Program-made: the position numbers and the translations under genes
From: Roseateles sp. DAIF2
GTDB taxonomy: Bacteria > Pseudomonadota > Gammaproteobacteria > Burkholderiales > Burkholderiaceae_C
Assembly (NCBI RefSeq): GCF_015624425.1
Contig: NZ_CP049919.1
Location: forward strand, 1,674,001-1,738,000
Direction: 5' to 3'
Length of the DNA stretch: 64,000 nucleotides
Notes under the pieces: model-generated
Told to the model about the DNA's origin: nothing
What the model saw: only the letters and a program-made list of their open reading frames with translations
Databases searched by the model: none
Shown: one piece after another, positions 1 through 64,000 of the stretch
How positions within the stretch are numbered: position 1 is the first letter of the stretch
Layout: every line of letters starts with the position of its first letter

Positions 1-466
1 CGGCGATCACGCCGCCCTGCGCGTCGACGGCGGCAATCAGGCGCTGCAGGGCCGCATCCCTGGGCAGGTCGAACATCGCGCCCTTGCCGCCCATCACCAG
101 CACGGCCCGGTAGTCGGCGGCGCGCAGGCCCGCGGTGGGCAGGGTCCGGGCCAGGCTGGCCTGGGCCTGGGCGTCGGCCAGCAGCCGGGCGTTGAAGTCG
201 GCCTGCGGGTCGAAGCGGTCGGCCTCCACCGGGCCGCCGGCCGGGCTGGCGACATCGATCTCCAGGCCGTTGGCGCGCAGCAGCAGCCAGGCCTGGGCGA
301 ACTCGTCCATCTCGAAACCGGGCCGGGTCTTGCCCTGATCGCGGCCCTCGCTGCTGACGACGATCAGCACCCTGTCCGCGGCGGCACTCGCCTGCGCGGC
401 GGCGAGCCCGGGCAGGGCCAGGCTCAGGGTCAGGAAAAAGGTCTTGAGGCGGCGACGATGCTTCAC
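1..466 (-). CDS. DJ-1/PfpI-family protein, secreted, C-terminus cut by window edge
   Basis: The reading frame runs off the left edge, so only about 155 N-terminal residues are seen. A GTG start at 466 is chosen because AGGAG lies seven bases upstream. The protein opens with a basic stretch (MKHRRR) and a hydrophobic run ending ALPGLAAAQA, a likely Sec signal peptide. The mature part starts RVLIVVSSEGRD and contains ADYRAVLVMGGKGAMFDLP, which matches the beta-strand and glycine turn of DJ-1/PfpI glutamine-amidotransferase-like domains (Hsp31 group). The nucleophile-elbow cysteine would lie beyond the edge, so peptidase, glyoxalase or chaperone activity cannot be judged. It reads in the same direction as the M3 peptidase gene, 57 bp away. 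Confidence 0.7.
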   Translation of the reverse strand, partial: MKHRRRLKTFFLTLSLALPGLAAAQASAAADRVLIVVSSEGRDQGKTRPGFEMDEFAQAWLLLRANGLEIDVASPAGGPVEADRFDPQADFNARLLADAQAQASLARTLPTAGLRAADYRAVLVMGGKGAMFDLPRDAALQRLIAAVDAQGGVIA

Positions 467-523
467 GGCGGGCTCCTGTATGGGGTGTGGACCCAGTCTA
501 GGAAGCGCGGCGTGAAGAAAACG

Positions 524-2554
524 TCAAGCCGTTGCCATGCCCTGGTGGCGCAGCAGCGCGTCGATCTTGGGCTCGCGGCCGCGGAAGGCCTTGAAGCTGT
601 CCATCGCATCGCGCGCGCCGCCGGCTTCCAGGATGCTGTGCAGGTAGCGCGAGCCGGTGGCGGGGTTGAACACGCCTTCCTCCTCGAAGGCGCTCCAGGC
701 GTCGGCGCTGAGCACCTCGGCCCATTTGTAGCTGTAGTAGCCGGCCGAATAACCGCCCGCGAAGATATGCGAGAAGCTGTGCTGGAAACGGTTGAAGGCC
801 GGCGGTGGATTGACCGAGACCTCGGAGCGCACCTCGTCCAGCAGGGCCTGGATCTGTGCTTCGCGGCCTGGTTCGGCGTGCAAGCGCATGTCGAACAGCG
901 AGAACTCGATCTGGCGCAGGGTCTGCAGGCCGCTCTGGAAATTCTTGGCCGCGGTCATCTTGTCGAACAGCGCGCGCGGCAGCGGCGCGCCGGTCTCGAC
1001 ATGGCTGGAGAGCTGCTGCAGCACCTCCCATTCCCAGCAGAAGTTCTCCATGAACTGGCTGGGCAGTTCGACCGCATCCCATTCGACGCCGGAGATGCCG
1101 GAGACGCCCAGCTCGTCCACCTGGGTCAGCAGGTGGTGCAGGCCATGGCCGAACTCGTGGAACAGGGTGGTGACATCGTCATGCGTCAAGAGCGCCGGCT
1201 TGTCACCCGCGGGCGAGGCGAAGTTGCAGACCAGCTGCGCGACCGGCGTCTGCTGCACACCCTCCGGGCGGGCCCAGCGGCTGCGCACCTCGTCCATCCA
1301 GGCGCCGGGGCGCTTGCCGGGGCGGGCGTAGAGGTCGAGGTAGAACTGGCCGACCAGTTGGCCGGCGCGCTCCAGGCGGTAGAACTTGACCGACTCATGC
1401 CAGACCTCGGCCTGGCTCTCGATGATCCGGACGTCGAACAGGCGCTGGATGATGTCGAACAGGCCCGAGAGCACGCGCGGCACGGTCAGGTACTGGCGCA
1501 CCTCCTGGTCGCTGAAGGCGTAGCGGGCCTCCTTCAGCTTCTCGGAGGCATAGGCCTGGTCCCAGGCCTGCAGCTCGGCCAGGCCCAGTTCCTTGGCGGC
1601 GAACTCGCGCAGCTCGGCCAGGTCCTTCTCGGCGAAGGGGCGGGCGCGGGCGCTGAGGTCGCGCAGGAAGTCCAGCACCTGGGCCGGCGATTCGGCCATC
1701 TTGGCCACCAGCGAGACCTCGGCGAAGTTCTTGAAGCCCAGCAGCAGCGCCTCCTCCTGGCGCAGCATCAAAAGCTGCTGCATCAGCGGGCTGTTGTCCA
1801 GCTCCGGCTTGTCGCCGAACTCGCTGGCGCGGGTGACATAGGCGCGGTACAGGGTCTCGCGCAGCGCGCGGTTCGCGGCGTACTGCATGACCGGGAAGTA
1901 GCTGGGGAAATGCAAGGTCAGCTTGTGGCCCGGCTTGCCCTCGGCCTCGGCCGCGGCGCGTGCATTGGCGACCACGTCCTCGGGCACGCCGGCCAGTTCC
2001 TCGGCCGTCGCGTAATAGGCATAGCCGTCGGTGGCGTCCATCACATGCTCGGAGAACTTCTGCGCCAGCTCGGCGCTCTGCTCCTGGATCGCGGCGAAGC
2101 GCTCCTTGGCCGCGCCCTGCAGCTCGGCACCCGAGAGCACGAAGTCGCGAATCCAATGCTTCAGCACCTGGCGGCGCGCCGGGCTCAAGCCGGCGGCTCC
2201 GGCATTGATGGCCTTGTACTTGGCATAGAGCCGCTCGTCGGCGCCCAGCGCGGTGTAGAACTCGGTCACCGCCGGCAGCATCGCGTTGTAGGCCTCGCGC
2301 AGTTCGGGCGTGTTGGCGACGGCGTTCAGATGCCCGACCGCGCCCCAGGCATGCGAGAGCCGCTCGGTCGCGACCGAGAGCACGCGGGCCAGGGTGTCGT
2401 AGTCGGCCGGCGTGGCCGCGTCGGTGGCGGTGGCCAGCGCGGCGCGGGCCTGCTCCAGCAGCGCCTCGACGGCGGGCCGGATGTGCTCGGGCTTGATGCT
2501 CGCGAAGGCGGGCAGGGGGGCGGTGGACAGCAGCGGATTGGTCGTCATGGTCAT
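524..2554 (-). CDS. prlC: Oligopeptidase A, M3 family zinc metallopeptidase
   Basis: A cytoplasmic zinc peptidase of 676 residues that degrades short peptides, including cleaved signal peptides. The catalytic HEFGH motif is at residues 466-470, and the following WDAVELPSQFMENF segment holds the third zinc ligand typical of M3A enzymes. The length matches E. coli oligopeptidase A (about 680). There is no signal peptide. The C-terminal region keeps the FSHIFAGGYSAGYYSYKWAE block that lines the peptide-binding channel. It is the last gene of a minus-strand run after folD and the S66 peptidase, separated from the latter by 34 bp, so co-transcription is plausible. The neighbourhood (folD, peptidases) suggests housekeeping peptide turnover. 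Confidence 0.95.
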   Translation of the reverse strand: MTMTTNPLLSTAPLPAFASIKPEHIRPAVEALLEQARAALATATDAATPADYDTLARVLSVATERLSHAWGAVGHLNAVANTPELREAYNAMLPAVTEFYTALGADERLYAKYKAINAGAAGLSPARRQVLKHWIRDFVLSGAELQGAAKERFAAIQEQSAELAQKFSEHVMDATDGYAYYATAEELAGVPEDVVANARAAAEAEGKPGHKLTLHFPSYFPVMQYAANRALRETLYRAYVTRASEFGDKPELDNSPLMQQLLMLRQEEALLLGFKNFAEVSLVAKMAESPAQVLDFLRDLSARARPFAEKDLAELREFAAKELGLAELQAWDQAYASEKLKEARYAFSDQEVRQYLTVPRVLSGLFDIIQRLFDVRIIESQAEVWHESVKFYRLERAGQLVGQFYLDLYARPGKRPGAWMDEVRSRWARPEGVQQTPVAQLVCNFASPAGDKPALLTHDDVTTLFHEFGHGLHHLLTQVDELGVSGISGVEWDAVELPSQFMENFCWEWEVLQQLSSHVETGAPLPRALFDKMTAAKNFQSGLQTLRQIEFSLFDMRLHAEPGREAQIQALLDEVRSEVSVNPPPAFNRFQHSFSHIFAGGYSAGYYSYKWAEVLSADAWSAFEEEGVFNPATGSRYLHSILEAGGARDAMDSFKAFRGREPKIDALLRHQGMATA

Positions 2555-2588
2555 GATGATCTGGCCCGGTCAGCGGGCGGGTGTGATC

Positions 2589-3638
2589 TCAGATGGCGGG
2601 GCCTTGATGCAATTCAACAGGCATGCCGGGCGCCCAGCGCAGCTCGGCCGATTCTCCCTGGATCAGGGACAGTTGCGGCGGCACATGGCCAATGTCGGCG
2701 TCGATCAGCACCGGCAGGGCCTCCAGCCCGGCCAGCGCGTCGCGTACCGCCTCCTCGTGGCTCAGCCGCTCGGGCGCCGTGACCGCCGCCGGCGCATGGC
2801 GGCCGATCAGCAGGCCGGCCGCGCCATCGAACCAGCCATGCAGGCGCAGCGAGCACAGTGCACGCAGCAGCTCGCAGGGCGCCATCTCGCAGTTCTCCAG
2901 GAACAGCAGATGCGGGCCGATGCCCGCCTGGCCGCGCCAGCCGCGCAGATCGCCATAGGCGGTGCCGGCGATGCGGCCCAAGGTGTCCAGGCAGCCGCCG
3001 ATCAGGCGGCCGCACAGATGCAGCGGCTCGGTGCCACCATCCAGGCGACGCCAGCGGGTGGTCTCGGTCAGATTGAGATTGGCGCCGGGCGTGTCGCGCC
3101 AGTCGGGGCCCTTGGCCTGCCAGCGCTCGGACGCGCGCTGCACGGGCGGGGCGGCGTCGAACAGCGTCGGCCAGAGCGCGGCCGTGGTCGGGTCCAGCGC
3201 CTCGGCGCCCAGCTCCATCAGATTCGGGCCATGCAGGCTCATCCAGCTGGCGCGCAGGGCCAGCGGCAGCTGCAGGGTGCTGAGGTCGGAGAAGCCGCTG
3301 AACCATTTCGGCTCGGCCGCGGCCAGACGCTCGAAGTCCAGCAGCGGCAGCAGCTCGATCGCGCGCTCGCCGCCCCAGGGCGGCATGACGGCGGCGACCT
3401 CGGGGTCCAGCAGGAAGGACTGCAGCTCCGCGGCGCGCTCGTCGGCCGGTGCGCTGCATTGCTTGTGCTCGCGGCGCAAGGTCTGACCCTCGCGCACGCG
3501 CAGGCCCCGCTGCTGCAGCCGAGCGATCGCGCGCTCCAGGCGCGGGAACAGCGCGGGCTCGACGCCGGAGGAGGGCGCGCACAGCGCCACCAGATCGCCC
3601 TCGCGCAGCGGTCGGGGGCGGCGCGGGGCGGTGGCCAT
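2589..3638 (-). CDS. S66-family peptidase (LD-carboxypeptidase / MccF-like)
   Basis: A 349-residue protein of the S66 serine peptidase family, whose members trim muropeptide tetrapeptides (LdcA) or cleave microcin C-like aminoacyl nucleotides (MccF). The catalytic triad can be placed: Ser117 in GFSDLST, Glu248 in FLENCE and His318 in DIGHVPPQLSLIQG. The N-terminal LREGDLVALCAPSSG is the usual family opening. There is no signal peptide, consistent with a cytoplasmic enzyme. The ATG shares one base with the folD stop codon (TGATG), so translation is probably coupled. Which of the two substrate classes applies cannot be told from sequence; murein recycling is the more common role. Confidence 0.85.
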   Translation of the reverse strand: MATAPRRPRPLREGDLVALCAPSSGVEPALFPRLERAIARLQQRGLRVREGQTLRREHKQCSAPADERAAELQSFLLDPEVAAVMPPWGGERAIELLPLLDFERLAAAEPKWFSGFSDLSTLQLPLALRASWMSLHGPNLMELGAEALDPTTAALWPTLFDAAPPVQRASERWQAKGPDWRDTPGANLNLTETTRWRRLDGGTEPLHLCGRLIGGCLDTLGRIAGTAYGDLRGWRGQAGIGPHLLFLENCEMAPCELLRALCSLRLHGWFDGAAGLLIGRHAPAAVTAPERLSHEEAVRDALAGLEALPVLIDADIGHVPPQLSLIQGESAELRWAPGMPVELHQGPAI

Positions 3639-4504
3639 CAGCGGGCCGCGGCGGCGCGCTCGGCCGACTCGATGGTGTTGACCAGCAGCATCGTGATCGT
3701 CATCGGACCGACGCCGCCGGGCACCGGGGTGATCCAGCCGGCCACTTCCTTCACGCCATCGAAATCGACGTCGCCGCAGAGCTTGCCTTCGTCGTTGCGG
3801 TTCATGCCGACGTCGATCACGACGGCGCCGGGCTTGACCATATCGGCCGTCAGCACATTGCGCTTGCCGACCGCAGCGACGACCACATCGGCCTGGCGTG
3901 TCATCGCGCCCAGGTCGGCGGTCCCGCTATGGCAGACGGTGACCGTGGCATTGGCGGCCAGCAGCATCATCGCCATTGGCTTGCCGACGATATTGCTGCG
4001 GCCGATCACGACCGCGTGCTTACCCTTCAGGTCCTTCATGCCGATGCTTTCCAGCATCTTCATACAGCCATAGGGCGTGCAGGCCTTGAAGCCCTGCTCG
4101 CCGACCATCAGCGCGCCGGCACTTTCGACGGCGAAGCCATCGACGTCCTTGGCCGGCGAGATCGCCTCGATGACCTTGTGATCGTTGATGTGCTTGGGCA
4201 AGGGCAGCTGGACCAGAATGCCGTGGATGGTCGGATCGTTGTTGAGCGCTTCGACGCGGGCCAGCAGCTCAGCCTCGCTCATCGACGCGTCGTACTTCTC
4301 CAGCACCGAATGCAGGCCGGCATCCTCACAAGCCTTGACCTTGTTGCGCACATAGACCTGGCTGGCCGGGTTGTCACCGACCAGCACCACGGCCAGGCCC
4401 GGCTTCAGCCCCTTGGCCGTCAGCGCGGCGGCGCGCTCGGCCACCTCGCCGCGCAGTTGCTTGGAAAGGGCGTTGCCGTCGATCAGTTGTGCAGTCATCT
4501 TCAA
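3638..4504 (-). CDS. folD: Bifunctional methylenetetrahydrofolate dehydrogenase/cyclohydrolase
   Basis: FolD interconverts 5,10-methylene-, methenyl- and 10-formyl-tetrahydrofolate in one-carbon metabolism, using NADP. The 288-residue length is typical. The catalytic YxxxK motif is Tyr51-Lys55 (YVRNK). The DGF signature after VDG, the [15 protein letters not shown] nucleotide-binding block and the C-terminal [16 protein letters not shown] signature are all present. The annotated start gives MKMTAQ; the ATG two codons later is equally possible. Its stop overlaps the start of the S66 peptidase gene. The 111-bp gap upstream holds the terminator of the response regulator gene, so folD probably has its own promoter there. 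Confidence 0.97.
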
Positions 4505-4571
4505 ACTCCGTCAAGCGCGTCCTGCGCTTGGATGAGGCTCATGTCGCTTGCGACGTGATGCCGAAACAGAA

Positions 4572-4600
4572 AGCAAAGAGGCCGCTGGAAGCGGCCTCGT
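4572..4600 (-). terminator. Rho-independent terminator of the two-component operon
   Basis: Read on the minus strand, GAGGCCGC (4598-4591) pairs with GCGGCCTC (4585-4578) across a five-base loop and is followed by a T-rich tract (TTTGCTTTC). It lies 18 bp after the response regulator stop codon and before folD. Confidence 0.75.
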
Positions 4601-4615
4601 GAAAGCGGTCGTGGA

Positions 4616-5239
4616 TCAGGCCTTGGCCGTGGCCCCCAGCGCGATCTTCAGTAGGTCGGCGACGGTGTTGGCGTTGAGCTTTTCCATGATGTTGGCGCGG
4701 TGCGCCTCCACGGTCTTGATGCTGATGCCCAGGTCGTCGGCGATCTGCTTGTTCAGGCGGCCGGCGACGATGCGCTCCAGCACCTGGGCCTCACGCGTCG
4801 TCAGGCGCGACAGCAGGGCGTCGCGGCTGGCGGCTTCCTGGTGGGTCGAGAAGGCGTTGCGGGCCTGGTCCAGCATGCGCTCGACCAAGGCCAGCAGCTC
4901 GTCTTCCTTGAAGGGCTTCTCGATGAAGTCCATCGCGCCCTTCTTCATGGTCTGCACCGCCATCGGCACATCGCCATGGCCGGTGATGAAGACCACCGGC
5001 AGCGGGCTCTTGCGTTCCAGCAGGCGGTCCTGCAGCTCCAGGCCGCTCATGCCTTCCATGCGGATGTCGGCGATCAGGCAGGCGACCTCGCGCGGGTCGT
5101 AGCGCGAGAGGAAGCTCTCGGCGGAGTCGAAACACTTGACCCGGTAGTCCTTGCCTTCGAGCAGCCATTGCAGGGAATCCCGCACGGCCTCATCGTCATC
5201 AACAACGTAGACGTTACCCTTCTTCGGAATCAGACTCAT
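4616..5239 (-). CDS. FixJ/TtrR-type response regulator with LuxR-family HTH
   Basis: A 207-residue DNA-binding response regulator. The receiver domain (about residues 8-120) has the acidic pair DDD at 14-16, the phosphoacceptor Asp58 in IADIRM, Thr86 and Lys108 in EKPF. The output domain (about 143-200) is a LuxR/NarL helix-turn-helix with the family signature TVEAHRANIMEKL. The start MSLIPKK at 5239 is preferred over longer frames because it overlaps the stop of the histidine kinase gene by four bases (ATGA). The KPFKEDEL linker and overall layout match the FixJ/DctR/TtrR group. It is co-transcribed with and presumably phosphorylated by the adjacent kinase. Target genes cannot be told. Confidence 0.93.
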   Translation of the reverse strand: MSLIPKKGNVYVVDDDEAVRDSLQWLLEGKDYRVKCFDSAESFLSRYDPREVACLIADIRMEGMSGLELQDRLLERKSPLPVVFITGHGDVPMAVQTMKKGAMDFIEKPFKEDELLALVERMLDQARNAFSTHQEAASRDALLSRLTTREAQVLERIVAGRLNKQIADDLGISIKTVEAHRANIMEKLNANTVADLLKIALGATAKA

Positions 5240-7800
5240 GGTGTCGCAGCATGGTTCATGGCGGTCCCCGAGGGCTCGGGGCGCGGGATGTCTACCGGGA
5301 TGGTGAAGGCGAACCGGCACCCGACGATGGACGCGCCATTGTAGAGGTTCTCGGCCCGGATCCGACCCTGGTGGGACTCGACGATGGACCGGCATAACCC
5401 TAGGCCGATGCCCAGTCCGTCGGCCTTGGTGGAGAAGAAGGCCTCGTACATGCGCTCGATCACTTCCTCCGGCAGGCCGGGGCCCATGTCGGTGACGCTG
5501 AACTCGATGTGACCGCCCAGCTCGGGCGTGTGTTTAGGGATCACTCTCAGTTCGATGTGGCGGCGCGACACCGGCAGATTGGCGTTGTCGATCGCCTCGG
5601 CCGCGTTCTTCAAGAGGTTCAGCACCACCTGTTCGATCAGGATCGGGTCGACCATCAGCTGCGGCAGGCGCTGCGCCACATAGCTGTGGATCGCGACATT
5701 GCGCCGGCGCAGCTCGATGCCGGCCAGCTCCACCGCGTCCTCGACGATGGCATGGGCCGAGGCCGACTGGCGCTGCGGCTCGCTGCGCTTCACGAAATTG
5801 CGGATGCGGTGAATGATCTGGCCGGCGCGCTGCGCCTGCTTGGCGGTTTTTTCAAGCGCGGTGAGCAAGTCTTCCTTGCGGATGTTGTCGTCGCGCACGC
5901 GCGAGACCATGCCGTTGCAGTAGTTGGTGATCGCGGTCAGCGGCTGGTTCAGCTCGTGGGCCACGCTGGAGGCCATCTCGCCCATGGTCATCAGCCGGCT
6001 CGTCACCTGGGCCTTCTCGGCCTGCTGGGCCGCCAGCACCTCGGCATGGCGGCGTGCGGTGATGTCGGTGGCGATCAGCATCTGGGCCAGGCGGCCGTCG
6101 GTCCACTGCAGATAGCGGGCGCGCACGTCGAACCACATCTCCAGGGTGTCGATATAGACCTCGCGCGGATCGGAGCCGACCTCGGTCAGGTGCTGCGAGG
6201 GCAGGCCGCTGTAGTCGTCCACCTCCTCGTCGATGTCGCCCGGCTCGAGCGGCGCGGCGCTGCCGCGGCTCAGCTGACTGCCGGCCAGCATCGCATGGCC
6301 CTTGGGGTCGGCGCCGAACCACAGGCGGTAGCTGCGGTTGGCAAACAGCAGCTCGCCCTGCTGCACCGACAGCACCGACACCGCGGCGTCCAGGCCTTCC
6401 AGCACGGTGGTGAAGCGCTCGTGCGAGGCGCTGAGCTGGTCGCGCACGCGCTTGGCCTCGGTGATGTTGGTCATCGAGGCCATCCAGCCGTTCTGCTTGC
6501 CCTTGGGGTCGATCAGCGGGCTGACATACATGCGCGCGTCGAAGATGGTGCCGTCCTTGCGCATCACCTTGACCTCAGCGCCGCCGGCCGGGCTGCGGCC
6601 CTGCACCTCCTGCTGCTGCAGGCGCAGGTTCTCCTCGTAGCGGTCCGGCGGCCAGTAGGGGAAGGGCGGCTTGCGGCCGATCAGCTCGGCCTCGGAGAAG
6701 CCGGTCATCGCGCAGAAGGCCGGGTTCACATAGGAGATGCGCGACTCCATGTCCATCGCGCGCATGCCGGTCAGCATGGAGTTCTCCATCGCGCGCCGGA
6801 AGTTGGTCTCGCTGGCCAGCGCGTTCTGCACCTGCAGGCGCCGGCGCATGTGCTTCCAGGTGCCCAGGAGCATCCAGACCGTCAGCACCGACAGCGCGAC
6901 GACCATCCAGAACAGGGTGTTGCTGATCAGGCCGATCGAGACCCGGTAGCCCTGGCCGCGCAGCACCAGGCCGTTCAGGGCCGGCGCCAGCGGCACGTCG
7001 TGCAGGATGGAGGCGCGCTGCAGGCGCTGGCCCGGCATCGGCGTCACCGTGCTGGCCACCGGCTGCTCGCGCGAATCGAGCACCGAGATCGGATGCCGCG
7101 AGGCCACCTCGGTCGGCACCCAGTAGCGCAGCAGGGCCTCGACCGAGTATTCGGCGATCAGCACGCCGGCGAAGCCGGTGCGGTCCAGCAGCGGCACCTG
7201 GACCTGGAACACGGTCAGGCCGTTGTAGTCGCCGAAGGGCGTCGAGTAGACCGGCTGGCGGCGCTCGCGCGAGGCCTGGAAGGCCAGCTCGGCCGGGTTG
7301 CTCTGGTCGGCCGCCGGCATCGAGGGGTCGCGGCCGTCGCCGGACATCAGGGCCTCGGACTGGAAGCCGGCGGCGCTGACGCTGGCGCGCCGCTCGCGCC
7401 GGGCCGACAGCCAGGTCACATGGGTGATCTCCGGGCGCTCGCGCGCGAAGGTGCTGGCCTGGGCGCTGAACTCATGGGCATCGATCTGGCGCGTGACGAT
7501 TTCGCGCGCGATGCGCACCAGCTGCTCCTGGTTCTCGATCAGGCGCAGGCGGATCTGCTGCTGGGCGATCTCGGTGTCGCGCTTGACCGCCTCGGCCTCG
7601 CGCTCGATCTCCTCGTTCCGCAGGTACCAGAAGGCCAGGATGATGGCCGCCAGGAACAGCAGCACCGAGATCAGCGGCCCCAGGGTGGCGAACCGGTCCT
7701 GGCGCGCCGGCGACTGGCGCCGCCACCAGGTCGAGACCAGACGCTGCACCGGCAGCCAGGCGCGCCGTGTGGCGTTTTTGAGTTCGAAGCGGGAAAACAT
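5236..7800 (-). CDS. Membrane sensor histidine kinase with two PAS domains (DctS/FixL-like)
   Basis: An 854-residue kinase. A transmembrane helix at about 41-60 and a second at about 294-314 bracket a periplasmic sensor region of some 230 residues. Two cytoplasmic PAS domains follow (about 331-450 and 460-585); the first ends in the PAC motif GWMASMTNITEAKR. The dimerisation helix carries the phosphorylated His615 in SSVAHELNQPL, and the ATPase domain has the N box NLLKNAAEAID, the G1 box TDMGPGLP and the G2 box GLGIGLGL. The double-PAS plus extracytoplasmic sensor layout resembles DctS, which senses C4-dicarboxylates. No dicarboxylate transporter is nearby, so the ligand is unknown. It shares an ATGA overlap with the downstream regulator. 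Confidence 0.93.
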   Translation of the reverse strand: MFSRFELKNATRRAWLPVQRLVSTWWRRQSPARQDRFATLGPLISVLLFLAAIILAFWYLRNEEIEREAEAVKRDTEIAQQQIRLRLIENQEQLVRIAREIVTRQIDAHEFSAQASTFARERPEITHVTWLSARRERRASVSAAGFQSEALMSGDGRDPSMPAADQSNPAELAFQASRERRQPVYSTPFGDYNGLTVFQVQVPLLDRTGFAGVLIAEYSVEALLRYWVPTEVASRHPISVLDSREQPVASTVTPMPGQRLQRASILHDVPLAPALNGLVLRGQGYRVSIGLISNTLFWMVVALSVLTVWMLLGTWKHMRRRLQVQNALASETNFRRAMENSMLTGMRAMDMESRISYVNPAFCAMTGFSEAELIGRKPPFPYWPPDRYEENLRLQQQEVQGRSPAGGAEVKVMRKDGTIFDARMYVSPLIDPKGKQNGWMASMTNITEAKRVRDQLSASHERFTTVLEGLDAAVSVLSVQQGELLFANRSYRLWFGADPKGHAMLAGSQLSRGSAAPLEPGDIDEEVDDYSGLPSQHLTEVGSDPREVYIDTLEMWFDVRARYLQWTDGRLAQMLIATDITARRHAEVLAAQQAEKAQVTSRLMTMGEMASSVAHELNQPLTAITNYCNGMVSRVRDDNIRKEDLLTALEKTAKQAQRAGQIIHRIRNFVKRSEPQRQSASAHAIVEDAVELAGIELRRRNVAIHSYVAQRLPQLMVDPILIEQVVLNLLKNAAEAIDNANLPVSRRHIELRVIPKHTPELGGHIEFSVTDMGPGLPEEVIERMYEAFFSTKADGLGIGLGLCRSIVESHQGRIRAENLYNGASIVGCRFAFTIPVDIPRPEPSGTAMNHAATP

Positions 7801-8018
7801 GATGCGGCGATTATCCGGGGGCTCTCCCGGGGCGGCGGGGCGGTGTCATCCCTTGAATTTCACAATAAGAAATGACGTCGCGCTATTTGGAAAAAATAAG
7901 AGAGCTGTGCGACACTCCCGCCACCCCATTGGGCATATGCCTCTAAATTCCGGGGCGGGCTGCGCATCCGCATGCGGCCGGCTCCCTTGGTTGATCCGAT
8001 CGATAACAGGAGACAAGC
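7801..8018. promoter_or_regulatory. Divergent intergenic region between the sensor kinase and aceE
   Basis: This 218-bp gap separates divergent genes and contains the most A+T-rich patch of the first 14 kb (about 7852-7910, with runs such as TTTGGAAAAAATAAGAG). It must hold promoters for both sides. No hexamer pair with correct spacing stands out, so no promoter is assigned. The aceE ribosome site is ACAGGAGAC just before the ATG at 8019. Confidence 0.5.
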
Positions 8019-10730
8019 ATGTCTGCACAGCCGCAGTCTTTTCTCGGTGCCGCCGCCAATGACACCGATGCCCTCGAAACCAAGGAATGGCTGGATGCGC
8101 TGTCGGCCGTCATCGGCGAGGAAGGCGGCGAGCGCGCGCATTTCCTGCTGAACCAGCTGATCGACCATGCCCGCCAGGCCGGCATCGACGTGCCGTTCTC
8201 GGCCACCACGGCCTATGTGAACACCATCCCGGCCGACCAGGAAGCGCGCTGCCCGGGCAATATCGAGATCGAGAAGCGCCTGCGCGCCTATATGCGCTGG
8301 AACGCGATGGCGATGGTGGTGCGCGCCAACCGCCTGAACCCGGCCGACGGCGGCGACCTGGGCGGCCATATCGGCTCATTCGCCTCGCTGGCCTCGATGC
8401 TGGGCGCCGGCTTCAACCATTTCTGGCATGCCGAGAGCGAGAACCACGGCGGCGACCTGCTCTACATCCAGGGCCACAGCTCGCCCGGCATCTATGCCCG
8501 CGCCTTCCTGGAAGGCCGCCTCTCCGAGGCCCAGCTGGACAGCTTCCGCCAGGAAGTGGACGGCAAGGGCCTGTCCAGCTACCCGCACCCCAAGCTGATG
8601 CCGGACTTCTGGCAGTTCCCGACCGTCTCGATGGGCCTGGGCCCCTTGATGGCGATCTACCAGGCTCGTTTCCTGAAGTACCTGCATGCCCGCGGCATCG
8701 CCGACACGGCCAACCGCAAGGTCTGGGCCTTCATGGGCGACGGCGAGATGGACGAGCCGGAGTCGCTGGGCGCGATCGGCCTGGCCGCGCGCGAGGGCCT
8801 GGACAACCTGGTCTTCGTCATCAACTGCAATCTGCAGCGCCTGGATGGCCCGGTGCGCGGCAACGGCAAGATCATCCAGGAGCTGGAAGGCGAGTTCCGC
8901 GGCAGCGGCTGGGACGTCATCAAGCTGGTCTGGGGCAAGGGCTGGGACGAGCTGCTGGCGCGCGACAAGAGCGGCAAGCTCAAGCAGCTGATGATGGAAA
9001 CCGTCGACGGCGACTACCAGGCCATGAAGGCCAATGACGGCGCCTATGTCCGCAAGCATTTCTTCGGCAAGTACCCCGAGACCGCCAAGCTCGTCGAGCA
9101 CATGAGCGACGACGAGATCTTCGAGCTGCGCCGCGGTGGCCATCAGCCCGAGAAGGTCTTCGCCGCCTTCCACAAGGCGCACCACAACACCACGGGGCGT
9201 CCGACTCTGCTGCTGGTCAAGACCGTCAAGGGCTACGGCATGGGCAAGGCCGGCGAGGGCAAGAACACGGTCCACCAGACCAAGAAGCTGACCGACGAGG
9301 ACATCAAGTACATCCGCGACCGCTTCGGCATCCCGATCCCGGACAGCGAGCTGCCCAAGATCCCGTACTACAAGCCGGCGGACGACACGCCCGAGATGCG
9401 CTATCTGCACGAGCGCCGCCAGGCGCTGGGCGGCTACCTGCCCAAGCGCCGCGTCAAGGCCGACGAGAGCTTCACCGTGCCCTCGCTGGAAACCTTCAAG
9501 GCCGTGCTGGAGCCGACCGCCGAGGGCCGCGAGATCTCGACGACCCAGGCCTATGTGCGCTTCCTGACCCAGCTGCTGCGCGACCAGGCCCTGGGCCCGC
9601 GCGTCGTGCCGATCCTGGTCGACGAGGCGCGCACCTTCGGTATGGAAGGCCTGTTCCGCCAGATCGGCATCTACAACCCCAAGGGTCAGCTCTACACCCC
9701 GGTCGACAAGGACCAGGTGATGTACTACCGCGAGGACAAGGCCGGCCAGATCCTGCAGGAAGGCATCAACGAGGCCGGCGGCATGGCCAGCTGGATCTCC
9801 GCCGCGACGAGCTACTCGACGAACAACCGGGTGATGATCCCGTTCTACGTCTACTACTCGATGTTCGGCTTCCAGCGCATCGGCGACCTGGCCTGGGCCG
9901 CCGGCGACATGCAGGCGCGCGGCTTCCTGCTGGGCGGCACCTCGGGCCGCACCACGCTGAATGGCGAGGGCCTGCAGCATGAGGACGGCCACAGCCATAT
10001 CCTGGCCGGCACGATCCCGAACTGCATCTCCTACGACCCGACCTTCGCGCATGAAGTCGCCGTGATCATGCACAACGGCTTGAAGCGCATGGTCGAGAAC
10101 CAGGAGAACGTGTTCTTCTACCTGACCCTGCTGAACGAGAACTACGCGATGCCGGGCCTGAAGGCCGGCACCGAGGCCGAGATCATCAAGGGCATGTACC
10201 TGCTGGACGCCGCCGCGCCCAAGGCCAAGCTGAGCGTCAACCTGCTGGGCTCGGGCACCATCCTGCGCGAGTCGATCGCCGCCAAGGAATTGCTGAAGGC
10301 CGAATGGGGCGTCGACGCCAACATCTGGTCCTGCCCCAGCTTCAACGAGCTGGCCCGCGACGGCCAGGACGCCGAGCGCTGGAACCTGCTGCACCCCACC
10401 GAGACGCCGCGCGTGCCCTTCGTCGCGCAGCAGCTCGGCACCACCACCGGCCCGGTGATCGCCGCCACCGACTACATGAAGAACTATGCGGACCAGATCC
10501 GCGCCTTCGTGCCGGCCGGCCGCAGCTACAAGGTGCTGGGCACCGACGGTTTCGGCCGCTCGGACTTCCGCTCCAAGCTGCGCGAGCATTTCGAGGTGAA
10601 CCGTCACTACGTGGTCGTGGCCGCACTGAAGTCCCTGGCCGACGAGGGCAAGATCCCGGCGGCCAAGGTGGCCGAGGCCATTGCGAAGTACGGCATCAAC
10701 GTCGGCAAGATCAACCCGCTGTACGCCTGA
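8019..10730 (+). CDS. aceE: Pyruvate dehydrogenase E1 component, homodimeric type
   Basis: The thiamine-diphosphate-dependent E1 of the pyruvate dehydrogenase complex decarboxylates pyruvate and reductively acetylates the lipoyl group of E2. The 903-residue length is that of the homodimeric (alpha2) enzymes of proteobacteria. The cofactor signature is seen in [18 protein letters not shown] with the closing NCN ([14 protein letters not shown]). The N-terminal segment [13 protein letters not shown] and the C-terminal [18 protein letters not shown] are family hallmarks. It starts after a good AGGAGA site. aceF follows 25 bp downstream and lpdA after that, forming one operon. It catalyses the entry step to the acetyl-CoA used by the pha genes at 30-34 kb. 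Confidence 0.98.
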
Positions 10731-10755
10731 CAAGGCAGCACTCGGAGACAAGAAC

Positions 10756-12411
10756 ATGGCATTGGTTGAAGTGAAGGTGCCCGACATCGGGGACGTCAAG
10801 GATGTGGCCGTCATCGAGCTGCTGGTCAAGCCCGGCGACACGGTCAAGGCCGAGCAGAGCCTGGTCACGGTGGAGAGCGACAAGGCCTCGATGGAGATCC
10901 CCTCCTCGCATGCTGGCGTGGTGAAGGAGCTGAAGGTCAAGCTCGGCGACACGGTCAACGAAGGCAGCGTGCTGTTGGTGCTGGAGTCCGATGCGGCCGC
11001 CGCGCCGGCACCCGCACCGGCTGCAGCAGCCGCCGCCGCGCCGGCCCCGGTGGCTGCCCCGGCACCCGCGCCCGTCGCGGCCGCGCCCGCCGCTTCGGCC
11101 GGCCCGGTCAATATCGTCGTGCCCGATATCGGCGACTTCGACGAGGTCGCGGTGATCGAGCTGCTGGTCAAGGTGGGCGACCAGATCAAGGTCGAGCAGA
11201 GCCTGATCACGGTCGAGAGCGACAAGGCCTCGATGGAGATCCCGTCCTCGCATGCCGGCGTGCTGAAGGAACTGAAGGTCAAGCTGGGCGACAAGGTGGC
11301 CAAGGGCAGCCTGATCGCCGTGGTGGAAGCGCAAGGTGGCGCGGCCGCGGCGGCTCCCGTGGCTGCCGCACCGGCCGCCGCTGCTGCACCGGCGCCCGCG
11401 CCGGTGGCTGCTGCAGCCGCGGCAGCGCCCGCGGCCCCGGCTGCCGCCGTGCCCGCCCATGATCCGACCGCGCCCAAGGGCAAGCTGCCTCACGCCTCGC
11501 CCAGCATCCGCAAGCTGGCGCGCGAGCTGGGCGTGCCGCTGGACGAGGTCAAGGGTTCCGGCAACAAGGGCCGCATCACCGAGAGCGACGTGCAGGGCTT
11601 CGTCAAGGCCGTGATGGCCGGCGCGACCCAGACCGCCGCGCAGAAGGCGGCCGCGCCCGCCGGTGGTGGAGCGGCCTTCCCGGGCCTGCTGCCCTGGCCC
11701 AAGGTGGACTTCGAGAAGTTCGGCCCGGTCGAGCGCAAGGACCTGTCGCGCATCAAGAAGATCTCGGGCGCCAACCTGCATCGCAACTGGGTCACGATCC
11801 CGCATGTCACCAACCATGACACCGCGGACATCACCGAGCTGGAGGCCTTCCGCGTCGCCCTGAACAAGGAGAACGAGAAGGCGGGCATCAAGGTCACGAT
11901 GCTGGCCTTCATGATCAAGGCCGCGGTCGCCGCGCTGAAGAAGTTCCCCGAGTTCAATGCCTCGCTGGACGGCGAGACCCTGGTGCTGAAGAACTACTTC
12001 CACATCGGCTTCGCGGCGGACACGCCCAATGGCCTGGTGGTGCCGGTGATCAAGGACGCCGACAAGAAGGGCATCTTCCAGATCAGCCAGGAGATGGGTG
12101 AGCTGGCCAAGAAGGCGCGCGACGGCAAGCTGGGCCCGGCCGAGATGACCGGCGGCTGCTTCAGCATCTCCTCGCTGGGCGGCATCGGCGGCACCTACTT
12201 CACGCCGATCATCAACGCTCCCGAGGTCGCGATCATGGGCGTCTGCAAGAGCTCGACGGAACCGGTCTGGGACGGCAAGGCCTTCCAGCCGCGCCTGATC
12301 CTGCCGCTGTCCCTGAGCTGGGACCACCGCGTGATCGACGGCGCCGCCGCGGCCCGTTTCAATGTCTACTTCGCATCGCTGCTGGCGGACTTCCGCCGCA
12401 TCGCGCTGTAA
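10756..12411 (+). CDS. aceF: Pyruvate dehydrogenase E2, dihydrolipoamide acetyltransferase with two lipoyl domains
   Basis: E2 forms the core of the complex and transfers acetyl groups to CoA. The 551-residue protein has lipoyl domain 1 (about 2-77, lipoyl Lys43 in ESDKASME), an Ala/Pro-rich linker, lipoyl domain 2 (about 118-192, Lys157), a second long Ala/Pro linker, the peripheral subunit-binding domain (about 246-283, [15 protein letters not shown]) and the acyltransferase domain. The catalytic motif DHRVIDG is at about 523-529, with His524 and Asp528. The start at 10756 is chosen from GGAGACAAGAAC before the ATG and because [12 protein letters not shown] is the standard domain start. Part of lipoyl domain 2 is identical at DNA level to part of lpdA. 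Confidence 0.97.
11176..11247 (+). repeat. Lipoyl-domain direct repeat, copy in aceF
   Basis: This 72-bp stretch, encoding the core of lipoyl domain 2 around its lipoyl lysine, is identical base for base to 12508-12579 in lpdA. The similarity falls away on both sides. It indicates domain duplication followed by gene conversion, or recent exchange. Confidence 0.9.
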
Positions 12412-12429
12412 GCCAGGGGAGCGCGAGAC

Positions 12430-14232
12430 ATGGCAACGATTGAAGTGAAGGTCCCGGACATCGGCGACTTCAAGGATGTGGCGGTGATCGAGGTGCTGGT
12501 GAAGGCCGGCGACCAGATCAAGGTCGAGCAGAGCCTGATCACGGTCGAGAGCGACAAGGCCTCGATGGAGATCCCGTCCAGCCATGCCGGCGTCGTCAAG
12601 GAGCTCAAGCTCAAGGTCGGCGACGTGGTGAACCAGGGCAGCCTGGTGCTGGTGCTGGAAGCCGCGGCCGGCGCGGCCGCAGCGCCGGCCCCCGCCCCGG
12701 CGGCGCCTGCCGCTGCTGCCGCCGCCCCCGCTGCGGCGGCGGTGGCACCGCAGGCAGCCAGCTACAGCGGCGCGGCCGATGGCGAGTACGACGTGGTGGT
12801 GCTGGGCGGCGGCCCCGGCGGCTATTCGGCCGCCTTCCGCGCCGCCGACCTGGGCCTGAAGGTGGCCCTGGTCGAGCGCTACGCCACCTTGGGCGGCGTC
12901 TGCCTGAACGTCGGCTGCATCCCGTCCAAGGCGCTGCTGCATGTCGCGGCGGTGATGGACGAGGTCAAGCATTTCGCCGACCTGGGCGTCGAATTCGGCG
13001 AACCCACCGTCGAGCTGCCCAAGCTGCTCAAGCACAAGCAGAAGGTGATCGGCAAGCTGACCGGCGGCCTGGCGATGATGGCCAAGATGCGCAAGGTCAC
13101 GGTCGTGCGCGGCTACGGCAGCCTGCTGGACGCCAACCACCTGTCGGTCGAGGAGACCGGCGGCGAGGGTCAGGAGAAGACCGGCAAGACCCAGACGCTG
13201 AAGTTCAAGAAGATCATCCTGGCCGCGGGCTCGCAGGCGGTGCGCCTGCCCTTCATGCCCCAGGACCCGCGCGTGATCGATTCGACCGGCGCGCTGGAAT
13301 TGACCAGCAAGCCCAAGCGCATGCTGATTGTCGGCGGCGGCATCATCGGCCTGGAGATGGGCACGGTCTACTCGACCCTGGGCGCGCGCCTGGACGTGGT
13401 GGAAATGCTGCCGACCCTGATGACCGGCGCCGACCGCGACCTGGTCAAGGTCTGGCAGAAGATGAACGCGCCGCGCTTCGACAACATCATGCTGAACACC
13501 AAGACGGTGGCGGCCGAGGCGACGCCCGAGGGCATCAAGGTCACGTTCGAGGGCGAGGGCGCCCCGAAGGAACCCCAGGTCTACGACCTGGTGCTGCAGG
13601 CGGTGGGCCGCACGCCCAACGGCAAGAAGATCGGTGCCGACAAGGCCGGCGTGATCGTCAGCGATCGCGGCTTCGTGCCGGTCGACGTGCAGATGCGCAC
13701 CAATGTGCCGAACGTGTTCGCGATCGGCGACCTGGTGGGCCAGCCGATGCTGGCGCACAAGGCGGTGCACGAGGGCCATGTGGCGGCCGAGGTCATCGCC
13801 GGCGAACTGCTGGGCGACGCGGCGCTGGCCAAGGCGCGCTTCGACGCCCGCGTGATCCCGAGCGTGGCCTACACCGATCCGGAAGTGGCCTGGGTCGGTG
13901 TGACCGAGGACGAGGCCAAGGCCCGCGGCATCAAGTTCAAGAAGGGTTTGCTGCCCTGGAGCGCCTCCGGCCGCGCGATCGCCAACGGCCGCGACGAGGG
14001 CTTCACCAAGCTGCTGTTCGACGAGGAGACGCACCGCATCATCGGCGGTGGCATCGTCGGCACCCATGCCGGCGACATGATCGGCGAGATCGCGCTGGCC
14101 ATCGAGATGGGCGCAGACGCGGTCGACATCGGCAAGACCATCCACCCGCATCCGACCCTGGGCGAAAGCATCGGCCTGGCGGCCGAGGTGGCGCATGGCA
14201 GCTGCACGGATGTGCCGCCGGCGCGGAAGTAA
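12430..14232 (+). CDS. lpdA: Dihydrolipoamide dehydrogenase (E3) with N-terminal lipoyl domain
   Basis: E3 reoxidises dihydrolipoamide using FAD and NAD. This 600-residue form has an extra lipoyl domain (about 2-77, Lys43) and an Ala/Pro linker before the usual flavoprotein. The FAD fold starts at about 121 (VVVLGGGPGGYSAAFRAA), the redox disulfide is Cys158-Cys163 (GGVCLNVGCIPSK), the NAD fold is at MLIVGGGIIGLEMG, and the C-terminal His574/Glu579 pair sits in HPHPTLGES. The N-terminal lipoyl domain is known for PDH-linked E3 enzymes of betaproteobacteria and some Gram-positives. It is the last gene of the aceE-aceF-lpdA operon, 18 bp after aceF and followed by a strong terminator. Confidence 0.97.
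   Translation: MATIEVKVPDIGDFKDVAVIEVLVKAGDQIKVEQSLITVESDKASMEIPSSHAGVVKELKLKVGDVVNQGSLVLVLEAAAGAAAAPAPAPAAPAAAAAAPAAAAVAPQAASYSGAADGEYDVVVLGGGPGGYSAAFRAADLGLKVALVERYATLGGVCLNVGCIPSKALLHVAAVMDEVKHFADLGVEFGEPTVELPKLLKHKQKVIGKLTGGLAMMAKMRKVTVVRGYGSLLDANHLSVEETGGEGQEKTGKTQTLKFKKIILAAGSQAVRLPFMPQDPRVIDSTGALELTSKPKRMLIVGGGIIGLEMGTVYSTLGARLDVVEMLPTLMTGADRDLVKVWQKMNAPRFDNIMLNTKTVAAEATPEGIKVTFEGEGAPKEPQVYDLVLQAVGRTPNGKKIGADKAGVIVSDRGFVPVDVQMRTNVPNVFAIGDLVGQPMLAHKAVHEGHVAAEVIAGELLGDAALAKARFDARVIPSVAYTDPEVAWVGVTEDEAKARGIKFKKGLLPWSASGRAIANGRDEGFTKLLFDEETHRIIGGGIVGTHAGDMIGEIALAIEMGADAVDIGKTIHPHPTLGESIGLAAEVAHGSCTDVPPARK
12508..12579 (+). repeat. Lipoyl-domain direct repeat, copy in lpdA
   Basis: Identical over 72 bp to 11176-11247 in aceF, at the same place in the lipoyl fold. 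See the aceF copy for interpretation. Confidence 0.9.
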
Positions 14233-14253
14233 AGCCTGAGGTCGCTGATAAAG

Positions 14254-14291
14254 AAAAGCCCCGGACGGGAAACTGTCCGGGGCTTTTTCTT
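14254..14291 (+). terminator. Rho-independent terminator of aceE-aceF-lpdA
   Basis: A perfect 10-bp stem, AGCCCCGGAC (14257-14266) with GTCCGGGGCT (14275-14284), closes an eight-base loop and is followed by a T-tract, preceded on the other side by AAAA. It lies 21 bp after the lpdA stop. The T-tract (TTTTTCTT, 14284-14291) is also the left copy of the target duplication of the insertion sequence that follows. Confidence 0.92.
14284..14291. repeat. Target-site duplication, left copy (TTTTTCTT)
   Basis: These eight bases immediately outside the left inverted repeat are repeated exactly at 15370-15377 immediately outside the right inverted repeat. Eight bases is the duplication length known for IS1595-family elements. 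Confidence 0.9.
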
Positions 14292-15369
14292 GGCTCAATT
14301 CGCGTTAAGTCGTGACGGGCTCACGTGGTGAGCCATCGGGAGGGCAAAGTGACCTGGCGGCGCATGGGCGTCGAGCAAGCCAGGAGAACGGGATGCGAGA
14401 CCGAGACATGAAGCGGCTGATGTCGCTGGTGGGCCAACTGACGTTTGCCCAGAGAGCGAAGGTGCGTGACGAGTTGTTCCGGCAAAGTGCGCAGACCGAG
14501 GTGGTGCAGTCCATTGAAAGGCGCATCGCAGATCAGCCGCTGTGCCCGCATTGCCAGGGCGAGCGCGTGGTCCGCAACGGGCAAGCCGATGGGCTGCAGC
14601 GCTACAAGTGCAGGAGCTGCGCCAAGACCTTCAATGCCTTGACCGGCACAGCGATGGCCCGGCTGCGTCACAAGGGCAAGTGGCTGGCGCAGGCCCAGGT
14701 GCTGGACGAAGGTCTGAGCGTACACGCCGCAGCGAAGAAGTTGCAGGTGGCACCCAGCACGGCGTTTCGCTGGCGCCATCGTTTCCTGGCTCATGCGCAG
14801 ACTGTCAAAGCCAAGGTCCTGATCGGCATTGCCGAGGCCGATGAGACCTTCATCTTGCGCTCGAACAATGGGCAGCGGGCCATTCAGCGCAAGGCGCGCC
14901 GACGCGGCGGCAAGTCCTCCACACGCGGCACCTCGGACGACCATGTCCCGGTGCTGGTGGCGAAAGACAGGTCGGGCGCCTGCACGGACTTCATGCTGGG
15001 GCGTTCAAGCAAAGCCGAACTTACGGCGGCCCTCGGGCCGCTGCTGGCGCCAGACGTTGTTCTGTGTACCGATGGGAGTTCCGCCATGGCCGCGGCAGCG
15101 CGCCAGATCGGGGTGGAGCACCACGCGCTGAACATGAGCTCTGGAACGAGAACCCAGGGGCCTTGGCACATCCAGACCGTCAACGCGTATCACGGACGAC
15201 TCAAGGCATGGCTGCACAGGTTCCACGGCGTAGCGACCAAATACTTGGCCAGCTACCTAGGCTGGTTCAGAGCAACGGATCGGTTCGGCCTCGTTGCCTC
15301 GCAGCCCGCGTCCTGGCTCGCTCTGGCTATCGGCTCTCCGCGTCATCCATAGGTAACGCGAAATGAGCC
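14292..15369 (+). mobile_element. Complete IS1595-family insertion sequence, 1078 bp
   Basis: The element is bounded by imperfect 17-bp terminal inverted repeats: GGCTCAATTCGCGTTAA at 14292-14308 and GTAACGCGAAATGAGCC at 15353-15369. They match at 15 of 17 positions when one is reverse-complemented. An 8-bp direct duplication flanks it. It carries one transposase gene with no frameshift, so it may be active. It sits in the T-tract of the lpdA terminator. The duplication restores a T-tract on both sides, so the terminator hairpin keeps its T-run. No passenger gene is present. Confidence 0.93.
14393..15352 (+). CDS. IS1595-family transposase
   Basis: A 319-residue transposase. The ATG at 14393 is preferred over an in-frame upstream start because AGGAG lies seven bases before it. 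The N-terminus has a zinc ribbon (CPHC at about 50 and CRSC at about 71) followed by a helix-turn-helix (LSVHAAAKKLQVAPSTAFRWRHRF). The catalytic domain is of the ISXO2-like DDE type: the first Asp in AEADETF, the second in CTDGSSAM, and the NAYHGRLKAWLHRFHGV segment fits the Asn-Lys end of a DDNK catalytic set, the usual variant of this family. The last codons run into the right inverted repeat. Its G+C is visibly lower than that of neighbouring genes. Confidence 0.93.
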   Translation: MRDRDMKRLMSLVGQLTFAQRAKVRDELFRQSAQTEVVQSIERRIADQPLCPHCQGERVVRNGQADGLQRYKCRSCAKTFNALTGTAMARLRHKGKWLAQAQVLDEGLSVHAAAKKLQVAPSTAFRWRHRFLAHAQTVKAKVLIGIAEADETFILRSNNGQRAIQRKARRRGGKSSTRGTSDDHVPVLVAKDRSGACTDFMLGRSSKAELTAALGPLLAPDVVLCTDGSSAMAAAARQIGVEHHALNMSSGTRTQGPWHIQTVNAYHGRLKAWLHRFHGVATKYLASYLGWFRATDRFGLVASQPASWLALAIGSPRHP

Positions 15370-15377
15370 TTTTTCTT
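15370..15377. repeat. Target-site duplication, right copy (TTTTTCTT)
   Basis: Exact copy of 14284-14291, directly abutting the right inverted repeat of the IS1595-family element. Confidence 0.9.
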
Positions 15378-15810
15378 TGGCTCTTTGCGCGTTGGTTGAT
15401 GATGCCGTGATGGCGAAGATCTGGGCGCAGGAGGGCGGGCAGATCTGCTGCTACGTGCCAGGGCCTTGCGGCCTTGGCTTTCGCCAGGCACCAGAAGTCC
15501 ACCCGACTTCTGGTGTCCGGGCTCAATCCCCCGGCCGCTTCGCGGCCTCCTCCTTGACCTCCGCATCAGGCCCACCCACCCTCCTGCTTTGCGTTGCGTC
15601 TGACTTTCTCCGCGAGCAACTTGCGATGGAGGAGCCGGGATGCGGGTATGCGCAATTGCGCAGGTCAAGGAGGAGGGCCGCGCAAAGCGGCCCGGGGGAC
15701 ACGGAGCAATTGCGCATGCCCGCGTCCCGGCGCAACCCGGCTCGTTGCAGGGGCCATCAAGACCTCGCCGGGAATATCACAAGTCAATGGACAAAGGGCC
15801 TTTCTTTCCT
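15378..15810. repeat. Gene-free repeat-rich region with nested palindromes
   Basis: No credible gene was found in these 433 bases; the open frames are low-complexity Arg/Ser/Ala readings. A perfect 11-bp hairpin is at 15489-15515 (CACCAGAAGTC, five-base loop, GACTTCTGGTG). A longer imperfect inverted repeat joins about 15526-15560 to about 15663-15700, sharing CTCCTCCTTGACCT and its complement. A third pair centres on GCGCAATTGCGC near 15652 and the complementary CAATTGCGCATGCCCGCG near 15708. The pattern looks like clustered dispersed palindromic repeats of the kind found between genes in Burkholderiales. It may act as a transcription end for the lpdA or paiB side. Confidence 0.6.
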
Positions 15811-16449
15811 TCAACGTCCCGCCGCGCTCAGCCGCTCATGCCGGCGCATCGCCTCGGCCAGCTCGAATCGGCCGTAGCGCGCCAGCGCCGCATGGGTGTC
15901 CTCGGTCACGTCGGCCGGGTCGCCCTGGCCGAGCTTGAACTGCGCGCGCGTCTCGAGCACGCGGGCGCGGAAGGGCACGATGTACTGGGCGAGCTGCTCG
16001 CGCCGCGGCCCCATCTCGGCGCTGTGCCAGGGGTTCGGGTAGGGGGCCTCGACATGGGCGCTCAGCGTGTCGAGCGCGAACAGCGTTTCTTCGGGCGTGT
16101 CGATGATCGCCACCTCGAGATCGAACTGCAGGAACTCGTAGTTCCAGGTCGGCGCATAGCGGCGGTTGCGCAGCCAGCTGCTGGCGATATAGCCTTGCGC
16201 GCCGGTGAAGGTGGCGAGCGCCCGCGGGTTGCGCTTGAGCATCTCGTGCTGCGGGTTGCGGCGCGCCAGATGGCCGATCAGTACGCGGCCGCCGTCCGCG
16301 TCGCGCTGCAGGATCAGCGGCAGCGGCGTCGCGAGCAGGCGACCCGAGGCCTCGCTGCTGACCAGGGTGGCGAGCGGGTGGGCCGCGACCAAGCGCTCGA
16401 TCTCATCTTCGGATGCGGGCTGGAAGGGCAGGCTTTCGTACATCGACAT
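15811..16449 (-). CDS. PaiB-type FMN-binding negative transcriptional regulator
   Basis: A 212-residue protein of the PaiB family, a split-barrel FMN-binding fold. The Bacillus member represses sporulation and degradative enzyme genes and, with PaiA, handles polyamines; in proteobacteria the role is poorly known. Recognisable segments are the N-terminal MYESLPFQPASEDEI, the core GHLARRNPQHEML and PTWNYEFLQFDLEV, and the C-terminal FKLGQGDPADV, equivalent to the family's KLSQN block. There is no signal peptide. It is divergent from the LysR gene at 16523 with a 73-bp gap, so that regulator may control it. No PaiA homologue is adjacent. The start was taken at the ATG giving MSMYES; the ATG two codons inside is also possible. 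Confidence 0.85.
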   Translation of the reverse strand: MSMYESLPFQPASEDEIERLVAAHPLATLVSSEASGRLLATPLPLILQRDADGGRVLIGHLARRNPQHEMLKRNPRALATFTGAQGYIASSWLRNRRYAPTWNYEFLQFDLEVAIIDTPEETLFALDTLSAHVEAPYPNPWHSAEMGPRREQLAQYIVPFRARVLETRAQFKLGQGDPADVTEDTHAALARYGRFELAEAMRRHERLSAAGR

Positions 16450-16522
16450 GGCAGGGAGGCGAGCGGCGGCGGTTGCGATGGCTGCAGTCTAGGCAAGCCG
16501 GGTCCGGCGTAGATGGGCGTCG

Positions 16523-17452
16523 ATGCACGCTAGCATTGCAGGAATGACCGTATCGATACCCTCCGGCCTCGACTGGGATGACCTGCGCATCCTGCTGCAG
16601 ATCGCCCGCCATGGGCGCCTGGCCGCCGCCGCCGAGGCCGGGCCGCTGAGCCATGCGACCTTGTTCCGGCGCCTGCGCGCGCTGGAGGCGCGGCTCGGCA
16701 TGCGCCTGTTCGAGCGCCTGCGCGCCGGCTACGAGCCGACGCGCGCCGGCGCCGAGCTGATCGAGTTCGCGCGGCGCATGGACGGCGAGCTGCAGGCCGT
16801 CACCGCGGGTCTGCGCGGGCGCGAGTCCTGGCCCGGCGGGCTGGTGCGGCTCAGCGCGGCCGATACCTGGATGCAGGGGCTGCTGCCGCCGTTGCTGGCG
16901 AGCTACCAGACGCGCCACCAGGTCCAGCTCGGTTTTCGCAGTGGCAATGCGATGGACGATGTGCTGCAGGGGGCGGTCGATGTCGCGCTGCGCTCCGGCG
17001 GCAAACCGCCCGAGCCGCTGGTCGGGCGCCGGCTCGCGCGGGTCGAGGCGACCGTCTACTGCTCGCGCAAGCTTGGCGGCGTGCGCGCGGACCGGCTCGC
17101 CGATCAGCCCTGGGTCGGCGTCGACGAGCAGCTGTCCCATCTGGCTTCGGCCCGCTGGCTGGAGCGCGAGGGGCTGGCGAGCCGCGTCGCGATGCGCAGC
17201 AACTCGCTGGTCCATGTGCTGCAACTGGTGCGCGCCGGCGTCGGCCTCGGCGCCTTGCCCTGCTATCTGGGCGATGCCGACCCGGGCCTGCGCCGCGTGT
17301 TCGACCCGCCGCGCGACTGGCGCAGCGAGCTGTGGCTGCTGACCCGCGTCGAGCTGCGCCCGGTGCCGCGCATCAAGGCGCTGTTCGATCACCTCTACGA
17401 GGGCACGCGGGACTGGGTGCCACTGCTGGAGGGGATGCGGCCGCAGCCCTAG
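16523..17452 (+). CDS. LysR-family transcriptional regulator
   Basis: A 309-residue regulator with an N-terminal winged helix-turn-helix (about 17-75; LRILLQIARHGRLAAAAEAG and SHATLFRRLRALEARLGMRLFER) and a type-2 periplasmic-binding-like effector domain to the end. The recognition segment is LSHATLFRRL rather than the more usual SQPAVSRQI type, which places it in the group with a TLGRR/TLFRR-like helix. The start is uncertain: neither the ATG at 16523 nor the one at 16544 (MTVSIPSG) has a good ribosome site. It is divergent from the paiB-like gene and is the best candidate for its regulator. Effector unknown. Confidence 0.88.
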   Translation: MHASIAGMTVSIPSGLDWDDLRILLQIARHGRLAAAAEAGPLSHATLFRRLRALEARLGMRLFERLRAGYEPTRAGAELIEFARRMDGELQAVTAGLRGRESWPGGLVRLSAADTWMQGLLPPLLASYQTRHQVQLGFRSGNAMDDVLQGAVDVALRSGGKPPEPLVGRRLARVEATVYCSRKLGGVRADRLADQPWVGVDEQLSHLASARWLEREGLASRVAMRSNSLVHVLQLVRAGVGLGALPCYLGDADPGLRRVFDPPRDWRSELWLLTRVELRPVPRIKALFDHLYEGTRDWVPLLEGMRPQP

Positions 17453-17839
17453 CTTGAACGAGTTAGCCCGCGCAGAGCGGGATAAGCGTTGCGGGCCGGC
17501 GGCTGCGGCAGCCTGGATGCGCAGGACTTCTTCGCAAACCACAATGGTGCTTGCAGACCCGGCCTCGCCAGTTGCCGGGCGACTTTGCGGGGCCGAGGAG
17601 CGCAGCGGCGCGGGGCGCGCGCGTCCGCGCGCTTCAAGGACTGACTTGGGCGCTACTGTCTGACCGCAGCGAGCCGCAGGCGAGCGTAGGGAGTTGAGCG
17701 CCCGCCCCGCGATGCGAGCACCACAGGGCAGTCTTGCCGGCCCTCAGGCCGGCAAGACCCCCGCATCGGAGCCCGGCGGCTGGTGGGGCCGGGGCTGCAC
17801 CACGCCGGTCGCCCAAGCCTGGCGGAATATCGATTCAGC
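17453..17839. repeat. Gene-free region with a strong palindrome
   Basis: No gene could be supported in these 387 bases between the LysR gene and the convergent hypothetical gene. It contains a perfect 12-bp stem at 17731-17758 (GTCTTGCCGGCC, loop CTCA, GGCCGGCAAGAC) without a following T-tract, and a smaller CCCGC/GCGGG hairpin near 17467. The segment around 17640-17710 (CTGACCGCAGCGAGCCGCAGGCGAGCG) has the look of a dispersed intergenic repeat. The large palindrome lies where convergent transcripts would end, so it may act as a shared transcription-end or mRNA-protecting hairpin. Confidence 0.55.
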
Positions 17840-18379
17840 CTAACGAAGGCTGCCGCAGTCCGCCACCCCATGCCGATCTACCTGCAGCCGCAGCCGCTGG
17901 CCGGTGTGGAACTGCTGCCAGCGTGGCTGCGGCAGCTCGCAGGTCCAGGGCCGGCCGTCGTCGGCGCTGCGCAGTTGCAGCGCGTAGCGTTCGTGGCGCA
18001 CGCCGCTGCGTTCCAGGCCTTGGGTGAGCCGCGGTTCGGCGGGCCAGCGCGGCGGGGTCGGGTCTTGCCCTTCGGCGCGCTCGCTGCGGCGCGCCCGCCA
18101 TTGCGGCGCCTGGTAACGGCAATGCTCGGCCAGGCCGCGCCGGCCCTCGGGATCCTGCAGCGGGCGGCGGACGATGTCCTGTGCCTGCGCGGGCAGCTCG
18201 TCGCACCAGGCCGAGCCGAGCTCCAGGCCCAGGCGCTCGATCTCGATGTCGCGCTGCCAGGTCTTCGCCGTCACCTCGACCGTCACGCCGCTGGGGCCGA
18301 ACAGGCGCCAGGCCAGCGCGATCGACAGCAGGACGAGGGCGAGCAGGAACAGGCGGTGGCGGCGTAGCAGCAGTGGCAT
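17840..18379 (-). CDS. Hypothetical membrane-anchored protein
   Basis: A 179-residue protein not recognised as any named family. It begins with a short basic segment (MPLLLRRHR) and one hydrophobic helix (LFLLALVLLSIALAWRLF), fitting a signal anchor. The rest is polar, with many Arg and Gln residues and four cysteines (WCDELP, EHCRYQ, WTCELP, ADCGSL), which could form two disulfides in the periplasm. The WTCELPQPRWQQFHTGQRLRLQVDRHG end resembles small periplasmic barrel domains but this is only an impression. It is divergent from the DUF3667 gene with a gap of under 100 bp. Function unknown. Confidence 0.7.
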   Translation of the reverse strand: MPLLLRRHRLFLLALVLLSIALAWRLFGPSGVTVEVTAKTWQRDIEIERLGLELGSAWCDELPAQAQDIVRRPLQDPEGRRGLAEHCRYQAPQWRARRSERAEGQDPTPPRWPAEPRLTQGLERSGVRHERYALQLRSADDGRPWTCELPQPRWQQFHTGQRLRLQVDRHGVADCGSLR

Positions 18380-18426
18380 CGCTGGATTGTCCTAGCTGAT
18401 GCAAGAGAGTGATCGTGGATACTGGT

Positions 18427-19332
18427 ATGACACATCGGCGAGGACCTGACGATGAAGGCAGAGGGCTTGTGAGCAGCAGCGGCGCGAAGATTGTTGAGGC
18501 GCACGCAGCGGACGGTTGCGCCAATTGCGGCGTCGCGCTGCGGGGCGCGTTCTGCCATGGCTGCGGCCAGTCGGCCCATGTGCACCGCTCGCTGGCGCAT
18601 CTGGTCGAGGAGAGCTTGCATGGGCTGCTGCATTTCGAGACCAAGGCCTGGCGCACCCTGCCGGCGCTGCTGTGGCGGCCGGGGCGGCTGACGCGCGACT
18701 ACATCGACGGCCAGCGCGCCCGCTATGTCTCGCCGCTGGCCCTGTTCCTCTTCATGGTGTTCCTGATGTTCTTCACGTTCGCGCTGACCGGCGGCGACGC
18801 GCAGACGACGCGCGAGCAGGCGGCCGCGGTGCCGCGGATGACCAGCGATGCGCCAATCACCGAGGAGCGGCTGCACCAGGGGCTGCTTTCGATCTCGCCG
18901 CTGCTGGCGCGGCCCGCGCTGGAGCGCCGCATCGTGGAGGCGGTGCGCAACCCCGAGCTGATGCTGCACAAGATGAAGGCCGGCGCCGGCAAGTTCGCCT
19001 TCCTGCTGGTGCCGATCTCGCTGCCCTTCCTGTGGCTGCTGTTCGCGCGGCGGCGCGGCGTGGCCCTGTTCGACCATGCCGTGTTCCTGCTCTATTCGCT
19101 GGCGGCGATGGCCTTGCTGCTGTCGCTGGCGGCGGTGCTGGGCGCACTGGGCTGGGAGTTCCTGGCCCTGCTGCTTGTGCTGTTCGGGCCGCCGCGCCAT
19201 ATCTATGTGCAGCTGCGCGACGCCTATGGCCTGGGGCCCTGGAGCGCCGGCTGGCGCTGCGTGGCCCTGCTGGGCGTGGCGCTGCTGGTGCTGGCGCTCT
19301 ACATGCTGCTGGTCGCCGCGGCCAGCCTCTGA
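18427..19332 (+). CDS. DUF3667 family protein: zinc-ribbon plus membrane helices
   Basis: The N-terminal CANCGVALRGAFCHGCGQ is the CxxC...CxxCGQ zinc ribbon that defines DUF3667, followed by the family's long amphipathic block (LLHFETKAWRTLPALLWRPGRLTRDYIDGQRARYVSP, read in pieces). At least four hydrophobic helices follow: about residues 103-124 and three in the last 120 residues. The family is of unknown function and probably sits in the inner membrane with the ribbon in the cytoplasm. The ATG at 18427 (about 301 residues) is used; GTG codons at 18409 and 18469 are alternatives and none has a clear ribosome site. The next gene starts 24 bp after its stop. Confidence 0.8.
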   Translation: MTHRRGPDDEGRGLVSSSGAKIVEAHAADGCANCGVALRGAFCHGCGQSAHVHRSLAHLVEESLHGLLHFETKAWRTLPALLWRPGRLTRDYIDGQRARYVSPLALFLFMVFLMFFTFALTGGDAQTTREQAAAVPRMTSDAPITEERLHQGLLSISPLLARPALERRIVEAVRNPELMLHKMKAGAGKFAFLLVPISLPFLWLLFARRRGVALFDHAVFLLYSLAAMALLLSLAAVLGALGWEFLALLLVLFGPPRHIYVQLRDAYGLGPWSAGWRCVALLGVALLVLALYMLLVAAASL

Positions 19333-19355
19333 CCGGACCGGAAGGCTTAGCCCCC

Positions 19356-20240
19356 ATGCAACCGCTCGACGCCGCCGCCACCGCCGCGGCCCTGCCCTGG
19401 CAGGCGCTGCTCGACGAGATCGCGGCGGTCTGCCGCGAACACCGCGCGGGGCGCCTGCATTGCCCGCCGCGCATCGTGCTGCCGCTGAGCGAGGACGGCA
19501 GCCTGCTGCTGATGCCCTGCCTGAGCGAGAGCATCGGCATCACCAAGCTGGTGACCGTGCATCCGCACAATGCCGCGCGCGGCCTGCCGACGATCGCCGG
19601 CGAGGTGGTGGTGCTGGACAGCGCCACCGGGCAACGCCTGGCCCTGCTCGACGGCCCGGCGCTGACCGCGCGGCGTACCGCGGCGGTCAGCCTGCTGGCG
19701 TTGCGGCATCTGGGCCGCGGCCCGCTGCGGCGGGTGCTGATCGTCGGCGGCGGCGTGCAGGCGAGGGCCCATGCCGAGGGCCTGCGCGCGCTGCATCCGC
19801 TGGCCGATGTCTATGTGCAGGGCCATCAGGAGGTGCCGGCCTTCGCGGCCGAACTGGGCCTGCGGCCGCTGGCCGCCGAGGCCCAGGCCACGCAGGACTG
19901 GGACCTGATCATCTGTGCCACCACCAGCCGCGTGCCGGTGCTGCGCCCCGGCGTCGGCGAGGGCACGCTGGTGATCGGTGTCGGCGCCTTCCGCCATGAC
20001 ATGGTGGAGCTGCCGCCCGAGCTGCTGCGCAGCGCCCAGGTCTATGTCGACGACCCGCCGGGCGCCCAGGTCGAGGCCGGCGATCTGCTGGCCGCCGGCC
20101 TGTTCGAGCCGCAGGCCGCGCTGGAGGACCTGGTGCTGGGCCTGCGCCCGGACGACGATGGGCGCACGCGCGTGTTCAAGAGCGTCGGCTGCGCGCGCTG
20201 GGACCTGGCGGCGGCGCGGGTGGCGGTGCGGGCATCATGA
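19356..20240 (+). CDS. Ornithine cyclodeaminase/mu-crystallin family, likely delta1-pyrroline-2-carboxylate reductase
   Basis: A 294-residue NAD(P)-dependent enzyme of the ornithine cyclodeaminase/mu-crystallin fold. The N-terminal part has PPRIVLPL and GITKLVTVHPHN, where the Lys contacts the substrate carboxylate. The Rossmann loop is VLIVGGGVQARAHAEGL, and the end holds VYVDDPPGAQVEAGDL and VFKSVGCARWDLAAA, the family's KSVG signature. Bacterial members near this one reduce pyrroline-2-carboxylate or piperideine-2-carboxylate in hydroxyproline and lysine catabolism, but no such pathway genes are adjacent, so the substrate is inferred. The stop overlaps the start of the next gene by four bases. 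Confidence 0.8.
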   Translation: MQPLDAAATAAALPWQALLDEIAAVCREHRAGRLHCPPRIVLPLSEDGSLLLMPCLSESIGITKLVTVHPHNAARGLPTIAGEVVVLDSATGQRLALLDGPALTARRTAAVSLLALRHLGRGPLRRVLIVGGGVQARAHAEGLRALHPLADVYVQGHQEVPAFAAELGLRPLAAEAQATQDWDLIICATTSRVPVLRPGVGEGTLVIGVGAFRHDMVELPPELLRSAQVYVDDPPGAQVEAGDLLAAGLFEPQAALEDLVLGLRPDDDGRTRVFKSVGCARWDLAAARVAVRAS

Positions 20241-20656
20241 GCTGGCAGGGACCGGCCTGGGCCTACCCGGCGCTGGAGTCCCTGCATGTGATGGGCATCG
20301 CGCTGCTGTTCGGCGGCCTGGTGGTGTTCGAGGCGCGGCTGCTGGGCCTGGCGCGGGCGCTGCCGCTGCGCGCGCTGGCGCGGCTGGTGCTGCCGCTGGC
20401 GCTCGCCGGCTTCGGCCTGTGCGCGCTGACCGGGCTGGCGATGTTCCTGAGCCAGCCGGACGAGCTGCTGGCCAACGCCGCCTTTCGGCTCAAGCTGCTG
20501 CTGATCGCCGCGGCCGGGCTCAACGCGGCCTGGTTCCATTGGCGCGGCGCGCTGCGCGTCGAGCCGGCGGATGCGCTGGCGCGCGCCCAGGGCCTGCTGT
20601 CGTTGGGGTTTTGGCTCGCTGTCATCATCTGCGGTCGTTGGATCGCGTACGTCTGA
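20237..20656 (+). CDS. Small four-helix membrane protein (DUF6644-like)
   Basis: A 139-residue protein made almost wholly of four hydrophobic helices. The opening YPALESLHVMGIALLFGGLVVFEARLLGLAR resembles the ESLHVxGxALLxG start of the DUF6644 family; the His in this first helix could bind haem or metal but that is speculation. The start overlaps the upstream reductase stop (ATGA), and a DUF6152 gene follows 30 bp downstream, so the three genes probably form an operon. Function unknown. Confidence 0.72.
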   Translation: MSWQGPAWAYPALESLHVMGIALLFGGLVVFEARLLGLARALPLRALARLVLPLALAGFGLCALTGLAMFLSQPDELLANAAFRLKLLLIAAAGLNAAWFHWRGALRVEPADALARAQGLLSLGFWLAVIICGRWIAYV

Positions 20657-20686
20657 CTCCTTTTCCTTGCTGAAAGGCGGCTTGCC

Positions 20687-21154
20687 ATGGACCGACGTCT
20701 GTTCCTTATCGCCGCGGCCGCGCTGCCGCTGGCGGCGGCCCGCGCCCACCACGGCTGGAGCGGTTTCGACCAGCAGCGTCCGCTGTGGCTGGAGGGCCGC
20801 GCCGCCAAGGTCTGGTGGCGCAATCCCCACGCCGAGCTGGACCTGCAGCAGCCCGACAAGCCCCTGCTGCCGGCCGACCTGAAGCAGCGCCGCCTGCCGG
20901 CACAGAGCGCCGCGGTCGACGGCCCGGCGCTCTTGGCCGCGGCCCAGCTGCCGCGCCGCTCGGACCGGCTCTGGCATGTCGAGCTGGCGCCGCTGACGCG
21001 CATGCAGGCCTGGGGCGTCGCCGAGATCAAGGCCGGCGATGCGATCGCGGTACTGGGCTTCGCCCATGAGGGCGAGAAAGGCGACGCGGTGCTGCGCGCC
21101 GAATACCTGTTCGTCGGCGCCCAGGTCTACGGCCTCAGGTCGAGCCCGGCCTGA
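20687..21154 (+). CDS. DUF6152 family exported protein
   Basis: A 155-residue protein with a short twin-arginine-like signal (MDRRLFLIAAAALPLAAARA) leading directly into HHGWSGFDQQRPLWLEG and WWRNPHAELDLQ, the hallmark of DUF6152. The paired histidines at the new N-terminus would suit metal binding, but the family has no established function. It ends with VAEIKAGDAIAVLGFAH and a small beta-rich tail. Its last 20 bp overlap the 3' end of the convergent LysR gene. The ribosome site is a weak AAAGGCGG. Confidence 0.75.
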   Translation: MDRRLFLIAAAALPLAAARAHHGWSGFDQQRPLWLEGRAAKVWWRNPHAELDLQQPDKPLLPADLKQRRLPAQSAAVDGPALLAAAQLPRRSDRLWHVELAPLTRMQAWGVAEIKAGDAIAVLGFAHEGEKGDAVLRAEYLFVGAQVYGLRSSPA

Positions 21155-22085
21155 GTTCGGAGTCGGCCCGCGGGCCGATCTGGCGCAGCAGCGCCGCGCG
21201 CAGTGCGCGGCCCGCCGGCCCCAGCGGCCGGTCGATCCGGTGCGCCAGGCTGGCCGTGGTCGGGCTGCCGCCATCCACCCCCAGCGCCGGCACGCGCAGG
21301 CGCCGCAGCGTGCCGGCGGCCAGCTCCTGCTCGACCGCCCACAGCGGCATGCGTCCCCAGCCGATGCCGGCCCTGATCAGCGCGAGCTTGGCATCCTGGC
21401 CGCCGACCCGCCAGGTGCGCGGCGACAGCACGCCGAAGTCCTGCCCCTCGGACAGCGGCGAGGGATCGGTCTGCACGATCTGCAGATGGTCGGCCAGCAC
21501 TGCGCTGCCCAGCGGCAGTGCGTCGCCATCGTCGCCGCGCCGCGCCAGCGCATGGTCGGCGGCGGCCACCGCGACGAACGCCAGCTCCATCAGCGCCTCG
21601 CGCTCGACGCGCGGGTCCTGGAAGCTCTGCCCGACCAGGATCGCCAGATCGCAGTCGCCGCGCTGCAGCGCCGCCAGTGGCGCGCCCAGCGGCTCGACGC
21701 GCAGCCGCAGCCCCACCTCGGGCAGCTCGGCGCGCCAGGCGCGCAGCACCCGGCCCAGCAGCGGCAGCGGGAACAGGCTGTCGACCACCAGGGCCAGCTC
21801 CAGCTCGACGCCGGCGCCTAAGCCATGGGCGCGGGCGCGCAGGGTGTCCAGCTTCAGCAGCACCGCGCGCGCGTCCTCAAGCAAGACCCGACCCTCGGCC
21901 GTCAGGCTGGGCCGGCGGCTGCTGCGCTCGAACAGGGTCACGCCCAGCTCCGCCTCCAGCGCCGCCACCGCATGGCTGACGGCCGATTGCGCGCGCCGCA
22001 GCCGCGTGCCGGCCGCGCGGAAGCTGCCCGCCTCGGCGATGGTCACGAAGGTGCGGATCTGGCCCAGGGTCAAGGCGTCCAGCAT
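21135..22085 (-). CDS. LysR-family transcriptional regulator
   Basis: A 316-residue regulator. The start MLDALTLGQIRT at 22085 gives the standard distance to the helix-turn-helix (IRTFVTIAEAGSFRAAGTRLRRAQSAVSHAVAALE, read in parts). The effector domain follows with the usual two-lobed pattern (LELALVVDSLFPLP, GDCDLAILVGQSF). It is divergent from the wrbA-MFS pair across 106 bp, the classic LysR arrangement, so it probably controls those genes, perhaps in response to a quinone or aromatic compound. No clear T-N11-A operator was fixed. Its 3' end overlaps the DUF6152 gene by 20 bp. Confidence 0.92.
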   Translation of the reverse strand: MLDALTLGQIRTFVTIAEAGSFRAAGTRLRRAQSAVSHAVAALEAELGVTLFERSSRRPSLTAEGRVLLEDARAVLLKLDTLRARAHGLGAGVELELALVVDSLFPLPLLGRVLRAWRAELPEVGLRLRVEPLGAPLAALQRGDCDLAILVGQSFQDPRVEREALMELAFVAVAAADHALARRGDDGDALPLGSAVLADHLQIVQTDPSPLSEGQDFGVLSPRTWRVGGQDAKLALIRAGIGWGRMPLWAVEQELAAGTLRRLRVPALGVDGGSPTTASLAHRIDRPLGPAGRALRAALLRQIGPRADSELRPGST

Positions 22086-22191
22086 GGTCTGATCTATTGA
22101 GTTGATGGGTTCTAGCGAAATTCTGGCAGTTCTCAAGATCGGTCGGGCGGGCGACATTGCGCGCCTCAATCTGTTTTCTGGAGTGCCGGTG

Positions 22192-22821
22192 ATGGCCAAG
22201 GTTCTCGTTCTCTACTACTCGTCCTATGGGCATGTCGAACAGCTGGCCGAGGCCGTGGCCGCCGGCGCGCGCGCGGCGGGCGCCGAGGTGTGGCTGCGGC
22301 GCGTGCCCGAGCTGGTGCCGGAGGACGTGGCGCGCCGGGCCGGCTACCGGCTCGAGCAGGCCGCGCCGCTGGCCCGGGTGGAGGAACTGCGCGAGGTCGA
22401 CGCGATCCTGATCGGCACGCCGACCCGCTTCGGCCTGATGGCCGCGCAGATGAAGAACTTCCTGGACCGGCTCGGCGGGCTGTGGGCCGAGGACGCGCTG
22501 GTCGGCAAGCTGGGCAGCGTGTTCACCTCCACCGGCAGCCAGCATGGCGGCCAGGAGGCCACCCTGCTGAGCAGCCAGGTGCCGCTGCTGCACCTGGGCA
22601 TGCTCCTGGTCGGCCTGCCCTATGCGTTCAAGGGCCTGAACCGCATGGACGAGGTCAGCGGCGGCACGCCCTATGGCGCCTCGACCCTGGCCGACGACGG
22701 TGCGGGCGGCGACCGCGCGCCGAGCGCCAACGAGCTGGCCGGCGCGCGCTTCCAGGGCCGCCATGTCGCGACGCTGGCGCGCCAGCTGGTGCTGGGGCGC
22801 CAGGCCCTGGAGTCGGCATGA
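22192..22821 (+). CDS. wrbA: WrbA-type NAD(P)H:quinone oxidoreductase
   Basis: A 209-residue flavodoxin-fold quinone reductase that carries out two-electron quinone reduction and so avoids semiquinone stress. The FMN loop is seen in [19 protein letters not shown], then [16 protein letters not shown] and [16 protein letters not shown], the WrbA insertion that separates it from plain flavodoxins. [11 protein letters not shown] is the third FMN contact. The start at 22192 follows TGGAGTGCCGGTG and gives the usual [10 protein letters not shown] opening. The stop overlaps the ATG of an MFS transporter by four bases, so the pair is coupled. Confidence 0.94.
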
Positions 22822-23999
22822 GGCCGGCCGCCGCCGCGGGTGGCTACCCCTGGGCCCTGGTCGGCTGGGTGGCGGGCGCGGGCATCGTCTCGGCCTGTCA
22901 GGTCGGCAAGGTGCCGCTGGCGCTGCCAGTGCTGCGCGACGCGCTGGGGCTGGCGCTGTCGGACCTGTCCTGGCTGCTGTCGGGCATCGCGCTGGTCGGG
23001 GCCCTGTTCGGCATCGCGGCCGGCCTGGTGGTGGACCGCCTGGGGCCGCGCCGGCTGGTGCTGGCCGGGCTCTTGGTGCAGGGCCTGGCCGGCGCCGCCG
23101 CGGCGCTGGACGGCGGTTTCCCGCTGCTGCTGGCGAGCCGATTGCTGGAGGGGCTGGGCTTTGTCGCGGTGGTGGTGGCGGCGCCGGCGCTGATCCATGC
23201 GGTGCTGGCCGGGCGCGAGCCGGGGCCGGCCTTCGCGGTCTGGGCCACCTTCATGCCGGCCGGCATCACCCTGGTCTCGCTGGGCGGGCCGCTGCTGGAG
23301 GCCTCGGGCTGGCGCGGCTTCTGGGGGCTGAACGCGCTGGCCCTGCTGGTCTATGCCGGCGCGCTGGCGCTGCGTAGCCGCGGCCTGGCGATGCCGGTGG
23401 CGGCGCGATCTGAGGGCGGCGAGTTGGGCGCGCTGCTGAAGAGCGCGATGCCCTGGCTGCTGGGCCTGCTGTTCGCGGCCTTCTGCGCCTGCTACTTCGC
23501 GGTGTTCGGCTTTCTGCCAACCCTGCTGGGGGCGCGCTGGGGGCTGGGCGTCTCGGCCACCGGCGCGCTGACCGGGCTGGCGGTGGCGGTCGGCGCGGCG
23601 GGCAATCTGGCGGCGGGTGCGCTGCTGGCGCGCGGCCTGGCGGCGCCGCGCCTGCTGGCGCTGGCCTTCGCGGGCCTGGGCCTGAGCGGCGCCGGCATCT
23701 TCGCCGGGGCGCTCCCGCCAGGTGCGGCCTTCGCGCTGGCGGTGCTGTTCTCGGCGCTCGGCGGCCTGATCCCGCCGGCCCTGTTCACCCTGGCGGCCCA
23801 GCATGCACGCGAGCGCATGGGCACGATGCAGGGCTGGCTGATGCAGGGCAACAACCTGGGCCTGTTGCTTGGCCCGCTGGTGGCCGGTGCCCTGGTGGCG
23901 CGGCTGGGCTGGTGGGCGGTGTCGCTGCTGGTGGCCGGCCTGGCGGCGGCCAGCGTGGTGGCGACCGGCTGGCTCAGGCCTCGTCCAGCACCGACCTGA
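22818..23999 (+). CDS. MFS transporter, twelve-helix
   Basis: A 393-residue protein with about twelve hydrophobic helices and the MFS loop motif [14 protein letters not shown] between helices 2 and 3. The layout ([20 protein letters not shown], a conserved acidic and aromatic-poor core) resembles the CynX/NimT or nitrate/nitrite-type groups, but the substrate cannot be told. It overlaps the wrbA stop by four bases (ATGA), so the transporter may export or import the quinone or aromatic compound the reductase handles. Its 3' end overlaps the convergent HDOD gene by 26 bp. Confidence 0.88.
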
Positions 24000-24879
24000 G
24001 CTGCTCGTCCCAGACCTCCAGCTCGTCCGGGCCGATCTGCAGCCAGTCCAGCGCGGCGGCGCGGTTGGCGGCCCAGTCCAGGTCCTCGGGCAGGCCCTCG
24101 TGGCGGCGCATCAGGTGCTCGGCCACCAGGCCGGCCGCGACCAGGGTGTGGACCTCGGGTTCGATCGCCGCATCGCCCAGCGATTCGAAATCGTGGTGCA
24201 GGCGGATCGCGCTCATCAGCTCCGGTGCCATGTTCCAGGCGCGGATCAGCAGCGCACCGACCACCGCATGGTCGGTGCGGTGGTTGGCGTTCTCGGTGGC
24301 GATATAGGGGCGGTCGATGCGGGCCGCGGCCTCCACCATGGTCGAGCCGTAGCCGCGCACGCTCTGCAGCAGCACCGGCATGCCGACATGGCAGAACAGG
24401 CCGTAGGTATGGGCCAGGTCGGGCGACAGGCCCGGCAGCTGGCGCGCGATGAAGGCGCAGGCCAGCGCGCGCTTGGTCGAGCGCTCCCAGAAGCGCAGCA
24501 GATGCGGGCTGTTGACCGGGATGGTGTTGCGCAGCAGGAAGCCGGTCATGATCGCGGCGGTCTCGTCCAGGCCGATGCGGTTCATCGCCTGGCCCACGGT
24601 GGTGCAGGGCAGGCCCTGCGGATCCTTGTAGACCGGGCTGTTGGCGGTGCGCAGCAGGGTGGCGGACATCGCCACATCGCTGGCTGCGATGCGCGCCACC
24701 TCGTTCAGGTCGGGCTCGGCATGGGCCATCGCGGCCTGCAGCCGCGCCAGCAGTTCAGGGCAGGGTGGAATCTGGATCTGGCGCAGTGAGCCGTTGCGGC
24801 GCGACTGCTCCAGCTCCTGGCGGATGACGGCCTGGGTCTTGGCCTGAGGTTTCACTTGAAGGACGGTGTTGCTGTTCAT
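23974..24879 (-). CDS. HDOD domain protein
   Basis: A 301-residue protein with an HDOD domain (about 55-250), a degenerate relative of the HD phosphohydrolase fold common in proteobacterial signalling and motility proteins. Typical segments are IQIPPCPELLARLQAAM, ASDVAMSATLLRTANSPVY and the GALLIRAWNMAPELMSAIRLHHDF block. The histidine-aspartate pair needed for phosphohydrolase activity is not preserved, so a protein-interaction role is likely. The start MNSNTVLQVKP is chosen because longer frames read into the intergenic region. It is divergent from lapG by 161 bp, which hints at a shared role in surface attachment, but this is only contextual. Confidence 0.88.
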   Translation of the reverse strand: MNSNTVLQVKPQAKTQAVIRQELEQSRRNGSLRQIQIPPCPELLARLQAAMAHAEPDLNEVARIAASDVAMSATLLRTANSPVYKDPQGLPCTTVGQAMNRIGLDETAAIMTGFLLRNTIPVNSPHLLRFWERSTKRALACAFIARQLPGLSPDLAHTYGLFCHVGMPVLLQSVRGYGSTMVEAAARIDRPYIATENANHRTDHAVVGALLIRAWNMAPELMSAIRLHHDFESLGDAAIEPEVHTLVAAGLVAEHLMRRHEGLPEDLDWAANRAAALDWLQIGPDELEVWDEQLRSVLDEA

Positions 24880-25040
24880 GGGCGGGGGACGGGAGGCAGC
24901 GCTCGCCGCCCCGAGCAATATGCCGCGAATGGCCGGGCTCGAGTATGCCTGCGGCCCGTGGCGGGACGCGGGCGCGCTGTAAAGTGCGGCAAAGTATGGC
25001 GCAGGCCAAGCCCTCTCTCTGTCACCGCCGGCGAACTCCC

Positions 25041-25709
25041 ATGCAGGAATACCGCTTGGCGGCACTTGCAGGCCTGGCGCTGTCCGCGGCCCTGGCGCTG
25101 GGGGCGCTGCTCGCACCGCCGCCTGCTGCGGCGCTGGACGGCGAGCGGGTGCTGGAGGCCGCGGGCCGCTTTGGCCCGCGCACCCAGGCCGCCGCGCGCC
25201 AGCTGCTGCAGCTGGTCGAGCGCCAGGGCGCGCAGGACGAGGCCGCGCGGCTGAAGGCGATCAACGACTTCTTCAACCAGCGCATCGCCTTTCGCGACGA
25301 CAACGAGACCTGGGGCCGGCCCGACTATTGGGCCAGCCCGCTCGAGACCCTGGACCGCGGCCAGGGCGATTGCGAGGACTATGCGATCGCCAAGTACTTC
25401 AGCCTGCTGGCCACCGGCATGCCCGAGGCCCGGCTGCGCCTGGTCTATGTGCGCGCGATGCTGGATGGCCGGCCGCAGGCCCATATGGTGCTGGCCTACT
25501 ATGCGCAGCCGAATGCCGAGCCGCTGATTCTGGACAATCTGCAGCCGGAAGTGCGCCCGGCCTCGGCCCGACCCGACCTGGCGCCGGTGTTCAGCTTCAA
25601 CAGCGAGGGCCTGTGGCAGGGCACCGGGGGCAGCAGCACGGGCAGCGCGGTGGCGCGGCTGTCGATCTGGAGGGACGCCTTGGCGAAGATCCGGGCGGAG
25701 GGGTTCTAA
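25041..25709 (+). CDS. lapG: LapG-type periplasmic cysteine protease (bacterial transglutaminase-like)
   Basis: LapG cleaves the N-terminus of large LapA-type adhesins and so releases cells from surfaces; it is held inactive by LapD when c-di-GMP is high. This 222-residue protein has an N-terminal signal (to about residue 32). The catalytic triad is Cys111, His148 and Asp165, with the same spacing (37 and 17) as Cys135/His172/Asp189 of the Pseudomonas fluorescens enzyme. Asp110 and Glu112 in GDCEDYAI match its calcium ligands. lapD follows 25 bp downstream. No adhesin gene lies in this window, so its substrate is elsewhere. Confidence 0.93.
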   Translation: MQEYRLAALAGLALSAALALGALLAPPPAAALDGERVLEAAGRFGPRTQAAARQLLQLVERQGAQDEAARLKAINDFFNQRIAFRDDNETWGRPDYWASPLETLDRGQGDCEDYAIAKYFSLLATGMPEARLRLVYVRAMLDGRPQAHMVLAYYAQPNAEPLILDNLQPEVRPASARPDLAPVFSFNSEGLWQGTGGSSTGSAVARLSIWRDALAKIRAEGF

Positions 25710-25734
25710 TGCAAACCACAAGGGAAAGGCGGCC

Positions 25735-27654
25735 ATGTCGCTGATACGTCAAGTCTGGTTCCTGCTGCTGGCGGTGGTGCTGGCCGCGCTGCTCGGCAGC
25801 GCGGCGGTCTCGACCTTGTCGATGCGCCAGCTGCTGCAGACCCAGCTGCAGGTCAAGAACAGCGACAACGCCGGCGCGCTGGCGCTGGCGATGTCGCAGC
25901 AGGGCGGCGATGCGCAGCTGATGGAGTTGCTGGTCTCGGCCCAGTTCGACACCGGCTTCTACCAGAGCCTGCTCTGGCGCGGCGCCGACGGCAAGCTGGT
26001 GTTCGAGCGCCGCGCGCCGGCGCGCGCCAGCACGGCGCCGGCCTGGTTCGTCGCGCTGGTGCCGATCGAGGCGCCGCCCGGCACCGCCAAGCTCTCCAAT
26101 GGCTGGCAGGCGATCGGCTCGGTCGAGGTGCTGAGCCAGACCGCTTATGCGCATGACGAGCTGTGGACCGCGACCCTGCGCATGGCGGCCCTGCTGCTGG
26201 CCCTGGGCCTGCTGGCCGGCGGCGTGGCGCATCTGGCGCTCAAGCGCATCCGCCGCCCGCTGGACGCCGCGGTGGCCCAGGCCCAGGACCTGGTGCAGGG
26301 CCATTACACGACGGTCGACGAACCCAAGGTGCCGGAGCTGGCGCGGCTGGCGCAGGCGATGAACAGCATGGTGGCGCGGGTGCGCCAGATGTTCGAGGCC
26401 CAGGCCGAGCAGCTCGAGGTGCTGCGCCGCCAGGCCCATTGCGACATGCTGACCGGGCTGAGCCACCGCAAGCATTTCCTGGCCGAGCTGGAATCGGCGC
26501 TGACGCGCGACGACGGCCCGGCGCGCGGTGGCCTGGTGCTGCTGCGCCTGCGCGAACTGGAGCAGCTGAACCAGAGCCTGGGCCGCAGCGCGGTGGACCA
26601 GGTGCTGGGGGCGATGGGACATGCGGTCAAGGTCTATCCGGAGCGGGTCAAGGGCTGCCTGGCCGGGCGCCTGAATGGCGCCGATTTCGCGCTCTGGTTG
26701 CCCGCGCCGGACGTGGCGCGCGACACCGCCCAGGCCCTGGCCGATGCGCTGCAGGCCAGCCTGCCGGGCTTCGGCGCCGGCATCCAGGTGGCGCTGGGCG
26801 CGGTGGAGCTGGCGCGCGAGCGCCCGCTGAGCGACTGGTTCGGGTCGGCCGATGCGGCGCTGGCGCGCGCCGAGGCGCGCGGCGGCGGCTTCGTCGTCGA
26901 GGCGCTGATGCCGGCCGGCGAATCGACGATCCAGGGCGAGCGCGCCTGGCGCGCCCAGATCGCCGAGGCGCTGAACACGCGGCGCGGCCGCCTGCAGGAA
27001 TACCCGCTGCTCGACAAGCAGGGTCAGGTCTTGCATCTGGAATGCCCGCTGCAGCTGCAGCTGGAGGCCGACGGCGAGTTCGTGCGCGCGGCGCGCTGGC
27101 TGCCACTGGCGCAGCGCAGCCGGCTGACCGCCGATGTGGACGTGCATGCCACCGCGCTGGCGCTGGAGGCGATCGCGCTGGACGGCCGGCCGCGCTGCGT
27201 CAATGTGGCGCCGGCCTCGCTGCTGGACGGCGGCTTCGTCGCGCGGCTGCGCGAGCTGGTGTTCCAGTCGCCGCAGGCGGCGCGCAAGCTGGGCCTGGAG
27301 CTGGGCGAGGGCGCGGCGGTCCAGCATTTCGAGCTGCTGCAGGAGATGGGGCGGCAGCTGCGGCCGCTGGGCGTCAAGCTGGGCCTGGAGCATGCCGGCC
27401 CGGCGCTGTCGCAGGTGGACCGGCTCTACCAGGCCGGGCTGGACTATGTGAAGCTGGACGCGGCGGTGGTGGTCGGCGTCTCGGGCGACGCGGCGCGCGC
27501 GGCCTTCGTGCGCGGCATGGTGATCATGCTGCGCAGCCTGGCGCTGAAGGTCTATGCCGAGGGCGTGGCCGACACGATGGATGTGCAGGCCCTGTGGGAC
27601 TGCGAGCTGGATGGCATCACCGGGCCCTGGGCGACAACTCAAACAAGGAACTGA
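25735..27654 (+). CDS. lapD: LapD-type c-di-GMP receptor with degenerate GGDEF and EAL domains
   Basis: A 639-residue inner-membrane receptor that sequesters LapG when its EAL domain binds c-di-GMP. Layout: helix 1 (about 5-26), a periplasmic output domain (about 27-145) with NGWQ at 122-125 where the LapD tryptophan needed for LapG binding is expected, helix 2 (about 148-168), HAMP (about 170-222), GGDEF-like domain (about 230-390) and EAL-like domain (about 400-630). The GGDEF signature is NGADF (314-318) and the EAL signature is ECP (436-438), so both catalytic sites are lost, as in known LapD proteins. KVYAEGV and DGITGP are kept. It forms an operon with lapG. Confidence 0.93.
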   Translation: MSLIRQVWFLLLAVVLAALLGSAAVSTLSMRQLLQTQLQVKNSDNAGALALAMSQQGGDAQLMELLVSAQFDTGFYQSLLWRGADGKLVFERRAPARASTAPAWFVALVPIEAPPGTAKLSNGWQAIGSVEVLSQTAYAHDELWTATLRMAALLLALGLLAGGVAHLALKRIRRPLDAAVAQAQDLVQGHYTTVDEPKVPELARLAQAMNSMVARVRQMFEAQAEQLEVLRRQAHCDMLTGLSHRKHFLAELESALTRDDGPARGGLVLLRLRELEQLNQSLGRSAVDQVLGAMGHAVKVYPERVKGCLAGRLNGADFALWLPAPDVARDTAQALADALQASLPGFGAGIQVALGAVELARERPLSDWFGSADAALARAEARGGGFVVEALMPAGESTIQGERAWRAQIAEALNTRRGRLQEYPLLDKQGQVLHLECPLQLQLEADGEFVRAARWLPLAQRSRLTADVDVHATALALEAIALDGRPRCVNVAPASLLDGGFVARLRELVFQSPQAARKLGLELGEGAAVQHFELLQEMGRQLRPLGVKLGLEHAGPALSQVDRLYQAGLDYVKLDAAVVVGVSGDAARAAFVRGMVIMLRSLALKVYAEGVADTMDVQALWDCELDGITGPWATTQTRN

Positions 27655-27660
27655 GCCCCG

Positions 27661-28221
27661 CTAGATGATGTCGGCGCTGTGCAGCGCGAAGGGCCGGCCC
27701 AGGCGCCGGTCCTCGAAGAAGCGCTGCAGGGTCTCGCGCACGGTGCGGAAGGCCAGCTCGTCCCAGGGCACCTCATGCTCGCCGAAGAGGCGGGCCTCCA
27801 GGGTCTCGGGGCCGGGGTTGAACTCGGTGGAGAGCAGCCGGGCGCGGTAGAACAGATGGATCTGCCCGACCTTGACCACGTTCATCAGGCCGTACAGCGG
27901 CAGCAGCTCGATGCGTGCACCGGCCTCCTCGTCGGTCTCGCGCAGTGCGCCCTCGGCCGCGGTCTCGCCCAGTTCCAGGAAGCCGGCCGGCAGGGTCCAC
28001 AGGCCGTAGCGCGGCTCGATCGCGCGCTTGCACAGCAGCACCTTCGCGTCGGGCCCCTCGCCCCAGACGGGCAGGGTGCCGACCACATTGATCGGGTTCT
28101 CGTAATGGATGCTGCCGCAGGCGGTGCAGGTCGCGCGCTCGCGGTTGTCGTCGGCGGGCACGCGGTATTCGACGGCGGCGCCGCAGCTGGGGCAATGTTT
28201 GAAGCGACGCGTGAGCCACAT
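27661..28221 (-). CDS. Nudix hydrolase with N-terminal zinc ribbon
   Basis: A 186-residue hydrolase of nucleoside diphosphate derivatives. A zinc ribbon at the N-terminus has CPSCG at about 9-13 and CTACG at about 32-36. The Nudix box fits GX5EX7REXXEEXG in GFLELGETAAEGALRETDEEAG, with the four acidic residues present. This layout resembles the C-terminal half of NudC, but without the NADH-specific SQPWPFPxS tail, so the substrate is open. The start MWLTRRFKHCPSCG is chosen because it places the ribbon near the N-terminus. It converges with lapD (6-bp gap) and is divergent from maiA. Confidence 0.87.
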   Translation of the reverse strand: MWLTRRFKHCPSCGAAVEYRVPADDNRERATCTACGSIHYENPINVVGTLPVWGEGPDAKVLLCKRAIEPRYGLWTLPAGFLELGETAAEGALRETDEEAGARIELLPLYGLMNVVKVGQIHLFYRARLLSTEFNPGPETLEARLFGEHEVPWDELAFRTVRETLQRFFEDRRLGRPFALHSADII

Positions 28222-28312
28222 GCGCCGCAGTGTAGCCGGCCCCGGTGGCATGATCCGGGCACGACAACCCCAAGCCTCGCGCCGACCCCGCGCGATCCCG
28301 GCACCCCAAGAC

Positions 28313-28948
28313 ATGGAACTCTTCAACTACTTCCGCTCCTCGGCCTCCTTCCGCGTGCGCATCGCGCTGGCGCTGAAGGGCCTGGACTACGACTACCGGC
28401 CGGTGCATCTGGTCAAGAACGAGCAGCTGGCCGAACCCTATGCCAGCCTGTCGGTGGCCAAGCTGGTGCCGCTGCTGAAGGACGGCGACGCGGTGCTGAC
28501 CCAGTCGCTGGCCATCATCGAGTACCTGGACGAGACGCATCCCGAGCCGCCGCTGCTGCCGGCCGACGCGCTCGGGCGCGCCCGCGTGCGCTCGCTGGCG
28601 CAGGACATCGCCTGCGAGATCCATCCGATCAACAACCTGCGCGTGCTGCGCTACCTGGTGCGCGAGCTGGGCGTCGGCGAGGAGGCGAAGAACGCCTGGT
28701 ACCGCCATTGGGTCGAGGAGGGCCTGGCCATCGTCGAGCGCCGCCTGGCCGATGGCGGCAGCGGCCGCTTCTGCCATGGCGACAGCCCGACCCTGGCCGA
28801 TTGCGTGCTGGTGCCGCAGATCTTCAATGCCCAGCGCTTCGGCTGCAGGCTGGACCATGTGCCCGAGGTGATGCGCATCTTCGCCAACTGCATGCAGCAC
28901 GAGGCCTTCCAGCAGGCCCAGCCATCGGCCTGCCCGGACGCGGAATGA
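28313..28948 (+). CDS. maiA: Maleylacetoacetate isomerase, zeta-class glutathione transferase
   Basis: This enzyme converts maleylacetoacetate to fumarylacetoacetate with glutathione, in tyrosine or gentisate degradation. The zeta-class signature SSASFRVRIALALKG is at residues 7-21, and the Ser of this motif activates glutathione. SLAIIEYLDETHP follows, and the C-terminal helical domain has SPTLADCVLVPQIFNA. The length of 211 residues is typical. No homogentisate dioxygenase or fumarylacetoacetase is adjacent, so the pathway is not fixed by context. The stop overlaps the pgeF start by four bases (ATGA). Confidence 0.9.
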   Translation: MELFNYFRSSASFRVRIALALKGLDYDYRPVHLVKNEQLAEPYASLSVAKLVPLLKDGDAVLTQSLAIIEYLDETHPEPPLLPADALGRARVRSLAQDIACEIHPINNLRVLRYLVRELGVGEEAKNAWYRHWVEEGLAIVERRLADGGSGRFCHGDSPTLADCVLVPQIFNAQRFGCRLDHVPEVMRIFANCMQHEAFQQAQPSACPDAE

Positions 28949-29712
28949 ACCAGGCCGTTCCGCATCCCGACTGGCTGCGCCCCGACTGGGACGCGCCGCA
29001 GAGCCTGGCCTTCATGACCACGCGCGCCGGCGGCGTCAGCGGCGGCGCCTACGCGAGCATGAATGTCGGCCGCGCGGTGGCCGACGATCCGGCCGCGGTG
29101 GCCGAGAACCGCGCGCGCGTCGCGCGGGCGCTGGGCGCGACGCCGGTGTTCCTGCGCCAGGTGCATGGCGCCGAGGTGCTGCACTTGCGGCGCGAGCATC
29201 TGGCCGATGAGGCGCCGTCGGCCGATGCGGCGATCAGCACCAACGCGGAACTGGCGGTCGCGATCCAGGTGGCCGACTGCCTGCCGGTGCTGTTCGCGGC
29301 GCCGGGTGCGGTCGGCGGGGCCCATGCCGGCTGGCGCGGCCTGGCCGGCGGGGTGCTGGAGAACACGGTGGCGGCGCTGCGCGCGGCCACCGGCTGCCGT
29401 GCCGACCAGGTCCAGGCCTGGCTGGGCGCCTGCATCGGGGCCGAGGCCTTCGAGGTCGGCGAGGAGGTGCTGACGGCCTGCGGCGGCGACCCCTCGTATT
29501 ACGTCTACCGAGCCAATGCCCAGGGCGAAGCGCGCTGGCGCGCCGACCTGGCCGGGCTGGCGCGCGCGCGCCTGGCCGCGGCCGGGCTGACCCGCATCGG
29601 CGGCGGCGGCTGGTGCACCTTCAGCGAGGCTTCACGGTTCTTTTCGTTCCGGCGCGAGCGCGTCGACGGCCAGCCCAGCGGCCGCATGGTCGCCGCCATC
29701 CGGCTGCGCTGA
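28945..29712 (+). CDS. pgeF: Peptidoglycan editing factor PgeF (YfiH, DUF152)
   Basis: A 255-residue multicopper-oxidoreductase-like laccase-domain protein. E. coli YfiH removes misincorporated L-Ser from UDP-MurNAc; other members are reported as adenosine-acting enzymes. The conserved metal-site residues are His in FLRQVHGAEV, Cys in VADCLPVLF and His in GGAHAGWRGLAGGV; CIGAEAFEVGEEV and WCTFSEASRFFSFRRE complete the family pattern. It overlaps maiA by four bases. Its last 81 bp run opposite the 3' end of the small membrane protein gene. Confidence 0.93.
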   Translation: MNQAVPHPDWLRPDWDAPQSLAFMTTRAGGVSGGAYASMNVGRAVADDPAAVAENRARVARALGATPVFLRQVHGAEVLHLRREHLADEAPSADAAISTNAELAVAIQVADCLPVLFAAPGAVGGAHAGWRGLAGGVLENTVAALRAATGCRADQVQAWLGACIGAEAFEVGEEVLTACGGDPSYYVYRANAQGEARWRADLAGLARARLAAAGLTRIGGGGWCTFSEASRFFSFRRERVDGQPSGRMVAAIRLR

Positions 29713-29931
29713 GCTTGAGGCCGATGCCTGCTGCTGCTCGGCGGCCTCGGCGCGGCGCCGTGCGGCGCGCCGCGCCGGCGTGCCGAGCAGGTACATCACG
29801 ATGGCCACCGGCAGCAGGCCGTAGAACAGGAAGGTGACGATCGCTCCGAGCACCGACCCCTGGCTGCTGACCGCCTCGGCCAGCGCCATCATCAGCGCCA
29901 CATAGAGCCAGCCGATTGCGACCAGATACAT
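29632..29931 (-). CDS. Small two-helix membrane protein, hypothetical
   Basis: A 99-residue protein: two hydrophobic helices (about 1-22 and 28-50, MYLVAIGWLYVALMMALAE and VLGAIVTFLFYGLLPVAIVMYLLG) then a basic, Ala-rich cytoplasmic tail (RRAARRRAEAAEQQQASASSS). Similar short proteins are common in Burkholderiales and have no known function. Its 3' third (81 bp) overlaps the end of pgeF on the opposite strand, which makes the exact C-terminus less certain, but the two helices lie outside the overlap and give it reasonable support. Confidence 0.65.
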   Translation of the reverse strand: MYLVAIGWLYVALMMALAEAVSSQGSVLGAIVTFLFYGLLPVAIVMYLLGTPARRAARRRAEAAEQQQASASSSAQPDGGDHAAAGLAVDALAPERKEP

Positions 29932-29985
29932 GCGTTGTCATCAGAAGATAGTTTGGCGAGCGTACAACATGGGCGGGCCCGGCTG

Positions 29986-30001
29986 TGGCAAGCTTCTTGC
30001 C
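29986..30001 (+). promoter_or_regulatory. Sigma54-like promoter element before phaC (tentative)
   Basis: TGGCAAGCTTCTTGCC resembles the sigma54 consensus TGGCACG-N4-TTGC with the correct GG to GC spacing; the sixth base differs. It is 70 bp before the phaC start. It is also a near-perfect palindrome (GGCAAG, CTT, CTTGCC), so it may instead be a repressor operator. Confidence 0.4.
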
Positions 30002-30071
30002 TGTGCTGAGTTGACGATGGTGAACCGGTCGAACCATGGGGTGCAGGCCGGTGCCGGGTCCGAGGAGACAC

Positions 30072-31754
30072 ATGAAGCGTAAGTCCCAAGCCGGGGCGGC
30101 AGCCGCTGCCGCCCATCCCGAGACGCCGCAGACCGCGGCCGAACAGCTGATGAAGAACCTGGCCGGCCTGCAGGTGCCGGTGAGTGCCTGGAGCCATCTG
30201 CAGGCCGACTACCTGAAACAGGCCTCCGAGCTGTGGAATAGGGCCCTGCAGGGCGAGACCGGCGCCAGCGCCGACCGGCGCTTCGCCGGCGCGGCCTGGC
30301 AGGCGAACCCGGCCAGCGCCTTCATGGCCCAGCTCTATCTGCTGAACGCCAGGACCCTGCAGAGCATGGCCGAGCAGGTCGAGGGCGACGAGAAGACCCG
30401 CGCGCGCCTGCGCTTCGCGGTGCAGCAGTTCGTCGACGCGGCCGCGCCGAGCAACTACCTGGCGCTGAACCCCGAGGCGCAGCGCCTGGCGCTGGACAGC
30501 CAGGGCGAGAGCATCGCCAAGGGCCTGCAGCTGCTGTGGGCCGACATGCAGCGCGGCCATCTGTCGCAGACCGACGAGAGCGCCTTCGAGGTGGGGCGCA
30601 ATGTCGCGACCAGCGAGGGCCATGTGGTGTTCGAGAACGAGCTGTTCCAACTGCTCGAATACAAGCCGCTGACGGCCCAGGTGCATGAGCGGCCGCTGCT
30701 GCTGGTGCCACCCTGCATCAACAAGTACTACATCCTCGACCTGCAGCCGGAGAACTCGCTGATCCGCTATGCGGTGGAGCAGGGCCATCGCACCTTCGTG
30801 GTGAGCTGGCGCAATCCGGACGAGAGCTGCAAGAGCTGGACCTGGGACGACTATATCGAGCGGGCGGCGATCACCGCAATCGAGACCGTGCGCGAGATCG
30901 CCGGCACCCAGACCATCAACACCCTGGGTTTCTGTGTCGGCGGCACCATCCTGGCGACCGCGCTGGCGGTGCTGGCCGCGCGCGGCCAGCAGCCGGCCGA
31001 GAGCGTGACCCTGCTGACGACGCTGATCGACTTCAGCAGCAACGGCGTGCTGGACCTGTTCGTCGACGAGGCCTCGGTGCAGCTGCGCGAGATGACGATC
31101 GGCGCGCAGAGCCCGAAGGGCCCGGGTCTGCTGCATGGCCAGGAGCTGGCCACCACCTTCAGCTTCCTGCGCCCGAATGATCTGGTGTGGAACTATGTCG
31201 TTGGCAACTACCTGAAAGGGGAGGCCCCGCCGGCTTTCGATCTGCTCTACTGGAACGGTGATTCGACCAATCTTCCGGGCCCGATGTATTGCTGGTATTT
31301 GCGCCACACCTATCTGCAGAACGAATTGAAGATCCCGGGCCGGCTGACGGTCTGCGGCGAGGCGATCGACTTGGGCCAGATCAAGGCGCCGGTCTATATC
31401 TACGGTTCGCGCGAGGATCACATCGTGCCCTGGGACAGCGCCTACCGCTCGACCCAGGTGTTCAGCGGCAAGAAGCGTTTCGTGCTGGGTGCCTCCGGCC
31501 ATATCGCCGGCGTGATCAACCCTCCGGCCAAGAAGAAGCGCAGCCACTGGATCGGCAAGGGAGCGGCGCTGCCGCCCGATGCCAATGCCTGGCTGGACGG
31601 CGCGACCGAGCATGCCGGCAGCTGGTGGCCCGACTGGGCCGCCTGGCTGGCCGGCCATGCCGGCGCGCACAAGCCCGCCCCCAAGACACCCGGCAACCGC
31701 ACGCACAAGGCCATCGAGCCGGCGCCCGGCCGCTATGTGAAGACCAGAGCCTGA
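30072..31754 (+). CDS. phaC: Class I polyhydroxyalkanoate synthase
   Basis: PhaC polymerises (R)-3-hydroxybutyryl-CoA into storage polyester at granule surfaces. The 560-residue protein has the lipase-like box GFCVGG with Cys287 as nucleophile, Asp448 in SREDHIVPW and His476 in [12 protein letters not shown]. The spacings (161 and 28) equal those of Cys319/Asp480/His508 in the Cupriavidus necator enzyme. The N-terminal [21 protein letters not shown] block is the usual class I entry. The start at 30072 is preferred over an upstream in-frame ATG because GAGGAGA precedes it. phaA follows 22 bp downstream and phaB after that. Confidence 0.97.
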
Positions 31755-31776
31755 GGGCTCACCACCGGAGAAGACA

Positions 31777-32958
31777 ATGACTACCGACATCGTGATCGTC
31801 GCGGCGGCCCGTACCGCCATCGGCAAGTTCGGCGGCACGCTCGCCAAGACCCCCGCCAGCGAGCTGGGTGCCGCGGTGGTGCAGGACCTGCTGCGCCGCG
31901 CCCAGCTGGAAGGCGGCCAGGTCGGCGAGCTGATCTTGGGCCAGGTGCTGCAGGCCGGCACCGGCCAGAACCCGGCGCGCCAGACCGTCATCAAGTCGGG
32001 CCTGCCCAACACCATCCCGGCGATGACGATCAACAAGGTCTGCGGCTCGGGCCTGAAGGCCGTGATGCTGGCCGCGCAGGCGATCCGCGACGGCGACAGC
32101 GAGATCATCATCGCCGGCGGCCAGGAGAGCATGAGCCTGGCGCCGCATGTGCTGCCGGGCTCGCGCGACGGCCAGCGCATGGGCGACTGGAAGCTGGTGG
32201 ACACGATGATCGTCGACGGCCTGTGGGACGTCTACAACCAGTACCACATGGGCATCACGGCCGAGAACGTGGCCAAGAAGCATGGCGTCAGCCGCGAGGC
32301 GCAGGACGCGCTGGCGCTGGCCTCGCAGCTCAAGGCCGCCGCCGCGCAGGACGCCGGCCGCTTCAACGACGAGATCGTGCCCTTCAGCATCGCGCAGAAG
32401 AAGGGCGATCCCATCGTCTTCGACAAGGACGAGTTCATCAACCGCAAGACAAATGCCGAGGCGCTCGCGGGCCTGCGCCCGGCCTTCGACAAGGCCGGCA
32501 GCGTGACCGCGGGCAATGCATCGGGCCTGAACGACGGCGCCGCCGGCCTGGTCGTGATGAGCGCCAAGAAGGCGGCCAGCCTCGGCCTGACGCCGCTGGC
32601 GCGCATAGCCTCCTATGCCTCGGCGGGCCTGGATCCGGCCCTCATGGGCATGGGCCCGGTGCCGGCCGCGAAGAAGGCGCTGGAGCGCGCCGGCTGGAAG
32701 CCGCAGGATCTGGACCTGCTGGAGATCAACGAGGCCTTCGCGGCCCAGGCCTGCGCGGTGCACCAGGAGATGGGCTGGGACCTGAGCAAGGTCAACGTCA
32801 ACGGCGGCGCGATCGCGCTGGGCCATCCGATCGGTGCCTCCGGCGCGCGCATCCTGGTCACCCTGCTGCACGAGATGGTCAAGCGCGACGCCAAGAAGGG
32901 CATCGCCTCGCTGTGCATCGGCGGCGGCATGGGCGTGGCCCTGACCGTCGAGCGCTGA
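31777..32958 (+). CDS. phaA: Acetyl-CoA C-acetyltransferase (beta-ketothiolase)
   Basis: PhaA condenses two acetyl-CoA to acetoacetyl-CoA, the first step of polyhydroxybutyrate synthesis. The 393-residue length is standard. The acyl-accepting Cys89 is in [11 protein letters not shown], and the second active-site pair is His350 ([10 protein letters not shown]) and Cys380 ([11 protein letters not shown]). The NEAFAAQA motif is present. A GGAGAAGACA site precedes the ATG. It lies between phaC and phaB in the classic order. The thiolase could also serve amino-acid or fatty-acid breakdown, but the context makes the biosynthetic role most likely. Confidence 0.97.
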
Positions 32959-33147
32959 TCGTCGGGCGGACGCTCTCGAGGGCGTCGGCTCGGGCCAAAA
33001 GAATGGCCCTGGTTTTCTGGGAGTGCACTCAGGGCCAACCCGCTTGACCAGCTGCCGGGGCTGCGGGAGCCTGGGTGTAGTGGAGACGCCGGCTTGCGGC
33101 TGCCGGCGCTCCTTACATAGCAAGCCGTGGAGGCAAAGGAGTTAGTT
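32959..33147 (+). other. phaA-phaB spacer
   Basis: A 189-bp gap within the pha cluster holding no gene. It contains short direct and inverted GC-rich motifs (GGGCGGACGCTCTCGAGGGCG, GCCGGCTTGCGGCTGCCGGCG) and ends in the phaB ribosome site AAAGGAGT. No terminator with a T-tract is seen, so phaB may be transcribed both from phaC and from a local promoter. Confidence 0.5.
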
Positions 33148-33888
33148 ATGAGCCAACAGAAAATCGCCTATGTGACCGGCGGCATGGGCGGCATCGGCAC
33201 CGCGATGTGCCAGCGTCTGCACAAAGAGGGCTTCAAGGTCATCGCCGGCTGCGGGCCGAGCCGCGACTACGACAAATGGCTCAGCGAGCAGGCCGCGCTG
33301 GGCTACACCTTCCATGCCTCGGTCGGCAATGTGGCCGACTGGGACTCCACCGTCGCCGCCTTCGACAAGGTCAAGGCCGAGCATGGCGTGATCAGCGTGC
33401 TGGTCAACAACGCCGGCATCACCCGCGACGGGCAGTTCCGCAAGATGAGCCTGGCCGATTGGCAGGCGGTGATGTCGACCAATCTCGACAGCATGTTCAA
33501 CGTCACCAAGCAGGTGATCGACGGCATGCTCGACCAGGGCTGGGGCCGCGTCATCAACATCTCCTCGGTCAACGGCGAGAAGGGCCAGTTCGGCCAGACC
33601 AACTACTCCGCTGCCAAGGCCGGCATGCATGGTTTCACGATGGCGCTGGCGCAGGAGGTGGCGGCCAAGGGCGTGACGGTCAACACCGTCAGCCCCGGCT
33701 ATATCGCGACCGACATGGTCAAGGCGATCCGCCAGGACGTGCTGGACAAGATCGTCGCGACCATTCCCATCAAGCGCCTGGGCACGCCCGAGGAGATCGC
33801 GGCCATCGTCGCCTGGCTGGCCGGCGACGATTCCGGCTTCACCACCGGTGCCGACTTTTCCTGCAACGGCGGGCTGCACATGGGGTGA
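33148..33888 (+). CDS. phaB: Acetoacetyl-CoA reductase, NADPH-dependent
   Basis: PhaB makes (R)-3-hydroxybutyryl-CoA for PhaC. The 246-residue short-chain dehydrogenase has the cofactor loop YVTGGMGGIGTAM (8-20), NNAG at 87-90, and the catalytic Ser140, Tyr153 and Lys157 (NYSAAKAG). The start MSQQKIAYVTGG at 33148 is chosen because AAAGGAG lies seven bases before it. The length equals that of the well-studied Cupriavidus enzyme. It closes the phaCAB cluster; no phaR or phasin gene is adjacent here. Confidence 0.96.
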   Translation: MSQQKIAYVTGGMGGIGTAMCQRLHKEGFKVIAGCGPSRDYDKWLSEQAALGYTFHASVGNVADWDSTVAAFDKVKAEHGVISVLVNNAGITRDGQFRKMSLADWQAVMSTNLDSMFNVTKQVIDGMLDQGWGRVINISSVNGEKGQFGQTNYSAAKAGMHGFTMALAQEVAAKGVTVNTVSPGYIATDMVKAIRQDVLDKIVATIPIKRLGTPEEIAAIVAWLAGDDSGFTTGADFSCNGGLHMG

Positions 33889-33892
33889 ACGG

Positions 33893-33977
33893 ACCACCCC
33901 CTACGCGCTTCGCGCGCCCCCCTCAAGGGGGCGAGCCCGCAGGACCGGCAAAGCCGGATCCTCGGGCTCCGTGGGGG
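33893..33977 (+). repeat. Dispersed palindromic repeat, copy 1
   Basis: The segment starts ACCACCCCCTACG, has the palindrome CCCCCTCAAGGGGG, then CCGGCAAAGCCGGATC. The same elements occur in the same order on the other strand at 53706-53776. It lies just after the phaB stop. Such CCCCCTAC...CTCAAGGGGG elements resemble intergenic repeats seen in many Burkholderiales. Confidence 0.75.
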
Positions 33978-33994
33978 TGAATACCGTGCGTGCT

Positions 33995-34019
33995 ACCCGG
34001 CTTGGCCGGGTTTTACTTT
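33995..34019 (+). terminator. Rho-independent terminator after phaB
   Basis: ACCCGGC (33995-34001) pairs with GCCGGGT (34005-34011) across a three-base loop, followed by TTTACTTTC. It lies between phaB and the convergent iclR-type gene, six bases before the latter's stop, and could stop the pha transcript. Confidence 0.7.
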
Positions 34020-34024
34020 CCTGG

Positions 34025-34840
34025 TCAGACGGCTCGTATCTGCAACAGCCGCGAAATGTTCTGCGCCGCCTCCAGCAGCCGCGGCAGATGCTGGGCCAGC
34101 AGGCTTTCGGGCGGGTTGCGGTTGACCTGGGCGCTGACGTTCAGCGCCGCGATGGTGCGGCCATGGCGGTCGACGATCGGCGCGGCCAGCGAGACCAGGC
34201 CTTCCTCCAGTTCCTGATTGACCAGGCACCAGCCCTGCTCGCGCGCCGCCGCGATGCGCAGGCGCAGCTCGTCCAGGTTGGCGACGGTGCGCGCGGTATG
34301 GGCCTGCAGCTGCACCAGGCGCAGATGCGCCTCCAGCTCTTCGGGCGGCAGCGCCGCCAGCAGCACCCGGCCCATCGAGGTGCACCAGGCCGGCAGCCGG
34401 CTGCCCAGGCCCAGGTTGATGCTCATGATCTTGCGGGCCGGCACGCGCAGCACATAGACGATGTCGCCGCCCTCCAGCACCGCGGCCGAGCAGCTCTCCT
34501 TCAGGTCGGCCACCAGGGTCTGCATCACCGGCTCGGCGAACTGCCACAGCGGCTGCGAGGACAGGTAGGCGAAGCCCAGGTCCAGGATCTTCGGCGTCAG
34601 ATAGAACAGCCGGCCGTCGCTCCTCACATAGCCCAGCGTCTCCAGGGTCAGCAGGATGCGGCGCGCGCCGGCGCGGGTCAGGCCGCAGCGCTTGGCCACC
34701 TCGGTCAGGGTCTGGCGCGGCGCCTCGGCGCTGAAGGCGCGGATCACCGCCAGGCCGCGGGCGAACGACTGCACATAACTGTCCCCCGGCTTCAGGTCCG
34801 GCAGGGCGGAGACGGGGCTGCTGCTGCTCGCTTCGTTCAT
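34025..34840 (-). CDS. IclR-family regulator (PcaR/PobR-like)
   Basis: A 271-residue regulator with an N-terminal winged helix (about 28-90; SFARGLAVIRAFSAEAPRQTLTEVAKRCGLTRAGARRIL read in parts) and a C-terminal IclR effector domain (about 100-265) with SMGRVLLAAL and GLVSLAAPIVDRHGRTIAALNVS. The FARGLAVI...LTEVA...TRAGARRILLTL pattern is characteristic of the PcaR/PcaU/PobR branch that answers to protocatechuate, 4-hydroxybenzoate or similar aromatics. No aromatic pathway gene is adjacent. The start MNEASSSS at 34840 is preferred over a longer frame. It is divergent from the AIM24 gene by 79 bp. Confidence 0.9.
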   Translation of the reverse strand: MNEASSSSPVSALPDLKPGDSYVQSFARGLAVIRAFSAEAPRQTLTEVAKRCGLTRAGARRILLTLETLGYVRSDGRLFYLTPKILDLGFAYLSSQPLWQFAEPVMQTLVADLKESCSAAVLEGGDIVYVLRVPARKIMSINLGLGSRLPAWCTSMGRVLLAALPPEELEAHLRLVQLQAHTARTVANLDELRLRIAAAREQGWCLVNQELEEGLVSLAAPIVDRHGRTIAALNVSAQVNRNPPESLLAQHLPRLLEAAQNISRLLQIRAV

Positions 34841-34919
34841 GGGGAGCCAGTATAGGCAGCCAAGATTGGTTACCATCGCGACCGTTTTGATGTTGGGCTT
34901 CGGCCGGGAGATGAGCGAT

Positions 34920-35735
34920 ATGGCGATGGACGTGGTGGACTACGAGATCAAGGGCAGCGAGATGCAGTACGTCGAGGTCGAACTCGACCCCGGCGAGGCG
35001 GCGATCGGCGAGGCCGGCAGCATGATGTTCATGGACGCCGGCATCTCGATGGACACGGTGTTCGGCGACGGCTCGGCCAGCCAAGGCGGCTTCTTCGGCA
35101 AGCTGCTGGGCGCCGGCAAGCGCCTGATCACCGGCGAGTCGCTGTTCACGACCATCTACACCAACAACGCCGGCGCCAAGCAGCGCGTGGCCTTCGCCGC
35201 CCCCTATCCCGGCAAGATCCTGCCGATGGACCTGCGCCAGCTGGGCGGCACCCTGATCTGCCAGAAGGACGCCTTCCTGTGCGCGGCCCGCGGCGTCTCG
35301 CTGGGCATCGCGCTGCAGCAGAAGCTCAGCACCGGTTTCTTCGGCGGCGAGGGTTTCATCATGCAGAAGCTGGACGGCGACGGCCTGGCCTTCGTGCATG
35401 CCGGCGGCACCGTCGTGCGCCGCACCCTGCAGCCGGGCCAGACCTTGCTGGTGGACACCGGCTGTGTCGTGGCCTACACGCCCAGCGTCGATTTCGAGAT
35501 CCAGTATGTCGGCAAGATCAAGACCGCGCTGTTCGGCGGCGAGGGCCTGTTCCTGGCCAAGCTGACCGGCCCCGGCGAGGTCTGGCTGCAGAGCCTGCCG
35601 TTCTCGCGCCTGGCCTCGCGCATCTTCGCGGCCGCGCCGCAGAACGGCGGCCGCCGCGAGGAGGGCTCGGTGCTGGGCGGCTTCGCGGCCGGCGGCCTGC
35701 TCGGCTCGGTGCTGGGCGGCGACGACGAGGAATAA
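34920..35735 (+). CDS. AIM24 family protein (TIGR00266)
   Basis: A 271-residue protein of the AIM24 family, a beta-prism fold named after a yeast mitochondrial protein; the bacterial role is unknown. Typical segments are EAGSMMFMDAGISMDT, LITGESLFTTIYTN, PGKILPMDLRQLGGTLICQKDAFLCAARGV read in parts, and GEGLFLAKLTGPGEVWLQSLPF. The tail is Gly-rich and acidic (GGDDEE). The ATG at 34920 sits nine bases after GGGAG; the ATG at 34911 is closer than a normal ribosome site allows. A terminator follows at 35813. Confidence 0.88.
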   Translation: MAMDVVDYEIKGSEMQYVEVELDPGEAAIGEAGSMMFMDAGISMDTVFGDGSASQGGFFGKLLGAGKRLITGESLFTTIYTNNAGAKQRVAFAAPYPGKILPMDLRQLGGTLICQKDAFLCAARGVSLGIALQQKLSTGFFGGEGFIMQKLDGDGLAFVHAGGTVVRRTLQPGQTLLVDTGCVVAYTPSVDFEIQYVGKIKTALFGGEGLFLAKLTGPGEVWLQSLPFSRLASRIFAAAPQNGGRREEGSVLGGFAAGGLLGSVLGGDDEE

Positions 35736-35812
35736 GGAAAAACATCTTCGGTCGCGTCCGACCGGATTGATGCGGCTTAAGACGCCGGCAAGCCGCCGGC
35801 GCCTACACTTCG

Positions 35813-35844
35813 GGGCAGTGCCGTTGGCGCTGCCCTTTTGTTTT
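35813..35844 (+). terminator. Rho-independent terminator after the AIM24 gene
   Basis: GGGCAGTGC (35813-35821) pairs with GCGCTGCCC (35827-35835) with one G-T pair, loop CGTTG, then TTTTGTTTT. It lies 78 bp after the AIM24 stop and 38 bp before the next gene start, so the next gene probably has its own promoter or relies on read-through. Confidence 0.82.
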
Positions 35845-35881
35845 GGGGTGCGGGCGGCCCGAATCCGAGGAAAGAATTAGC

Positions 35882-36889
35882 TTGTTGACCTTCCTGACTT
35901 CCCGGCCGCGCCTCGCGGCCCTGGCGCTGCTGGGCGCTTCCCTGTGCGCGGCGACGACGGCGGCGCGGGCGAGCAGCCCGATCTTCGTGCTGAACTCGCT
36001 GGACGCCGACATCAGCGTGGTCGACCCGGTCAGCTTCACGCAGACCAAGCGCATCCCCACCGGCAAGGAGCCGCACCACCTCTACCTGACGCCGGACGAG
36101 AAGTCGCTGGTGGTGGCGAATGCGCTGGGCGATTCGCTGACCTTCATCGATCCGCGCACGGCCCAGGTGCAGCGCGTGCTGCAGGGCATCAGCGATCCCT
36201 ACCATCTGCGCTTCTCGCCGGACATGAAATGGTTCGTCACCGCGGCGAACCGGCTGGACCATGTGGCCTTCTACCGCTGGGTGCCGGGCGACGCGGCCAA
36301 GCCGCTGCAACTGGTCAAGCGGGTCGAGGCGCCGAAGACGCCCAGCCATCTCTTCATCGACAGCAAGAGCACGGTGCTCTATGTCTCGCTGCAGGACAGC
36401 GACGAGCTGATGGCGATCGGCCTGGCCGACCAGGCGCCGCGCTGGAAGATCAAGGTCGGCAAGATGCCGGCCGACGTCTACCTGACGCCGGACGACAAGC
36501 ATCTGCTGGTGGCGCTGACCGGCGATTCGGTGGTCGAGGTCTATGACGTCTCCGGCGCGCAGCCGCGCCTGGTCAAGCGCCTGCCGACCGGCAAGGGCGC
36601 GCATTCCTTCCGCGCCCTGGGCGACAAGCGCCATGTCTTCGTCAGCAACCGCGCGGCCAACACGATCAGCAAGATCCAGCTGTCCGACTTCACGGTCGTG
36701 GCCGAACTGCCCGGCCCCGGCGGCCCGGACGACATGGACGTGCTGGCCGACGGCAAGACCCTGCTGGTCACCTCGCGCTGGAGCGGCAAGCTCACGATGG
36801 TGGACATCGACAAGCGCCAGGTGCTGCGCAAGGTCAAGGTCGGCAAGTCGCCCCACGGCGTCTGGACCCTGGACCACGCGCCCCGATGA
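35882..36889 (+). CDS. Exported YncE-like beta-propeller protein
   Basis: A 335-residue protein. A TTG start at 35882 is proposed because GAGGAAAG lies seven bases upstream and it gives a clean signal peptide ending [10 protein letters not shown]. The mature part is a seven-bladed YVTN/YncE-type propeller: repeated blocks such as VLNSLDADISVVDP, LYLTPDEKSLVVANALGDSLTFIDP, VYLTPDDKHLLVAL, VFVSNRAANTISKIQ and LLVTSRWSGKLTMVDI. Such proteins are periplasmic and often bind DNA, cell-wall or cofactor ligands; no specific function can be given. It overlaps the polysaccharide deacetylase gene by four bases, suggesting a joint envelope role. Confidence 0.82.
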   Translation: MLTFLTSRPRLAALALLGASLCAATTAARASSPIFVLNSLDADISVVDPVSFTQTKRIPTGKEPHHLYLTPDEKSLVVANALGDSLTFIDPRTAQVQRVLQGISDPYHLRFSPDMKWFVTAANRLDHVAFYRWVPGDAAKPLQLVKRVEAPKTPSHLFIDSKSTVLYVSLQDSDELMAIGLADQAPRWKIKVGKMPADVYLTPDDKHLLVALTGDSVVEVYDVSGAQPRLVKRLPTGKGAHSFRALGDKRHVFVSNRAANTISKIQLSDFTVVAELPGPGGPDDMDVLADGKTLLVTSRWSGKLTMVDIDKRQVLRKVKVGKSPHGVWTLDHAPR

Positions 36890-37689
36890 GCCTGCGGGCC
36901 TGGGCCGCCGCGCTGCTGGCGGTGGCGCACCTGGGGGCATCGGCTTGTCAGCCCGGTGAGAAGCCGGTGTTCCTCACGTTCGACACCGGCCACATGGGCG
37001 TTGCGCCGCTGGTGGCCGAGATGATCCGGAAACATCAGCTGAAGCTGAGCTTCTTCCTGGCCGACGAGCCGACCCTGAACGGCGGCAGCAGCCTGGATGA
37101 GCAATGGGCGCCCTGGTGGCGCGAGCGTGCGGCCGAGGGCCATGACTTCGGCTCGCACACCTGGGAACATGACATCTGGGTCGCCGACCTGCCGACGGCC
37201 CCTGGCGGGTCTCCGCGCTTTCGCTTCCGCACCCAGGCCGGTGAGCAGCCGGCGCGTTTTCGCGAGCTGAGCGCCGCGCAGTATTGCGAGGAGCTGAAGA
37301 AGCCGGCGCAGCGCTTCAAGGCCATGACCGGGCGCGAGATGGCGCCGATCTTCCGCGCCCCGGGCGGCAAGGCCTCGAAGGCCCTGCTGGACGCGGCGCG
37401 CGCCTGCGGCTTCGAGCATGTGGGCTGGAGCCCGGCCGGCTTCCTGGGCGACGAACTGAACAGCGAGCGCTACCCGAACGCCCGGCTGCTGGCCAAGGCC
37501 CTGCGCGACATCCGGCCCGGCGACATCCTGCTGGCGCATCTGGGCATCTGGTCGCGCCAGGAGGCCTGGGCGCCGGCGGTGCTGGAGCCGCTGATCGAGG
37601 GCCTGAAGGCCAAGGGCATGTGCTTCGCGCCGCTGCGCGAACATCCCCGTCATGCGAAGCTGATGGCGGCAAGCCGCCCCAATCCCTGA
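36886..37689 (+). CDS. Polysaccharide deacetylase family protein, exported, atypical metal site
   Basis: A 267-residue NodB-homology protein with an N-terminal signal (to about residue 20). Metal and catalytic motifs can be followed: TFDTG at 31-35, SHTWEH with His91 and His95, FRAPGG near 158, and ILLAHLG near 208. In the canonical motif TFDDG the second Asp binds the metal; here it is Thr34, while Asp33 (the base) and both histidines are kept. Related proteobacterial proteins show the same change, so it is probably a subfamily trait. It is co-translated with the propeller gene (ATGA overlap) and sits 4 bp before the sterol-desaturase-like gene. Confidence 0.87.
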   Translation: MSLRAWAAALLAVAHLGASACQPGEKPVFLTFDTGHMGVAPLVAEMIRKHQLKLSFFLADEPTLNGGSSLDEQWAPWWRERAAEGHDFGSHTWEHDIWVADLPTAPGGSPRFRFRTQAGEQPARFRELSAAQYCEELKKPAQRFKAMTGREMAPIFRAPGGKASKALLDAARACGFEHVGWSPAGFLGDELNSERYPNARLLAKALRDIRPGDILLAHLGIWSRQEAWAPAVLEPLIEGLKAKGMCFAPLREHPRHAKLMAASRPNP

Positions 37690-37693
37690 TGCG

Positions 37694-38671
37694 ATGGACC
37701 TCCTGAGCGAGTACTTCGACCTGGCCCAGCAGTGGCTGTTCGAGCAGCTGCTGCAGCCGCTGCTGTTCGCGCTGGGCCTGGGCAATCTGCTGGAGGACGG
37801 CTATGCCGCGACCGGCTGGCTGCTGGTGGGCCTGATCCAGATCGCGGTGATGCTGACCCTGTTCAAGGCGCTGGAGCGCTGGCGCCCGGTGGAAGCGGTG
37901 ACGGACCGGCCGGCGGTACGGGTGGACGTGATCTATACCCTGATCCATCGCCTGGGCCTGTTCCGCGTCGCGATGTTCTTCGCGATCGATCCGCTGTGGG
38001 ACGCGCTGTCGGGCGAGCTGCGTCTGGCCGGCGTGCCCAGCTTCCAGCTCGATGCGCTGTGGCCCGGCGTGACCGACATCGCTTGGGTCAGCTTCCTGCT
38101 CTACCTGCTGGTGTTCGACTTCGTCAACTACTGGCTGCACCGCGCCCAGCACCAGTTCCACTGGTGGTGGCAGCTGCATGCGCTGCACCACAGCCAGCGC
38201 CAGATGACCCTGTGGAGCGACAACCGCAACCACCTGCTCGACGATGTGCTGATGGATGCGGCCATCGTGCTGCTGGCGCGCTTCATCGGCGTCGAGCCGG
38301 GCCAGTTCGTGCTGCTGGTGGCGCTGTCGCAGCTGCTGGAGAGCCTGTCGCACGCGAACACGCGGCTGTGGTTCGGCCCGCTGCTGGAGCGGGTGCTGGT
38401 GAGCCCGCGCTTTCATCGCCGCCACCATTCGATCGGCATCGGCCATGAGTCGGCCGCGGGCCGCGGCACCCTGGGCGGCTGCAACTTCGCGGTGCTGTTC
38501 CCGATCTGGGACCAGCTGTTCGGCACCGCCGACTGGCAGCTGCGCTATGACCCGACCGGCATCCGCGACCAGCTGCCGGAAGAAGGCGGCCGCGACTATG
38601 GCCGCGGCTTCTGGGCCCAGCAATGGCTGGGCCTGACGCGGTTGGCGGGTCGGCTGCTGCCGCGGCGCTGA
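37694..38671 (+). CDS. Sterol desaturase/fatty acid hydroxylase family membrane protein
   Basis: A 325-residue integral membrane di-iron enzyme of the fatty acid hydroxylase superfamily. The histidine clusters are HRAQH at about 150-154, HALHHS at about 163-168 and HRRHHS near 241-246. Three to four hydrophobic helices precede and surround them. Members hydroxylate or desaturate lipids such as sterols, ceramides or hopanoids; the substrate here is unknown. The gene follows the polysaccharide deacetylase with a 4-bp gap, so it is part of the same envelope-related operon. Confidence 0.88.
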   Translation: MDLLSEYFDLAQQWLFEQLLQPLLFALGLGNLLEDGYAATGWLLVGLIQIAVMLTLFKALERWRPVEAVTDRPAVRVDVIYTLIHRLGLFRVAMFFAIDPLWDALSGELRLAGVPSFQLDALWPGVTDIAWVSFLLYLLVFDFVNYWLHRAQHQFHWWWQLHALHHSQRQMTLWSDNRNHLLDDVLMDAAIVLLARFIGVEPGQFVLLVALSQLLESLSHANTRLWFGPLLERVLVSPRFHRRHHSIGIGHESAAGRGTLGGCNFAVLFPIWDQLFGTADWQLRYDPTGIRDQLPEEGGRDYGRGFWAQQWLGLTRLAGRLLPRR

Positions 38672-38720
38672 CGGGTATGCTTGCAGGCTTTCACGCCTTG
38701 CAAGAAGAAAGACCCCGACG

Positions 38721-39608
38721 ATGGTGAACACCATGGGCCGCCTGGCCGATGCCTGCTGGCGCGCCGCCGCCTATTGCCTGCATCCGCGTGTGATCGGGCT
38801 GTCGCTGCTGCCGCTGCTGATCGCGGCCGGGCTGACGGTCGGCCTGGCCTATTTCTTCTGGGAGGCGGCGGTCGATGGCGTGCGCGCCACCCTGGAATCC
38901 TGGCTGCTGGTCGAGAGCCTGCTGCGCTGGCTGGCCAGCATGGGCGGGGAGGGCTTTCGCAGCGTGATCGCGCCGGCCCTGGTGATCGCGATGGCCGTGC
39001 CGGTGGTGCTGGTGCTGAGCCTGGTGCTGGTGGCGCTCTTGATGACGCCCTCGGTGGTGGCGCTGGTGGCCGAGCGCCGCTTCCCGCAGCTCGAGCGCAA
39101 GCGCGGCGCCAGCTGGTGGCAGGGCCTGGCCTGGTCGCTGCTGTGCTCGGTCGGCGCGCTGCTGGCGCTGTTCCTCAGCATGCCCTTCTGGCTGATCCCG
39201 CCGCTGGTGCTGGTGCTGCCGCCGCTGATCTGGGGCTGGCTGTCCTACCGTGTCTTTGCCTTCGACGTGCTGGCCGAGCATGCCTCGGCCGCGGAGCGCA
39301 AGCGCCTGATGCGCGAGCATCGCCTGCCGCTGCTGGGCATGGGCGTGATCACCGGCTATCTGGGCGCCGCGCCCTCGCTGATCTGGGCCTTCAGCATGCT
39401 GACCGTGGTGTTCGCGCCGGTGCTGGTGGTGCTGACGGTCTGGCTCTACACCCTGGTGTTCGCCTTCTCGACCCTGTGGTTCGCGCATTACGCGCTGGCC
39501 GCGCTGGCCGCGCTGCGCGCGGCCGAGCCGGCGGTGGTGCCGCCCGTCGAGCAGGTGCCGCCACCCGAGGCGACGCCGCCCCAGCTGCCGCCCTACCAGA
39601 TGCCCTGA
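38721..39608 (+). CDS. EI24 domain membrane protein (CysZ-like)
   Basis: A 295-residue protein with several long hydrophobic helices (about 24-47, 80-110, 133-165, 200-250) and the EI24 family pattern (LHPRVIGLSLLPLLIAAGL; PPLIWGWLSYRVFAFDVLAEHASAAER, read in parts). CysZ, a relative, is a sulfate permease; a role in sulfur supply is possible but not supported by neighbours. The C-terminus is Pro-rich (PPVEQVPPPEATPPQLPP). It lies 9 bp before the CinA-type gene. The ATG four codons inside (MGRLAD) is an alternative start. Confidence 0.85.
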   Translation: MVNTMGRLADACWRAAAYCLHPRVIGLSLLPLLIAAGLTVGLAYFFWEAAVDGVRATLESWLLVESLLRWLASMGGEGFRSVIAPALVIAMAVPVVLVLSLVLVALLMTPSVVALVAERRFPQLERKRGASWWQGLAWSLLCSVGALLALFLSMPFWLIPPLVLVLPPLIWGWLSYRVFAFDVLAEHASAAERKRLMREHRLPLLGMGVITGYLGAAPSLIWAFSMLTVVFAPVLVVLTVWLYTLVFAFSTLWFAHYALAALAALRAAEPAVVPPVEQVPPPEATPPQLPPYQMP

Positions 39609-39617
39609 GCGCGAGCG

Positions 39618-40433
39618 ATGACGACAAGGAACATCGGCCTGATCGTCGTGGGCGACGAGATCCTGTCCGGCAAGCGCCAGGACAAGCATTTGGCGAAATT
39701 CATCGAGCTGCTGGCCGCGCGCGGCCTCTCGCTGGCCTGGGCCGAATATGTCGGCGACGATCGCGAGCGCCTCACCGCGGCGCTCAGGCGCGCCTTCGCC
39801 AGCGGCGACCTGGTGCTCAGCTGCGGCGGCATCGGTGCCACGCCGGACGACCACACGCGCCAGGCCGCGGCCGCCGCGCTGGAGCGCGAGCTGCTGATCC
39901 ATCCGGACGCGCGCGAGCTGATCTGGCAGCGCATCCAGCAGCTGGCGGCGGAGCAGGGCCAGGCGGCCGACGCCGCGCATCCGGACAGCCAGCGCCGCTT
40001 CGAGATGGGGCGCTTCCCGGCCGGCGCCGAGCTGATCCCGAATCCCTACAACCAGATCCCGGGCTTCTTCGTCGGCAGCGTCTACTTCGTGCCGGGCTTT
40101 CCGGTGATGGCGCACCCGATGATGGAATGGGTGCTGGACGAGCGCCATGCCGAGCTGCACCGTGCCAGCGGCGTGCGCGAGCTGTCGCTGATCGTGGCCG
40201 GCGCGATGGAGGCCACCCTGACCCCGCTGATGGAGCACATCGAGGCGGAGTTCGCCGGCGTCAAGGTGTTCAGCCTGCCCAGCGTCGACCATCCGGAATG
40301 GGGGCGCCATATCGAGCTGGGCGTCAAGGCCGGCCCGGAACTGCCGCCCGAGGCCCTGCGTGAAGCCTATGCCGCGCTGAAATCCGGCCTATCCCAGTTT
40401 GGTGCATTGATAAGAACCGAATTGGTGCGCTAG
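39618..40433 (+). CDS. CinA-type molybdopterin-binding domain protein
   Basis: A 271-residue protein consisting of the MoCF_BD domain found at the N-terminus of CinA (competence/damage-inducible protein A). NIGLIVVGDEILSGKRQDKH opens it, LSCGGIGATPDDHTRQAAA is the cofactor-binding loop, and GFFVGSVYFVPGFPVMAHPM follows. The C-terminal nicotinamide-mononucleotide deamidase half of full CinA is absent; the short form is common in proteobacteria. Its stop codon lies two bases before the first NtrC box of the glnA promoter. Confidence 0.9.
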   Translation: MTTRNIGLIVVGDEILSGKRQDKHLAKFIELLAARGLSLAWAEYVGDDRERLTAALRRAFASGDLVLSCGGIGATPDDHTRQAAAAALERELLIHPDARELIWQRIQQLAAEQGQAADAAHPDSQRRFEMGRFPAGAELIPNPYNQIPGFFVGSVYFVPGFPVMAHPMMEWVLDERHAELHRASGVRELSLIVAGAMEATLTPLMEHIEAEFAGVKVFSLPSVDHPEWGRHIELGVKAGPELPPEALREAYAALKSGLSQFGALIRTELVR

Positions 40434-40435
40434 GA

Positions 40436-40452
40436 TGCACCGCTGTGGTGCT
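40436..40452 (+). promoter_or_regulatory. NtrC-binding site 1 upstream of glnA
   Basis: TGCACC, five bases, GGTGCT matches the NtrC dyad TGCACY-N5-GGTGCA in 11 of 12 defined bases. It lies about 125 bp upstream of the sigma54 element, a normal enhancer distance. Confidence 0.82.
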
Positions 40453-40525
40453 TCGAGCCGCCCGAGCTGTCGCGTACCGGGCGAACAGCGCATCAAACGC
40501 CGGCAACATCGCGGTGCTACAAGCA

Positions 40526-40542
40526 TGCACCGTGCTGGCGCC
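40526..40542 (+). promoter_or_regulatory. NtrC-binding site 2 upstream of glnA
   Basis: TGCACC, five bases, GGCGCC is a second, weaker copy of the NtrC dyad. It begins 90 bp after site 1 and lies about 35 bp before the -24 element. Paired sites allow co-operative NtrC binding. Confidence 0.7.
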
Positions 40543-40567
40543 GGGCGGCGGGAAATGGCGCAGCGGC

Positions 40568-40583
40568 TGGCACGCAAACTGCT
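40568..40583 (+). promoter_or_regulatory. Sigma54 promoter of glnA
   Basis: TGGCACG, four bases, CTGCT fits the sigma54 consensus TGGCACG-N4-TTGCW with a single mismatch and the required 10-bp spacing between GG (40569) and GC (40581). It lies 89 bp before the glnA start, downstream of two NtrC boxes. Expression should rise under nitrogen limitation through NtrB/NtrC encoded just downstream. Confidence 0.88.
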
Positions 40584-40671
40584 TTCTCTAGCGAAGACGC
40601 CCTCGGGCGCTCGCCGAATTCATCTTTTTCGACGTATTCACACCCCGTCCCAATCCGCTTAGGAGCTATTG

Positions 40672-42087
40672 ATGGCCAAGACCGTCGCCGACGTGATGCA
40701 AATGGTGAAAGACAACGAAGTCAAGTTCGTTGATTTCCGCTTCACCGACACCCGTGGCAAAGAGCAGCACGTGTCCGTGCCTGTGTCCCACTTCGACGAG
40801 GACAAGTTCGCGTCGGGCCATGCGTTCGACGGTTCCTCCATCGCCGGCTGGAAGGGCATCGAGGCCTCCGACATGCTGCTGATGCCGGACCCGAACACCG
40901 CCAACATCGACCCCTTCTTCGAAGAGCCGACCCTGATCCTGTCCTGCGACGTGATCGACCCGGCCGACGGCAAGGCCTATGAACGCGATCCCCGCTCGCT
41001 GGCCAAGCGCGCCGAGGCCTACCTGAAGTCCTCCGGCCTGGGCGACACCGCCTACTTCGGTCCCGAGCCCGAGTTCTTCATCTTCGACTCGGTGCGCTGG
41101 AACGTCGACATGTCCGGCTGCTTCGTCAAGATCGAGTCCGAGGAAGCCGCCTGGAACACCGGCAAGGAATACGAGCACGGCAACCATGGCTACCGCCCCA
41201 CCGTGAAGGGCGGCTACTTCCCGGTGCCCCCGGTCGACAGCGGCCAGGATATGCGCTCGGAAATGTGCCTGATCCTCGAACAGCTGGGCATCCCGGTCGA
41301 GGTGCACCACCACGAGGTGGCCAACGCCGGCCAGATGGAAATCGGCACCAAGTTCAGCTCCCTGGTGCAGCGCGCCGACTGGACCCAGCTGCAGAAATAC
41401 GTGATCCAGAACGTGGCCCATGCCTACGGCAAGACCGCCACCTTCATGCCCAAGCCCATCGTCGGCGACAACGGCAGCGGCATGCATGTGCACCAGTCGG
41501 TCTGGAAGGACGGCAAGAACCTGTTCGCCGGTGACGGCTATGCCGGCCTGAGTGAATTCGCGCTGTACTACATCGGCGGCATCATCAAGCATGCCCGCGC
41601 GCTGAACGCGATCACCAACCCCGGCACGAACTCGTACAAGCGCCTGGTGCCCGGCTTCGAAGCCCCGGTGAAGCTGGCCTACTCGGCCAAGAACCGCTCG
41701 GCCTCGATCCGCATCCCCTATGTGGCGAACCCCAAGGGCCGCCGCGTCGAGGCGCGCTTCCCCGATCCTTCCGCCAACCCCTACCTGTGCTTCGCCGCGC
41801 TGCTGATGGCGGGTCTGGACGGCGTCGAGAACAAGATCCATCCGGGCGAGGCCGCCACCAAGGATCTGTACCACCTGCCGCCGGAAGAAGACGCGAAGAT
41901 CCCGACCGTCTGCCACAGCCTGGACCAGGCCCTGGAGTACCTGGACAAGGACCGTGCATTCCTCACGAAGGGCGGCGTGTTCACCGACGCTTACATCGAC
42001 GCCTACATCGAGCTGAAGATGCAGGAAGTGCAGCGCTTCCGCATGACCACCCACCCGGTGGAGTTCGACATGTACTACACGCTGTGA
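40672..42087 (+). CDS. glnA: Glutamine synthetase type I
   Basis: GlnA assimilates ammonium into glutamine. The 471-residue protein is of the adenylylated GSI-beta type: the modified tyrosine is Tyr400 in DLYHLPPEE (Tyr397 in enteric enzymes). Other signatures are [17 protein letters not shown], the metal-binding FGPEPEFF, the [13 protein letters not shown] block, the ATP-binding [16 protein letters not shown] and NRSASIRIP. The ATG at 40672 follows AGGAGCTATT; a TTG one codon earlier is in frame but less likely. It is preceded by a sigma54/NtrC promoter and followed by a terminator, then by ntrB and ntrC. Confidence 0.98.
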
Positions 42088-42140
42088 TGCCCATGGGCGG
42101 CGAGCGTGATGCCCACGCCACGCCGCCCGGGCCGGCGCGC

Positions 42141-42171
42141 AAGGGACGGCTTTGGCCGTCCCTTTTCTTTT
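42141..42171 (+). terminator. Rho-independent terminator after glnA
   Basis: AGGGACGGC (42142-42150) pairs perfectly with GCCGTCCCT (42155-42163) over a TTTG loop, followed by TTTCTTTT. It lies 54 bp after the glnA stop and separates it from the DUF4124 gene and glnL-glnG. Confidence 0.9.
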
Positions 42172-42201
42172 GCGGACGCTCGCTTGCGCCACAATCACGC
42201 C

Positions 42202-42699
42202 ATGCCTCATCGCCTCGCCCTGTTGCCGCTGCTCCTGCTTGCCGCCTCCGGCGTGCAGGCCCAGCAGGTCTACCGCTGCCCGGGACCGCCGGTGCTCTAC
42301 ACCGACGCGCTCAGCGCGAAGGAGGCGCAGGAGAAGGGCTGCCGCTCGATCGAGGGCACGCCGATCACGATCCTGCAGTCGCCCAAGCCGCGGCCCGCGG
42401 CCTCGGGGGCGACCGCCGGCGCACCGGTGCAGAGGACCGGCAATGACGGCCGCGTCGAGCCGGCCCAGCAGAAGGTGCGCGATGACGAGCGCCGCCGCGT
42501 GCTGGAGGGCGAGCTGCGCGAGGGCGAGCAGCGCCTGGCCGAGCTGCAGCGCGAGTACCAGGGCGGCCAGCCCGAGCGCCGCGGCGACGAACGCAATTTC
42601 CAGAAGTACCTGGACCGGGTGGCCGAGCTCAAGGCCAGCATCACCCGCCAGGAGGCCGACATCCAGGCCCTCAAGCGCGAGATCAGCAAGCTGCCCTGA
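42202..42699 (+). CDS. Exported DUF4124-type protein with coiled coil
   Basis: A 165-residue protein with a signal peptide (MPHRLALLPLLLLAASGVQA) and then QQVYRCPGPPVLYTDALSAKEAQEKGCRSI, which matches the short DUF4124 domain (xxYrC...Y.d....GC). The second half is highly charged and predicted to be a coiled coil (DDERRRVLEGELREGEQRLAEL and later KASITRQEADIQALKREI, read in parts). The start is set by the signal peptide. It sits between glnA and glnL, a place where similar small proteins often occur in Burkholderiales, but a link to nitrogen control is not known. Confidence 0.8.
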   Translation: MPHRLALLPLLLLAASGVQAQQVYRCPGPPVLYTDALSAKEAQEKGCRSIEGTPITILQSPKPRPAASGATAGAPVQRTGNDGRVEPAQQKVRDDERRRVLEGELREGEQRLAELQREYQGGQPERRGDERNFQKYLDRVAELKASITRQEADIQALKREISKLP

Positions 42700-42759
42700 C
42701 GGTGCCGCCCTAGGCGCGCCGCTGCATGGCCTTGGATTCCGCGCCGGGGCCCCCCGACC

Positions 42760-43845
42760 ATGAACGAGCAGCAGCAGCACGAATCCCCATCAGGCTTCGA
42801 GGCCTTCGACATGCTGGCCACGATGGTGGCCGTGATCCGGCCCGACGGCGAATGCCTGTTCGCCAACGCCGCCTTCGAGAACGTGATGCGGCTGTCGCGC
42901 CGCACCGTGCAGGGCGTCAACCTGTTCGACTGGTTCGCCGATGCCGCGCGCCTGGCCGAGACGGTCGAATCGGTGGCGCGCAACGCCTTCTCCAGCAGCC
43001 GCTTCGACGCGCTGCTGCGCCGCGGCCCGCGCCCGCATGAGGACCTGCTGCCGGTGCAGGTGCTGGTCAGCCAGACCGACAGCCCGGAGCGGGTGCTGGT
43101 CGAGCTGATCGAGAACGCGCAGCAAGCGCGCCAGGACCGCGAGGAGCGTACCCTGGACCAGGTGCAGGCCACCAAGGAGCTGATCCGCAATCTGGCGCAT
43201 GAGATCAAGAACCCGCTGGGCGGCATCCGCGGCGCGGCCCAGCTGCTGGCCATGGAACTGACTGAGCCGGAGCTCAACGAATACACCCAGGTGATCGTGC
43301 ACGAGGCGGACCGGCTGCAGTCCCTGGTCGACCGCCTGCTGGCGCCGCACCGCCGTGCCCAGGTGGTCGGCGACGTCAACATCCACGAGGTCTGCGAGCG
43401 GGTGCGCTCGGTGATCCTGGCCGAGTTCCCGCGCGGCCTCGCGGTGCTGCGCGACTACGACACCTCGCTGCCCGACTTCCGTGGCGACCGCGAGCAACTG
43501 ATCCAGGCGGTGCTGAACATCGTGCAGAACGCCGCCCAGGCCCTGCATGCGCGCATCGCGGCCGGCGATGCGCAGATCACCTTGCAGACCCGGGTCGCGC
43601 GCCAGGTCACGATCGGCAAGCAGCGCTGGCGCTTGGCATTGGAATTGCATGTGCAGGACAACGGCCCGGGCGTGCCGGCGGAGATCCGCGACCGCATCTT
43701 CTATCCCCTGGTTTCGGGCCGGGACGGAGGGACCGGTCTGGGTCTGACGCTGTCACAGACCATCGCCCAGCAGCATCAGGGCATGATCGACTGCGACAGC
43801 GAACCGGGCCGGACCGATTTTCGAATTACCCTGCCTTTGCCCTGA
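42760..43845 (+). CDS. glnL: Nitrogen regulation sensor kinase/phosphatase NtrB
   Basis: NtrB phosphorylates NtrC under nitrogen limitation and, with PII protein, dephosphorylates it in excess. The 361-residue cytoplasmic protein has an N-terminal PAS domain (about 15-120), the phosphoacceptor His147 in NLAHEIKNPLGGIRGAAQLL, the N box VLNIVQNAAQAL and the ATP lid region (DNGPGVPAEIRDRIFYPLVSGRDGGTGLGLTL read in parts). No transmembrane helix is present, as expected. Length and motif set match GlnL of enteric bacteria. ntrC follows 36 bp downstream. Confidence 0.96.
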   Translation: MNEQQQHESPSGFEAFDMLATMVAVIRPDGECLFANAAFENVMRLSRRTVQGVNLFDWFADAARLAETVESVARNAFSSSRFDALLRRGPRPHEDLLPVQVLVSQTDSPERVLVELIENAQQARQDREERTLDQVQATKELIRNLAHEIKNPLGGIRGAAQLLAMELTEPELNEYTQVIVHEADRLQSLVDRLLAPHRRAQVVGDVNIHEVCERVRSVILAEFPRGLAVLRDYDTSLPDFRGDREQLIQAVLNIVQNAAQALHARIAAGDAQITLQTRVARQVTIGKQRWRLALELHVQDNGPGVPAEIRDRIFYPLVSGRDGGTGLGLTLSQTIAQQHQGMIDCDSEPGRTDFRITLPLP

Positions 43846-43881
43846 AGCGCAAAGCGCCTGGGTGGCAAAGGGGAGCAAGGC

Positions 43882-45357
<1,476 letters not shown>

Positions 45358-45370
45358 ACGGCGCAGGCCG

Positions 45371-46279
45371 CTACCAGCCCAGCCAGTTGTTCAGCACGCC
45401 GAGGTAGCCGCTGCGCATCGGCAGGGGAGGGTGCAGGGGGTCGATGCCGGCCAGAGGATCGTAGTTGGCGTCCCGCACATTTTTTTGGTGCTGAGCGTTG
45501 AAACGCGAGATGCCGCCGGCCGTCCCCATCCGGCTGGCCGAATGGATATCGCTCTTGACCTCGAAGAGCTTGCTGACCACCGGTATCGAGGCCAGGGCGC
45601 CCAGGCTTCCACCGACCAGGCCTCCGGCCATACCGCCGAGCATCGCACCGCCGGGGCCCAGCAGGCCGCCAAGCGAGGAGCCGAGCAGGGTGCCCATCGG
45701 ACCCAGGCCCGCGGCGCCGGCCACGGACAGGCCCGTGATCGCTGAATTGATCAGACCACCGCCGCCCGCGTATTCCGTCAGCGCGCCCAGGGTGCCGCCG
45801 ATCAGCGCGGGGTAGAGACCGCCAGTGGCCGTACCCAGGGCACCGGCCAGCACGCTGCCATGGAGCAGGTTGCCGACGCCGGATCTGCTCGTGTCCCCGG
45901 TCAGATAGTGGGATAGCTCATGACCGGTCGTGAACTCGAGCTCGGCCTGATTCCCAAGCAGGGCCCGCTGGATATAGATCTTGTTGCCGTCGGCATGGTT
46001 CGAGCCCGTGGCCTCATGGAACTCGACGTCGGCCGGGTTGACGCCCATTTGAATGGCGATCTGGTTCAGCTGATTCAGTTCCGCGCCGGTGTAAGGAACC
46101 CGTTGTATCGGATGCATCGACCGGATGGCCTGTCGCTGGGCCGCGATCCGCGGGCTGGCGTCGATGAGCTGCTGCGCGTGATGTGCGGGATGTGCCACTT
46201 GCCCGGCGCCTGGGCCGGGAACATGCCGGGTGGCCGGCTTGGCTCCGGGCTGCTTGGGGCTCCGGACCTGATCGCGCAT
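45371..46279 (-). CDS. Orphan HExxH, glycine-zipper protein resembling DUF4157 toxin/effector proteins
   Basis: A 302-residue protein. GGAGGA five bases before the ATG at 46279 sets the start. The N-terminus is disordered and Pro/His-rich. Residues 36-60 (QQLIDASPRIAAQRQ...PIQR) resemble the lead segment of DUF4157 proteins found with extracellular contractile injection systems and polymorphic toxins. A metallopeptidase-like region follows, with NKIYIQRALLG and the HELSH zinc motif at 120-124. Residues about 138-238 form long Gly/Ala/Leu helices with glycine-zipper spacing that could insert in membranes. The C-terminus (SGYLGVLNNWLGW) is unusual. No injection-system, immunity or VgrG gene is nearby. 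Codon choice is less G+C-rich than that of neighbours. Function is inferred; no named family is certain. Confidence 0.75.
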   Translation of the reverse strand: MRDQVRSPKQPGAKPATRHVPGPGAGQVAHPAHHAQQLIDASPRIAAQRQAIRSMHPIQRVPYTGAELNQLNQIAIQMGVNPADVEFHEATGSNHADGNKIYIQRALLGNQAELEFTTGHELSHYLTGDTSRSGVGNLLHGSVLAGALGTATGGLYPALIGGTLGALTEYAGGGGLINSAITGLSVAGAAGLGPMGTLLGSSLGGLLGPGGAMLGGMAGGLVGGSLGALASIPVVSKLFEVKSDIHSASRMGTAGGISRFNAQHQKNVRDANYDPLAGIDPLHPPLPMRSGYLGVLNNWLGW

Positions 46280-46379
46280 TGCTGTCCTCCCATCTCCTGC
46301 ATCTCGCGCCATTGTCGGCATGCCACAGCGGCGGCGCTATCAGACGAATGCTGATTTGATGGGGAAGGTGCGCGGCCCG

Positions 46380-47339
46380 TCAGCCCTGCTTGTCCAACCA
46401 CACGCCCAGCCCCTGGGCGTTCAACTCCACGTCCATCGCCAGCAGCTCGCGCTGACGCTCGGGCGCCAGCGTGCAGCCATGCAGGGCCAGTTCGCGCAGA
46501 TAGAGCGCCTCCAGCTCGCGCGTCAGCGCCGCATGCCGCTCCGGGCTGCCGCGCTGCGCCTGGGCGATCTCGACCATCGCGCGGGCCTGGCGCAGCAGCA
46601 GCGCGGCCAGGCGCCGTACCTCGGCCTCGCTGCCGCCGATGCGGCCGTAATGGGTCAGGAACATCTGCCGCGGCGCGTAGCTCAGCAGCCGCTCGACCGA
46701 GGCATAGAGCGCCTCGGGCTCGAACTGCACCGGCGTGCTGGTCGGCATGATCCAGGCGCCATTGGGCGGCGTGTCGAACTCGCGGTAGGACAGGCCGAAG
46801 GTGTCGCCGGTGAACCAGCCGCGGCTCTTTTCGTCCCAGACGCAATGGTGGTGCCGTGCATGGCCCGGCGTATCCAGCAGCAGCAGGGGGCGACCGGCCA
46901 GCTGCACCGTCATGCCGTCGCTGCTTTGCACGACGCGTTCGGCCGGTACGCCGACCAGTTGGCCGTAGGAGCGCTCCATCTCGGCGGCACCGTAGACCGC
47001 CAGCGCGCCCTGGTAGAGCGCGGTCGGGTCGATCAGGTGCCGGGCGCCGCGCAGATGCACCAGCAGCCGGGCATCGGGCAGCGAGCGCATCAGCAGGCCG
47101 GCGCCGCCGGCATGGTCCAGGTGCACATGGGTCGGGATCACCCAGTCGACCGCGGCCGGGCTCAGGCCCAGGGCCGCCAGCGCGCCCAGCAGGCGCGGCA
47201 CCGCATGGTTGGTGCCGGTGTCGACGAAGGCGGCGCGGCCGTCCTCGACGATCAGGTAGGCGGCATCGAAATGGTCGCGCTGGAAACCGGTGTCGACGGC
47301 GTACACGCCATCGCCCAGGTCCTGCAGGTACTCGGGCAT
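46380..47339 (-). CDS. MBL-fold metallo-hydrolase
   Basis: A 319-residue metallo-beta-lactamase-fold hydrolase. The zinc motif is THVHLDHAGG (about 83-92), followed by TPGHARHHHCVW and the GDTFGLSYRE and LTHYGRIGG blocks. There is no signal peptide. The long helical C-terminus (about 230-319) is typical of the family members with an extra winged-helix-like domain. The substrate is unknown. The start MPEYLQDLGDGVYAVDTGF at 47339 is chosen because it begins right at the fold and AGGAGA lies before it. It is divergent from the deformylase gene by 50 bp. Confidence 0.88.
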   Translation of the reverse strand: MPEYLQDLGDGVYAVDTGFQRDHFDAAYLIVEDGRAAFVDTGTNHAVPRLLGALAALGLSPAAVDWVIPTHVHLDHAGGAGLLMRSLPDARLLVHLRGARHLIDPTALYQGALAVYGAAEMERSYGQLVGVPAERVVQSSDGMTVQLAGRPLLLLDTPGHARHHHCVWDEKSRGWFTGDTFGLSYREFDTPPNGAWIMPTSTPVQFEPEALYASVERLLSYAPRQMFLTHYGRIGGSEAEVRRLAALLLRQARAMVEIAQAQRGSPERHAALTRELEALYLRELALHGCTLAPERQRELLAMDVELNAQGLGVWLDKQG

Positions 47340-47389
47340 CTGATGTCTCCTTAGAATCGGTCGCCCAACCATAGCCGAAGAGGGCCGAG

Positions 47390-47926
47390 ATGGCGGTGCG
47401 AGAGATTCTGAAGATGGGCGATCCGCGGCTGCTGCGGGTCGCGCAGCCGGTGCGCGAGTTCGGCACGCCGGCGCTGCGCGAGCTGGTGGCCGACATGATG
47501 GACACCATGAAGGCAGCCAACGGCGCCGGTCTGGCCGCGCCGCAGATCGGCGTGGACCTGCAACTGGTGATCTTCGGCTTCGAGCGCAACGAGCGCTATC
47601 CGGAGGCGCCGCCGGTGCCGATGACGGTGCTGCTGAACCCGGTGATCACGCCGCTGTCGGAGTCAGAGGAGGAGGGCTGGGAGGGCTGCCTGTCGGTGCC
47701 GGGCCTGCGCGGCGTGGTGCCGCGCTGGGCGCGCATCCGCTACAGCGGCCAGGATCCGGACGGCCGCCCGATCGAGCGTGAGGCCGAGGGCTTCCACGCC
47801 CGCGTGGTCCAGCATGAATGCGACCATCTGCAGGGTCTGCTGTACCCGATGCGGGTGCGCGACTTCGGCCGCTTCGGCTTTACCTCGGTGCTGTTCCCCG
47901 AACTGGATCCGAACGCCGACGACTGA
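47390..47926 (+). CDS. def: Peptide deformylase
   Basis: Def removes the formyl group from nascent polypeptides. The 178-residue metalloenzyme has all three motifs: GAGLAAPQ (motif 1, about 44-51), EGCLSVPG (motif 2, metal-binding Cys) and QHECDHLQG (motif 3, HExxH). The EGCLSVPG form is that of type I enzymes. There is no fmt gene beside it, whereas the main deformylase gene of proteobacteria usually lies next to fmt, so this is probably a second copy (often called def2). It reads away from the metallo-hydrolase gene. Confidence 0.93.
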
Positions 47927-48022
47927 GCCGCGGGCCGGCCCAGCAACAGGGCAAAATTTTGTAAGCCGGTCGGCCCGCCACCGGCCGGGCGCGTTATACC
48001 GGGGTCACGAGGAGATCCCCCG

Positions 48023-49900
48023 ATGAGCCTGCGCGCCGCCCCGCCGTCCCCCACCGCCTGGCTGCTGGGCCTGCTGGCCAGCTTGGCGCTGCTGTTGGCC
48101 CCGGCCTGGAGCCTGGCCGAGGACGAGCGCGAGGATCCGCCGGCGCGCGCCGGCCGGGTCGCGGCGATCAGCGGCGAGGCCTGGCTGTTCGACGCCGAGG
48201 CACGCGAATGGACCCGGCTGGAGCGCAACCAGACCCTGGGCGAGGGCGACCGGCTGCGCACCGAGGCCGGTGCCCGGGTCAGCCTGCGCATCGGCTCCAC
48301 CAGCCTGTGGCTGGACGAGGATTCCGAGCTCGAGTTCGAGCAGCTGGACGATGGCCGGGTGCTGCTCGACCTGGACCGAGGCTCGCTGGCGCTGCGCCTG
48401 CGCAGCCGCGAGGAGGTCAACGACTACCAACTGCGCACCCGCGAGGGCCGCTTCGGCGCCGAGCGCGAGGGCCTGTACCGCATCGACCAGCTGGAGCGCG
48501 GCAGCCGCGGCCTGGTCTGGGAGGGCAGCCTGCGCTTCGACGCGCGCTCCGGCCAGGCCGAGCCGGTCTGGATCAACACCGGCGAGCAGGCCGAGCTCTG
48601 GTGGGCCGGCGGCCCGCGCACCGAGCGCCAGGCCCTGCAGCGCGACGAGTTCACCGACTGGCTGCTGGCGCAGCGCGAGGCCGAGGGCCAGCATCTGGCC
48701 TACCGCTATGTCTCGCCCGAGATGACCGGGGCCGATGAGCTGGACCGCCATGGGCGCTGGGAGCCGAATTCCGACTACGGCCCGCTGTGGATTCCCAGCG
48801 TGGTGGCGGTCGACTGGGCGCCCTACCGCTACGGCCGCTGGGCCTGGTCGGTGCGCTGGGGCTGGACCTGGGTGGATGACGCGCCCTGGGGCTTCGCGCC
48901 CTTCCATTACGGCCGCTGGGTGCATTGGGGCGGCCGCTGGTGCTGGGCTCCGGGGCCTTATGTGGCGCGGCCGGTCTACGCGCCGGCCCTGGTGGGCTGG
49001 GTCGGCGGCTCGGCGCTGCGCGTCGGCGTCCAGATCGGTGGTGGCCGTCGTCCGCCACCGCCGCGCTACGGCTGGGTGCCGCTGGCGCCGCGCGAGGTCT
49101 ATGTGCCGTCCTACCGCCACAGCCATCGCTACTGGCAGCGCCTGAACCGCGAGCAGGACCCGATCACGGTGCGGCGTCCACCGGAGGACCGCCGCGTCGG
49201 CCCGCCGCGGCCGCATCGCAACCTGGAGGTGGCGGGTGCGGTCAGCGCGCTGCCGGTGCAGGGCGGCCGGCCGATGCCGCTGCGCCCCGGCGATGCGCAG
49301 CAGCCGCTGCAGCCCCTGGTGCAGGGACCGGGCCGTGGCGACCTGGTGCTGCCGCCGCGCGAGACGCGGCCCGGTGGCGAGGGGCCGTCGCAGCGCTGGC
49401 GCGATCGACGCGAGGGGCGCGGCGACGCGAACCTGCCGCAGCAACGCCCGCCGCAGGCGATCGAGCGGCCGGACCGGCCCGAGCGCCCGGCCTGGCGCGA
49501 GCGTCCCGACCTGCCGGCGCGGCCGGTCGACGAGGTGCAGCCGCCGCGCCCGCGCGACCGCCTGCCCTGGCCGGAGCGTGCGCAGGATCATCATCCACAA
49601 CAGCAGCCACAGCGCCCACGCGATCGCGGGCCGGAGCGACCCTCCTGGGGCGAGCCGCGCCGGCCCGGTGGTGCCGAGCGTCCGCCCGAGGCGCCGGGCC
49701 TGCCGCGCGTCCAGCCGCAGCAGCCGGTGATGCCGGCGCCGATGCCGCCGCCGCCGCCGCGCACGCGCGACTCGAACGACGGTCCGCAGCGCCCGCCGCC
49801 GCAGATGAACCGGCCCGAGGAGCCGCGCGGTCATGACCGCGAGCGCGGGCCGCAGCGCGGCCGCGGCGAATGGAACGGCCGCCCGCAGGCGGCGCAGTGA
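48023..49900 (+). CDS. Exported FecR-domain/DUF6600 protein with Pro/Arg-rich tail
   Basis: A 625-residue protein. A signal peptide (to about residue 32) is followed by a FecR-like domain (about 42-150: AGRVAAISGEAWLFDAEAREW, RTEAGARVSLRIGSTSLWLDEDSELEF, in parts). The central DUF6600 region (about 240-370) is rich in aromatic repeats: DYGPLWIPSVVAVDWAPYRYG, RWAWSVRWGWTWVDDAPWGFAPFHYGRWV, in parts. The last 250 residues are a low-complexity Pro/Arg/Gln tail with many RPE, RDR and PQQ units. Cell-surface or periplasmic placement is likely; no sigma factor partner is adjacent, so it is not a classic FecR signalling gene. Function unknown. Confidence 0.82.
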   Translation: MSLRAAPPSPTAWLLGLLASLALLLAPAWSLAEDEREDPPARAGRVAAISGEAWLFDAEAREWTRLERNQTLGEGDRLRTEAGARVSLRIGSTSLWLDEDSELEFEQLDDGRVLLDLDRGSLALRLRSREEVNDYQLRTREGRFGAEREGLYRIDQLERGSRGLVWEGSLRFDARSGQAEPVWINTGEQAELWWAGGPRTERQALQRDEFTDWLLAQREAEGQHLAYRYVSPEMTGADELDRHGRWEPNSDYGPLWIPSVVAVDWAPYRYGRWAWSVRWGWTWVDDAPWGFAPFHYGRWVHWGGRWCWAPGPYVARPVYAPALVGWVGGSALRVGVQIGGGRRPPPPRYGWVPLAPREVYVPSYRHSHRYWQRLNREQDPITVRRPPEDRRVGPPRPHRNLEVAGAVSALPVQGGRPMPLRPGDAQQPLQPLVQGPGRGDLVLPPRETRPGGEGPSQRWRDRREGRGDANLPQQRPPQAIERPDRPERPAWRERPDLPARPVDEVQPPRPRDRLPWPERAQDHHPQQQPQRPRDRGPERPSWGEPRRPGGAERPPEAPGLPRVQPQQPVMPAPMPPPPPRTRDSNDGPQRPPPQMNRPEEPRGHDRERGPQRGRGEWNGRPQAAQ

Positions 49901-49913
49901 GCGACGACGGGGC

Positions 49914-50567
49914 CTAGAGCAGCGGCTTCAACGCGAGCCAGACCTGCTCCAGCATCAGCGGATGGGCCTTGGCCAACGGGTGGATGCGGTCGCTCTGGAA
50001 CCAGTCCTGGGCATCGGGCCGGTCGGCCACGCCCTTCAGCAGGAAGGGCGTCAGCGCGCTCTTCTCGGCCTTGGCCACGGTCTCGAACAGCGCCGCGAAA
50101 TCGCGCGCATAGGCGCCGCCATAGTTGGGCGGCACCTGCATGCCGACCAGCAGCACCTTGGCGCCGCTGTCGCGCGCGGCGCGCAGCATCGCCTGCAGGT
50201 TCTCGCGCGTCATGCTCAGCGGCAGGCCGCGCAGCGCGTCGTTACCGCCCAGTTCGACCACCACATGGCTGGGTCGGTGCTGGGTGAGCAGGGCCGGCAG
50301 GCGCGAGCGCCCGCCCGAGGTGGTGTCGCCGCTGATGCTGGCGTTGACCACCTCATAGGCCGGCTTCGCGCCCTGCAGGCGCTGCTGCAGCAGCGCCACC
50401 CAGCCGCTGCCGCGCGCAATGCCATACTCGGCCGACAGGCTGTCGCCCAGCACCAGCACGCGCCGCGGCCGGGCGCCGCCGCCGGCCTGCGCCGACGCAA
50501 GACCTGGCACCGTCGCCGCCAGGCCGAGCAGGCTACAGTCCAGCATCCATCGCCGTCGATTCACCAT
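49914..50567 (-). CDS. tesA: Arylesterase/lysophospholipase of the SGNH (TesA) type
   Basis: A 217-residue periplasmic GDSL hydrolase. The signal peptide is MVNRRRWMLDCSLLGLAATVPGLASAQA. The blocks follow: GDSLSAEYGI with the nucleophile Ser, SISGDTTSGGRSRLP (block II), GGNDALRGLP (block III, Asn) and DRIHPLAKAH (block V, Asp and His). This resembles E. coli TesA, a thioesterase/protease/lysophospholipase of broad range. The start is uncertain: ATG codons at 50567 and 50576 are both possible and no strong ribosome site is present. It is divergent from the ABC ATPase gene with only 28 bp between, the same pairing as tesA-ybbA in enteric bacteria. Confidence 0.9.
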   Translation of the reverse strand: MVNRRRWMLDCSLLGLAATVPGLASAQAGGGARPRRVLVLGDSLSAEYGIARGSGWVALLQQRLQGAKPAYEVVNASISGDTTSGGRSRLPALLTQHRPSHVVVELGGNDALRGLPLSMTRENLQAMLRAARDSGAKVLLVGMQVPPNYGGAYARDFAALFETVAKAEKSALTPFLLKGVADRPDAQDWFQSDRIHPLAKAHPLMLEQVWLALKPLL

Positions 50568-50595
50568 CGTCACCATCACAGATTCCGCCGCATTC

Positions 50596-51273
50596 ATGTC
50601 CGAAGCCATCATCGAAGTCCAGGGCGTCAGCAAGCAGGTGCAGGACGCCAGTGGCCTGCTCACGATTCTGCACGACATCTCCTTCACCCTGGCCGCGCGC
50701 GAGTCGGTGGCCATCGTCGGCGCCTCGGGCTCGGGCAAGAGCACCCTGCTGGCCATCCTGGCGGGCCTGGACAAGCCCAGCGGCGGCACCGTGCGCCTGG
50801 CCGGGCAGAACCTGTTCGTGCTGGACGAGGACCAGCGCGCCGCGCTGCGCGCGCGCCACCTGGGCTTCGTGTTCCAGAGCTTCCAGCTGCTGGCCAACCT
50901 GACCGCGCTGGAGAACGTGATGCTGCCGCTGGAGCTGCGCGGCGAGCGCGATGCGCGGGCCCAGGCGGCGCAGATGCTGGAGCGGGTCGGGCTGGGGCAG
51001 CGCCTGTCGCATTACCCGCGCGTGCTGTCGGGCGGCGAGCAGCAGCGCGTCGCGCTGGCGCGCGCCTTCGTGCTGAAGCCGGCGCTGCTGCTGGCCGACG
51101 AGCCGACCGGCAGCCTGGACTTCGCGACCGGCGCCGCGGTGATGGATCTGATGTTCGAGATGAACCGCGAGGCCGGCACGACCCTAGTGCTGGTCACGCA
51201 TGACCAGGGCATCGCCGCGCGCTGCCACCGGCAGCTGCGCATCGACGCCGGGCATCTGGTCGATCAGCGCTGA
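50596..51273 (+). CDS. ybbA: ABC transporter ATP-binding protein (YbbA/LolD type)
   Basis: A 225-residue ATPase of the LolD/MacB group. Walker A is GASGSGKST (about 42-50), the Q loop is FVFQSFQLL, the signature is LSGGEQQRVALARAF, Walker B is ALLLADEPTGSLD and the switch His is in LVTHDQG. It is divergent from the tesA-type gene as in enteric ybbA-tesA. In those bacteria the permease gene ybbP follows directly; here the next gene is a convergent DUF2062 gene, so the permease partner is either elsewhere or lost. The 3' end overlaps the DUF2062 gene by 10 bp. Confidence 0.93.
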   Translation: MSEAIIEVQGVSKQVQDASGLLTILHDISFTLAARESVAIVGASGSGKSTLLAILAGLDKPSGGTVRLAGQNLFVLDEDQRAALRARHLGFVFQSFQLLANLTALENVMLPLELRGERDARAQAAQMLERVGLGQRLSHYPRVLSGGEQQRVALARAFVLKPALLLADEPTGSLDFATGAAVMDLMFEMNREAGTTLVLVTHDQGIAARCHRQLRIDAGHLVDQR

Positions 51274-51839
51274 GCAGAAGAGGCGCGGCGCTGGCGCTGC
51301 CGCAGGCGGCGCCAGCGCTCGCCGCGGATCACCGCCCACCAGCCCAGGTAGACCGCCAGATAGGCCAGCAGGCCCAAGAGCGCGCCGGCCAGCGGCAGGC
51401 CTACCAGCAGCGGCTTGCCCAGGGTCTGCAGCCAGGCCCATAGCGACGGCCCCCAGCTCATCGGGGCCGCCCAGTCGAACTCCAGCATGGTCGGCGTCGC
51501 GATCGGTTCGCCGTTGCCCACCACCAGACGACCCAGGCCGATCGCCAGGGTCCAGATCGGCAGCAGGGTGAAGGGGTTGGTCAGCCAGGTGCCGGCCACC
51601 GCGGCCGCGACATTGGCGCGGCAGACGATGGCCACCACGGCCGCCATCAGCATCTGGGTCGGCAGCGGGATCACGCCGACCGCCAGGCCCAGCGCGACGC
51701 CCAGCGCGACGCGGCGCCGGTGCGCCACCCACAGCCAGGGGCGCGGCGCCAGGTAATGGCCCAGCCAGCGCAGCCCCGGCGTCTGCGACAGGGTGTCGGG
51801 GTGCGGCAGCAGGCGGCGGGCGAGACGGGAAGCGGGCAT
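51264..51839 (-). CDS. DUF2062 membrane protein
   Basis: A 191-residue protein with the DUF2062 pattern: RRRVALGVALGLAVGVIPLPTQMLMAAVVAI, then CRANVAAAVAGTWLTNPFTLLPIW with the conserved TNPFT motif, read in parts. Three to four transmembrane helices are predicted. The function is unknown; in other bacteria it is sometimes fused to a glycosyltransferase. The last 10 bp overlap the end of the ABC ATPase gene. It may be transcribed together with, or after the terminator of, the PpiC gene upstream. Confidence 0.88.
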   Translation of the reverse strand: MPASRLARRLLPHPDTLSQTPGLRWLGHYLAPRPWLWVAHRRRVALGVALGLAVGVIPLPTQMLMAAVVAIVCRANVAAAVAGTWLTNPFTLLPIWTLAIGLGRLVVGNGEPIATPTMLEFDWAAPMSWGPSLWAWLQTLGKPLLVGLPLAGALLGLLAYLAVYLGWWAVIRGERWRRLRQRQRRASSAQR

Positions 51840-51865
51840 CGGCGGGGCAGATCGGCGGCAACAGC

Positions 51866-51906
51866 AATAAAAAACCCGCGGGCGCCGGGAAGGCGTGGCC
51901 GCGGGT
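51866..51906 (-). terminator. Rho-independent terminator of the PpiC-type gene
   Basis: On the minus strand ACCCGCGG (51906-51899) pairs with CCGCGGGT (51881-51874), with an inner CGCC/GGCG stem, and is followed by TTTTTTATT. It starts 19 bp after the stop of the chaperone gene. Confidence 0.9.
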
Positions 51907-51924
51907 CGAGGCGAGCGACGCCGA

Positions 51925-52728
51925 TCAGTTGGCGAACTTGTAGTCCGTCTTGGCCTTGCTCTTCAGTTCGGCCTGGAAGGCGGCCAGCTTCTGCTGGGTC
52001 AGGCGCTGCAGGATCTGCGGCTTGACGTCGGCGAAGGCGGGGAACTGAGCCTCGCGGGTGTCTTCCAGCTTGATGATGTGATAGCCGAACTGGCTCTTCA
52101 CCGGCTCCTGGGTCATCTCACCCTTCTTCAGCTCGGTCATGGCCTTGCTGAACTCGGGCACGAAGTTGCCGGGGTTGGCGAAGTCCAGGTCGCCGCCATT
52201 GGCCGCGGAGCCGGGGTCCTTGGAGTTCTTGCTGGCCAGGTCCTCGAACTTGGCGCCGCCCTTGAGCTGGGCGATCAGGGCCTTGGCCTCTTCTTCCTTC
52301 TCGACCAGGATGTGGCGGGCGCGGTATTCGGTGCCGCTGTTCTGGGCCTTGAACTTGTTGTACTCGGCCTCGGCCTCGGCGTCGGTGACCGGGTTCTTCT
52401 TGCCGAAGTCGGCGAACAGCTCGCGGATCAGGATGCTCTGCTTGGCCAGCTCCATCTGGGCCTTGTAGTCGGCGCTGGCGGGGATGCCGCGCTTCTCGGC
52501 CTCCTGCATGAAGATCTCGCGCAGCACCACCTCATCCTTCACCTGGGCTTCCAGCTCGGGCGAGCGCTGCTGCTGGCCACCCTTGGTGACCTGGCCGATC
52601 AGCTGGTCGACGCGGGCCTTGGGCACCGGCTTGCCATTGACGGTGGCGACGTTTTGCGCACTGGCCGACACGGGCAGGAGCGCAGCGGACAGGGCCACGA
52701 CGGACGCGGCGAGCACAAACTTCTTCAT
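51925..52728 (-). CDS. Periplasmic peptidylprolyl isomerase, parvulin type (PpiC domain)
   Basis: A 267-residue periplasmic foldase. Residues 1-24 are a Sec signal (MKKFVLAASVVALSAALLPVSASA). An N-terminal chaperone-like helical part is followed by a parvulin domain (about 136-226; ARHILVEKEEEAKALIAQLKGGAKFEDLA, GGDLDFANPGNFVPEF, FGYHIIKLED, read in parts). The size and design resemble the single-parvulin Par/Cbf2 proteins of betaproteobacteria, and of PrsA/SurA more distantly. It follows the bolA gene on the minus strand by 56 bp and has its own terminator. Confidence 0.93.
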   Translation of the reverse strand: MKKFVLAASVVALSAALLPVSASAQNVATVNGKPVPKARVDQLIGQVTKGGQQQRSPELEAQVKDEVVLREIFMQEAEKRGIPASADYKAQMELAKQSILIRELFADFGKKNPVTDAEAEAEYNKFKAQNSGTEYRARHILVEKEEEAKALIAQLKGGAKFEDLASKNSKDPGSAANGGDLDFANPGNFVPEFSKAMTELKKGEMTQEPVKSQFGYHIIKLEDTREAQFPAFADVKPQILQRLTQQKLAAFQAELKSKAKTDYKFAN

Positions 52729-52784
52729 GGGAATATGAGCGAATGAAAAAAATGCGCCGGTCGGCGCGATAAACGGGCGCTGTT

Positions 52785-53048
52785 TCAGCGCTCGTCCGGA
52801 ACGCGGGCGTCGATCGCCAGCGCATGGATACCCTGCTGCATCAGCTCAGCCAGGGCATCATATACGAGCCGATGGCGCGCCACCCGGGGTAGATCCCTGA
52901 AGCGCTCGCTGACGATCAGCGCATGGTAATGGCCGCCCTCGCGGGCGCCGGCATGGCCGGCGTGCAGCGCGCTGTCGTCGCGCAGCACCAGCTCGGTGGG
53001 GGTCAGGGCCTGGCGCAGGCGCGCCTCGATCTGCGGGACGAGGCTCAT
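52785..53048 (-). CDS. BolA family protein
   Basis: An 87-residue BolA/IbaG-type protein, a small class II KH-like fold that works with monothiol glutaredoxins in iron-sulfur handling or as a morphology regulator. SALHAGHAGAREGGHYHALIVSERFRDLPRVARHRLVYDAL (read in parts) gives the conserved histidine and FxGxxxxxRHRxVYxxL pattern, with RHRLVYDAL as its clearest piece. The start at 53048 gives MSLVPQIEARLRQAL and overlaps the yciB stop by four bases. It is co-transcribed with yciB, a common pairing in this order. Confidence 0.92.
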   Translation of the reverse strand: MSLVPQIEARLRQALTPTELVLRDDSALHAGHAGAREGGHYHALIVSERFRDLPRVARHRLVYDALAELMQQGIHALAIDARVPDER

Positions 53049-53680
53049 GGCTTCGGGTCCTTGGTCTCGTCGCTGAGGTACTTGCTCATGTAGATACCCT
53101 GGGCCAGCGTGAAGATCAGCATCAGGCCGGTGGCGCCGAAGACCTTGAAGTTGGCCCAGGCCGAGGTGCTGAAGTTGTAGGCCACATAGAGGTTCAGCAC
53201 GCCCATCACGAGGAAGAAGGCGACCCAGGCCCAGTTCAGGCGCTTCCAGACCTCGGCCGGCAGCTCCAGTTCCTTGCCCAGCATGGCCTGCAGCAGGTTC
53301 TTGCCGAAGAAGGTCTGCGAGGCGAAGAACACCAGCGCCATCGCCCAGTACAGGCCGCTGGGCTTCCACTTGATGAAGGTCTCGTTGTGGAACCAGACGG
53401 TAGCGCCGCCCAGCACGACCACCAGGGCTAGGCTGATCCACAGCATCAGGTCGATCTTCTTGCCGCGCAGCTTCAGGATCAGGGCCTGCAGCAGGGTGGC
53501 CGCCATCACCACCAGGGTGGCCAGCAGCACCGGCGCCTCGTTGGGCCCGACCTGGCCGCCGGAGACCAGGAAGCCGAAATGCTCGGTCGCGAAGGCCGCC
53601 GCGGCGGCCGCATGGCCCTCGGCATATTTGAAGGTGCCGAAGAACAGGATCAGCGGCAAGAAGTCGAGCAGAAGTTTCAT
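53045..53680 (-). CDS. yciB: Septation protein A / inner membrane-spanning protein YciB
   Basis: A 211-residue inner-membrane protein with five hydrophobic helices. The opening MKLLLDFLPLILFFGTFKYA is the family signature, as are NETFIKWKPS and LNWAWVAFFLVMGVLNLYVAY, in parts. YciB (IspZ) affects septation and envelope integrity; the biochemical role is unsettled. The four-base overlap with the bolA gene suggests coupled translation. A 96-bp gap containing a dispersed repeat separates it from msrB. Confidence 0.95.
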   Translation of the reverse strand: MKLLLDFLPLILFFGTFKYAEGHAAAAAAFATEHFGFLVSGGQVGPNEAPVLLATLVVMAATLLQALILKLRGKKIDLMLWISLALVVVLGGATVWFHNETFIKWKPSGLYWAMALVFFASQTFFGKNLLQAMLGKELELPAEVWKRLNWAWVAFFLVMGVLNLYVAYNFSTSAWANFKVFGATGLMLIFTLAQGIYMSKYLSDETKDPKP

Positions 53681-53705
53681 AGGGGATGCATTCCCGGGCG
53701 GGTGC

Positions 53706-53776
53706 CGCCGATCCGGCTTTGCCGGGCGGCCGGCGCCGCCCCCTTGAGGGGGCCGGCAAAGCCGGTAGGGGGTGGT
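53706..53776 (-). repeat. Dispersed palindromic repeat, copy 2
   Basis: Reverse-complement relative of 33893-33977: read on the minus strand it begins ACCACCCCCTACC, then CCCCCTCAAGGGGGCG, then CCGGCAAAGCCGGATC. It fills the space between msrB and yciB and ends next to the msrB stop codon. Confidence 0.75.
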
Positions 53777-54190
53777 CTATTTAGGGCTGAAGTCTATCGC
53801 GGCGGAGTTGATGCAGAAGCGCTCGCCGGTCGGCTCGGGGCCGTCCGGGAAGACATGGCCCAGGTGCGAGCCGCAGTTGTTGCAGCGCACCTCGACCCGC
53901 ACCATGCCATGGCTGCGGTCGACCACGCGCTCGATCACCTCGGCATTGACCGGCTCGTAGTAGCTGGGCCAGCCGCAGCCGGCGTCGAACTTGGTCTCGG
54001 CCGCGAACAGCGGCGTGCCGCAGCCGATGCAGTTGTAACGGCCGGCATCCCAATGGTCCCAGTACTTGCCGGTGAAGGCGCGCTCGGTGGCGGCATGGCG
54101 CGCCACCTGGTACTGCATCGGGTCGAGCTGGGCGCGCCATTCGGCGTCGCTCTTCTGGACGGGGTAGTCGTCGTGGGAATCGTGGCTCAT
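53777..54190 (-). CDS. msrB: Peptide-methionine (R)-S-oxide reductase
   Basis: MsrB repairs the R-isomer of methionine sulfoxide in proteins. The 137-residue protein has two CxxC zinc pairs (CIGC near 54 and CNNC near 103), the [10 protein letters not shown] block that contacts substrate, and the catalytic Cys in [11 protein letters not shown]. It is cytoplasmic. Its ATG overlaps the selO stop by four bases, so it is translationally coupled with selO. This links a methionine repair enzyme with the redox-active AMPylase SelO. Confidence 0.96.
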
Positions 54191-55695
54191 GATGAACAGG
54201 ACACTTCCAGATGTTGAGCCCAGTCGGGCGGGAAGTCGGCGTCGGCCGCCGACACCGGTTCGTCGAACGGGCGCTGCAGAACTTTCAGCAGTCGGGTGAC
54301 CTCTCCAAAATCGCCGGCCTGGGCCTGGCGGATCGCGCCCTCGGCCAGGTGGTTGCGCAGCACCACCGCCGGGTTGGTGGCGCGCATGCGGGCCTGGCGC
54401 TCGGCGTCCCGGCTCTGCTCGGCGGCCAGGCGGGCGCGGTAGCGGCCGGCCCAGGCGTCGAAGGCCTCGCGGTCCAGGAACAGGTCGCGCAGCGCCTCGT
54501 TGGTGCCGTCCTGCGCCGGATCTGTCGAAATGGCGCTCAGGCGCCGGAAGGCGATCGTGAAGTCGATCCGGTGCGCGGCCAGCAGGCGCAGGAGGTCGTC
54601 GCTCAGCGCCTGGTCCTCCTCGCGCTCGGCCAGCAGGCCCAGCTTGGCGCGCAGGCGCCGCATCAGCGCGGCCGGGAAGGCGCTGCGATAGACCTCCAGC
54701 GCCGCCAGCAGCGGTTCGCCGGCGCCTTCGCCCTCACCGGGCAGCAGCGGCAGCAGGGCCTGGGCCAGCGCATGCAGGTTCCAGAACGCCACATTGGGCT
54801 GGCGCGCGTAGGCATAGCGGCCCTGGTGGTCGCTGTGGTTGCAGACATGGCCGGGGTCGAAGCCGTCCAGGAAGCCGAAGGGGCCGTAATCGATCGTCAG
54901 GCCCAGCATCGACATATTGTCGGTATTCATCACGCCATGGCAGAAGCCGACGGCCTGCCATTGCGCGACCAGCTCGGCGGTCTGGCGCACCACCTTCTCC
55001 AGCAGCGCGGCCACCGGCAGCGGCGCGTCCAGGCATTCCGGCGCGTACTGCGCGATGAAGAACTCGGCCAGTCGGCCCAACGGCTCATGCAGGCCATGGT
55101 GGGCGAAATGCTCGAAATGACCGAAGCGGATGAAGCTGGGCGCGACGCGGGTCACGACCGCGGCGGTCTCCATCGTCTCGCGCCGCACCGGCAAGGCGGA
55201 TCCGGTGATCGCCAGCGCGCGCGTGCTCGGGATGCCTAGCGCATGCATCGCCTCGGAGCAGAGGAACTCGCGGATCGAGGAGCGCAGCACCGCGCGGCCG
55301 TCGCCCATGCGGGAATAGGGCGTCAGGCCGGCGCCCTTGAGCTGCAGCTCCTGCGGGCCGGCGGGCGTGTCGACCTCGCCGAGCAGCAGCGCGCGGCCAT
55401 CGCCCAGCTGGCCGGCCCAGACGCCGAACTGGTGGCCGCTGTAGACCGAGGCCAGCGGCCGCATGCCGGGCCAGACCGCGTTGCCGGACAGCACCTGCAG
55501 CGCCGCGTCATTGGCCCAGTCGGCGGGCCAGCCGAGCAGGGCGGCGCAGGCCGGGCTGGTCGCGACCCAATGCGGGTAGGGCAGGCCGCGTGCGGGCAGT
55601 TCGGTGAAGAAATCGCCGCCCAGGCCGGCGAAGCGATTCGGCCAGGAGCCGGCGGGGCCGCCGGCCACGCTCGGCAGGGGTTCAAAAGCAGTCAT
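54187..55695 (-). CDS. selO: Protein adenylyltransferase SelO (YdiU)
   Basis: SelO is a pseudokinase-fold enzyme that attaches AMP to proteins, with a role in redox homeostasis. The 502-residue protein has [23 protein letters not shown] near the N-terminus, the glycine-loop and Lys region [36 protein letters not shown], and the metal-binding [20 protein letters not shown], read in parts. The C-terminus is SCSS; eukaryotic SelO has selenocysteine here, and bacterial forms use Cys that can form a disulfide. The stop overlaps the msrB start. It is divergent from the acyl-CoA ligase gene. Confidence 0.96.
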
Positions 55696-55907
55696 CGCGG
55701 CCAGTGTAGCCAGCCGCCCCGGGGCCCGCTTAGGCGGGGCTTAATCGAGCGCACCGTTGACATACGCGGATCGCAGTGAATACCCCTAGGCCGCGGCGCC
55801 CGCCTGTGTAACGAGAGTGACTCTGGGGTCCGGAAACCCAGGTTTAAACTGGACCGAACCGGCCCGCCGGGCCATGACCAGACTAGATAGATAACAGGAG
55901 ACTGCCG
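55696..55907 (+). promoter_or_regulatory. Divergent region selO / acyl-CoA ligase with a candidate promoter
   Basis: A 212-bp gap. A good -35 hexamer TTGACA lies at 55757-55762, but the -10 region (AATACC at 16 bp) is weak, so the promoter is tentative. The AT-rich near-palindrome CCAGGTTTAAACTGG at about 55839-55853 could be an operator. AACAGGAGACTGCCG gives a good ribosome site for the ligase gene. Confidence 0.4.
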
Positions 55908-57554
55908 ATGGCGTTGCCGGGCCAGATGATGTCCATGCCCCTGCTGATTTCTTCGCTGATCCAGCATGCGGCCCGGCACTCGGGTGATACCGAGATCGTC
56001 AGCAAGCGTTGCGAAGGCGACCTGCACCGCTACACCTGGCGCGACGCCGAGTTGCGCTCGCGCCGGCTGGCCCAGGCGCTGGCGCGGCTGGGCTGCGAGA
56101 GCGGCGAGCGGGTCGGCACCCTGGCCTGGAACGGGCACCGCCACCTGGAGATCTACTACGGCGCCTCCGGCTCGGCCCTGGTCTGCCACACGATCAACCC
56201 GCGCCTCTTCCCCGAGCAGATCGCCTGGATCGTCGGCGATGCCGAGGACCGGGTGCTGTGCTTCGACCTCACCTTTCTGCCCCTGGTCGAGAAGCTGGCG
56301 CCGCTGCTGACGACGGTGCGGCATTTCGTGCTGATGAGCGACCGCGCCCATATGCCGGCGGCCAGCGCGATCCCGAACCTGCTGTGCTACGAGGAGCTGC
56401 TGGCGGCCGAGGACGGCGATTACGTCTGGCCGCAGTTCGACGAGAACACCGCCTCCAGCATCTGCTACACCTCGGGCACGACCGGCAACCCCAAGGGTGC
56501 CGTCTACAGCCACCGCTCCAGCGTGCTGCATGCCTATGGCGCGGCGCTGCCGGACGCGATGGACTGCTCGGCCAAGGACGTGATCCTGCCGGTGGTGCCG
56601 ATGTTCCATGTCAACGCCTGGGGCCTGCCCTACAGCATGGCCATCGTCGGCGCCAAGGTGGTGTTTCCCGGGCCGCATCTGGACGGCAAGTCGCTCTACG
56701 AGCTGTTCGAGAACGAGGGCGTGACCTTCAGCGCCGGCGTGCCGACGGTCTGGCTGGGCCTGCTGACCTATGTGAAGTCCAACAACCTGCGCTTCAGCAC
56801 CTTCAAGCGCACCGTGATCGGCGGCTCGGCCTGCCCGCCGGCGATGCTGGCCACCCTGATGGACGACTATGGCGTCGAGGTGATCCATGCCTGGGGCATG
56901 ACCGAGCTGTCGCCGCTGGGCACCCTGTCCAAGCTGAACTCCAAGCAGCTGGAGCTGCCGCCGGAGCAGCAGCGCCGCATCCTGGAGAAGCAGGGCAAGG
57001 TGATCTACGGCATCGACATGGCGGTGATCGACGACGAGGGTCGGGCCTTGCCCTGGGACGGCCGGAGCTCGGGCAATCTGGTGGTGCGCGGCCATTGGGT
57101 GATCGGCAGCTATTTCCGCCAGGCCGCTTCGCCGCTGGTGACGGTGGACGGCCAGCCGGGCTGGTTCCCGACCGGCGATGTCGCGACCATCGACGCCGAC
57201 GGTTTCATGCAGATCACCGACCGCAGCAAGGACGTGATCAAGTCCGGCGGCGAATGGATCAGCTCGATCGAGCTGGAGAACATCGCGATGGCCCACCCGG
57301 CCGTGCACGAGGCCGCGGTGATCGCCGCGCTGCATCCGAAATGGGACGAACGGCCGCTGCTGGTGGTCGTCAAGAAGCCCGGGGCCGAGATCGGCCGCGA
57401 GGAGATGCTGGCCTTCTACGAGGGCAAGATCGCCAAGTGGCAGATCCCGGACGACGTGGCCTTCGTCGCGGAGATTCCTCACACCGCCACCGGCAAGATC
57501 CAAAAGCTCAAGCTGCGCGAGCAGTTCAAGGGCTACCGCTTGCCCGGAGCCTGA
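55908..57554 (+). CDS. Acyl-CoA ligase (AMP-forming, AlkK-like medium/long-chain type)
   Basis: A 548-residue ANL-superfamily enzyme that activates a carboxylic acid with ATP and CoA. The P-loop is [16 protein letters not shown] (near 186-201), the A5 motif is [12 protein letters not shown], the hinge is [21 protein letters not shown] and the catalytic C-terminal lysine is in [13 protein letters not shown]. The closest recognised group is the medium-chain AlkK/long-chain FadD3-like ligases. The downstream ABC transporter genes (57640-62787) suggest that it activates the acid they import. It starts after AGGAGACTGCCG. Substrate not determined. Confidence 0.9.
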
Positions 57555-57639
57555 GCCGCGGGGTTCGGGCCGAAGCGCGGCCGCCCGACCGCGCATGCTT
57601 GACGCTTTACTCGCCTTGAATAAACCAAAGGAGACAACG

Positions 57640-58893
57640 ATGTATAGCCAACGCAGTCACAAGCCTGTCCGGATGAAAGCCGGCCTGGCGGCGCTCCTCG
57701 TCGCCAGCGGCGCCGTCGCCCATGCGCAGCAGAAGGGCGAGGTGGTGAAGATCGCCTGGATCGATCCGCTCTCCGGCCTGATGGCGCCGGTGGGCCAGAA
57801 CCAGGTGAAGAGCTTCCAGTTCTTCGCCGAGAAGTTCAACGCCAGCAACCCGGCGGGCGTGAAGTTCGAGATCATCCCGATCGACAACAAGCTGAGCCCG
57901 GCCGAGAGCCTGAACGCGCTGAAGTCCGCGCTCGACCAGGGCGTGCGCTACGTCACCCAGGGCAATGGCTCGGGCGCGGCGCTGGCCATCATCGACGCGG
58001 TCAACAAGCACAACGAGCGCAACCCCGGCAAGGAGGTGCTGTACCTGAACCACTCGGCGGTCGACCCCGACCTGACCAACAGCAAGTGCAGCTACTGGCA
58101 TTTCCGCTTCGACGCCGACACCTCGATGAAGATGGAGGCCATCACTACTTTCCTGAAGGACCAGGCCGACGTCAAGAAGGTGTTCCTGCTGAACCAGAAC
58201 TACGCGCATGGCCACCAGGTCGCCAAGTACGCCAAGGAGATGCTGGCGCGCAAGCGCCCGGACGTGCAGGTGGTCGGCGAGGACCTGCATCCGCTGGCCC
58301 AGGTGCGCGACTTCGCGCCCTATGTGGCCAAGATCAAGGCCAGCGGCGCCGACACCGTGATCACCGGCAACTGGGGCTCGGATCTGGCCCTGCTGGTGAA
58401 GGCGGCCAACGAGGCCGGCTTCCAGGGCAAGTTCTACACCTACTACGCCGGCGTCACCGGCACGCCCACCGCGATCGGCGCCAGCGGCGCCGGCCGCGTC
58501 TACCAGGTGGCCTACAACCACAACAGCATGGGCGGCCAGATGGGCCAATGGGCCGACGAGTTCAAGAAGAAGTTCAACGACGACTTCTACACCGGCAGCG
58601 TGATCCACATCTACACTGCGCTGTCGGCGGCGATGGCCAAGGCCAAGAGCACCGACCCGGTCAAGGTGGCCGCGGCGCTGGAGGGCCTGCAGCTGAAGAG
58701 CTTCAACGGCAATGTCGAGGTGCGCAAGACCGACCACCAGCTGCAGCAGGCGCTCTACATCTCGGTCTGGCAGAAGACCGACGCCAAGAATCCCTACAAC
58801 GTCGAGAACACCGGCTACAACTTCGCGCCGGTCAAGACCTACGAGTCCTACGTCTCCAGCACGCCGACGTCCTGCCAAATGAAACGCCCCTGA
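57640..58893 (+). CDS. Branched-chain-type ABC transporter substrate-binding protein
   Basis: A 417-residue periplasmic binding protein of the type I leucine/isoleucine/valine-binding (Peripla_BP_6) class. The signal peptide ends at about GAVAHAQQ. The mature part begins VVKIAWIDPLSGLMAPVGQNQ, followed by the two-lobed pattern. The set of residues that grip amino acids in LivJ is not evident, and the gene follows an acyl-CoA ligase, so an aromatic or aliphatic acid or amide is a more likely ligand than an amino acid. The start at 57640 follows AAAGGAGACAACG. The permease and ATPase genes follow. Confidence 0.9.
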   Translation: MYSQRSHKPVRMKAGLAALLVASGAVAHAQQKGEVVKIAWIDPLSGLMAPVGQNQVKSFQFFAEKFNASNPAGVKFEIIPIDNKLSPAESLNALKSALDQGVRYVTQGNGSGAALAIIDAVNKHNERNPGKEVLYLNHSAVDPDLTNSKCSYWHFRFDADTSMKMEAITTFLKDQADVKKVFLLNQNYAHGHQVAKYAKEMLARKRPDVQVVGEDLHPLAQVRDFAPYVAKIKASGADTVITGNWGSDLALLVKAANEAGFQGKFYTYYAGVTGTPTAIGASGAGRVYQVAYNHNSMGGQMGQWADEFKKKFNDDFYTGSVIHIYTALSAAMAKAKSTDPVKVAAALEGLQLKSFNGNVEVRKTDHQLQQALYISVWQKTDAKNPYNVENTGYNFAPVKTYESYVSSTPTSCQMKRP

Positions 58894-58996
58894 GCGAGTC
58901 TGCCGGCCCGGCCCCGTGGTCGCCCGAGGGCGGCCACGGGCCACAATGCGCCCCCTCGCTTCGCGCATCCGACATTGCCCCGTCTTACGAGCCGCC

Positions 58997-59998
58997 GTGG
59001 ACCAACTCCTGATCAACCTGCTGAACGGCCTGTCCTCCGGGCTGCTGCTGTTCATGCTCAGCTCGGGCCTGACGCTGATCTTCAGCATGATGGGCGTGCT
59101 GAACTTCGCCCATGCCAGCTTCTACATGCTGGGCGCCTATGTGGCCTACAGCCTGGCCAAGCTGCTCGGCTTCTGGCCGGCGCTGCTGGTCGCGCCGCTG
59201 CTGGTGGGGCTGGTGGGCGCGGCCTTCGAGCGCCTGGCGCTGCGCCGGGTGCACAAGTTCGGCCATGTGCCCGAGCTCCTGATCACCTTCGGCCTCAGCT
59301 ATGTGCTGCTGGAGCTGGTGCAGCTGATCTGGGGGCGCACCGCCGTGCCCTTCGCGCCGCCCGCGGCGCTGCAGGGGCCGGCCTTCTCGATCGTGCAGCA
59401 TCCGGTCGAGGGCCTGTCCCTGGTGCTGGGCGGCGCGCCGGCCTCGGTCTGCGCCGCCGCCCTGTGCTCCAACTTCCCGTTGACCCGGCTGTTCATGATG
59501 GGCGTGGCCCTGCTGATGCTGCTGGGCCTGTGGCTGCTGCTGACGCGCACCCGCATCGGCCTGGTGATCCAGGCGGCGCTGACGCATCCGGAGATGGTCG
59601 AGGCGCTGGGCCACAACGTGCCGCGCGTGTTCATGCTGGTGTTCGGCAGCGGCTGCGCGCTGGCGGCGCTGGCCGGCGTGATCGGCGGCATCACCTTCGT
59701 CACCGAGCCGACGATGGCGGCGCTGATCGGCTCCATCATCTTCGTCGTGATCGTCGTCGGCGGCGTCGGCTCGCTGGCCGGGGCCTTCGTCGGCTCGATC
59801 CTGATTGGCCTGCTGCAGACCCTGCCGCTGACGGTGGACGGCTCGCTGGCCTCGCTGTTCAAGCTGGGCCCCGAGACCTTCGGCTATCCGATCCTGAAGC
59901 TGACCCTGGCCCAGGTGGCGCCGATCCTGCCCTATCTGCTGATGGTGCTGATCCTGATCTTCCGGCCCAAGGGCCTGCTCGGCACAAGAGATGAATAG
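58997..59998 (+). CDS. Branched-chain-type ABC transporter permease (LivH-like)
   Basis: A 333-residue inner-membrane permease with about eight to nine helices. A GTG start at 58997 (VDQLLINLLNGLSSG) places the first helix at the N-terminus as in LivH; an in-frame ATG at 58946 is a weaker choice. Family features are GLTLIFSMMGVLNFAHASFYMLGAY near the start and LAGVIGGITFVTEPTMAALIGSIIFVVIVVGGVGSLAGAFVG near the end, read in parts. The long loop with two Cys residues (SVCAAALCSNF) is unusual. The last 8 bp overlap the next permease gene. Confidence 0.9.
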   Translation: MDQLLINLLNGLSSGLLLFMLSSGLTLIFSMMGVLNFAHASFYMLGAYVAYSLAKLLGFWPALLVAPLLVGLVGAAFERLALRRVHKFGHVPELLITFGLSYVLLELVQLIWGRTAVPFAPPAALQGPAFSIVQHPVEGLSLVLGGAPASVCAAALCSNFPLTRLFMMGVALLMLLGLWLLLTRTRIGLVIQAALTHPEMVEALGHNVPRVFMLVFGSGCALAALAGVIGGITFVTEPTMAALIGSIIFVVIVVGGVGSLAGAFVGSILIGLLQTLPLTVDGSLASLFKLGPETFGYPILKLTLAQVAPILPYLLMVLILIFRPKGLLGTRDE

Positions 59999-61304
59999 CC
60001 GCATGGGCGCCCACAACACCCACTACCACTTCAAGCCCCACAACGTCGGCCGCTGGCTGGTCTGGGGCCTGTTCGCCATCGCCCTGCTGGTCGCGCCGCT
60101 GATCTGGACCAGCAGCCTGTCGCAGACCATGCTGAGCCAGATGGGCATCGGCATCATCGCCTGCCTGGCCTACAACATGCTGCTGGGGCAAGGCGGCATG
60201 CTCAGCTTCGGCCATGCGGTCTACAGCGGCCTGGGCGCCTTCCTGGCGATCCATACCCTGAACCAGGTCTCGGCCGGCGCGCTGGCGCTGCCGGTCAGCC
60301 TGGTGCCGCTGGTCGGCGGGCTGGCGGGCCTGGGCTTCGCGGCGCTGTTCGGCTATGTGTCGACCAAGAAGGCCGGCACGCCCTTCGCGATGATCACCCT
60401 GGGCATCGGCGAGCTGATCTGGTCGATGTCGCTGATGCTGCCGGAGTTCTTCGGCGGCGAGGGCGGCATCTCGGGTAATCGCGTGGTCGGCAAACCCCTG
60501 CTGGGCATCAGCTTCGGGCCGCAGATCCAGGTCTACTACCTGATCGCGCTCTACTGCTTCGTCTGCACCGCGGCGATGTTCGCGCTGACGCGCACGCCGC
60601 TGGGCCGCATGCTCAACGCGGTGCGCGACAACCCCGAGCGGGTCGAGTTCATCGGCTACGACACGCAATGGGTGCGCTACCTGGCCTTCATGCTCTCGGG
60701 CTTCTTCGCCGGCATCGCCGGCGGCCTGGGCGCGATCAACACCGAGATCGTCACCGCCGAGGTGGTGGGCGCGGCGCGCTCCGGTGCCTACCTGCTGTTC
60801 ACCTTCCTGGGCGGCGCCACCTTCTTCTTCGGCCCCATCATCGGCGCGGTGCTGATGGTGATCGCCGGCGTGCTGCTGTCGGAGCTGACCAAGGCCTGGC
60901 TGCTCTACCTGGGCCTGATCTTCCTGTTCATGGTGGCCTATGCGCCGGGCGGCATCGCCAGCCTGATCATGATGAACCTGCGCGTCGTGGCCTTCGGCAA
61001 GCTGGGTCGCATCTGGACCGCCTACCTGGCGCTGGGCGGCAGCGCGCTGACCCTGCTGGGCGGCGCCGGCGCGATGATCGAGATGCTCTACCACCTGCAG
61101 CTCAACGAGGCCCTGGGCCCGCAGCTGAACTTCATGGGCACGACCATCAATGCCCATGGTGTCGACGCCTGGCTGGGCTCGGCCCTGGTGCTGCTGGTCG
61201 GCGCGGCGATGTTCGAGCTGGCGCGGCGCCAGTTCAAGCGCGAGTGGGATCTCACGCAGGAGGAGATCGAGAAAGAGATCAAACGTCGGGAGGCGCTCGG
61301 ATGA
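59991..61304 (+). CDS. Branched-chain-type ABC transporter permease (LivM-like)
   Basis: A 437-residue permease, larger than the LivH-like partner, with about ten helices. The LivM signature appears in YNMLLGQGGMLSFGHAVYSGLGAFLAIHTL and RTPLGRMLNAVRDNPERVEFIGYD, in parts. The C-terminal extension (about 330-437) adds two further helices and ends in a basic segment (EIEKEIKRREALG). The start at 59991 overlaps the previous gene; an ATG at 60003 is possible. Its stop overlaps the ATPase start (ATGA). Confidence 0.92.
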   Translation: MNSRMGAHNTHYHFKPHNVGRWLVWGLFAIALLVAPLIWTSSLSQTMLSQMGIGIIACLAYNMLLGQGGMLSFGHAVYSGLGAFLAIHTLNQVSAGALALPVSLVPLVGGLAGLGFAALFGYVSTKKAGTPFAMITLGIGELIWSMSLMLPEFFGGEGGISGNRVVGKPLLGISFGPQIQVYYLIALYCFVCTAAMFALTRTPLGRMLNAVRDNPERVEFIGYDTQWVRYLAFMLSGFFAGIAGGLGAINTEIVTAEVVGAARSGAYLLFTFLGGATFFFGPIIGAVLMVIAGVLLSELTKAWLLYLGLIFLFMVAYAPGGIASLIMMNLRVVAFGKLGRIWTAYLALGGSALTLLGGAGAMIEMLYHLQLNEALGPQLNFMGTTINAHGVDAWLGSALVLLVGAAMFELARRQFKREWDLTQEEIEKEIKRREALG

Positions 61305-62071
61305 GCACGAGCAGCGAGTACGCCTTGGAGCTGCTGGATGTGCGCAAGAGCTTCGGCAAGAGCGAGATCATCCGCGGCGCGCAGCTGCGGGTGAAACCCG
61401 GCGAGCGGGTCGCGATCATCGGGCCGAACGGCGCGGGCAAGAGCACCCTGTTCAACCTGATCAGCGGCCGCTTCGCGCCCAGCAGCGGCGAGATCCGCCT
61501 GCATGGCCAGCGCATCGACGGCCACAAGCCCTACGAGATCAACCGCCGCGGCCTATCGCGCAGCTTCCAGGTCTCGAACCTGTTCACGCGCCTGTCGGTG
61601 TTCGAGAACATCCGCTGCGCGGTGCTGTGGAGCATGGGCTACCGCTATGCCTTCTGGAAGTTCCTGGCCGAATTGGACGACGCCAACGAGCGTGCCGAAG
61701 CCGTGCTGGAGATGATCAAGCTCGACAAGAAGCGCGACGTGCTGGCGATGAACCTGACCTATGCCGAGGCGCGCGCGCTGGAGATCGGCATCACGATCGC
61801 CGGCGGCTCCAGCGTGATCCTGCTGGACGAACCGACCGCCGGCATGAGCAAGAGCGAGACCCGGCGCTTCATCCAGCTGATCCGCGAGGTCACCGAGGGC
61901 AAGACCCTGTTGACCGTGGAGCACGACATGGGCGTGGTGTTCGGCCTGGCGGACAAGATCGCGGTGCTGGTCTATGGTGAGGTGATCGCCTTCGACACGC
62001 CCGATGCGGTGCGCGCCAACGCGCGCGTGCAGGAGGCCTATCTGGGTTCGGTGCTGGCGGAGGCGCATTGA
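61301..62071 (+). CDS. ABC transporter ATP-binding protein (LivG-like) with altered signature motif
   Basis: A 256-residue ATPase. Walker A (GPNGAGKST, 41-49), Walker B (SVILLDEPTAG, 171-181) and the switch His (VEHDM) are normal. The signature region reads LTYAEARALEIG (152-163), where LivG proteins have L-x-Y-G-x-Q-R-LEI: the glycine that contacts the ATP gamma-phosphate of the partner is Ala155 and the following Gln is also changed. It overlaps livM-like by four bases and shares one base with the next ATPase gene. Combined with the altered Walker A of that partner, this suggests an asymmetric pair. Confidence 0.93.
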   Translation: MSTSSEYALELLDVRKSFGKSEIIRGAQLRVKPGERVAIIGPNGAGKSTLFNLISGRFAPSSGEIRLHGQRIDGHKPYEINRRGLSRSFQVSNLFTRLSVFENIRCAVLWSMGYRYAFWKFLAELDDANERAEAVLEMIKLDKKRDVLAMNLTYAEARALEIGITIAGGSSVILLDEPTAGMSKSETRRFIQLIREVTEGKTLLTVEHDMGVVFGLADKIAVLVYGEVIAFDTPDAVRANARVQEAYLGSVLAEAH

Positions 62072-62787
62072 TGGCGGCGGACACCACGCGAGTGCTCAAG
62101 CTGGACAATGTCCACGCCTTCTACGGCAAGAGCCATGTGCTGCATGGCGTCAGCATGGAGCTGCGTCCCGGCGAGATCGTCAGCCTCTTGGGCCGCAACG
62201 GCTCGGGCCGCTCGACCACGGTCAAGACCATCATGGGCCAGGTCGACGGCAACGGCTCGGTGCGCTTCGGCGAGCAGGAGCTGCTGGGCCGCAAGGCGTA
62301 TGAGATCGCGCATCAGGGCATTGGCTATGTGCCGGAGAACCGCGACATCTTCCCCAAGCTGAGCGTGCACCAGAACCTGATGCTGGGCCAGAAGTCGGGC
62401 GCGAAGAACACGCGCTGGAGCTTCGACGATATGTATCGGATGTTCCCGCGCCTGAAGGAGCGCCAGCACACCGAGGCCGGCGTGCTCTCCGGCGGCGAGC
62501 AGCAGATGCTGACCCTGTGCCGCACCCTGATGGGCGATCCGGACCTGATCATGATCGACGAGCCCACCGAGGGCCTGGCGCCGAAGATCGTCGAGCTGGT
62601 GGCCGAGTACCTGAAGGAGCTGCGCCGGCGTGGCATCGCGGTGCTGCTGGTCGAGCAGAAGCTGGCGATCGCGCTGGAGATCTCGGAGCGCTGCTATGTG
62701 ATGGGCCATGGCCGCATCGTGTTCGAGGGCACGCCGGCCGAGCTGCGGGCGAACAGCTACATCCGCAAGGAGTGGCTGGAGGTTTAG
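62071..62787 (+). CDS. ABC transporter ATP-binding protein (LivF-like) with Walker A Lys to Arg
   Basis: A 238-residue ATPase. The Walker A motif reads GRNGSGRST (41-49); the usual invariant lysine is Arg47 (codon CGC at 62209-62211). Walker B (LIMIDEPTEGLAP), the signature (LSGGEQQMLTLCRTLM) and the Q loop (GYVPENRDIF) are otherwise normal, and VLLVEQKLAIAL is the LivF switch region. The start ATG overlaps the stop of the LivG-like gene by one base. The reading frame is intact, so this is not a decaying gene. It closes the transporter operon; the 3' end overlaps the next, convergent gene by four bases. Confidence 0.93.
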   Translation: MAADTTRVLKLDNVHAFYGKSHVLHGVSMELRPGEIVSLLGRNGSGRSTTVKTIMGQVDGNGSVRFGEQELLGRKAYEIAHQGIGYVPENRDIFPKLSVHQNLMLGQKSGAKNTRWSFDDMYRMFPRLKERQHTEAGVLSGGEQQMLTLCRTLMGDPDLIMIDEPTEGLAPKIVELVAEYLKELRRRGIAVLLVEQKLAIALEISERCYVMGHGRIVFEGTPAELRANSYIRKEWLEV

Positions 62788-63656
62788 CTCGAGCGGCCGT
62801 CGCCCCAGTCGAGCCAGGCCCCGGGTGCCAGCGGCTGGATCTCGATGGCCGTGCCGCGCGCCGCCTCGCGCAGCCGGGCGATCGGATCGGCGACCTCGAC
62901 ATAGCGGCCCATGCCGCCGACGCCGTAGTGGATCGGGACCAGGCGGCGGGCGCCGAGGATGCGCGCGGCCGCGAGCGCCTGTTCCGGCGTCAGCACGCCG
63001 GGCTGGCCGCTGACCGGTTGGCGGAAACCGAAGCGCGCGCCGTTGATCGGCAGGAAGGCCGCATCGAAGGGGCCGAACTGCCGCGCGATGCGCCACCAGT
63101 GGCCATGCCACAACGTGTCGCCGCCGTGGAAGAGGCGGCGGCCGCCGGCCAGCACCACCCAGGAGACCTGCAGATCGCCGTAGCCGTCGGCGGCCGGGAC
63201 CGCGGTGACGGTAAAGTCGTCGCCCAGCAGCTGCGGCTCCCACAGCGCGCTGGCGCGGGGGCGTGCGCGCGGCGGCACCGGCTGGGGCTGGGTGCCGGCC
63301 GGGTGCAGCAGGCTGCCACCCCGGGCCAGCACCGCGGCGACGGCCTTGGCATCGAAATGGTCCGAGTGCAGATGGGTCAGCAGCACATGGCTGTCGCCGA
63401 CGGCATCGTCGACCGGGATCAGCGCATCCGGCAGCGCGGAGCCCCAGGTGTCCGGATTGGTCAGCGGGTCGATGAACAAGGTGGCGCGCGGCAGCTGCAG
63501 GCGGATGCCCGCCCAGGCCAGGCGCTGGACGCGCAGGCCCTCCGCCGCGGCGCGCGCCAGCGGCCAGGCCGCCAGGCCCGCCGCGCATCCGGCCAGGAAG
63601 TGACGTCGATCGAGGCCGGCGGTGCCGGATCGATGGGCGTTGCGCTGCTGCCTCAT
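62784..63656 (-). CDS. Tat-exported MBL-fold metal-dependent hydrolase
   Basis: A 290-residue protein with a twin-arginine signal (DRRHFLAGCAAGLAAWPLARAAA, read in parts) and a metallo-beta-lactamase fold of the UlaG/RomA type: THLHSDHFDAKAV holds the zinc motif, HGGDTLWHGHW and PIHYGVGGMGR follow. The fold should bind two metal ions in the periplasm. The start MRQQRNAHRSGTAGLDRRHFL at 63656 puts the arginine pair at the right distance and overlaps the upstream gene by four bases (ATGA). Substrate unknown; it lies opposite the Liv-type transporter operon, so a link is possible only by position. Confidence 0.87.
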   Translation of the reverse strand: MRQQRNAHRSGTAGLDRRHFLAGCAAGLAAWPLARAAAEGLRVQRLAWAGIRLQLPRATLFIDPLTNPDTWGSALPDALIPVDDAVGDSHVLLTHLHSDHFDAKAVAAVLARGGSLLHPAGTQPQPVPPRARPRASALWEPQLLGDDFTVTAVPAADGYGDLQVSWVVLAGGRRLFHGGDTLWHGHWWRIARQFGPFDAAFLPINGARFGFRQPVSGQPGVLTPEQALAAARILGARRLVPIHYGVGGMGRYVEVADPIARLREAARGTAIEIQPLAPGAWLDWGDGRSS

Positions 63657-64000
63657 GCCGCGAGCTCCCGCGCCGCGATGGCCGCATCGAGGGAAAAGAT
63701 CGCCTGCTCGGCGATGACCCGCAGGTTGTGGCGATGCCATTCGCGCTCGAAGGCGCAGGCCGCGACGCCCGGGGCCAGGCAGTCCTCGATCGCGATGCGG
63801 GCGATGTGCGGTGCGACCGCCGCCGCGCCATGCTCGGCGCGCAGCGCCATGACGATCTGCCGCAGCCGGTCCAGGTAATGCAGCGCATGGTCCAGCACCG
63901 CGGCGGGGAAGCTGCCGATATGACCGCCGACGATGCTGCGCCGGCCCAGCCGCCGGATCCGGACGAGCGCGTCGCGGATCAGCGCCGGATCGGCCTTCGA
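63653..64000 (-). CDS. Uncharacterised protein, C-terminal part only (N-terminus beyond window)
   Basis: The reading frame is open to the right edge; 115 residues are seen. The visible part starts SKADPALIRDALVRIRRL, then GRRSIVGGHIGSFPAAVLDHALHYLDRLRQIV and a helical C-terminus ending AIAARELAA, read in parts. The GGHIGSFP turn followed by two helices resembles the C-terminal end of MBL-fold hydrolases, which fits the next gene in the operon, but the evidence is weak. The stop overlaps the next gene's ATG, so it is co-transcribed. No signal or catalytic motif can be seen. Confidence 0.6.
   Translation of the reverse strand, partial: SKADPALIRDALVRIRRLGRRSIVGGHIGSFPAAVLDHALHYLDRLRQIVMALRAEHGAAAVAPHIARIAIEDCLAPGVAACAFEREWHRHNLRVIAEQAIFSLDAAIAARELAA

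Follow-up and report, generated by a model that had tools for sequence, protein, structure and literature searches.

Two deviant motifs fall, by standard geometry, in one composite ATP site throughout a clade of Liv-type ABC importers

The ATPase pair of a Liv-type ABC importer encoded in the window, the 64,000-nucleotide stretch of Roseateles sp. DAIF2 DNA analysed here, carries an arginine at the Walker A lysine of its LivF-like subunit (Arg47) and an alanine at the second signature glycine of its LivG-like subunit (Ala155). By established ABC geometry, these two residues sit in one composite site (PMC7756269). The combination of Arg47 with a residue other than glycine at position 155 is a fixed trait of this LivG clade. 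From the motifs we favor, with moderate confidence, a fixed asymmetric ATPase heterodimer in which the LivG-side site would be catalytic and the LivF-side site a degenerate, ATP-holding clamp, with hydrolysis at a single site driving transport.

The two ATPase genes close a run of six plus-strand genes in the order CoA ligase, binding protein, LivH, LivM, LivG, and LivF (Table 1). The cluster is of the Liv (HAAT) type, with two PF02653 permeases, two PF00005 ATPases, and a Peripla_BP binding protein together, and the LivG-like subunit ends in a BCA_ABC_TP_C tail whose PF12399 score exceeds the cut-off of 25.5 bits. By sequence, the nearest solved chain to the binding protein is 4xfk_A (195 bits). 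Orthology to E. coli LivG and LivF was rejected, as the scores fall below the NCBIfam equivalog cut-offs (PRK11300, 165.8 against 362 bits; PRK11614, 185.9 against 441 bits), and so was assignment to the urea transporter subunits UrtD and UrtE (TIGR03411, 195.1 against 304.1 bits; TIGR03410, 220.9 against 285.8 bits). The genome assembly comprises 6.01 Mb, and the nearest named LivG relatives among the matches listed belong to Roseateles and Paucibacter.

Table 1. Genes of the cluster and ATP-site residues, in window positions.
Feature	Coordinates	Strand	Remarks
AMP-forming acyl-CoA ligase, 3-(methylthio)propionyl-CoA ligase type	55908..57554	+	NCBIfam NF005426 1011.5 bits (cut-off 822); PF00501, PF13193; upstream end of cluster
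Periplasmic substrate-binding protein, Peripla_BP_6	57640..58893	+	PF13458 235.9 bits
LivH-type permease	58997..59998	+	PF02653 on frame 58973-59995; GTG start picked by eye
LivM-type permease, 437 aa	59991..61304	+	PF02653 at residues 47-314
LivM C-terminal extension, residues 326-437	60966..61301	+	Clade mark; two hydrophobic stretches
LivG-like ATPase, 256 aa	61301..62071	+	PF00005 98 bits; PF12399 35.7 bits
LivG Walker A Lys47, GPNGAGKST at 41-49 (consensus site)	61439..61441	+	Lys in 235/235 pairs
LivG Q-loop Gln90 (consensus site)	61568..61570	+	235/235 pairs
LivG signature LTYAEARAL, residues 152-160 (altered site)	61754..61780	+	Translated ORF; position 4 non-Gly in 137/137 class 1 pairs
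LivG Ala155, at second Gly of LSGGQ (altered site)	61763..61765	+	Codon read; second residue of predicted signature helix
LivG Walker B Glu177 (consensus site)	61829..61831	+	235/235 pairs
LivG H-loop His208 (consensus site)	61922..61924	+	235/235 pairs
LivF-like ATPase, 238 aa	62071..62787	+	ATG overlaps LivG stop
LivF Walker A Arg47 in GRNGSGRST, codon CGC (altered site)	62209..62211	+	Arg in 137/137 class 1 pairs
LivF Q-loop position Glu89 (VPEN) (altered site)	62335..62337	+	Glu in 227/235 LivF
LivF signature LSGGE (consensus site)	62485..62499	+	Ser-Gly-Gly in 235/235 pairs
LivF Walker B Glu164, retained within altered site	62560..62562	+	136/136 readable class 1 pairs
LivF Gln196 at the H-loop position (altered site; shared with other LivF)	62656..62658	+	Gln in 135/135 readable class 1 pairs

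Reading the open reading frame bears out the initial annotation, made from the sequence alone, in its claim that the LivG signature is LTYAEARAL with Ala155 for the conserved glycine. The span it gave, 61754..61789, is right at its start but too long at its end, since the motif stops three codons earlier, at 61780. Its remark that the signature glutamine is lost is also correct as a reading, with Glu156 in the Gln place of LSGGQ. As a signal, this loss was dropped because the residue there is free to vary among ordinary pairs; of the 66 Lys-type pairs described below, only 14 have Gln and 52 have lost it. The same annotation held that the altered LivF P-loop and the altered LivG signature form one and the same site and leave the other site consensus. 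The first point agrees with the geometry of ABC dimers (PMC7756269), and the second with our survey, in which the Lys, Gln, Glu, and His of LivG and the Ser-Gly-Gly of LivF are invariant. In each of the 137 class 1 pairs, the deviations fall, by standard geometry, in one composite site, and the other site is consensus.

Single-chain structure predictions place Arg47 at the N-terminal end of the LivF P-loop helix (chain mean pLDDT 88.2) and Ala155 at that of the LivG signature helix, residues 154-167 (chain mean pLDDT 72.6), with low confidence just ahead of that helix (below 50 at residues 122-150). Fold comparisons of the two models, the one for LivG being only moderately confident, show ordinary ABC ATPase folds and nothing further.

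To place the pair among its relatives, we collected 278 loci. Eighteen had no usable pair, and removal of duplicates from the other 260 left 235 distinct pairs. Relatives of the first group, class 1, were gathered by LivG similarity, blind to the LivF residue, from four sources within Pseudomonadota. The contig source supplied the best 80 of 562 confirmed LivG stretches; all 80 are at least 78% identical, so the class 1 set leans to close relatives. Of 398 genomes sampled from the phylum, 30, this genome among them, had a LivG match, at 33 places in all, each of which was read. A second genome source, from another class, gave 20 of 289 genomes, one of them a duplicate of a genome already in the set, and the plasmid source gave 8 of 20 plasmid records. 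The resulting 137 distinct class 1 pairs comprise 78 from contigs, 33 from the phylum genomes (the pair of this window included), 18 from genomes of the other class, and 8 from plasmids.

The comparison set of 66 distinct Lys-type pairs is defined by the Walker A lysine of LivF. Paralogues in this genome gave seven Lys-type pairs, one class 2 pair, and two loci without a pair. The rest came from 60 places listed by LivF, namely the first 40 by rank, skipping own-genome and class 1 places and two class 2 places already in the set, and 20 picked by hand from lower ranks; LivG adjoins LivF at 59 of the 60. In addition, the 398 genomes were scanned for GRNGxGR[ST]T regardless of LivG. This motif matched in 56 genomes, and the neighbors were read at all listed places except two (G393 and G009). 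Among its matches, L183, L184, and L186 were rejected as Liv pairs, as they carry an unrelated ABC ATPase (LPT[SA]FRQR), and L185 and L187 showed no match. No LivG/LivF pair was found at loci L122, L125-L127, and L135-L137. Three loci were excluded as cut: L036, L278, and L058, in which GRNGAGRST is visible and LivF is incomplete. Pairs with an internal stop in the aligned stretch (L229, in the LivG of a Lys-type pair; L277, in the LivF of a class 1 pair) and those with one TGA reported in the LivG frame (L113 and L276) were counted as read.

All relatives found by LivG similarity with a readable LivF have the LivF arginine and lack the LivG glycine. Across the 137 distinct class 1 pairs, LivF Walker A is always Arg and LivG position 155 is Ala in 128, Ser in 8, and Pro in 1, never Gly, which argues against chance or a sequencing slip. 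The most distant member is 46% identical in LivF and 48% in LivG. In a subset of 111 pairs, Arg47 is encoded by five codons (CGC, CGT, CGG, CGA, and AGG) and position 155 by four Ala and two Ser codons. This codon variety indicates that the residues are held rather than merely inherited.

The gene neighborhood is conserved as well. Among the 78 paired contig loci, from the best 80 of 562 LivG stretches, a match to the binding protein was found in 74, to LivH in 74, to LivM in 76, and, within the flanks read, to the ligase in 60. On a Paracoccus plasmid (L252), the order from ligase through binding protein, LivH, LivM, and LivG to LivF is identical. The six annotated class 1 plasmid loci also have the binding protein and both permeases, one of them partly annotated as hypothetical. 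The five plasmid members other than that of Paracoccus have different neighbor genes, many of them catabolic, so that the transported substrate probably differs between class 1 members. For the cluster studied here, the adjoining CoA ligase points to short-chain and methylthio acids as candidate substrates.

Comparison of all 235 pairs by LivF Walker A and LivG signature residue gave Arg/Ala in 128, Arg/Ser in 8, Arg/Pro in 1, Lys/Gly in 63, Lys/Val in 2, Lys/Ala in 1, and Arg/Gly in 32. Every class shows departures from consensus in the site that LivF and the LivG signature make up. An H-loop histidine is absent from LivF in all 233 readable pairs, and the asymmetry is therefore wider than class 1. 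In its place stands Gln in every readable class 1 pair and in 32 of 32 class 2 pairs, and Gln (56) or Lys (10) in the 66 Lys-type pairs. The Q-loop position of LivF is usually Glu (Table 1), and the Walker B glutamate of LivF is retained in all 234 readable pairs. The asymmetry of the pair studied here is an extreme form of one common to all sampled Liv pairs.

The 32 pairs that combine a LivF Walker A arginine with a retained signature glycine form class 2 (L152-L182 and, in this genome, L081 at about C1:212091-213557). Their count is uninformative on frequency because they were mostly chosen by the arginine. In all 32, the proline after the Walker B glutamate of LivF is replaced by isoleucine (DEI(T/S)E for DEP), and in 28 the LivG signature is YGRKR. 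Within the Lys-type set, 63 of 66 pairs retain the signature glycine; L211, L241, and L213 combine a Lys-type LivF with glycine-less LivG signatures (LPHVDRRLV and LVPAEKRRL). Ten of the 66 (L088, L207, L220-L222, L225, L230, L233, L234, and L244) have the LivF H-loop xxDKx, in which Lys replaces His, and read DEA rather than DEP in Walker B; we take these ten to be UrtE-like. Two loci of this genome, L086 and L087 (C1:2403456-2404956 and C1:2176603-2178103), encode near-identical Liv ATPases with almost no LivF branch length between them and perhaps stem from a recent duplication.

The permease LivM also sets class 1 apart. Beyond the PF02653 core, class 1 LivM has a tail of about 110 residues (median 111), at least 60 residues long in 134 of 135 pairs and 46 in the exception. 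A simple hydropathy count finds two hydrophobic stretches in 86 of these tails, one in 47, and none in 2; in the protein encoded here, both stretches have a 19-residue mean hydropathy of at least 1.4 and the second alone exceeds 1.6. No class 2 LivM tail reaches 60 residues (0 of 22 readable), and the five Lys-type tails that do (of 58 readable) are all LivM-LivG fusions, leaving none among unfused proteins. Among the sampled pairs, the extension is special to class 1. Given its presence in class 1 against none in class 2 or in unfused Lys-type pairs, the altered ATPase goes together with an unequal pair of permeases, and this co-occurrence suggests that the extension may be the membrane-side partner of the ATPase asymmetry. 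The fusions join LivM and LivG in one open frame at L208, L217, L227, L211, and L241, the last two running on into LivF as three-part fusions.

Phylogenetic trees were built quickly for both subunits, and several long branches were flagged in each. In the LivF tree (124 rows, trait residue masked), class 1 and class 2 each form a clade (SH-aLRT 99 and 97, respectively), and class 2 nests with seven Lys-type relatives, all seven with the LivG signature YGRKR. In the tree for LivG, a branch (97) separates the Ala rows of class 1 from the rest; grouping of the class 2 rows is weakly supported (66), and the two Ser rows of class 1 group together (63). A single origin of all Arg LivF is disfavored (AU p = 0.0165, on the quick tree with some long branches). 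The class 2 arginine is probably of separate origin from that of class 1, and these trees suggest about two origins of the arginine, one accompanied by signature loss on the same stem branch and the other not. At the class 1 root, no intermediate between the arginine and signature-loss steps was found in the trees of the sampled pairs.

The idea, raised at the outset, that Arg47 and Ala155 covary across homologues did not hold up as a repeated pattern. Both changes trace to one stem event, and the trees offer only two independent contrasts (sign test without power, p = 1), one of which shows no signature difference. The occurrence of either substitution without the other, at random, had been named as grounds for rejecting the paired site, and the answer depends on where one looks. 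Inside the clade this never happens; outside it, Arg stands with Gly in all class 2 pairs, and 3 of the 66 Lys-type pairs have a residue other than glycine. As far as the sampled pairs go, the LivF arginine and the LivG glycine loss are not obligatorily coupled.

In the model that we propose, the cluster would encode a Liv-type importer with a fixed asymmetric LivG-LivF heterodimer. Its working catalytic site would consist of the Walker A and B motifs, Q-loop, and H-loop of LivG with the LSGGE of LivF, and its degenerate site of LivF Arg47, Glu89, and Gln196 with Ala155 and Glu156 of the LivG signature. The degenerate site probably binds ATP and would hydrolyze it slowly or not at all, serving as a lasting clamp of the dimer, and hydrolysis at the LivG site alone would drive each transport cycle, giving a one-ATP cycle. 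Judged from its motifs, one-site hydrolysis is likely in the class 1 transporter. Some hydrolysis at the LivF site is possible because the Walker B Glu164 is retained. In addition, the H-loop glutamine of LivF alone is no proof of inactivity, since ABCC1 with Gln or Asn in the H-loop of NBS2 transports much as the wild type does (PMC7756269). The second arginine clade, class 2, which retains the signature glycine, also speaks against the model, as do the small number of independent contrasts in the trees and the sign test. On a broader and more tentative reading, somewhat less likely than not, Liv importers in general may be built on one permanently non-canonical site, that of the LivF Walker motifs and the LivG signature, which lacks the H-loop histidine. 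At least one large clade, class 1, may then have gone all the way to a one-ATP importer, through replacement of Lys by Arg and of Gly by Ala, Ser, or Pro, with a matching asymmetric permease, the LivM C-terminal hairpin extension.

Three other explanations were weighed. Both sites might hydrolyze ATP, in which case Arg47 and Ala155 would be a co-adapted, tolerated change that shifts the affinity or the rate at the LivF site without inactivating it. The retained Walker B glutamate and remaining P-loop of LivF fit this explanation, as do the class 2 pairs, which join the arginine to an intact signature glycine, and the capacity of an H-loop glutamine to function (PMC7756269). However, the changes cluster at one site only, and a Lys-to-Arg change with an altered signature corresponds to the motifs described as inactive in ABCG5/G8 (PMC7756502). 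We consider activity at both sites unlikely, although it is the strongest of the three.

It is more improbable still that two chance substitutions, mechanistically unlinked, have simply been co-inherited since the clade was founded. Their placement on one stem branch, the two contrasts, which give the independent-contrast test no power, and the occurrence of each change alone elsewhere fit this explanation, but no reversion is seen in 137 pairs, even at the lowest identities, and both changes lie in the one site already without an H-loop histidine. The LivF site might also be under drift, a relaxed relic without function in a transporter for which one site is enough, so that the changes bring no gain. 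Position 155 does wander among Ala, Ser, and Pro, and the residue after it among Glu, Asp, Ala, Ser, and Gly. Drift would nevertheless scatter Arg47, Glu164, and the H-loop Gln, and these are constant in every readable class 1 pair, Arg47 despite its five codons; we regard this explanation as very improbable. The asymmetric heterodimer with one catalytic site is the reading that we retain.

The reason for which many ABC transporters retain a broken ATP site has been studied mostly in exporters. Class 1 offers a simple importer of separate, expressible subunits, with the canonical and altered Walker motifs on different genes; its ordinary Lys/Gly relatives serve as controls, and the arginine-only class 2 separates the two changes. 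The survey also suggests modelling common Liv importers with two unlike ATP sites. Ordinary LivFG/UrtDE-like pairs, represented by the 66 Lys-type pairs, share with class 1 the fold, the pairing, the Gln or Lys at the LivF H-loop, and the LivG H-loop histidine. They differ from it in the Walker A lysine, in the signature glycine kept by most, and in lacking an unfused LivM tail (0 of 58). Class 2 shares the LivF arginine but keeps the signature glycine, has the Walker B Pro-to-Ile change, and lacks the LivM tail. In the open-licence literature, we found no report of ATP-site asymmetry in the Liv family, of the fixed arginine, or of the H-loop link; the available text of PMC6703430, on LivF, deals with LptB and has nothing on asymmetry.

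The initial annotation had likened the pair to asymmetric exporters placed in a Liv-type importer. The importer part stands, and the layout is nearer to ABCG5/G8 than to the usual type I exporter. Type I asymmetric exporters mostly change the Walker B glutamate; such a replacement in the degenerate site does not occur in class 1, where Glu164 is kept in 136 of 136 readable pairs. The sterol exporter ABCG5/G8 has a half-transporter architecture, and the fusion of ATPase and membrane domain seen in the ABCG subfamily is absent here, the ATPases and permeases being separate genes. In its motifs (Lys to Arg, a broken signature, and a kept Walker B Glu), the class 1 pattern resembles ABCG5/G8 more than type I exporters. 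The yeast transporter Pdr5 and the type I exporters TAP, ABCC1, and BmrCD are like class 1 in having their changes in one composite site, and Pdr5, unlike class 1, also loses the Walker B glutamate (PMC7756269).

An asymmetric importer is not new as an idea, since RbsA and NupO of Bacillus subtilis have been described as importers in which one site was judged degenerate from sequence (PMC11466899). Like class 1, they combine a second Walker A without Lys with a deviant signature. Unlike it, their domains are fused in one chain and belong to another importer family, and a fixed arginine is not mentioned in the available text (PMC11466899). In human ABCG5/G8, the Walker A of ABCG8 (GSSGCGRAS) and the signature of ABCG5 (ISTGE) make one site hydrolysis-inactive, so that, as in class 1, a Lys-to-Arg change in Walker A and a degenerate partner signature meet in one composite site (PMC7756502, PMC7756269). 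Its signature change is at position 3 rather than at the second glycine, and it has no binding protein. If all Liv importers do carry a non-canonical site and class 1 is a one-ATP importer, a bacterial importer would have independently reached the solution of ABCG5/G8.
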